A stretch of DNA of 26,683 bases, taken from the NCBI GenBank assembly GCA_022564935.1, contig JADFKM010000003.1:1-26683 (forward strand), written 5' to 3'. Below the pieces are notes generated by a model. The model was not told the origin of the DNA. It worked only from the letters and a program-made list of their open reading frames with translations, and made no database searches. This stretch comes from Candidatus Dadabacteria bacterium (lineage in GTDB: Bacteria; Desulfobacterota_D; UBA1144; Nemesobacterales; JADFKM01). The translations under genes and the position numbers were made by a program. Shown in pieces: positions 1 through 26,683 of the stretch; position 1 is the first letter of the stretch, and every line of letters begins with the position of its first letter.

Positions 1-708
1 AACAAAGGATACGATCTCCTTCTAACTCACGTCCTTAAAGACAATTCTCTAAAACATGAAGTCGAGCGCAATCTCGATGTAATTCGCTTCTTAGGTGGAG
101 AAATCAACGATGATTCTTTGGAGCTGTGGCTGGATAAAGACGATGAAATTTCTGCTGAACAAATCTTAAGAGAACACGGTGGAATTCAAAAGGGTTCATT
201 AATCGGTCTCGGAATTGGTGCGGGTGCCCCGAGAAGAATATGGCCTTTAGGTTCATTTATCGAACTCGGGAAATGGCTAACAAAGGAATATGGTGCAAAG
301 GTTATTTTAATTGGCAGCAATAAGGAGAAAGAGTTAGGTAGATTTTTGAAAAATGAACTAAAAGATGCTGTTATAAATACCGTAGGAGTCACTACTTTAC
401 GCCAAGCTGCGGCCCTTTTAAAGCGTTGCGATCTTTTTATAGGAAATGATGCAGGTCCTATGCACATGGCAGTCGCGGTGGGTACTCCTGTAGTTGAACT
501 TTCTTGCCATCCTGTCAGTGGCTCTCCTTTTAGCGCAAACTCTCCACGCCGTTTCAGTCCGTGGGGAGTGCACAGCATTATTCTTCAGCCTGAAATCGCT
601 GTGGGTCCATGTCTGGATCATTGTATTGCTCACAGCCCACATTGTATTAAGGGTATCGCTATAGAGCAAGTAAAGTACGCCGCCGCTGATCTACTTCTCA
701 GATCTTAA
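1..708 (+). CDS. Glycosyltransferase family 9 (heptosyltransferase-like), 5' end missing
   Basis: The frame is open from base 1 to the TAA at 706-708, so the gene starts upstream of the window and only its C-terminal 235 codons are present. The second Rossmann half of a GT9 enzyme is clear: a conserved NDAGPMHMAVAVGTPVV block (sugar-nucleotide binding in ADP-heptose:LPS heptosyltransferases) is followed by a Pro/Ser-rich loop and a C-terminal Cys-containing segment. Family members transfer heptose or related sugars to a lipid-linked or LPS acceptor at the inner face of the membrane. It lies 50 bp before an O-antigen polymerase/ligase gene on the same strand, which fits a surface polysaccharide role. 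The exact donor and acceptor cannot be read from sequence. A TTG at 118 could be mistaken for a start, but homology-like sequence continues upstream of it. Confidence 0.85.
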   Translation, partial: NKGYDLLLTHVLKDNSLKHEVERNLDVIRFLGGEINDDSLELWLDKDDEISAEQILREHGGIQKGSLIGLGIGAGAPRRIWPLGSFIELGKWLTKEYGAKVILIGSNKEKELGRFLKNELKDAVINTVGVTTLRQAAALLKRCDLFIGNDAGPMHMAVAVGTPVVELSCHPVSGSPFSANSPRRFSPWGVHSIILQPEIAVGPCLDHCIAHSPHCIKGIAIEQVKYAAADLLLRS

Positions 709-758
709 GCATTACGGATCTAAGAACCTATATTTCATTTTACAAAGTTTTCGTACAC

Positions 759-2186
759 ATGAGAAAACCTTTTACTCATATCCGATCGATTACACCCGGA
801 CTATCGAACTTAAAAGCAATGGTTCTTGCGACAAGCTATATAACCATTTTTGTGGTGAGCATAATTCTGTCTCATCCAGTTTGGTCGTTCTATATGCTAG
901 TTGTAATTGTTTTGGCCTTAAATGTGTACCTAGCATATAATCATCCCGTGCTTACTGTAGTTTTGATTATATTTCTGAGCGTTATTCATCAAAATCTGAT
1001 CCATTTTTATCCAGACATAACTTTAATATTTAGAGCAGGAGAGTTCAATTTACGCCCTTGGGATCCGTTACTCTTTGGTGTTTTTGTAACGTTGCTTCTA
1101 AAGCATATGCTAAACAATTACCAATTAAAGCAATCAATGCTTAGATATTTTCCATTGTTAACTCTACTTTTTGTGCTGCTAATTTTGCATATCATACGTA
1201 GCATAGGTGTATATGGTGCCCGTCACTCACTCGGTGAGTTTCGCACATATTACAGCTACTTATTTATGGTGCCATACGTGGCAATATTCTGCAGGACCTC
1301 TGAACAAAGATTAAGAATGCTCAAGGCTTTAATGCTTCTAACTTTCTCCATTATTGTTCTCGCTTTCCTAACGGGTCTTTTGGCTCCAAAGATAAGCTTT
1401 GGAGTTAAGTGGTTAAACGCACACGGAATGCTTGCTGTTCTCTACGGCTTAGTTGTGCTACTTGTCGTAATGAATCGGCGAATTCTAAAGTTAAATCCTG
1501 CACTAATTATATTAACTGCTTTAGCGGGGGGGTTCCTGATCATATTTACGGCTCATCGCTCGGTCTGGCTTGCTTCCGCAGTAGCACTACTATCTCTTTA
1601 TGCTTTGAGAGAGATTAAATTTACCAGACAGCTACAAGTTGCGTTTATAGCAATTGCCGTTGGTGTGGTAGCGTACTTTGCATTGTCAAGAGCTGGTTAT
1701 GTTCCTAATGAATTTATCGAGAGCCGTCTATATGCCTTTACCAATCCAAAACAAGATCCGACTGCAAGTTGGCGTCTGTATTTGTGGCAAGAATCTATCG
1801 ATGGTATTCGACATAATCCCTGGCTGGGAAATGGTTTGGGGAAACATTTTGAATTAATTGGTCCTGCCGGGGATATAATTATGACTTCTCCTCATAATTT
1901 ATATGTGTCTATACCGTTCCAAATAGGAATACCGGGCTTGGTTTTGTATCTTGCGTTTATTGCAATGTTATTTTTCCGCTATATGCAGTCGCGAGCCAAG
2001 AGATACATACCAGCAAGCGACCATGTAATTTTGACTTTGGGGGTTGTTGTTTTGATTACTGCGCATGCGTTTTATGTAGCCTATCCTATGGAAGGGGATT
2101 GGGTTACATGGGTATATATTGGACTTGCTGCATCTGTGCTTGTGAATCGCAGAATACATTTTTTGAAAGGAAAGAGTAATGAATAA
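759..2186 (+). CDS. O-antigen polymerase/ligase family membrane protein (Wzy_C)
   Basis: This 475-residue protein is almost entirely hydrophobic, with about eleven or twelve likely membrane segments. The longer loop near residues 330-385 carries the Wzy_C signature: HNPWLGNGLG, then SPHNLYV and a following IGIPGL turn. Enzymes of this fold either polymerise undecaprenyl-linked repeat units (Wzy) or ligate polysaccharide onto an acceptor (WaaL). Sequence alone does not separate the two. Its neighbours are glycosyltransferases, so it most likely joins the repeat units they make. The stop overlaps the next start by 8 bp, implying translational coupling. A second member of the family lies on the other strand at 7925-9307. 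Confidence 0.85.
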   Translation: MRKPFTHIRSITPGLSNLKAMVLATSYITIFVVSIILSHPVWSFYMLVVIVLALNVYLAYNHPVLTVVLIIFLSVIHQNLIHFYPDITLIFRAGEFNLRPWDPLLFGVFVTLLLKHMLNNYQLKQSMLRYFPLLTLLFVLLILHIIRSIGVYGARHSLGEFRTYYSYLFMVPYVAIFCRTSEQRLRMLKALMLLTFSIIVLAFLTGLLAPKISFGVKWLNAHGMLAVLYGLVVLLVVMNRRILKLNPALIILTALAGGFLIIFTAHRSVWLASAVALLSLYALREIKFTRQLQVAFIAIAVGVVAYFALSRAGYVPNEFIESRLYAFTNPKQDPTASWRLYLWQESIDGIRHNPWLGNGLGKHFELIGPAGDIIMTSPHNLYVSIPFQIGIPGLVLYLAFIAMLFFRYMQSRAKRYIPASDHVILTLGVVVLITAHAFYVAYPMEGDWVTWVYIGLAASVLVNRRIHFLKGKSNE

Positions 2187-3000
2187 GTTCTTGAAAATCT
2201 CAATTGTTACACCTTCCTATAATCAAGGCAAATTTATCGAGGATGCTATTCAAAGCGTACTTCTGCAAAATTACCCTAATTTTGAGCACATTATCATTGA
2301 TAATTGTTCGACGGATGGCACACTTGAGATACTAAAAGCATATCCCCATCTTATCATGGTTTCAGAACCTGATCGAGGGCAGAGTGATGCACTAAATAAA
2401 GGCTTTAAAATGGCAACGGGGAATATTATTGGTTGGTTGAATGCAGACGACTATTATTTGCCTAATTGTTTTTGGATCATATCGAAGTTTATAAAAAATA
2501 ATCCCAAGGTTGATATTGTTTATGGTGATTATAGATGGGTAGATGAAAATGGGAAATTGCTTAAGCTTCGTAGAGAACTAGATTTTGATTTATTCATGCT
2601 TAAATACTTGCATGTGTTATATATCCCTACTACTGCTTCGTTCTTTAAAAGTAAAATTTTACAGGAAGGAAACCTACTCGATGTCTCATATAAATATGCT
2701 ATGGATTATGAGTTTTTCTTGAGGCTTGCATTAAAAGGGTATAAGTTTGCTCACACAAAATACTTCCTTGCGGATTTTAGATGGCATACAGGAAGTAAAA
2801 GTAGTTCATCTTCTCAAAAACAATACGAAGAACAGGGAATTGCCTTACTAAGGCATGATGTTTTCTTAAATAGTCTGCCCTTAATTACTAGAAAATTAGT
2901 AAGATATTTATTAATGGTGATGGCCCGAGTAAAAAGATATTTTTTGAAATTCATTTTTGGTTATTACCTGGAGCAGTTTTTAAGAGGGAGAAAATTTTGA
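2179..3000 (+). CDS. Glycosyltransferase family 2 (GT-A)
   Basis: This 273-residue protein is a typical short GT2. It has an N-terminal SIVTPSYNQG nucleotide-binding strand (residues 8-17), DNCSTDGT (41-48), the EPDRGQSDALNKG segment (63-75) and a metal-binding NADD motif (88-91). Further on, MDYEF and FRWHTGSKS are conserved in the WfgS/PgaA-like subgroup. It probably adds one sugar to the growing lipid-linked repeat unit in the cytoplasm. The start overlaps the polymerase gene by 8 bp, and the stop overlaps the TTG start of the broken GT4 that follows, so all three were one operon. Donor sugar unknown. Confidence 0.9.
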   Translation: MNKFLKISIVTPSYNQGKFIEDAIQSVLLQNYPNFEHIIIDNCSTDGTLEILKAYPHLIMVSEPDRGQSDALNKGFKMATGNIIGWLNADDYYLPNCFWIISKFIKNNPKVDIVYGDYRWVDENGKLLKLRRELDFDLFMLKYLHVLYIPTTASFFKSKILQEGNLLDVSYKYAMDYEFFLRLALKGYKFAHTKYFLADFRWHTGSKSSSSSQKQYEEQGIALLRHDVFLNSLPLITRKLVRYLLMVMARVKRYFLKFIFGYYLEQFLRGRKF

Positions 3001-3221
3001 AAGTCCTTTTATCCGCCTATGCGTGTGAACCAAACAAAGGCTCAGAACCTGGTACAGGCTGGAATTGGTTAAAGCAAATTGCCCGATTTAACGAGATTTG
3101 GGTTATTACCCGGGCCAACAACCGGGAGTCCATCGAGAGTGCACTGGAAAATGAGCCAATGCCGAATGTCCACTAGGTGTATTTTAATCTCCCCCGTTGG
3201 ATGCGGTTTTTGCATCCGACA
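2997..3221 (+). pseudogene. Glycosyltransferase family 4 remnant, amber-interrupted and truncated
   Basis: A TTG start at 2997, overlapping the stop of the GT2 gene, opens a frame whose first residues read LKVLLSAYACEPNKGSEPG, then GWNW and WVITRANN. This is a typical N-terminus of a large GT4 group. TAG at 3174-3176 interrupts it after 59 codons, yet the same frame continues with VYFNLPRWMRF (3177-3212), the next conserved block of these enzymes. The stop therefore sits inside formerly coding sequence and may derive from a Trp codon by one G-to-A change. Similarity is lost by about 3221, and the remaining roughly 300 codons are absent. The 91 bases after the stop hold no other gene before 3268. 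Confidence 0.75.
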
Positions 3222-3267
3222 CTACACTCCTGCACCATCACTGCCATGATGCTTTGGATGGTGACTT

Positions 3268-4089
3268 ATGGTCTCGCGAAATCTGAAAGTGACATTGGGT
3301 AAAGCCTTGCTTCTTGCCTCACTTCTGCCAAGGCGCCCACTAGAGTTTTATGATCGGCTTTTGACGTTCGGGGAGGTTCGTCTGGAGAAACTGTGGGCTC
3401 AGTCTAGTACCTATCCTTGTCAGATTAGTCGGTGGCACGAAGTTATAACTGAGATGGGTCAATGTCTTAAGGGGGAGGCGGAGACCATCCTGAGCGAACC
3501 TGCTCTTGCCGAGATTGAACAGAATGTCCAGGAGCGAATATTTGAAATTCGGTCAGAGGCACCTTTTACTATGATCCATAATGCGGATTTCACACTTGCC
3601 CGCTTGTGCTATTGTGCTTGCAGAATGCTCAAACCGTCCGTTGTTCTGGAAACAGGCGTAGCGTATGGGGTGACGACGGCGTTTATCCTGAAGGCGCTGG
3701 AGGCGAATGGAAACGGCGTACTCCATAGTGTGGACTTGCCTCCCTTGGGGCGCAATGCTGACAGGTTTGTGGGAATCCTGGTCTTAGAACATTTGAAGGC
3801 ACGATGGCGGTTGCATCGGGGTGTGAGCAAGCGGGTTCTGCCAAAGTTGCTTTCACGGTTAGGAAAGGTTGATATTTTTGTGCATGATAGCCTTCATACA
3901 TATAAAAACATGCTTCGTGAGTTTCAAATAGTTAAATCGTATCTATCTAGTCCGGCCGTAGTCATTGTGGATGATGTGGACAGTAACCAGGCATTCTCTG
4001 AATATGTCAGTGAGATGCAACCCAAGTTTTGGGCCGTTCTCCACGAGATAGAGAAGCGAAGCCTTTTTGGAATAAGTGTGCACGTTTGA
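3268..4089 (+). CDS. Class I SAM-dependent methyltransferase (Methyltransf_24-like)
   Basis: The 273-residue product has a helical N-terminal third. A methyltransferase Rossmann core follows: VVLETGVAYGVTTAFI (SAM motif I, about residues 128-143), SVDLPPLG (end of strand 2), VDIFVHDSLHTYKNMLREF (acidic and His-containing motif) and AVVIVDDVDS. The HDSxHTY and VDDxD pattern is that of the Methyltransf_24 or cephalosporin-hydroxylase-like group often found in polysaccharide clusters, where it may methylate a sugar. Base composition is visibly richer in G and C than in the genes on either side, suggesting separate acquisition. An in-frame stop directly upstream fixes the start at or after 3268; the ribosome site is poor. 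The stop overlaps the next ATG (TGATG). Confidence 0.75.
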   Translation: MVSRNLKVTLGKALLLASLLPRRPLEFYDRLLTFGEVRLEKLWAQSSTYPCQISRWHEVITEMGQCLKGEAETILSEPALAEIEQNVQERIFEIRSEAPFTMIHNADFTLARLCYCACRMLKPSVVLETGVAYGVTTAFILKALEANGNGVLHSVDLPPLGRNADRFVGILVLEHLKARWRLHRGVSKRVLPKLLSRLGKVDIFVHDSLHTYKNMLREFQIVKSYLSSPAVVIVDDVDSNQAFSEYVSEMQPKFWAVLHEIEKRSLFGISVHV

Positions 4090-5264
4090 TGCGTATTCTG
4101 ATCTGCCATAACTACTATCAACAGCCCGGCGGTGAGGATGCAGTATTCGCTTCTGAATCATCGCTCTTGCGTGAATATGGACATGAGGTAGTAAAGTACA
4201 CTGATGATAATAAGCGTATCAACGGAATGAGCCGGTTAGCAGTTGGCGCTCAATCCATTTGGTCACGTCCCTCACAAAGAAAACTGCTAAATATATTGCG
4301 CGATCTGAGACCCGATCTAGTACATTTTCACAATACGTTTTTGCTAATCTCGCCTTCTGCTTATTACGCATGTCAGAAAGTCGGGGTACCTGTAGTACAA
4401 ACACTTCATAACTATAGAGTATTCTGTCCAAAAGCAACCTTTTATCGCGATGGACACGTGTGCGAAGATTGCCTTGGCAGGTCTCTGCTGTGGCCTGGTG
4501 TTTTGCACGCCTGTTATCGAGGCTCACGGATGCAAACCTCGGTGGTGGCTATCATGCTTACGTTTCATCGCATGCTTAAGACCTGGCAAAGACAAGTTGA
4601 TATTTATATTGCCCTTACTGAATTTGCGAAACAAAAGTTTATAGAAGGTGGAATACCTGCGAAAAAAATCTTTGTGAAACCTAACTTTGTTTTTCCTGAC
4701 CCCGGTATGCGTGATGGTGATGGAGACTATGTCGTTTTTGCAGGGCGGCTTTCACCTGAGAAAGGAATAATCACACTTCTTCGAACATGGCAGAGTTTGA
4801 AAGGGATTCCTCTTAAAATCGTTGGATATGGACCACTTATAGAAGAGGTTAAAGTATTCGTGCAAACCCGTAAGCTCGAAGACATAGAAATACTTGGGCA
4901 ATGTGCTAACGAAGAAGTTATTGCATTGATGAAAGGTGCTCGGTTTCTGGTCTTTCCGTCTGAGTGGTATGAGACATTTGGGCGTGTAGTAGTGGAAGCC
5001 TTTGCTTGCGGGGTGCCTGTAGTGGCCTCACGGCTTGGAGCGATGGAAGAAATCGTGGGGGACAAACGGACTGGCCTTCATTTTGAGCCTGGTAATCCCG
5101 AAGACTTGGCAGTCAAGGTTGAATGGGCTTGGACGCATCCAAAGGAGATGCAAAATATGGGTTATGCAGCTCGTGCAGAATACGAAGCTAAATATACCGC
5201 AGAGCGAAATTACAAATTGCTCATGGAGGTTTACCTGAAGGTTATTGATCTACGGAAGCAGTGA
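4089..5264 (+). CDS. Glycosyltransferase family 4 (GT-B)
   Basis: The product is 391 residues from the ATG at 4089, which overlaps the previous stop. The frame is open 60 bp further upstream, but the MRILICHNYYQQPGGED N-terminus marks the true start of this family. The acceptor half includes HFHNTFLLISPS and QTLHNYR, and a cysteine group (CPKATFYRDGHVCEDC) typical of this subfamily follows. The donor half has FAGRLSPEKGI, then PSEWYETFGRVVVEAFACG with the GT4 E-x7-E pair, and GVPVVASRLG. It would transfer a nucleotide-activated sugar to the lipid-linked intermediate. It replaces in function, or complements, the broken GT4 upstream. Specificity unknown. Confidence 0.9.
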   Translation: MRILICHNYYQQPGGEDAVFASESSLLREYGHEVVKYTDDNKRINGMSRLAVGAQSIWSRPSQRKLLNILRDLRPDLVHFHNTFLLISPSAYYACQKVGVPVVQTLHNYRVFCPKATFYRDGHVCEDCLGRSLLWPGVLHACYRGSRMQTSVVAIMLTFHRMLKTWQRQVDIYIALTEFAKQKFIEGGIPAKKIFVKPNFVFPDPGMRDGDGDYVVFAGRLSPEKGIITLLRTWQSLKGIPLKIVGYGPLIEEVKVFVQTRKLEDIEILGQCANEEVIALMKGARFLVFPSEWYETFGRVVVEAFACGVPVVASRLGAMEEIVGDKRTGLHFEPGNPEDLAVKVEWAWTHPKEMQNMGYAARAEYEAKYTAERNYKLLMEVYLKVIDLRKQ

Positions 5265-5884
5265 TGAAGCTGACTCGTTGGTTAAGACCAGTACATCGTA
5301 AATTTAGAGAAGAGAAAATAAATCTGTTTTTCCGAGCCCTGTGTCCAACTCCCACAGATACCCTACTTGATGTTGGAGGAGGCGCAGGGATAATAGGGGA
5401 GTTCTTGGACCTATACTCGTATTTCAGAAAGGTTACCATACTAAATATTCATCAGATGCAGATTGATGCCACAGAGGGCGATACAATGATAGAGCTAATT
5501 GTCGGGGATGGCTGTTCTATGCCGTTTATGCAGCAAAGTTTTGATTTTGTATTTAGTAATGCCGTAATTGAACATGTTGGTTCTTGGCGGAGTCAAAAAG
5601 TGTTTGCAGATGAAATTAACCGCGTAGCGAAGAAAGGCTATTTTGTAACCACACCAAACAAGAATTTCCCAATTGAGCCCCATACTCTATTGCCTTTCTA
5701 TCAGTTTATGCCTACTGGGATACAAAGGGCACTAGTAAAAATATCCCCTGGTTATCTTACTAGATATGAACCTATTAGGTTGCTTTCTTCAAGAGAACTG
5801 CAAATGTTATTTCCAAATGCTCGCGTTCTCAAAATTGGTCTACCACTACTGCACAATAATTTAGTTGCTTTTTGTAGAAGGTAA
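5264..5884 (+). CDS. Class I SAM-dependent methyltransferase (Methyltransf_11-like)
   Basis: This 206-residue protein starts at an ATG embedded in the stop of the GT4 gene (GTGATGA; a GTG three bases earlier is also possible). It has SAM motif I DTLLDVGGGAGIIGEFL near residues 28-44, an acidic strand-end, VGDGCSMPF, then SFDFVFSNAVIEHVG (motif IV, typical of Methyltransf_11) and TTPNKNFPIEPHTLLPF. Proteins of this kind in polysaccharide clusters often modify a sugar or act as small accessory methyltransferases. The substrate cannot be inferred. It ends 77 bp before the WecG-type gene, a gap with no recognisable feature. Confidence 0.8.
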   Translation: MKLTRWLRPVHRKFREEKINLFFRALCPTPTDTLLDVGGGAGIIGEFLDLYSYFRKVTILNIHQMQIDATEGDTMIELIVGDGCSMPFMQQSFDFVFSNAVIEHVGSWRSQKVFADEINRVAKKGYFVTTPNKNFPIEPHTLLPFYQFMPTGIQRALVKISPGYLTRYEPIRLLSSRELQMLFPNARVLKIGLPLLHNNLVAFCRR

Positions 5885-5961
5885 CACCCCTGAGATTCCC
5901 TGATATAAGACGCATACACGCATGGGTACAGTGTAAATAAAGGTAGAATGGGGAAACAAAA

Positions 5962-6720
5962 GTGTACTGGCCAAATTACAATGTGCTGGGTGTGCGGATA
6001 GACGCCGTTCAGATTCCTGACGTCATTTCTCAGATGGAAAGCTGGATTCAAGATCCCTCTGGCTCTAATTTCATTGCAGTTACAGGAATGCATGGAACTA
6101 CGGAAGCTCAGCGAGACCCCTCCTTTAAACACATCTTGAATACAGCGAATCTTGTGGTGCCAGATGGAATGTCCCTAGTCTGGTTAGGTCGCTGGCAGGG
6201 GTACCCTTTGAAGCGTCGTGTATATGGTCCAGAACTCATGGATACTTTCTGTCGAGATACCGGCGATCGATATAGGCATTTCTTTTATGGCGGTTTACCA
6301 ATCATAGTCGAGCATTTAGTAGACATTCTTCAGAAACGGTACAAATTACGTATCGTTGGTACATATACTCCACCATTCAGACCATTGACATTTGAAGAAG
6401 ATGTTCAAGTAATAGATTTAATTAACAAAGCTCATCCGGATGTCTTATGGGTTGGTCTGAGTACACCTAAACAAGAGCGCTGGATGTATGAGCATAGGGA
6501 TAAATTGAAGGTGCCCGTAATGGTTGGTGTAGGAGCTGCCTTCGATTTTCTAGCGGGGATAAAGTCTCAAGCCCCTAAGTGGATGCAGGAGCATGGATTA
6601 GAATGGTTCTGGAGATTAATTCATGAACCCCGCCGACTTTGGCGAAGATATCTTGTTTACGGGTCATTGTTTGTTGTATTAGTTGCACTAGAAAAAGTGG
6701 GGATTTTGAAATTTGATTAG
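5962..6720 (+). CDS. WecG/TagA/CpsF family glycosyltransferase (GT26)
   Basis: This 252-residue protein contains the family hallmarks: NVLGVRIDAV at the N-terminus, TGMHGTTEAQRDP, the TANLVVPDGMSLVWLGR block with the conserved Asp at residue 68, VYGPELM, FFYGGLP, and WVGLSTPKQERWM. The C-terminal LEWFWRLIHEPRRLWRRYL is the basic amphipathic tail that anchors these enzymes to the membrane. They transfer ManNAc, ManNAcA or related sugars to undecaprenyl-diphosphate-linked GlcNAc, an early step of repeat-unit assembly. Start is GTG: the only in-frame codon after a stop at 5944, with a GGGGA ribosome site about 8 bases upstream. Confidence 0.9.
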   Translation: MYWPNYNVLGVRIDAVQIPDVISQMESWIQDPSGSNFIAVTGMHGTTEAQRDPSFKHILNTANLVVPDGMSLVWLGRWQGYPLKRRVYGPELMDTFCRDTGDRYRHFFYGGLPIIVEHLVDILQKRYKLRIVGTYTPPFRPLTFEEDVQVIDLINKAHPDVLWVGLSTPKQERWMYEHRDKLKVPVMVGVGAAFDFLAGIKSQAPKWMQEHGLEWFWRLIHEPRRLWRRYLVYGSLFVVLVALEKVGILKFD

Positions 6721-6779
6721 TGTGAAATGGTGTTTTGAAGAAACTTAATAAATGCATTAAATAAAAAAGGAGTAGTGGT

Positions 6780-7781
6780 ATGGCTAAAACAAGAATCCTC
6801 GTTACCGGAGCTGGTGGATTTATTGGACATCATTTAGTGAAAAGATTTGTGAATGAAAGATTTTGGGTTCGGGGAGTTGATCTCAAATATCCGGAGTTTG
6901 AGCCAACTATTGCCCATGAATTTGAGATTCTCGATTTGCGCCGTTGGGATAATTGCCTTGTTGCAACTAGAGGAATTGACGAGGTTTATAACCTGGCAGC
7001 GGACATGGGCGGAATTGGATATATTACGGCATATCTTGCAGAGGTTACAAGAAATAATACCCAGATAAATACACATATGCTGGAGGCTAGCAGGTTAAAT
7101 GGAGTTAAGAGGTTTTTATTTTCTTCTTCCGCTTGCATTTACCCCCAATATAAGCAAAACACTGTCGATGTAACACCGCTAAGAGAAGAAGATGCATATC
7201 CTGCCGATCCGGAGTCGGGATACGGTTGGGAAAAACTGTTCACTGAGGAACTTTGTGGATATTATTGGCACGATTATAAATTTGAGACATGCATGGTGCG
7301 CTTTCATAACGTATATGGTCCTCTTGGGACATACGAGGGTGGGAGGGAAAAAGTACCGGCTGCAATTTGTCGAAAAGTTGCTCTTGCAGAAAACAATGAT
7401 GAGATAGAGGTCTGGGGTGATGGAAATCAAACCCGTTCGTTTATGTATATAGATGATTGTGTTGAGGGACTTATTCGTATAACAAACTCTAATTGCAGAG
7501 AGCCATTGAACCTTGGAACCGATAAGTTGGTGACAATTAACGAACTTGTTGATATGGTGGCAACAATCGCTGGTAGGAAAATTACAAGAAGACACGATTT
7601 ATCTAAGCCTCAAGGAGTTCGCGGTAGGAATAGTGACAATACTAAACTAAGGACAGTCATAGATTGGGAACCACAAATTCCACTTGAGGTTGGCCTCGAA
7701 AAAACATATAAATGGATTGAAGGTGAACTTAAGAAAGCAGGTAGGGTTCCAATCCATCTAGAGGTGAGTTCACTAAGTTAA
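6780..7781 (+). CDS. GDP-mannose 3,5-epimerase-like NAD-dependent epimerase
   Basis: This 333-residue extended SDR enzyme begins with the NAD-binding loop TGAGGFIG (residues 9-16). It matches the GDP-mannose 3,5-epimerase signature throughout: NLAADMGGIGYI (71-82), SSSACIYP (115-122), SGYGWEK (146-152) and HNVYGPLGTYEGGREK (176-191). Cys119, Tyr148, Lys152 and Lys191 have the same spacing as the catalytic Cys145, Tyr174, Lys178 and Lys217 of the plant enzyme. That supports a true epimerase giving GDP-L-galactose and/or GDP-L-gulose from GDP-mannose. A strong AAAGGAG site precedes the ATG. It is the last + strand gene of the cluster and supplies activated sugar to the upstream glycosyltransferases. 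A bacterial paralogue with another GDP-sugar substrate remains possible. Confidence 0.85.
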   Translation: MAKTRILVTGAGGFIGHHLVKRFVNERFWVRGVDLKYPEFEPTIAHEFEILDLRRWDNCLVATRGIDEVYNLAADMGGIGYITAYLAEVTRNNTQINTHMLEASRLNGVKRFLFSSSACIYPQYKQNTVDVTPLREEDAYPADPESGYGWEKLFTEELCGYYWHDYKFETCMVRFHNVYGPLGTYEGGREKVPAAICRKVALAENNDEIEVWGDGNQTRSFMYIDDCVEGLIRITNSNCREPLNLGTDKLVTINELVDMVATIAGRKITRRHDLSKPQGVRGRNSDNTKLRTVIDWEPQIPLEVGLEKTYKWIEGELKKAGRVPIHLEVSSLS

Positions 7782-7924
7782 TAATATAGACTGATATAAA
7801 ATCAGAAAATAGATTGGTCTCGAGTAATTCCACCTATGTTGAGTATGTTGCAGAATTTTTTTGCCATTGAAAGTATGACAAAAATAAGCTTGCGAATTTA
7901 GTTTTTTGAAAAAGAGAAGGTTGG

Positions 7925-9307
7925 TCAGACTGGGTTCTTAGCTTTGGATTGAACGGCTTTTGTAAAACCGATAAGGAATGCAAAATATAGAGCATTTGCA
8001 GGAATATGGAGGTTAAAATCGGCAAGGCTATGGGTAAGTAAGGCGACAATTCCAGATAGGGCGCCAAGGCTCAGGAAAAATCTAAAATAGTCTTCCCTTT
8101 GGCAAAGCTGTTTTAGAAATCTTAATGAGGAAAATAAAAACAGGGCAAGTGCGGTAATAATTGAGAAAAAGCCCAATAGGCCGGTTTCTACTATGAGTTG
8201 CAGGTAATCGTTATGCGCATATTTATATACGACAGCTTTCTCCATGGCTTTTTTGTATAGTGGATAAATATAGCTAAAGTTTCCAAAGCCTGTTCCAAAA
8301 AGAGGAAAATCTTTGATAATGCTTAACATATCTTTCCAGACCAGGGTTCTTACAGGAGCTTCTTGCTCTATCTTTAGGAATCTTTCAAATACAGGATAGA
8401 GTCCGATCCAGAAGGCATAGAGAATTGCTGTGGCTAAGACAAATAGGATTATCCAAGATTTTTTTGCGTCCCCCCTATGAAAACCGGTGTAAGCGAGATA
8501 GAAGAAGACGAGTGATAAGAATGTACTAAAAATACCCATTCTAGACCCGGAAAGAAAAAGGGCTAGAAGTATCATAGAAAGGAGAAAAAGAAGAAGGATT
8601 TGTTTTTGAAAATTATCCGATGAAATTAAATTTTTAAGAAAGGATTTTTGTTTACTACCATTCCACTCGCCCAGTGACAGCACGTAGCCCAAGCCGAGGG
8701 GAAAAGTCATTTCAAGGAACCCAGCAAAGTGATTGTGATTTACAAAAGTTCCTGTGGAAAGAGCATCCGTAGCCGCATATTGGTAAATTCCATAAGTCGC
8801 TTCTAAAAGTGATACTCCGAGAATCGGTATAAGGAGAAGCTTAATTTTTCGGACGGTTGTAAAATGTCTTGCTATTACAAATCCAAATGCAACATATGAA
8901 AGTAAAAGCAGGGTTTCTATCCATGTGGCATGAGGATAAAGACTTATCGTGAACATACTGCTTTTACTGTTAAATCCGATGCTATCGAGCACAGCTTGGT
9001 TTTTCTTCCAAATGGCAAGGCTGTTTTGTGATACCCCACCCAGCATAAAATCTGGAAGGGGAATAATTTGAAATAAACATATAAATACGAATATAAGTAG
9101 CGGCAAGAAATTTTTTGCATTCAGGTTTAAATCGCTTTTGCTATACATTGACCAGAAGAGCCATAATATAAAAAGTATAAAAGCCTGAAGTTGTAAAACA
9201 TATCGTGCCCATGGCTCTACACTTCCTACTGGGAGAGGCGAAAAAATCAGTAGTGAAAAAGTAAATAGATAAATAAAATTTCTTAATGCGGTTCCGGATG
9301 TGATCAT
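7925..9307 (-). CDS. O-antigen ligase/polymerase family membrane protein (Wzy_C), second copy
   Basis: This 460-residue polytopic protein has about eleven hydrophobic segments. Its large periplasmic loop carries FPLFGTGFGNF, then YKYAHNDYLQLIVETGLLG, the Wzy_C signature with the conserved His. The HNDYLQ form resembles the ligase/exopolysaccharide subgroup more than the HNLYV form of the gene at 759, but polymerase and ligase cannot be separated by eye. A GAAAG site lies just before the ATG at 9305-9307. It is the most downstream - strand gene, converges with the epimerase gene, and is separated from the export operon by about 540 bp of decayed sequence, so it may have its own promoter. Confidence 0.85.
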   Translation of the reverse strand: MITSGTALRNFIYLFTFSLLIFSPLPVGSVEPWARYVLQLQAFILFILWLFWSMYSKSDLNLNAKNFLPLLIFVFICLFQIIPLPDFMLGGVSQNSLAIWKKNQAVLDSIGFNSKSSMFTISLYPHATWIETLLLLSYVAFGFVIARHFTTVRKIKLLLIPILGVSLLEATYGIYQYAATDALSTGTFVNHNHFAGFLEMTFPLGLGYVLSLGEWNGSKQKSFLKNLISSDNFQKQILLLFLLSMILLALFLSGSRMGIFSTFLSLVFFYLAYTGFHRGDAKKSWIILFVLATAILYAFWIGLYPVFERFLKIEQEAPVRTLVWKDMLSIIKDFPLFGTGFGNFSYIYPLYKKAMEKAVVYKYAHNDYLQLIVETGLLGFFSIITALALFLFSSLRFLKQLCQREDYFRFFLSLGALSGIVALLTHSLADFNLHIPANALYFAFLIGFTKAVQSKAKNPV

Positions 9308-9842
9308 CTTTCAGTGTTTCAACGACATATTTCTTATAAGCGTTATCTTTGACTAAACTTCACAATCACGATAGTAAAATAAGTAAAATTTTAGTCTATG
9401 GATAATGTTTTTAAGGTTCATAATGTTGCCGGACAGCAAAATGTAAATATTGAAATTACCCGGGATTGATATGATCTTAGATTTTTAGAATACGCTATGT
9501 GGGCATTACTATTGGGAATAGTTGTCGGTCTTTTGTTAGGGCTCCTTCTTGGCACGCTTTTGGTACGAAATAAAATTATAGAGGAAGAAGAGGTGTTGAG
9601 AAAAAATTCATCTGACGGGTAGCAGCTTTTGTGGGTTGACATAGTTACGTTCTTTGCCGGCACGTTAATGGGCTTCACAGTTGGTTGGCTGCTCTCGGTA
9701 TGGCTTGTACGCCTATCCTACGGCGGGAGACTGAAATAGTATCAAGCCTTGCCTTGAGACGTGTGTTATGCATTGGGTATGTCTCAATCCATAACTTATC
9801 TTTTCCAATGGAACGACATTCACATCAACACTCATAACTCCA
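9308..9842. other. 535-bp stretch with no intact gene of ordinary size
   Basis: The stretch separates the second Wzy_C gene from the cupin gene. Its only recognisable content is the interrupted membrane-protein frame on the + strand at 9398-9739. Bases 9740-9842 show no gene, repeat or terminator that I can support. The 90 bases 5' of the ligase start on the - strand contain a TATAAG about 30 bases upstream but no convincing -35 box. Confidence 0.6.
9398..9739 (+). pseudogene. Decayed small membrane protein with two in-frame stops
   Basis: One reading frame runs from ATG 9398 to TAG 9737-9739 (113 sense or interrupted codons). It is broken only by TGA at 9467-9469 and TAG at 9620-9622. The first part is polar (MDNVFKVHNVAGQQ). 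The middle begins MWALLLGIVVGLLLG and is one strong membrane helix followed by an acidic stretch (EEEE). The last part reads DIVTFFAGTLMGFTVGWLL and is a second helix with a basic tail. A two-helix protein with a short cytoplasmic loop is the natural reading. TGG-to-TGA and CAG-to-TAG single transitions would explain both stops. The alternative is two independent small proteins of 41 codons (9497-9622) and about 36 codons (TTG 9629-9739), but neither has a clear ribosome site. Family not recognised. Confidence 0.45.
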
Positions 9843-10184
9843 CTACTCTCTCCCATATCTATCCTCAAGCCTTACGATATCATCTATTTCAGGTGTGGAT
9901 ACCTCAAAGAGCTCAGAGTCAGCTAAAGCCGTCATACGATGTTTGGTAAAAGGAACGATCCTTAGCGATTCACTGGGGAAAAGGATAAATTTCTTTAATT
10001 CCTTACCCTGCTCTTCTATTTCAACGAATATTTCTCCCGTACGCAGGTACAAACTCTCGTCTTTGACTTTATGGTACTGGTAACTCAGGCTGTGTCCGCA
10101 CATTACATACAGGATCTTTCCTACGTATTTTTCCGTTACCGCCCACCATAATTCGTAACCCCAAGGTTTATCTACTCGTTTCAT
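9843..10184 (-). CDS. Cupin, mannose-6-phosphate isomerase type II-like
   Basis: This 113-residue single-domain cupin has the pattern of the C-terminal isomerase domain of bifunctional mannose-1-phosphate guanylyltransferase/isomerase enzymes. It shows KPWGYE (residues 6-11), LSYQYHKVKDE with candidate metal ligands His38 and Glu43, GEIFVEI, PFTKHRMTA with His82, and the ending EVSTPEIDDIVRLEDRYGR. If active it would interconvert fructose-6-phosphate and mannose-6-phosphate and so feed GDP-mannose to the epimerase encoded at 6780. Stand-alone cupins of this size are also often uncharacterised sugar-binding proteins. It lies 46 bp downstream of the NusG-like gene on the same strand and is probably the last gene of the export operon. 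Confidence 0.75.
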   Translation of the reverse strand: MKRVDKPWGYELWWAVTEKYVGKILYVMCGHSLSYQYHKVKDESLYLRTGEIFVEIEEQGKELKKFILFPSESLRIVPFTKHRMTALADSELFEVSTPEIDDIVRLEDRYGRE

Positions 10185-10230
10185 AATATTGCTAATCTTC
10201 CTAGCACTTCTAAGATTGAGTGATAAAATC

Positions 10231-10752
10231 CTAGACCAATTCCACGACCCTAATATCTACTTCAACTGAAACAGCGCGCTGGATGAAATCTATGGAGAGT
10301 ATGAGCCTGCATGCGCCCCTTTTTTCTAATATCCTCCCTCTTGTCCCTTGAAGAGGACCGTTTACAACCATAACCTCTTTTCCTTCACAAAAATAAGGGT
10401 ACGGGTCGTATTTTAATTTACTGCTCAAAAGTTCCCTTATTGCCTCGATCTGCTGAGCAGGAACCGGAACAGGGGTTCCATTTATACCGAGAATCCTGAC
10501 AATTCCAGGGGTGTTTAGAACGCTCCATCTATCCTGCAGATGGATATTAGTAAACAAGTACCCCGGGAAAAGAGGGACTTGTATCTCCTTTTTTCTATCT
10601 TTCCACTGGCTTATCACTTCTCTGAGGGGAAGAAACGTCTCTTTGCCCTTTTCACAAAGAGCCGCATTTGCCGCCTTTTCATGTCTTGATGCTGTATAGA
10701 CGGCATACCACTCTTTGTCAATACTATTAGAAAGAGAGCTTAAGTTATCCAT
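10231..10752 (-). CDS. Specialised NusG paralogue (NGN + KOW), UpxY/RfaH-like antiterminator
   Basis: This 173-residue protein has an NGN domain starting WYAVYTASRHEKAANAAL (residue 15 on), PLFPGYLF and VRILGINGTP, then a KOW domain (EVMVVNGPLQGTRGRIL, about residues 125-142) and a final Leu/Val-rich strand. It follows the arrangement of the transcription antitermination protein NusG, but it sits inside a polysaccharide operon, as UpxY in Bacteroides and LoaP/RfaH-like proteins do. It would bind RNA polymerase and improve completion of this long operon. Its start overlaps the J-domain gene by 8 bp, so the two are translationally coupled. I saw no clear ops element in the 5' leader. Housekeeping NusG is unlikely because the secE-nusG-rplK context is absent. 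Confidence 0.85.
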   Translation of the reverse strand: MDNLSSLSNSIDKEWYAVYTASRHEKAANAALCEKGKETFLPLREVISQWKDRKKEIQVPLFPGYLFTNIHLQDRWSVLNTPGIVRILGINGTPVPVPAQQIEAIRELLSSKLKYDPYPYFCEGKEVMVVNGPLQGTRGRILEKRGACRLILSIDFIQRAVSVEVDIRVVELV

Positions 10753-12673
10753 CTTCTACCCTTGTTTCTTCAACCCTGTAATTTATCTCTTTGATATGCC
10801 ACTTGTTATCCCGCCACGAGAGAATCCAGCTTATTGTTCCATTTGAACTTTTGACCCTCTGTTCACTTTTCCTTTTAAAAGTAACGACGAAATCCCCATC
10901 TATAGTTGCGCTATCTTCTTTAAAGTCGGTCTTTTTTATTTGAACGTCGTACCCCATGATTTCTAAAGAAGAAAAATTATTCCTGTAAGTGGTGAGAGTT
11001 TTTGATATTACGACTCCATTTTCTTTCGCATCGGATTCAAAAAATGAGATGAATCTATTCATATCCCTATCTTTGTAGGCCGATACGTATTCTGAAACAA
11101 AGGAAGATAAAGACGCTTTATCGGGATAAGAAGAAGGGGATTTAAGCCCCTGCTCAGAAACTTTATTAAGAAAGAGCTCACGTTCATAAATCGCTACGCT
11201 TCCCCCGCTCTCTCCTTTTCCCTTCCTTTGAAGTTTGGGCTTCAGAACATTTCCTTTCGCCACAATGGATTTTTTATCAGCACTTAGTTTAGGAAATTTT
11301 TGGCTGCTGCCCGCTTTTGCTTCTGTTATCTTATCTATTATTTCTTTCTCTAGTTGTGCCTTTTTAACTTCCTTTCCGATACCTTCATCTTGAGTGGTAT
11401 GCGGAATATCCAAAACATCACCGGTGTTTAAACGGTCGTTTCTAAGATCATTTACCTCTTTTAGGTCTTTTACCGATGTATCAAACCCCCTTGCTATCAC
11501 CTCCCTGTTATCTCCCCTTGTTACAACATATTTATTCCCCTTTATTTCCTGTTTTTCTCTCGGCATAACGACAGGTTTTTCTTCTTTTCTGATTATCTCC
11601 TTTTCTGCAATAGGCTCTTTTTTGCTTCCTACACTAAGTAAAGCCGCTTCTCCCTCTGCTTCAGATTCAGGGGGGAGCGGCTTTTGTATTACAAACATTG
11701 ACGACATTTCTCCAATTGCTTGAGCTCCGCTCTTTATATTTTCCTCCCTTTCCTTTTGAGTTTGAGTCTTCTCTTCAGCCGTTTCTGTGAAGGTAGATTT
11801 TTGCTCTGTCTGTCCATGTATGGGGGTTTCACTGCCACCGCTTACACCCATTTCCATAGCTGCTAATCCTTCAGTCCCAGAAAGTTCCCTGAACTTTGTC
11901 TCTTCTGAAAAAACACTCTCGGTGCTATATTTGGCTGGAAGAGAAGTTGCATCTTCTCGCTCCGGCTCGAGTTTCTGAAGTTTAAAAGGGTCATTTCCTT
12001 TTTGAGCCGGTGTGGAGGTAGTTTTCCACGGCAGGGCTGTGCTCTCATCACTTCTGTCTGCAATCACCCCCGTTTCTTTATAAGAGCGAAATACCAGGCC
12101 CGAACCCCAGAGGTATAGAATAAGGAAAAAAACAACAAGAGCGGGTGAGATCGAATAGATCAGTTTCTTGGGGACTGCTATCGTCCAAAAGTCCTTAACC
12201 ACAACGGGCAACTGTGGAGGACGCTTTGCTTCGTATTCGCTTCTTTTTAATGGATTTCCCAATACGCTATAAGCTTCATTTAACTTTTTTGTAATCTCTA
12301 GTCCCAACTCACCCGCTTTATCCGGGTGTTTGGTTTTCATATGAAGTAGCCAAGCTTTTCGAATCTCTTCGGCTGATGCAGAGGGCAGGACACCTAAGAT
12401 TTTGTAGTAATCTTCTTCCGGCTCTTCCGGGGCAAGGTAAGAAAGGACAGCCTTTGCCTGCTTGACAATAAACTGCTCGCTTACCATTTTATCACTTGCT
12501 ACTTTTTTTATCAGCTTGTAATTGGGGGAATACTCTCCCCTGGATATATCTTTAAGTAGAGAGTAAAAGTAGACTGTATCCGTCGAAAATCCCCTTATGA
12601 GCTCTCTTATATCTTTTGACCTTACGAGCTCCTCAATTACTTTTTCGAATTCCTTTCTATCTACTTTGAGCAT
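10745..12673 (-). CDS. J-domain / transmembrane / LysM / NTF2-like fusion protein
   Basis: The product is 642 residues from the ATG at 12671-12673 (a TTG 15 bases earlier is also in frame). Residues 1-80 are helical and unrecognised. Residues 86-151 form a J domain: EEDYYKILGV, the catalytic-type HPD tripeptide at 116-118, and KKLNEAYSVLGNP. A single membrane helix follows at about 170-192. A long low-complexity, charged linker (about 200-375) leads to a LysM-like repeat at 381-425 (KYVVTRGDN, then LNTGDVLDIP). The C-terminal 520-635 is an NTF2/SnoaL-like fold resembling domains attached to peptidoglycan proteins. Predicted topology puts the J domain in the cytoplasm and LysM in the periplasm. 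The J domain would recruit DnaK and the LysM would hold peptidoglycan. The gene lies between TPR and NusG-like genes and overlaps both, so a role in assembling or regulating the export complex is inferred. Confidence 0.8.
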   Translation of the reverse strand: MLKVDRKEFEKVIEELVRSKDIRELIRGFSTDTVYFYSLLKDISRGEYSPNYKLIKKVASDKMVSEQFIVKQAKAVLSYLAPEEPEEDYYKILGVLPSASAEEIRKAWLLHMKTKHPDKAGELGLEITKKLNEAYSVLGNPLKRSEYEAKRPPQLPVVVKDFWTIAVPKKLIYSISPALVVFFLILYLWGSGLVFRSYKETGVIADRSDESTALPWKTTSTPAQKGNDPFKLQKLEPEREDATSLPAKYSTESVFSEETKFRELSGTEGLAAMEMGVSGGSETPIHGQTEQKSTFTETAEEKTQTQKEREENIKSGAQAIGEMSSMFVIQKPLPPESEAEGEAALLSVGSKKEPIAEKEIIRKEEKPVVMPREKQEIKGNKYVVTRGDNREVIARGFDTSVKDLKEVNDLRNDRLNTGDVLDIPHTTQDEGIGKEVKKAQLEKEIIDKITEAKAGSSQKFPKLSADKKSIVAKGNVLKPKLQRKGKGESGGSVAIYERELFLNKVSEQGLKSPSSYPDKASLSSFVSEYVSAYKDRDMNRFISFFESDAKENGVVISKTLTTYRNNFSSLEIMGYDVQIKKTDFKEDSATIDGDFVVTFKRKSEQRVKSSNGTISWILSWRDNKWHIKEINYRVEETRVEDG

Positions 12674-13904
12674 TTGCGTTGGTCTCAACCTTAAACAGTT
12701 TTACGTCATCCACCCACACGGTGCCAGAAATAAATCTATCAAGCCTGGTGCTTCTATAGCGCCGTAGCCTTGCCACGACGGAGTTGCAATCAGAAGGGGT
12801 ATGGAACGCGAGCCGAACCGTTTTCCACTCATTTGTTCCCGTAAGGGGCTCTGATGATTTTCTCATCCCACCTTTAGGGTAGCAGGAGACTTCCCAGCTT
12901 ATGCCGTTTCTAGTTGTAATGCCGCGGGTAGCAATTTCGGAAGTAAAGAGATAATCAGAGCGAGGATGGATAGGAATTACCTGTGATACGTGATAAAAAT
13001 CAACGTTGTGCTTGCCGTCAAATGTTATCCTTAATGAGCGATCTCCCTGAAACCTCTCTCTCCTGTCAAGCTCGATGCCCACTCCCTTTGCTTTCCCCAT
13101 CCTCCAATCAAAACCCCTGCCTAAGGGCTCGTTCTCAAAACCGCCGTTCCAGACAATCGAATCATCATCTCTCTCCCTAAACATCTCGCGCCAGATCGAA
13201 AAAGCCTCCAACCCCCTATCTTTCCTTATAAGAAAATCCACGTAATGAAGGGCAGCGGCGTCCGAGACCACCCCCCTCTTCTTCATCCTTTCCCATACAG
13301 GAAAGGTCGCATCCAGTCTGTCTTTTGAAATTAAATAACCAAGATAACTTGGAAGAATCCCATCAGTTACCACCTTACCCAGAATCAGCTCCGGATCATC
13401 GATAAGCTGCCAAGAGATATCAAAAACCCTCCCCCTTCTTCCCGGGTCCGCTTTGGCAATCACTCTAAGACCCCGGATGGCTAGGGATGTATTTCCAAGC
13501 CTTAAAGCAAGGATAGAACCTTCCCAAACGTTGCCGATAGATGATGGAGCAAGGTCAAAAGCCCTATTAAGGGCAGCCTGAGCTCTTTGCTCATCGCCGT
13601 CTTCAATAAACATTTCTGCAAGACCCAGCCACGCCGGGGCAAGCTGAGGATTGTGGTAAAGAGAGTTAAAGTACGAAGCCTTAGCTTTATCCTCATCTCC
13701 TATCATGAGCATGTGGTAAACCCTTGCCAGACGAAAATTAAGCGCCGCATCTTTTGGATTTAAAACCAAGCTCCTTTCCATAGAGCCTACGTCCGTTTCC
13801 CTTAAGAGAAAGGCGGCAAGCCCAACCCTTGCGGTCTCCGCAACAAGAAAAATACTAAGTGCGAGGAAAACGAATCTTCTTCCTTTCCTTACCCAACTCA
13901 GCAC
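12657..13904 (-). CDS. Membrane-anchored TPR protein with C-terminal jelly-roll domain
   Basis: No family name fits the whole protein. From the GTG at 13902-13904 it has 415 residues: a basic N-terminus and one membrane helix (about 10-32), TPR-like helical repeats (about 50-155, e.g. AALNFRLARVYHML and APAWLGLAEMFIEDGD), more helical repeats to about 245, and then a beta-rich domain from about 252. The last begins NGGFENEPLGRGFDW and ends VWVDDVKLF, the pattern of CBM4/9-type galactose-binding folds. It may scaffold the export complex and touch the polysaccharide. ATG starts at 13925 and 13949 are also possible. Every candidate overlaps the end of the tyrosine-kinase gene by 50 bp or more, and none has a good ribosome site, so translation is probably coupled. 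The 3' end overlaps the J-domain gene. Confidence 0.75.
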   Translation of the reverse strand: MLSWVRKGRRFVFLALSIFLVAETARVGLAAFLLRETDVGSMERSLVLNPKDAALNFRLARVYHMLMIGDEDKAKASYFNSLYHNPQLAPAWLGLAEMFIEDGDEQRAQAALNRAFDLAPSSIGNVWEGSILALRLGNTSLAIRGLRVIAKADPGRRGRVFDISWQLIDDPELILGKVVTDGILPSYLGYLISKDRLDATFPVWERMKKRGVVSDAAALHYVDFLIRKDRGLEAFSIWREMFRERDDDSIVWNGGFENEPLGRGFDWRMGKAKGVGIELDRRERFQGDRSLRITFDGKHNVDFYHVSQVIPIHPRSDYLFTSEIATRGITTRNGISWEVSCYPKGGMRKSSEPLTGTNEWKTVRLAFHTPSDCNSVVARLRRYRSTRLDRFISGTVWVDDVKLFKVETNANAQSR

Positions 13905-16137
13905 CGGAGTAATAATAGTAGCCATAATGATATTTATACCGTCTTGCATCGACTCTATTTACAACAGCACCGACAATGCTTCCTCTTACCTTTGATATTG
14001 CCTCTATGCTACTTTGGAGCGCCCCTCTTTGAGTAATCCCGACGCTTGTTACGATCAGAACACCGTCTGCCAAACCGGATAGAAGCCGTGAATCGGCAAA
14101 GCCCATAATTGGAGCTGTATCGAGAAGTACATAGTCGTATTCTTGAGTAAGAACCTCCAGCAGCTCCCTAACTCTCTTACTGCCGAGGAGCTCAGCAGGG
14201 TTTGGCGGGATAGGGCCCGAGGGTATTATATCCAGACCATCTATTCCAGTTTGATGAATCACGCCCGGAAGCCCCATTTCCCCGGTTAGATAGGTGCTAA
14301 GGCCAAAGCGGTTTCCGTTATTTAAATAGATCGTATGCAGCCTTGGATTCCTAAGGTCCGCATCTATCAGAACCACCCTGTGTCCGGATTGGATCATCGA
14401 AAGAGCAAGATTTGACGCTGTAGTGGTTTTCCCTTCTGTGGGATGAGCGCTTGTTATCAGAATGGATTTCAGGGGAGAATCAGGAAATGAGTACATAATA
14501 GCGGTTCTTACAACTCTAAAAGCCTCTGCAATTGATGATTTCGGATTTAGGTAAACGGCTTTTTCAATGTCTGGCATCTCCTGTTCGCTGGCAAGCGGGA
14601 TAGCACCTAAGAATGGAAGAGCAAATTTCCTTTTAATCTCATCTTCGTCTTTTATCGTGGTGTCAAAATGCTCAAAGGCAAATGCCAGAAAAACTCCGCC
14701 CATAAGCCCCATTAAGGTTGCAAGGAGAAGGTTAAGCTTTATGTTTGGCTTATACGGTACGAGTGGTGTCTCGGCGTAATCTACAACCTGTATATTAGTT
14801 GCTCTGATTCCCGAAGTCACCTCGGTTTCTTTAAGCCTTTGAAGCAGGTTCTGATATATGGATTTATTTGTCTCTACTTCTCGGTCAAGAATCTTATACT
14901 GTACCGTCTGCTCATTTAGTTCCATAACACGCCTTTTCTGCTCCTGAGCTCTTTGACTTAAAAGATTGTCCTTCCTAAGGGCCGTTTGGTAGTCTTTCCT
15001 TATGCTTTTTGCAATTCCATCTATACGCTCATTTATGTCTTTTTTAATTCTTCCAAGCTGAGCAGCGAGCTGCTTTACATCCGGGTAGTCTTCATCGAAT
15101 ATTACTGTCAGATTGTCATACTGGGACTTAAGCTTCGTATATCCTTCATTTAGCGCCTGTATCGAGAGGTCACTTATCACCTGGGGTAGATACGCATAAT
15201 CGCCGGCCTGCACCTCTCTATAGAGCGCTTCTCTTGCCAGCCTTTCCGTCTCCGCTTCGGTTGAAGCTCTGTTCAGTTCGGCAAGCAGCTTGTATGTAAG
15301 GTTAAAGTTTTCGTCTAAGGAAACTATATCCTTATCTTTAGCAAACTTATTAAGTTCTTCCTCCGCCCTTTCAAGTTTTGCCTTAACCTGCTGAAGCTGT
15401 TTTTCCAAAAAGTTCCTGGCAGCCTTTGTCGCCTCGACCTTTCTGTCTAAAACCCACTCAATGTACTTATCAACAAGGGTATTCGCTACAGTGGCAGAAA
15501 GCTCGGGGTCTGTGCTGTCGAAGATAACCTCAACCAGCCTCGATTTTCTATCGGGCTTTATTTTTACACCGTCTAAGAATGAGTCTACTAACTTCTTCTC
15601 TTTGATAAGCTCTTTTTTTTCTGCTCCTTCTGGGTCTGTGCTGTTATTTAATGAAAGAATCCTAGCGATCGGATTTTTCATAAAAGACATAAGACCAAGT
15701 TCGCCATCCTGGTGTGCCGCAAATGCGGGATGAGTATCGAGCTGGAGTGTTGTTACAACCTCTTTAGCCAGTGACCTGCTTTTTAGGAGCTTAAACTGCG
15801 TTTCGTAGAACTCTCTTTGCCGTGGTTCTACCGCCAACACCTCTTCAAAAGAAATTATTTTGGGGGTTTCAGGGGATATTTCTATCGTAGCTTCGGCCCT
15901 GTATATTTTGTCCATCAGCAAGGACGCAATAGTCACGGTTACGATCGCTATAACGAGTGAGGATATCACAATCCACTTCCTCCTAAGGATAACTTCCACA
16001 TAATCCTTAAGGCTAAGCTCTTCTTCCCCATAGCCCTCATAATCCCTTCGCACCTCAGCGGCTAAGAGGCGATCTTCTCTCTCTTTTAATTCATCTCTTT
16101 TATATTCAGTAAGATCTTTTTTATTTTCGTCTTCCAC
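13855..16137 (-). CDS. Wzc-type polysaccharide co-polymerase with fused BY-kinase
   Basis: This 760-residue protein has the full Wzc order. A Wzz domain starts after a charged cytoplasmic N-terminus, with TM1 at about 55-74. A long periplasmic coiled coil (about 230-450) is followed by the Pro-rich LVPYKPN and TM2 (about 468-488). The cytoplasmic kinase has SAHPTEGKTTT (P-loop, 563-573), VVLIDADLR (Walker A', 588-595) and YVLLDTAPI (Walker B, 669-677). The tail holds seven tyrosines at 734-743, the autophosphorylation cluster. Such proteins set chain length and couple polymerisation to export through Wza. The start is GTG, with GGGGG about 11 bases upstream; 28 bp separate it from the wza-like gene. 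The tyrosine tail also encodes the N-terminus of the next gene. Confidence 0.9.
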   Translation of the reverse strand: MEDENKKDLTEYKRDELKEREDRLLAAEVRRDYEGYGEEELSLKDYVEVILRRKWIVISSLVIAIVTVTIASLLMDKIYRAEATIEISPETPKIISFEEVLAVEPRQREFYETQFKLLKSRSLAKEVVTTLQLDTHPAFAAHQDGELGLMSFMKNPIARILSLNNSTDPEGAEKKELIKEKKLVDSFLDGVKIKPDRKSRLVEVIFDSTDPELSATVANTLVDKYIEWVLDRKVEATKAARNFLEKQLQQVKAKLERAEEELNKFAKDKDIVSLDENFNLTYKLLAELNRASTEAETERLAREALYREVQAGDYAYLPQVISDLSIQALNEGYTKLKSQYDNLTVIFDEDYPDVKQLAAQLGRIKKDINERIDGIAKSIRKDYQTALRKDNLLSQRAQEQKRRVMELNEQTVQYKILDREVETNKSIYQNLLQRLKETEVTSGIRATNIQVVDYAETPLVPYKPNIKLNLLLATLMGLMGGVFLAFAFEHFDTTIKDEDEIKRKFALPFLGAIPLASEQEMPDIEKAVYLNPKSSIAEAFRVVRTAIMYSFPDSPLKSILITSAHPTEGKTTTASNLALSMIQSGHRVVLIDADLRNPRLHTIYLNNGNRFGLSTYLTGEMGLPGVIHQTGIDGLDIIPSGPIPPNPAELLGSKRVRELLEVLTQEYDYVLLDTAPIMGFADSRLLSGLADGVLIVTSVGITQRGALQSSIEAISKVRGSIVGAVVNRVDARRYKYHYGYYYYSGAELGKERKKIRFPRT

Positions 16138-16165
16138 TAAAAAGCAGCCCCCTTAGATAAAATTC

Positions 16166-17188
16166 TTACTCGCGGTAACGCTCAGGAGGGTCGTAGCCCA
16201 CTCCAATTAGGCCTAATAGGAAATTGAGACGAAGCCCGTAGAGAATCCTTTTAGCCGTACTTGCCCCAACCACTAAAGCATCCCTATCTTTGACCATGGG
16301 GTCTTCAGCCTCCCCTTTTCGAATCTTTCCCAAATCCACTTGTAAAACCTGTCTATTTCCATCGTCCAGCAAACGAATCAACATCACATTACCGATATCG
16401 GAATAGGTTGTGGTTCCACCTGCCATGGCAATACTTTGACTCACCGTAGTCTTGCCCTCTTTGATTGAATAAGAACCGGGTTTTCTTACCGCACCCTCCA
16501 CAAAAACTACACCCGCTTCAGGGACATAGATAACATCTCCTGGTTTAAGCGTTAAATTTGCTTCGGCATCACCTTCTATACCCTTTATAAACAGCTCCTC
16601 AAGGTCTATTATGTAGGCCTGTCTTTTCCCGTTTTCCTCGCTCCTTGTAAGGTAAACAGTCATCCCGGCATCATCATCCAATCCCTTTGCCGCAGCAAGA
16701 GCGTCGAGAAGGGTTTGTCTGCCCAGAAGTTCATAACTTCCCGGCTCTCTTACATACCCAACTACCGATACAAGCTTGCTCAAGTGTTCCTTGACAAAGA
16801 TGCTTACATTGGAGTCTTTAATGTAGCGACGCTCTTTGAGGAGTCTTTCAATCTTCTCCTCCGCTTCCCTGGCTGTGAGGTCGGCCACACCAACACTGCC
16901 TAAAAGGGGGAGAGTTATCCGCCCCCTGGAGCTTACGCGCACCGTGCTTGTGAGCTTTTCAGATTCAAACACTTTTATCTCGAGCAAGTCGGCAGGACCT
17001 ATGAGATAATTTGCTGGGGATGCGGGAGAGAACCCCCCCTGGGATAGTAGCTTGGTATTGACCTGTTTAATTTCTTGGGAGGACTCGATCCTGTTTTGAT
17101 TAAGCAGAGAACCGCTAAATTGTTTTCTTCCCCCGCAGCTAACCGTAATAATGAATGTTACTACCAGGAGGTATATTGTTCTCCTCAT
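16166..17188 (-). CDS. Wza-type outer-membrane polysaccharide export lipoprotein
   Basis: The 340-residue protein has a lipoprotein-like signal ending TVSC at Cys18; the residue at -3 is Thr rather than Leu, so lipidation is likely but not certain. NYLIGPADLLEIKVF opens the polysaccharide export domain (60-135), and two SLBB domains follow (about 139-222 and 226-308; VVGYVREPGSYEL and VEGAVRKPGSYSI are the matching strands). A hydrophobic amphipathic segment at 314-331 could form the outer-membrane helix barrel. It would form the pore that works with the Wzc-type protein next to it. A GGGAG site lies about 12 bases before the ATG. The upstream 101-bp gap includes a perfect 12-bp palindrome. 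Confidence 0.9.
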   Translation of the reverse strand: MRRTIYLLVVTFIITVSCGGRKQFSGSLLNQNRIESSQEIKQVNTKLLSQGGFSPASPANYLIGPADLLEIKVFESEKLTSTVRVSSRGRITLPLLGSVGVADLTAREAEEKIERLLKERRYIKDSNVSIFVKEHLSKLVSVVGYVREPGSYELLGRQTLLDALAAAKGLDDDAGMTVYLTRSEENGKRQAYIIDLEELFIKGIEGDAEANLTLKPGDVIYVPEAGVVFVEGAVRKPGSYSIKEGKTTVSQSIAMAGGTTTYSDIGNVMLIRLLDDGNRQVLQVDLGKIRKGEAEDPMVKDRDALVVGASTAKRILYGLRLNFLLGLIGVGYDPPERYRE

Positions 17189-17251
17189 CCCTATTGTCTC
17201 CCGTATTCACGGAAATAAACTTTAGAAAATCAGATATGAGCTACGATGGTA

Positions 17252-17263
17252 GTTGAATTCAAC
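17252..17263. promoter_or_regulatory. Perfect 12-bp palindrome upstream of the wza-like gene
   Basis: GTTGAATTCAAC is fully self-complementary. It lies between the FecR-like and Wza-like genes, about 64 bp before the latter's start. It is too short and has no T-run for a terminator. A repressor or activator site is possible, but a chance palindrome of this length cannot be excluded. Confidence 0.3.
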
Positions 17264-17289
17264 ATTTATAGCACCTTCCCTTACCCTAT

Positions 17290-18168
17290 TTAACGCGTTA
17301 CAGGACTCACTACCCCGTCTTCTCCTTGGCTTAACGCTACAGGGATAGCAAAGGCAGCGGGTATAACTATAGCCCCTGCTGCGCCAAGAAAGGCTCCGAT
17401 TATCGGGGCGCCAGCTGCTGGCAAAAACGCTGCTAATAACTCACGATCCACGGGCTGAACGAGTAAAGTCGATCCACTAACGCCTACAACCTTTATGTCG
17501 GTATCCTCTGGGAGGCTAGCTTCATCAATCACCTCCAAGTCGTCATCGACTACTACTACATTTAGGACCTTACCTTCTACCTGTGCTGCCCCTTCAGGGT
17601 TTAAGACCGTATTAGCCATTCCAATCTTTCCTATTAACTCTTCCAAACCCACCGCCTCCTCTTCAATCGTAGCCTGCGTCAGTATTATTTTTTCTCCGGC
17701 ATTTATTTCGGTAAGACCACCCGACCTCACTGCTTTCAGCACGCCTTCACTAACCTCCACCAAAGTATCATTATCCCTTACCACGATTCTTCCTGAGGTT
17801 ATGGAGCTACTTGCCAGAACCACTTTAGGGGAGAAAATCTCCCCGTGCTTTGTTTTAAAAGAAACCCGTGCCTTTTCGGGCTTTAGTCTAAAATAGATGT
17901 TTCCTTCTTCGATTTGAAACAGAGTCTGTCCCACTTCATCAATAGCCTTGAGAACGGTACCTTTATCTGCTATCAACGTTCCTCCTGCTATTCTTATAAG
18001 GGCTTTATGGTCATAAGTAATTTTGTTGCCGGAGATCAGAGGATAGACCTTCGGGTGCGATGGTGATGAATAAACCACTACTTTTCCCAATATAGTAGAT
18101 GCTCCTAAAGGCTCGATGCCAAGGAAAAGAAATGCCAAAACAAAGAAAAGATGTGTATATATTCTCAT
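17290..18168 (-). CDS. Secreted FecR-like domain protein with glycine-zipper C-terminus
   Basis: The product is 292 residues from the ATG at 18166-18168, chosen because GGGGGG lies 5 bases upstream and a clean signal peptide follows (MRIYTHLFFVLAFLFLGIEP, cleavage near GAS). The next 140 residues are beta-rich with FecR-like features (repeated G-x-V/I strands, ISGNKITYDHKALIRI, VEVSEGVLKAV, INAGEKIILT). The C-terminal 40 residues are Gly/Ala-rich and hydrophobic (AAGAPIIGAFLGAAGAIVI), like a glycine zipper or membrane-insertion segment. FecR-domain proteins recur as first genes of exopolysaccharide operons, where they may sense or scaffold at the periplasmic face. It is the first long gene after the promoter at 18397-18425. 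Function is inferred from position. Confidence 0.7.
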   Translation of the reverse strand: MRIYTHLFFVLAFLFLGIEPLGASTILGKVVVYSSPSHPKVYPLISGNKITYDHKALIRIAGGTLIADKGTVLKAIDEVGQTLFQIEEGNIYFRLKPEKARVSFKTKHGEIFSPKVVLASSSITSGRIVVRDNDTLVEVSEGVLKAVRSGGLTEINAGEKIILTQATIEEEAVGLEELIGKIGMANTVLNPEGAAQVEGKVLNVVVVDDDLEVIDEASLPEDTDIKVVGVSGSTLLVQPVDRELLAAFLPAAGAPIIGAFLGAAGAIVIPAAFAIPVALSQGEDGVVSPVTR

Positions 18169-18198
18169 AATCCCCCCGATCAAATTTTTTATAAGTTG

Positions 18199-18333
18199 TT
18201 ATTGGCAGCTTAGAAAGGAATGGGTTAAGTCAGATTTAGAATTAGGAGAAGAAATGATTTCTTTTGAAAATTGCAGAGACATAGATAAGGTAAACAAAGA
18301 GAGGTGAGTTTTCCGTTTCCTTCTCATACTCAT
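18199..18333 (-). CDS. Possible 44-residue leader peptide
   Basis: A short frame opens with ATG at 18331-18333, 7 bases after a GAGG sequence. It runs 44 codons to TAA at 18199-18201, within the transcript expected from the promoter at 18397-18425 and 30 bp before the FecR-like start. The peptide starts MSMRRKRKTH and is rich in Ser and Leu. It resembles no family I know. The good spacing of the ribosome site is the main support; a chance frame in an untranslated leader is the alternative. A 13-bp palindrome (18250-18262) lies inside it. Confidence 0.25.
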   Translation of the reverse strand: MSMRRKRKTHLSLFTLSMSLQFSKEIISSPNSKSDLTHSFLSCQ

Positions 18334-18396
18334 ATTGACGCCTCTTCCATAACACGCTAGTAAGCTAATACAATAACAACTATTACTATTATATAG

Positions 18397-18425
18397 TTTA
18401 TATCACAAAATATATATTATGTCAA
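18397..18425 (-). promoter_or_regulatory. Sigma70-type promoter of the export operon
   Basis: Read on the - strand, TTGACA (18425-18420) and TATAAA (18402-18397) are separated by exactly 17 bases in a very AT-rich block. That is a perfect -35 and a 5/6 -10 box. Transcription would start near 18390 and give a leader of about 220 bases before the FecR-like gene. No other - strand gene lies between. The leader contains the possible short ORF and a 13-bp palindrome, so control after initiation is possible. Confidence 0.6.
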
Positions 18426-18585
18426 TACATTATTTAAATATTATGACAACATAAATTTATATACATACGTTTATGATTTACTATGTGGTAAACATAATGC
18501 TGTACTATACTACAGTGTTGGTAGGTTGATAAGGTTCAGATTGAGTGAAGTGGAAGAATGGATGAAAACAAACAAGCAAGAGTAA
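18421..18585 (+). pseudogene. Excisionase-family (HTH_17) DNA-binding protein, degenerate 3' part
   Basis: Frame 1 of the + strand reads TYVYDLL (18463-18483), then after a poorly matching stretch YYSVGRLIRFRLSEVEEWMK (18508-18567), and ends TNKQE before TAA at 18583-18585. The VGRLIRFRLSEVEEWMK block is the conserved C-terminal half of excisionase-family helix-turn-helix proteins. The expected N-terminal half has no start codon and is not recognisable in the AT-rich DNA upstream, so the gene is decayed or truncated. It lies just beyond the export operon promoter and 240 bp before a tRNA fragment, consistent with remains of an integrated element. Confidence 0.5.
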
Positions 18586-18656
18586 GTTAGGTTGCCGTAT
18601 AACGAACTTGAAAGAATATAACATTGCAATTTTTGGAATGTGAAATTAACAGAAAT

Positions 18657-18684
18657 GGGGCTACTTGGTTAGCCCCTCTTTTTT
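18657..18684 (+). terminator. Rho-independent terminator
   Basis: GGGGCTA (18657-18663) pairs perfectly with TAGCCCC (18670-18676) around a 6-base loop, and TCTTTTTT follows. It is oriented for + strand transcription and lies 70 bp after the excisionase-like remnant, which it probably once served. Confidence 0.75.
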
Positions 18685-18826
18685 ATCAAAGAATATTCAA
18701 AGAATGAGTCGTAATCTATCCTTTTAAACATAATCTTTAAACCGTATGGAATATATAGAAATCCTTTAATTAAGACCATTTGCAAAAAATCCGGTAATCT
18801 CTAAAAGTTACAAAATTATCTTAAAT

Positions 18827-18872
18827 AGGACTGAAAATCCTCGTGTCGGCGGTTCAATTCCGTCTCCGGGCA
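18827..18872 (+). tRNA. 3' half of a tRNA-Phe(GAA) gene; probable att-site remnant
   Basis: From the anticodon stem onward the geometry is that of tRNA-Phe. AGGA and TCCT flank the loop CTGAAAA with anticodon GAA (18833-18835). A 5-base variable region GTGTC follows, then a fully paired T arm (GGCGG, loop TTCAATT, CCGTC), then TCCGGGC and the discriminator A. No CCA is encoded. The 5' half (GCCCGGA and D arm) is absent from the preceding AT-rich bases, so this cannot give a functional tRNA. Integrases commonly recombine within tRNA 3' halves, leaving such a piece at one end of an island. The rest of the window shows no second copy. Confidence 0.75.
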
Positions 18873-18895
18873 TTCCCCTTTCTACTCATACACAT

Positions 18896-18940
18896 AGCGA
18901 AGACCACGTCCCCTGGAGTATAGGGCGAAGCGGGTTGGTT
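18896..18940 (+). repeat. Copy 1 of a 45-bp imperfect direct repeat
   Basis: The segment from AGCGAAGACCACGTC to GAAGCGGGTTGGTT recurs, diverged and with small gaps, at 20484-20527. Roughly three quarters of positions agree, including ACGTC, GGAG and the last GGGTTGGTT. It begins 24 bases after the tRNA fragment. Its nature is not known to me. It may be an internal piece of the IS whose two ends lie nearby, or an older insertion site. Confidence 0.5.
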
Positions 18941-19029
18941 CCAGATCAGGCTGTTTGATAAACTACCCGAAAGTCGTATCATTTTTAGTCTTTTAGGAAA
19001 CTACTACTAGTTCGTCGGCCCCAGGAGAG

Positions 19030-19170
19030 ATTGACCGATGGGTGGAAAAATATAATCGGAGCTACCTGCATTCGGCTCTTGGATACCGCACGCCGATGCA
19101 GGCAGAGGAAAACTATGAATTCAGCCGCGGGACTATCTTAAACGTGGCTTGACTAATGGGGAGCACTACA
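19030..19170 (+). mobile_element. IS3-family element, 3' remnant (transposase OrfB C-terminus and right inverted repeat)
   Basis: Bases 19033-19152 encode DRWVEKYNRSYLHSALGYRT, then PMQAEENYEF and a TGA. This is the end of an IS3-family DDE transposase (the NxxxxHSALGYRTP motif follows the catalytic Glu). Directly after the stop, 19153-19170 on the opposite strand reads TGTAGTGCTCCCCATTAG and matches the left-end sequence at 20271. It is therefore the right inverted repeat, and 19170 is the outer edge. Everything upstream of about 19030, including the DDE residues, is missing. The fragment cannot move by itself. Confidence 0.8.
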
Positions 19171-19564
19171 AAGGCTTCTCATCATGTCCCTGGAAAAGAA
19201 ACGCAGTATTTTCCACTAACTTTCTTTCCTTTGCCTCATTCTCATCACCAAAAACATATGTTTCTATACGAAATTCTATCATCCCAACACCTGTTCAATG
19301 AACTCATCCCAGTCCTTCGTAGTATATTTCTTTTGTGGCATCCGTAGAAACACAACGCCTTCCCTTCTTTGCCTTTCTTTTTATCTACATTCATTACAGT
19401 AAAAACCCTACTATCCCACCCTCGTTTGGAAATGCTGAATACAAGTCTTCATGAGGCGGATAATCCCACGGAGGCTTATAGTAAATCAAAGCCGGAAAGC
19501 CAATTATCTTATGATAAAGTTAATCACCGACATAAATCTCAGTCATTATGTGCCATTTCACAAA
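19171..19564. other. 394-bp gene-free stretch between IS end and lipoprotein gene
   Basis: Short frames exist on the + strand, but their composition and lack of ribosome sites argue against coding. I see no RNA gene, repeat or clear hairpin. It lies between the right end of the IS remnant and the 3' end of the lipoprotein gene, and could be decayed cargo. Confidence 0.5.
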
Positions 19565-20047
19565 TCATTGATATAAGTCATTGCTCAGACACAGCCCCTC
19601 AGCCGTGTTATTGAAAAAAGAAATATCATGAGTCCAATTTAAGCCCAACTGGAATAAGTACAGGTGAGCGAACTCATGCGCCCATACGAGTCTGCAAGTA
19701 CCATCATCGAAACACGACAATAAGCAAATATCGAACCATGCTTCGTTCTCTTCCAGTCTCGCAAACGCCCTGCTCTGCCCCTGTACCTCACAGTCTAAAT
19801 CCTTATAGATTACTATATTCGGCTCTGTAACTGCCGTTCTACCCTTAAACACTTCGGCACAAGCTACAAACACGTCCCAAACCCACAATTCATCCTCATT
19901 AATCAACCGCTCCTCAAGTACCGACACCGCGCTCCTGTAGGTGCCTCTCTCGATCATATATCGGGATATATTGGGCAGATCGCCCCCACACCCTACTAAA
20001 AAAGCTAAACATCCTCCTACGAAGAGATTAGTAATCACTCTCTTCAT
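19565..20047 (-). CDS. Lipoprotein with HEFAH metalloprotease-like motif
   Basis: The product is 160 residues from the ATG at 20045-20047, with GGAGG 10 bases upstream. A TTG six bases earlier is less likely. The signal ends FLVGC, giving a lipid-modified Cys20. HEFAH at 124-128, preceded by a hydrophobic strand (CRLVWA), fits a zincin active site. His140 (WTHD) or Glu150 (NNTAEGL) could be the third zinc ligand. Several Cys residues (63, 86, 109, 112, 118) suggest disulfides in an oxidising compartment. The protein is short for a protease, so it may be a minimal or inactive zincin. It lies alone between two IS3 end fragments and is probably former transposon cargo. Family not recognised. Confidence 0.65.
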   Translation of the reverse strand: MKRVITNLFVGGCLAFLVGCGGDLPNISRYMIERGTYRSAVSVLEERLINEDELWVWDVFVACAEVFKGRTAVTEPNIVIYKDLDCEVQGQSRAFARLEENEAWFDICLLSCFDDGTCRLVWAHEFAHLYLFQLGLNWTHDISFFNNTAEGLCLSNDLYQ

Positions 20048-20206
20048 AACCAATTTTCCTCCATTGAGATTTTAATTACTCACTCTGACAAAAACCTAAT
20101 ACTCTCTGACTTACAAGTAGCGTGCCAATTTAATCATATGAGTAAATATATGTGTATATTCGGGATGTTACGAGACTACGGCCGATTACAAATAGGTCTA
20201 ATGAAT

Positions 20207-20250
20207 ACATTCTTGAAACATTCTTGAGACATTCTTGAGACATTGTTATG
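20207..20250. repeat. 11-bp tandem repeat, about 3.5 copies
   Basis: The unit ACATTCTTGAG (first copy ending AA) occurs at 20207-20217, 20218-20228 and 20229-20239, with a partial copy to about 20250. The period is close to one helical turn. It lies about 20 bp outside the left IS end. Function unknown. Confidence 0.7.
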
Positions 20251-20270
20251 AGACAACAATATGGCAGACT

Positions 20271-20513
20271 TATACTGCTCCCCTTTAAGAAGAAGCAATT
20301 GCTAAGATAGTATCCTTAGGCTAGAAAGCATTAAGGAGTGTAAGCATGAAGCGAAGGAATTGGGATGCCAAGACCAAGACAAAGGTCGTGCTTGAGGGGC
20401 TTTCAGGCCTCAGCGTATCGGAGATTTGCAGTGAGTACGGAATTCAACAGAACCAGTATTATCGTTGGCGGGATCAGTTCTTGAGCGAAGATTACGTCTC
20501 CCCGGAGCACTGA
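20271..20513 (+). mobile_element. IS3-family element, 5' remnant (left inverted repeat and OrfA start)
   Basis: TATACTGCTCCCCTTTAAG at 20271-20289 is the left terminal repeat; it matches the inverted sequence at 19153-19170. ATG 20346, preceded by AAGGAG, starts OrfA: MKRRNWDAKTKTKVVLEGL, then VSEICSEYGIQQNQYYRWRDQF. This is the HTH_Tnp_1 domain that binds the IS ends. Homology ends near 20483, where the 45-bp repeat begins, and a stop follows at 20511-20513, giving 55 residues instead of about 90-100. OrfB is missing. The orientation is the same as the 3' remnant at 19030, so the two are outer parts of separate copies and not one element. Confidence 0.8.
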
Positions 20514-20527
20514 GAAGTGGGTTGGTT
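20484..20527 (+). repeat. Copy 2 of the 45-bp imperfect direct repeat
   Basis: AGCGAAGATTACGTC to GAAGTGGGTTGGTT is the diverged partner of 18896-18940. It starts exactly where similarity to IS3 OrfA stops, so it marks the point at which the transposase was broken. Confidence 0.5.
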
Positions 20528-20563
20528 TGTAATCCTGTGGTTTTAACCAATCATCATAAATCA

Positions 20564-20594
20564 CTTGATAACTCAAGCACTTATAGTGTAAAAT
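20564..20594 (+). promoter_or_regulatory. Promoter with two palindromic operator candidates for the XRE operon
   Basis: TTGATA (20565-20570) and TAAAAT (20589-20594) are 18 bases apart. CTTGA-TAAC-TCAAG (20564-20577) overlaps the -35 box, and CACT-TAT-AGTG (20578-20588) fills the spacer. Two adjacent palindromes in this position fit autoregulation by the XRE protein encoded 60 bp downstream. A run of eight G (20603-20610) and a second TATAAT (20625-20630) follow, then AGTGCACT near 20633-20640. Confidence 0.45.
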
Positions 20595-20655
20595 CTAGGA
20601 GAGGGGGGGGATCATCCTAACAATTATAATTTAGTGCACTCTTGGAGGTTGTTAC

Positions 20656-21069
20656 ATGAGATTCGGCGAGTATTTAAAGAACAAGCGGAAGGTCAAGAAC
20701 ATAACTCAGGAGGAGCTTGCCCGCACCCTTGGGGTATCGAGCGTTTACATTCACCAGCTTGAGAAGGCCAAGGTGGACGCCCCTTCGTTGGAGAGGTGCG
20801 AGAAAATAGCGATGGTTCTTGACGTTCCGGCGGATGAGACCTGGAATATCGCTAAGAAGGAGAGGATGAGGAGGTTTATGGATAGGGAGGGGATAAGCGA
20901 AAAAGACCTCGAGGTTTTAACTGAGGCGGAGAGGCTCTTGATAAAGCTCTACAGGAGTCTCGATGACGATACCAAGAGGGATTTCGGTGGCATGGTCTAT
21001 ATGCTCCTGAGAAGGGCTGAAAGCGAGGGCCTTCAGGAAATACTCGAAGAGTTTATGAAATGCGCGTGA
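20656..21069 (+). CDS. XRE-family HTH transcriptional regulator
   Basis: This 137-residue protein has an N-terminal HTH_3/XRE domain (about residues 3-58). NITQEELARTLGVSSVYIHQLEKAK covers helices 2 and 3, and SLERCEKIAMVLDVPAD closes the domain. The C-terminal half is helical and charged (ERLLIKLYRSLDDDTKRDF), probably for dimerisation. GGAGG lies 7 bases before the ATG. It overlaps the next gene by 10 bp (or 1 bp with the alternative start), so the three-gene unit is tightly coupled. The palindromes in its promoter suggest autorepression. Base composition is closer to the pilus genes than to the adjoining IS remnants, so it may be resident and not part of the transposon. Confidence 0.85.
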   Translation: MRFGEYLKNKRKVKNITQEELARTLGVSSVYIHQLEKAKVDAPSLERCEKIAMVLDVPADETWNIAKKERMRRFMDREGISEKDLEVLTEAERLLIKLYRSLDDDTKRDFGGMVYMLLRRAESEGLQEILEEFMKCA

Positions 21070-21824
21070 TGAAGAAGCTCGATACTTTAGCGAAAGCGGT
21101 GGGAATGGAGCTCTGCATACTGGGCTTCATAGGACTCGTGTTCCTGTTCCAGTATGACAAAGCCACCGACGAGTTAGTCTCAAAAACCAAAGCCATAGGC
21201 GAAACCATTGGGGAGCAGGCCAGTGTTTTTTTCACCGGCAGGAAAGACAAGGCGACGAGTGATGAGTTCTTCCTGTTCCTCGATGAAAGGCTTGGAAGGA
21301 AAAAACTGTTCAACACATTCGATATAGCCCCTAAGTTCTTTAGCGTTGTGCTGAGAAGCGACATTGAGCGCAGTGGATTTTCTGACCGGTACAAAGAGGA
21401 CTTTTATCCCACCGGGGGCTATACGGTAAAGAAGGTCGGTGGGTCGATCTCGGTGTCGGTGCCTTTTCTGAGGAGCGGGGAATCCAGCCCATTCGGCATT
21501 GTCAAGATAGAGTCCTCCACTCGCACATTGATGCAGAAAGTGCTTATGGATAACTTTCTTCTTTACTCTGCAATACTTTTAGTGCTCAATAACCAGGCGT
21601 TCATTCTTTATCTTATCCTCAGGCGGAAAAGAGAGGTGGTGTTTGAGAAAGGCTACCTTAAGGAGCACTCGATTGGAGCGCTTACGATTTTCCATAAAGT
21701 CCTTGGCGACATAATTGCCGATCATGAGATGACCGGGGCAGAACTCAAAGAGCAGCCCGCTGAAAGTGCCCAGGATGAAAAAGTGGTGTCGATCTCCAAG
21801 AAGATTAGGAAGAAGGGATCTTAG
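21060..21824 (+). CDS. Bitopic inner-membrane protein with sensor-like periplasmic domain
   Basis: The 254-residue protein has TM1 at about 14-32, a periplasmic region at about 33-163, TM2 at about 165-188, and a basic, helical cytoplasmic tail of about 65 residues ending in a Lys-rich cluster. The outer domain ends SPFGIVKIESSTRTLMQKVL, which resembles the juxtamembrane end of extracytoplasmic sensor domains in histidine kinases and cyclases. No kinase, GGDEF or other output domain is present. It may therefore signal by contacting a partner, most simply the XRE protein encoded upstream. The start is ATG 21060; ATG 21069, overlapping the XRE stop as TGATG, is equally plausible. The stop is directly followed by the next ATG. 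No family recognised. Confidence 0.6.
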   Translation: MRVMKKLDTLAKAVGMELCILGFIGLVFLFQYDKATDELVSKTKAIGETIGEQASVFFTGRKDKATSDEFFLFLDERLGRKKLFNTFDIAPKFFSVVLRSDIERSGFSDRYKEDFYPTGGYTVKKVGGSISVSVPFLRSGESSPFGIVKIESSTRTLMQKVLMDNFLLYSAILLVLNNQAFILYLILRRKREVVFEKGYLKEHSIGALTIFHKVLGDIIADHEMTGAELKEQPAESAQDEKVVSISKKIRKKGS

Positions 21825-22202
21825 ATGAAGAAGCTTGCCGTTGTTTTAGTGGCTTTATTCTTAGTAATCGGTTGCGTACAGCACGAGGACTCGGGCTTTG
21901 TCGTGCTTGACGGCCCCGTTATGGAAGGCCTTAACGATGAGGGCAACCTTGAGTTCACCGGCGTCGTGTTGAACACCGGGCCGTTCACCGTTGGCTCAGT
22001 GTTTGTCGTCATAATCCTCAAAGATGATGACGGCAACGTAATAGAGGCACCCACAGTGCATGTGAAAGGGGATGACATAGATGATCTGCTGTTCCCCTCC
22101 GAAAGGGCATTCTTTACAGTTTCTGTGACGGTCGATCCCGTAAGGATATTTTCAAAGGACGTGGAGATCTTCGTCGAAGAAGAGGACGTAGACGCTCCTT
22201 AG
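21825..22202 (+). CDS. Small lipoprotein with FxLYD/Ig-like beta domain
   Basis: The 125-residue product has a signal peptide MKKLAVVLVALFLVIGC with lipobox LVIGC (Cys17). The mature part is a beta sandwich-like domain: LEFTGVVLNTGPFTVGSVFVVI, then LKDDDGNVIE and FFTVSVTVDP, the pattern of FxLYD or DUF3426-type domains that fold like immunoglobulin. The C-terminus is strongly acidic. It begins immediately after the stop of the membrane protein, so it is the third gene of the operon. It could be an outer-membrane or periplasmic ligand for the bitopic protein; this is inference from context. Confidence 0.65.
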   Translation: MKKLAVVLVALFLVIGCVQHEDSGFVVLDGPVMEGLNDEGNLEFTGVVLNTGPFTVGSVFVVIILKDDDGNVIEAPTVHVKGDDIDDLLFPSERAFFTVSVTVDPVRIFSKDVEIFVEEEDVDAP

Positions 22203-22286
22203 ATCTGCTCGACCACTCTGCCCGGCTACAACCTCCTCCAAGATAGTTTGAATCCGCTGTAACCTACCCGGCCTGTGGTAGTTAAT

Positions 22287-23423
22287 TCAATACTCCAGCT
22301 TCTGAGTGAGCGGAGGGTCTAGGGTTTGGCGGAGCTCTTCGTAAGCGGGTGTTTCGATATTGAGGGTTATAAGGACCCTCCTGCTGTCCACTTTCATACC
22401 CGAGGCCACTCCCGAGCCGAGACCTTCGGCCCTTGCCAGCCTCTCCTGCGCAATACCGTTTGAGAGCAGATAGTTTTTTAGGATTTCTGCCTGCTTATTT
22501 GTTAGGTCTAAGTTCATATTTTCGGTTGCGAAATCATTTGAATAGATGTATAGGGATAAATCCAGCTCTGCGTGCTCCTTCAACACCTCTATTAACGCAT
22601 CAATTGAGGGGTAGGCCTCAAAAATTATTGATTCTCCCCGAGGGGCGAAGATGTTGCTGAACACAACGTTCACTCCATCTGAGGTGAGCTCAACGTCCGC
22701 GCCGTAAATTGGTGTGAGCTTTTCGGTCAATTCAGCTCTGTTCTTATATGCTTGTTTTGCTGCCTCAAGGGTTTTGGCTGCAAGCTCTATGGCTTGTTTA
22801 GAGAGCTCAAGGGCCGGGTCGTATTGTTCGGAGGCCAGGCTGTATTCGGCTTCGCGCAGTTTCTGCTCGGCGTTGCGGTACAGCTCCGGCAAGACGATAT
22901 CTGCATGTAAATTTTTTGCTTCGTCTAGAAGCTCGTTGGCCTTATCTATATTGTCGAGGGATGAAGACGAGAGGATGCCCTTGGATACGGCAATCTTATC
23001 CTTGAGGTGTTCCAGCCTGACAACGCTGTGGCTGAGTTCCGATTCGTGGACTGATTTCGTGGTGTTCAGCTCCATTAAAAGTTTTCTTTGGTTGTTGATT
23101 TCCTTATTGATATTTGCAATCCTCGTTACCGACCTTGCGTGTTTAGCCTTGATTTGTGAGATTGTATACAGCTCCTTTGCATCTAGGTTTTTCCCATCAG
23201 CGGCTTTGTGTTTGCTTTTAGCAAAAAAGTGCTCGGCTTCGGCCATCAATTCAGGGGCGTACCGTTTAGCGCCTTCCTGTTTTGCCTGCTCCAGCTGCTC
23301 ATAGGTTCGAAGTAAGTCTTGGTCATATCCTACATTTGTATCATAGAAGATATTTTGTGGTATGCACGATGCGAGGATAGTGAGGATAGAACATATAAGA
23401 AAGTTTTGGGAATAATGGCTCAT
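22287..23423 (-). CDS. OmpA-like lipoprotein with DUF4398-like N-terminus and coiled coil
   Basis: The 378-residue product has a lipobox ILASC (Cys20). Residues 40-110 (EQAKQEGAKRYAPELMAEAEHFFAKS) match the DUF4398 pattern of helical repeats. A coiled coil covers about 100-160, and a second alanine-rich helical repeat with PELYRNAEQKLREAEYSL covers 180-235. The last 130 residues are OmpA-like: GVNVVFSNIFAPRGESIIFEA, LSLYIYSND, LTNKQAEILKNYLLSNGIAQERL, SGMKVDSRRVLI. OmpA domains bind diaminopimelate in peptidoglycan; the usual F-x-x-x-S/T-D-x-x-G segment is altered here, so binding may be weaker. It likely tethers the outer membrane to the wall. It overlaps the upstream gene by 4 bp (ATGA). 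Confidence 0.75.
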   Translation of the reverse strand: MSHYSQNFLICSILTILASCIPQNIFYDTNVGYDQDLLRTYEQLEQAKQEGAKRYAPELMAEAEHFFAKSKHKAADGKNLDAKELYTISQIKAKHARSVTRIANINKEINNQRKLLMELNTTKSVHESELSHSVVRLEHLKDKIAVSKGILSSSSLDNIDKANELLDEAKNLHADIVLPELYRNAEQKLREAEYSLASEQYDPALELSKQAIELAAKTLEAAKQAYKNRAELTEKLTPIYGADVELTSDGVNVVFSNIFAPRGESIIFEAYPSIDALIEVLKEHAELDLSLYIYSNDFATENMNLDLTNKQAEILKNYLLSNGIAQERLARAEGLGSGVASGMKVDSRRVLITLNIETPAYEELRQTLDPPLTQKLEY

Positions 23424-23833
23424 TGATTCTCTAAGTTGTTTATTTTCTCCATGACTTTATTGTTGGTTTTAACCAAGTCATCTATTTGCTTCTCAATATC
23501 ATCAAGCAATTTGTTAAGCCGAGCCAGCTCCTCTTTTTTTGAAGCTTCGCTGAGAAGAGAGTTGATAAAAGAGAGTTGTACTGATATTTTTCTTAGTATG
23601 ACGTTTCTGTTAATGGTGCGCTGGGATTTATATTCCTCAATCCATGAATCCATGATGAGAATTTCTTCATGGGGGAAATTTTCGGGTAAATTGGCTTTAG
23701 CAAATGTGTAACTCCTCTCAATCTCTTTAAAATCGGTTTTGTCGGGTATACCCTTCGCATATGTGGTGAGGGAGATGAATAATAAAGAGAGGAAAAAGGC
23801 GATTTTCACTATATAAGAAATGGTATTATACAT
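23420..23833 (-). CDS. Secreted coiled-coil protein of unknown function
   Basis: The 137-residue product has a signal peptide (hydrophobic core IAFFLSLLFISLTT, likely cleavage after TYA). The mature part is helical, ending in a strong heptad coiled coil (ELARLNKLLDDIEKQIDDLVKTNNKVMEKINNLE). No family recognised. The ATG at 23831-23833 has no ribosome site and overlaps a tandem repeat. A GTG at 23809 would leave a more typical signal peptide (MKIAFFLSLLF), so the start is uncertain. The stop overlaps the OmpA-like gene by 4 bp, and shared coiled coils suggest the two proteins interact. Confidence 0.6.
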   Translation of the reverse strand: MYNTISYIVKIAFFLSLLFISLTTYAKGIPDKTDFKEIERSYTFAKANLPENFPHEEILIMDSWIEEYKSQRTINRNVILRKISVQLSFINSLLSEASKKEELARLNKLLDDIEKQIDDLVKTNNKVMEKINNLENQ

Positions 23834-23867
23834 TATATTATAGAGTCTACATTATATTATAAAGTCT
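23830..23867. repeat. 19-bp tandem repeat, two copies plus a partial third
   Basis: ACATTATATTATAGAGTCT (23830-23848) is repeated with one change at 23849-23867, and ACATTGATTGGACTCT follows. On the - strand each unit contains overlapping TATAAT boxes, just upstream of or across the start of the secreted coiled-coil gene. It may duplicate the -10 region of its promoter. No good -35 box is seen. Confidence 0.65.
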
Positions 23868-23950
23868 ACATTGATTGGACTCTATAGCAAGACACATCTG
23901 AGGGGTATTGTATTGAGTCTTTTGTAAAGTATTTTGAAATCGAATAGGTC

Positions 23951-23979
23951 TTGACAAAAATATTTTTGTTTTGTATTGT
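23951..23979 (+). promoter_or_regulatory. Candidate sigma70 promoter of the pil operon
   Basis: A perfect TTGACA (23951-23956) is followed after 17 bases by TATTGT (23974-23979), which matches the -10 consensus at four positions. It would give a leader of about 290 bases before pilM. A nearer promoter beside the palindromes at 24188-24211 is possible but less well matched. Confidence 0.4.
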
Positions 23980-24195
23980 GGAAATAAGATTAAAATTTAA
24001 TTAATTACTTGAAGAAAAAACGCTTTTTGAGTATGTCAAAGTAAATGAAGCTTGTCAAATTTAAACTAAATGATTAAGGTTTTGAGAATTTCAGAGAGAT
24101 AAGGGGTGCTAAATCACAGTGTTTTGAATAAAATTAAAAGTTTTTCACTTGGCAATTAGTCAATGATTATAGGCAGTTATATAATCAAGCTTAAG

Positions 24196-24211
24196 CTAAT
24201 TTATAAATTAG
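24196..24211. promoter_or_regulatory. Perfect 16-bp palindrome upstream of pilM
   Basis: CTAATTTATAAATTAG is fully self-complementary and overlaps by two bases the palindrome AGCTTAAGCT (24188-24197). They lie 65-90 bp before the pilM start. A regulator site is plausible, though AT-rich DNA gives such palindromes more easily by chance. Confidence 0.35.
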
Positions 24212-24275
24212 TATTGTATTTGCATAAAAAAAGTGATAGAGTTGAACAAAATAAAACTATTCAGGAGATAGAGCG

Positions 24276-25331
24276 TTGATATTCGGGTTAGGTAAATCAA
24301 AGGGAATCATAGGGTTGGATATTGGCACTAGCTCTATAAAATTAGCCGAGCTTAAAGAAACCAAAAGGGGCTACCAATTGGTTAGCCTCGGGGAATCGTT
24401 TCTGCAGCCTGAATCTATCGTAAACAAAGCCATAGTGGACCCTGAAGCTGTAATCGATTCCATTTCGTCTTTAATCGATGAGCATAAGATAAAAACCAGT
24501 AACGCCGCAATCTCCATTTCCGGTCACTCGATAAACATTAAGAAAGTGAGTCTTCCACTCATGGAGGAAAAGGAGCTAAAGGACGCTATTCCTTGGGAGC
24601 TTGAACAGTACATACCGCACAGCATAAACGACGTAAACTACGACTTCCAGATTCTGCCCGGCGAGAACGCCGAGGGGAATATGGACGTTTTAATTGTTGC
24701 GGCGAAAAAAGACGTTGCAGATACTTATGTGTATATAGTCACCGAGGCGGGCCTTAACCCTGTGGTGCTGGACGTTGATGCGTTTGCCCTTGAGAACATG
24801 TACGAGCTCAATTATGAGGAGACCGACGAAGTAGTGGCCTTGATAAACATCGGAGCTTCGGTGACAAATATAAACATTCTAAAAGAGGGGATTTCAATTT
24901 TCACCCGGGACATAACCACCGGAGGTTATCAGTTCACAGATGCTATAAAGAGTGAATTTAATGTGGATTACGATGAAGCCGAGAGGATGAAGTTTTCCAT
25001 GGGAGCGGGCACTATACCTCCGGAGCTCGACAGGCTTGCACGAGACTTTACCGACTCGGTCTCGGGTGAAATAAAACGTACAATCGATTTTTTCTCTAAA
25101 ACAATTTGGAAAGATGCCGTTCAGCAGATAATCATTTCCGGAGGCTCTTCCAAGGTTCCGTGTTTTTTGGAGACCCTTCGTGAAACGCTCGGCACCAGGG
25201 TTGACCTCATAGACCCATTTCAAAACATCGCTTACAGCGATTCGGATTTCGATCCGGAGTACATTGAGGATGTCGGTCCTAAAATGGGCGTAGCAATAGG
25301 ACTTTCCTTAAGGAGGCTCGGGGACAGATGA
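24276..25331 (+). CDS. pilM: Type IV pilus assembly ATPase-fold protein PilM
   Basis: The 351-residue protein has the actin-like fold of PilM/FtsA: GIIGLDIGTSSIKLAEL at the N-terminus (phosphate 1 loop), VVALINIGASVTNINIL (phosphate 2), and QIIISGGSSKVPCF (adenosine loop). Length and the EKELKDAIPWELEQYIPH segment are typical. It is a cytoplasmic protein that binds the PilN N-terminus and links the PilNO complex to the motor. The start is TTG at 24276, with AGGAGA 7 bases upstream; no better in-frame start keeps the conserved N-terminus. The stop overlaps pilN by 4 bp. Confidence 0.95.
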   Translation: MIFGLGKSKGIIGLDIGTSSIKLAELKETKRGYQLVSLGESFLQPESIVNKAIVDPEAVIDSISSLIDEHKIKTSNAAISISGHSINIKKVSLPLMEEKELKDAIPWELEQYIPHSINDVNYDFQILPGENAEGNMDVLIVAAKKDVADTYVYIVTEAGLNPVVLDVDAFALENMYELNYEETDEVVALINIGASVTNINILKEGISIFTRDITTGGYQFTDAIKSEFNVDYDEAERMKFSMGAGTIPPELDRLARDFTDSVSGEIKRTIDFFSKTIWKDAVQQIIISGGSSKVPCFLETLRETLGTRVDLIDPFQNIAYSDSDFDPEYIEDVGPKMGVAIGLSLRRLGDR

Positions 25332-25924
25332 TTAGAATAAACCTCCTGTCGGAAGAAGAAAGAAGAGAAATAAAGGGTATAACCGAGTTTTTACTCGGGG
25401 TGGCGGTCATTGTGGGAATGATAGTGGTTTTGGTGGCTGTGGATTTCAATGAAAGCTCAAAGATCAGCGGCAAACAGAGGGAGTTGAACAGACTGAAAAA
25501 GGAGATAAAAAACAAAGAAGCCGTGAAAGCGCGGGTCGAGGATTTTAAGAGACAAAATAAACTTCTTGAACAGAGGATCAGGGTCATTCAGGTTCTGGAA
25601 GAAAATAGGGCCGGGCCTCTTTTTGTAATGGATTCCCTCGGAAAGGCCATACCCGAGAGGGCTTGGGTAAATAAATTCACCGAGAAAGGCTTTATTGCTA
25701 CGATGGAAGGGGTGGCGTGGAATGAAAAAACTGTCGCGGAATTTATGAGAAATCTTCAGGCGTCTCCCTATTTTAAAGCGGTATCACTTAAGGAAATAAA
25801 AACAAAAAGGATTCAGACGCTTGATCTGAAGACATACAAAATACAGACCAGGCTCAACTATTCGGGGAAAACGGATAAGCCTAAACCCGGAACAAATGCT
25901 GGAACCAAAAAAAAGGGAATATAG
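25328..25924 (+). CDS. pilN: Type IV pilus inner-membrane assembly protein PilN
   Basis: The 198-residue protein starts MIRINLLSEEERRE, the conserved INLLP-like motif that binds PilM. One membrane helix follows at about 20-42, then a coiled coil (GKQRELNRLKKEIKNKEAVK) and a ferredoxin-like periplasmic domain (AWVNKFTEKGFIATMEGVAW and FMRNLQASPYF). PilN pairs with PilO and aligns the inner-membrane platform with the secretin through PilP. The initial Ile-Asn-Leu-Leu is intact, but Ser-Glu replaces the usual Pro. Confidence 0.95.
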   Translation: MIRINLLSEEERREIKGITEFLLGVAVIVGMIVVLVAVDFNESSKISGKQRELNRLKKEIKNKEAVKARVEDFKRQNKLLEQRIRVIQVLEENRAGPLFVMDSLGKAIPERAWVNKFTEKGFIATMEGVAWNEKTVAEFMRNLQASPYFKAVSLKEIKTKRIQTLDLKTYKIQTRLNYSGKTDKPKPGTNAGTKKKGI

Positions 25925-25955
25925 TTACAAAATCATTTAAGCAGGGATTTGGCAA

Positions 25956-26591
25956 GTGAATTCAGAGAAGTTTTTAGAGTTTGTAGAAAAAATTAATCAG
26001 CTTAATGTGAAGGTCAAGCTGGGTATCTTGGTCGGGATAATAGTGGTCCTGGTGGGAATTTACTGGTATTGGTTCTGGTCGCCAAAGCAGGAAGATATTA
26101 GAGCGCTGGACCTACAAATCCAAAAGCAGACAAAGGTTTTAACCGAGTATAAAACTATTGAAGCCCAATTGCCCGAATTCGAGAAGCAGTTCAAAGAATT
26201 AACTGTTCAATATGAAGCAGCCAGGAGAAAATTGCCCACCAAGCAAGAAATACCAGGCTTAATAGAGGCCATATATACGGCTGTGAGCCAGTCCGGTCTC
26301 GAGCCCGACACTTTCACTCCGAAGAAAGAGGTCAGGAGGGAGATTTACGCGGAGATTCCGGTTCAAATGAAGGTTTTCGGTTCATACTACACTCTGGCTA
26401 GATTCTTTGACAATGTTTCCAAATTGCCCAGGATAGTTAATGTTAAAAACCTCCAGCTCTCACGGCCCAAGGGTGGAGGTACATCCCTGCAAGCGTCGTT
26501 TACTGCCGTTACGTTTAGAATGCTTCCACAGTCCGAAATTCAGGCGCAAACGAAAAAAGGAAAAGGCAAGAAGGGCAGTAGAAAAAGGTAA
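25956..26591 (+). CDS. pilO: Type IV pilus inner-membrane assembly protein PilO
   Basis: The 211-residue protein has a short cytoplasmic N-terminus, a membrane helix at about 22-45 (GILVGIIVVLVGIYWYWFW), a coiled coil (DIRALDLQIQKQTKVLTEYK) and the PilO ferredoxin-like domain with KLPTKQEIPGLIEAIYTAVS, then VQMKVFGSYYTLARFFDNVS and LPRIVNVKNL. It forms heterodimers with PilN. The start is GTG; the frame has no better choice and an AGGGA lies about 11 bases upstream. A Lys/Arg-rich tail ends the protein. Confidence 0.95.
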   Translation: MNSEKFLEFVEKINQLNVKVKLGILVGIIVVLVGIYWYWFWSPKQEDIRALDLQIQKQTKVLTEYKTIEAQLPEFEKQFKELTVQYEAARRKLPTKQEIPGLIEAIYTAVSQSGLEPDTFTPKKEVRREIYAEIPVQMKVFGSYYTLARFFDNVSKLPRIVNVKNLQLSRPKGGGTSLQASFTAVTFRMLPQSEIQAQTKKGKGKKGSRKR

Positions 26592-26623
26592 AAAACCTTT
26601 CGAAGTAAACAAATCGAGGGGAA

Positions 26624-26683
26624 ATGATACTAAGATACGCAATACTCATAACCGCATTGGCATCAATCGCCCTGGACTCAATT
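26624..26683 (+). CDS. Probable PilP lipoprotein, first 20 codons only
   Basis: ATG 26624 follows GAGGGG by 5 bases and opens MILRYAILITALASIALDSI, a hydrophobic signal-like sequence, running off the window. The position directly after pilO is that of pilP, the lipoprotein linking PilNO to the PilQ secretin. The identity rests on gene order, since no PilP-specific motif is included. Confidence 0.55.
   Translation, partial: MILRYAILITALASIALDSI

Follow-up and report, generated by a model that had tools for sequence, protein, structure and literature searches.

We describe a J-domain protein with a single membrane helix, encoded in an exopolysaccharide operon of a member of Candidatus Dadabacteria, whose core is conserved in wza/wzc operons of at least three phyla. 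That core is a J domain, a membrane helix, a long disordered linker and an NTF2-like domain, with a LysM domain as an optional extra, and the protein is a frequent, non-obligatory component of Wzc operons. The evidence for its domains and for its place in the operon is good. We see about an even chance that it acts as a class C co-chaperone anchored in the membrane, recruiting DnaK to an export complex of the Wzc type while its NTF2-like (and here LysM) part lies in the periplasm. The gene lies in a window of 26,683 nucleotides, which is the whole stretch of DNA that was analysed.

The reading frame running from 12673 to 10745 is open on the minus strand for 642 aa, whereas translation of the plus strand meets many stops, which places the gene on the minus strand. 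The start ATG is conserved, with ML or MI at the same alignment column in the relatives. The gene overlaps both the TPR gene upstream (12657-13949) and the UpxY gene downstream (10231-10752) by a few bases each. Overlaps of a few bases are common among genes that share one transcript. The gene and the regions of its product are as follows.

10745..12673, minus strand: gene of the J-TM-LysM-NTF2 protein, 642 aa; open frame, start codon in register with the relatives' starts, overlap with both neighbours.
12419..12673, minus strand: N-terminal helical domain, residues 1-85; mean column identity 59% (15 sequences), pLDDT 85 when modelled alone.
12230..12412, minus strand: J domain, residues 88-148, with HPD at 116-118; Pfam DnaJ PF00226, E 2.1e-13, 50.6 bits (cut-off 27.8).
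12107..12163, minus strand: the one membrane-spanning helix, at about residues 171-189; 19-residue hydropathy of 2.19 with a positive flank on the N-terminal side, model helix 169-190.
11402..11530, minus strand: LysM domain, residues 382-424; Pfam LysM PF01476, E 3e-8, 33.9 bits (cut-off 20.9).
10748..11137, minus strand: NTF2-like domain, residues 513-642; fold match Z 14-17, invariant aromatic residues (17 sequences).

The original prediction, made from the sequence, had the coordinates 10745-12673 right and gave no strand. It named a J domain with its HPD motif at residues 116-118, a membrane helix, a LysM at 381-425 and an NTF2-like C-terminal domain; the Pfam matches, the hydropathy and the fold comparison bear out all four, and the conserved N-terminal helical domain is the one part that it had overlooked. 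In the AlphaFold model, built with an alignment of 17 sequences, pLDDT is about 90 for the N-terminal domain, about 92 for the J domain and about 94 for the C-terminal domain, with disordered linkers in between. The N-terminal domain consists of four helices with no recognised fold, and comparison with the PDB gave weak matches only (VIA-align Z at most 5.8, for AerR; none from Foldseek with E under 0.9). An XRE-type DNA-binding domain, the impression that residues 1-85 give from sequence, was rejected in view of these four helices and weak structural matches.

The LysM is modelled with the beta-alpha-alpha-beta arrangement, its strands and helices lying at 381-422 with pLDDT of about 80-87. 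In the window copy it reads GDNREVIARGF, with DNRE at the position of the common DSLW motif; most relatives retain GDSLW. Because GDNRE replaces GDSLW, the window LysM may bind glycan more weakly or differently, to judge from these residues. For the C-terminal domain, VIA-align matches to NTF2-like entries reached Z 14-17 over about 111-137 residues, the best being 17.4 over 123 residues with an rmsd of 2.2. Pfam gave no match for this region of the window protein, the sequence of which is too diverged; among the relatives, the region matched DUF4440 in 5 of 17, and SnoaL_3 and SnoaL_4 scored above cut-off in L113.

The placement of the gene in an exopolysaccharide operon, also part of the original prediction, agrees with the profile matches of the neighbouring genes.

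17290..18183, minus strand: conserved first operon gene; relatives have homologues in this position, a weak NfeD match alone in Pfam.
16166..17188, minus strand: Wza-type polysaccharide export protein; Poly_export E 2.6e-22, SLBB.
13855..16137, minus strand: Wzc-type chain-length protein with a tyrosine autokinase domain; TIGR01007 181 bits (cut-off 108), Wzz, GNVR.
12657..13949, minus strand: TPR protein with a CBM_4_9-like C-terminal part; Pfam TPR, co-conserved, upstream of the J gene.
10231..10752, minus strand: UpxY/RfaH-like antiterminator, closing the core operon; NF033644 127.7 bits (cut-off 100).
7925..9307, minus strand: Wzy_C (O-antigen ligase/polymerase type) protein; Pfam Wzy_C E 1.4e-20.

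The order on the minus strand is FecR-like, Wza, Wzc, TPR, J protein, UpxY, a small cupin gene and Wzy_C, where the first gene appears FecR-like by eye. The Wzc-type protein has a tyrosine-rich tail, as read from its translation. The CBM_4_9 match was obtained in a relative of the TPR protein, at E 2e-4, below the cut-off. This TPR/CBM protein adjoins Wzc in J-bearing and J-less operons of three phyla and appears always to accompany this Wzc subtype; we know of no name for it. The UpxY/RfaH-like antiterminator closes its own polysaccharide operon, a position kept in several relatives. CpsB/CapC phosphatase genes are found in operons of the second phylum introduced below (L098:14064-14789, L102:3990-4817, L113:7733-8533), and none was seen among the window operon genes searched. 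Models of EpsE/EpsF/EpsG and XrtA-type export proteins match the window Wza and Wzc, below their equivalog cut-offs; unlike the window operon, the matched models come without a J-domain protein, and the pair of TPR/CBM and J genes is extra.

A single-sequence scan of genome contigs found no named relatives, and an alignment-based scan found ten. Within the home phylum, a profile of the NTF2-like domain matched in 16 of 57 genomes and 12 of 22 genera, spread over five families of one order; the remaining families, with their small genomes, gave no match. The alignment of Dadabacterial members holds 17 sequences, some incomplete, across which the N-terminal and C-terminal domains are well kept. 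Pfam recognises the J domain in all but one of them, the exception being a C-terminal fragment, and HPD is retained in every Dadabacterial relative that includes the J domain. The LysM is present in 14 of the 17, in two copies in L036. In the aligned row L027 the C-terminal half is unrelated and the genome is broken at the J gene, so this row is probably an assembly error. The genome concerned, G008 (L028:9375-10784, L027), carries the tandem repeat KEEKEKTKEVARKREEGQVEKKSPQESVKEVVV in the C-terminal half, which is probably why the gene is divided between contigs.

The operon of FecR-like (often), Wza, Wzc, TPR/CBM, J and UpxY (often) genes is found in the window and at up to eight other Dadabacterial loci, one of which (L029) has an additional gene between Wzc and TPR/CBM. 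Of the 17 TPR/CBM genes that adjoin wzc in Dadabacterial genomes, eight have Wzy_C or UpxY behind them and not the J gene, and export therefore does not generally depend on the J protein. The J gene stands apart in several genomes of family f2 and adjoins a carbamoyltransferase gene in G001 and its close relatives. Counted by genome, TPR/CBM and the NTF2-like domain occur together in 12 and alone in 3 and 4 (p 9e-7), a looser association than in the second phylum.

That second phylum, whose named members are Deltaproteobacteria, was reached through a distant relative, L054. The NTF2-like domain was found there in 16 of 297 genomes at the cut-off used, mostly in proteins with a J domain, a membrane helix, a linker and the NTF2-like domain. 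A third phylum yielded one member among nine genomes examined, with the same domain order and operon. Wzc, TPR/CBM and J protein follow one another at about 12 second-phylum loci and at the one third-phylum locus. The 297 genomes contain 18 long TPR/CBM genes (in 17 genomes), and 16 of the 18 neighbour a J-TM gene; in the one non-adjacent case among these, L105, the J-TM gene lies just beyond Wzc. The J gene of G074:C37 encodes the N-terminal domain, J domain and helix only (191 aa), and those of G155 and G278 run off the contig ends. TPR/CBM and the NTF2-like domain occur together in 14 of these genomes and alone in 3 and 2 (Fisher p 2e-19, a value that overstates independence because the genomes are related). 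A plasmid search with a second-phylum relative gave no match.

Over 19 operons, the Wzc distances are tracked by those of the J part (r 0.82), of the NTF2-like part (r 0.89) and of TPR/CBM (r 0.94), and none of 5000 permutations was as high for the J and NTF2 parts; the correlations speak for inheritance as a unit, not for physical contact. A chance fusion or an assembly artefact was considered and rejected, since relatives occur across 5 families of the order as well as in two further phyla, and the conservation of the J-TM-NTF2 core in wza/wzc operons of three phyla excludes chance fusion. The proposal that the same domain order would recur beside wza and wzc in several phyla thus held for the core; it failed for the LysM, which was found only in Dadabacterial members and in none of the relatives examined from the second and third phyla, and the gene is not an obligatory one. 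The LysM was accordingly rejected as the key part in general, being unseen outside the Dadabacterial group and missing from L031 and L040, and wall anchoring via the LysM, which had been suggested, does not stand as a general property.

Each of the relatives whose J half is complete has a single hydrophobic helix, in most cases with a positive flank on the J side. In L102, L111 and L114, small stand-alone NTF2-like proteins are encoded directly 3' of the J gene (L102:3499-3993, L111:5705-6169, L114:6431-7378, with two in tandem in L114), and an apparent N-terminal signal sequence is clear in three of the four. Because most of these stand-alone forms carry apparent signal sequences, and a LysM is present, the C-terminal half is expected outside the cytoplasm. 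The predicted topology, with the J and N-terminal domains inside and the NTF2-like (and LysM) half outside, is reasonably supported; a J domain inside and a LysM outside had been proposed at the outset. The stretch from the helix to the NTF2-like domain is 111-321 residues long, counting the LysM where present, and should therefore suffice to reach the wall.

The NTF2-like domain also occurs with other partners. In L116:5656-7716 and L108:9682-11745 its fusion partner is an ExeA-like AAA ATPase, which replaces the J domain, so the J domain is not the sole cytoplasmic partner of this NTF2-like domain, and the cytoplasmic module looks exchangeable. The fusion of L116 lies near a Wza-like gene. 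L117:3-5213 encodes a protein of 1736 aa that combines WD40-type repeats, Ig-like domains and a SPOR domain and ends in the same NTF2-like domain. The movement of the NTF2-like module among J domains, AAA ATPases and secreted forms points to a shared periplasmic binding partner.

The closest described system that we compared is DjlA, a class C protein of the E. coli Rcs capsule pathway. DjlA is a membrane-bound J protein that loosens the contact between IgaA and RcsD and induces capsule synthesis, an effect that needs DnaK and GrpE and of which the H233Q mutant is incapable (PMC11709261). It resembles the window protein in its one membrane helix, its cytoplasmic HPD J domain and its DnaK-mediated link to polysaccharide, a link that for the window protein we infer (PMC11709261). 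In contrast, DjlA has its helix at the N-terminus, a TerB-like domain and a C-terminal J domain (PMC11709261), without a large periplasmic part, whereas in the window protein the J domain precedes the helix and no TerB match was found. DjlB and DjlC of E. coli likewise have an N-terminal J domain with the membrane anchor after it; they differ in that they are tail-anchored, and hence lack periplasmic domains, and in having HscC as their partner (PMC8215388). In Nostoc, DnaK1-DnaJ3 is needed for normal secreted polysaccharide (PMC9239167), so that this pair, compared by description only, is similar in tying an Hsp70 and a J protein to (hormogonium) polysaccharide and different in being described with type IV pilus motors (PMC9239167). 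For the outer half, the NTF2-like domain of Pgp2 is reported to bind peptidoglycan fragments and that of Bd1075 targets the protein along the wall (PMC8938487). The LD-carboxypeptidases Csd6, Pgp2 and Bd1075 share with the window protein a periplasmic C-terminal NTF2-like domain (fold match to Bd1075 Z 14.7, rmsd 1.6, 112 residues), with no sequence-level match between the window domain and any of the three; however, they have a catalytic LD-carboxypeptidase domain, for which the window protein has no Pfam match.

Under the co-chaperone reading, a one-helix class C J protein of the inner membrane would serve a Wza/Wzc/Wzy-type exopolysaccharide machine. Its N-terminal helical and J domains would lie in the cytoplasm beside the Wzc autokinase domain, and its long disordered linker would extend into the periplasm, where the NTF2-like (here also LysM) domain would hold the protein at the site of export by binding to wall, polymer or a periplasmic partner. 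DnaK, brought there and triggered to hydrolyse ATP by the J domain, would remodel a client within the complex (oligomers of Wzc, TPR/CBM protein or Wzy) and so help to assemble, reset or regulate export; the model is DjlA with its use of DnaK on IgaA-RcsD. DnaK recruitment, the client and the ligands of the outer domains are points that we infer. Tentatively, this widespread Wzc subtype might possess a built-in Hsp70 recruiter, such that ATP-driven pulling by DnaK, set off by a transmembrane J protein with outer domains that hold wall or polymer, resets Wzc between export rounds.

How far DnaK is involved turns on the J domain itself. The basic DnaK-binding face of E. coli DnaJ comprises R22, K26, R27, K48 and K51 (PMC8215388). 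In the window J domain the R22 and K48 equivalents are kept (R105 and K129), the K26 and R27 equivalents are the residues L109 and L110, where R and K stand in the ordinary DnaJ of this genome, and the K51 equivalent is N132, an N also in that DnaJ. HPD is lost in one operon-borne relative (locus L109) and in two copies elsewhere (loci L101 and L110) and is intact in most other relatives from outside the Dadabacteria. The genome has two full-length DnaK genes (G000:C39:2036-3823 and G000:C101:6648-8438), one of which adjoins an ordinary dnaJ (L141). A role for DnaK is thus favoured by the HPD kept in nearly all other relatives and by the two DnaK genes, and disfavoured by the loss of the K26/R27 equivalents and by the relatives without HPD. 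The points against it are the ones expected of a structural adaptor, in which the J and helical domains would scaffold Wzc or a cytoplasmic partner without DnaK and the protein would link the inner-membrane complex to wall or polymer: the K26/R27 equivalents are lost in Dadabacterial J domains, those three relatives have no HPD, and an ExeA-like ATPase stands in place of the J domain in L116 and L108. Nevertheless, HPD is intact in all J-bearing Dadabacterial relatives and in most others despite strong divergence elsewhere, and R105 and K129 are kept; we regard such an adaptor as rather unlikely.

The overlaps of the J gene with the TPR/CBM and UpxY genes suggest coupled translation, and together with the co-inheritance of J protein and Wzc they would fit a biogenesis factor, in which J and DnaK fold or insert nascent Wzc and TPR/CBM from the same transcript, the periplasmic part binds peptides in the manner of a chaperone, and the protein has no role once the complex is built. 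However, a periplasmic LysM or repeated NTF2-like domains would be superfluous for co-translational folding, and many Wzc operons have no J gene, which leaves this explanation quite improbable in our estimation. Smaller still is the credence we give to a regulator whose NTF2/LysM part senses wall or polymer and whose transmembrane signal steers J and DnaK on the Wzc phosphorylation cycle or on the UpxY antiterminator. The J gene does lie between the autokinase and antiterminator genes, and the DjlA precedent targets signalling proteins (PMC11709261), but no sensor-specific feature was found in the J protein, and the gene is kept in many second-phylum loci with no UpxY gene in reach.

Each single domain of the protein, membrane J proteins and chaperone control of capsule are already known. 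In the open-access literature, as far as the titles, abstract openings and individual passages retrieved extend, and with the domain-partner survey of Barriot et al. 2020 outside this scope, no description of a J protein in a Wzc operon was seen and no paper joining a J domain with a LysM was found. With its ingredients known and no description of it as part of a Wzc operon found there, we count as new the J-TM-NTF2 protein as part of Wzc operons, a transmembrane J-domain protein dedicated to polysaccharide. To our knowledge, Wzc-type export has been studied mainly in species without a J-domain gene in the operon. The conserved association of a transmembrane J protein with wzc in three phyla suggests that polysaccharide export includes a chaperone step.
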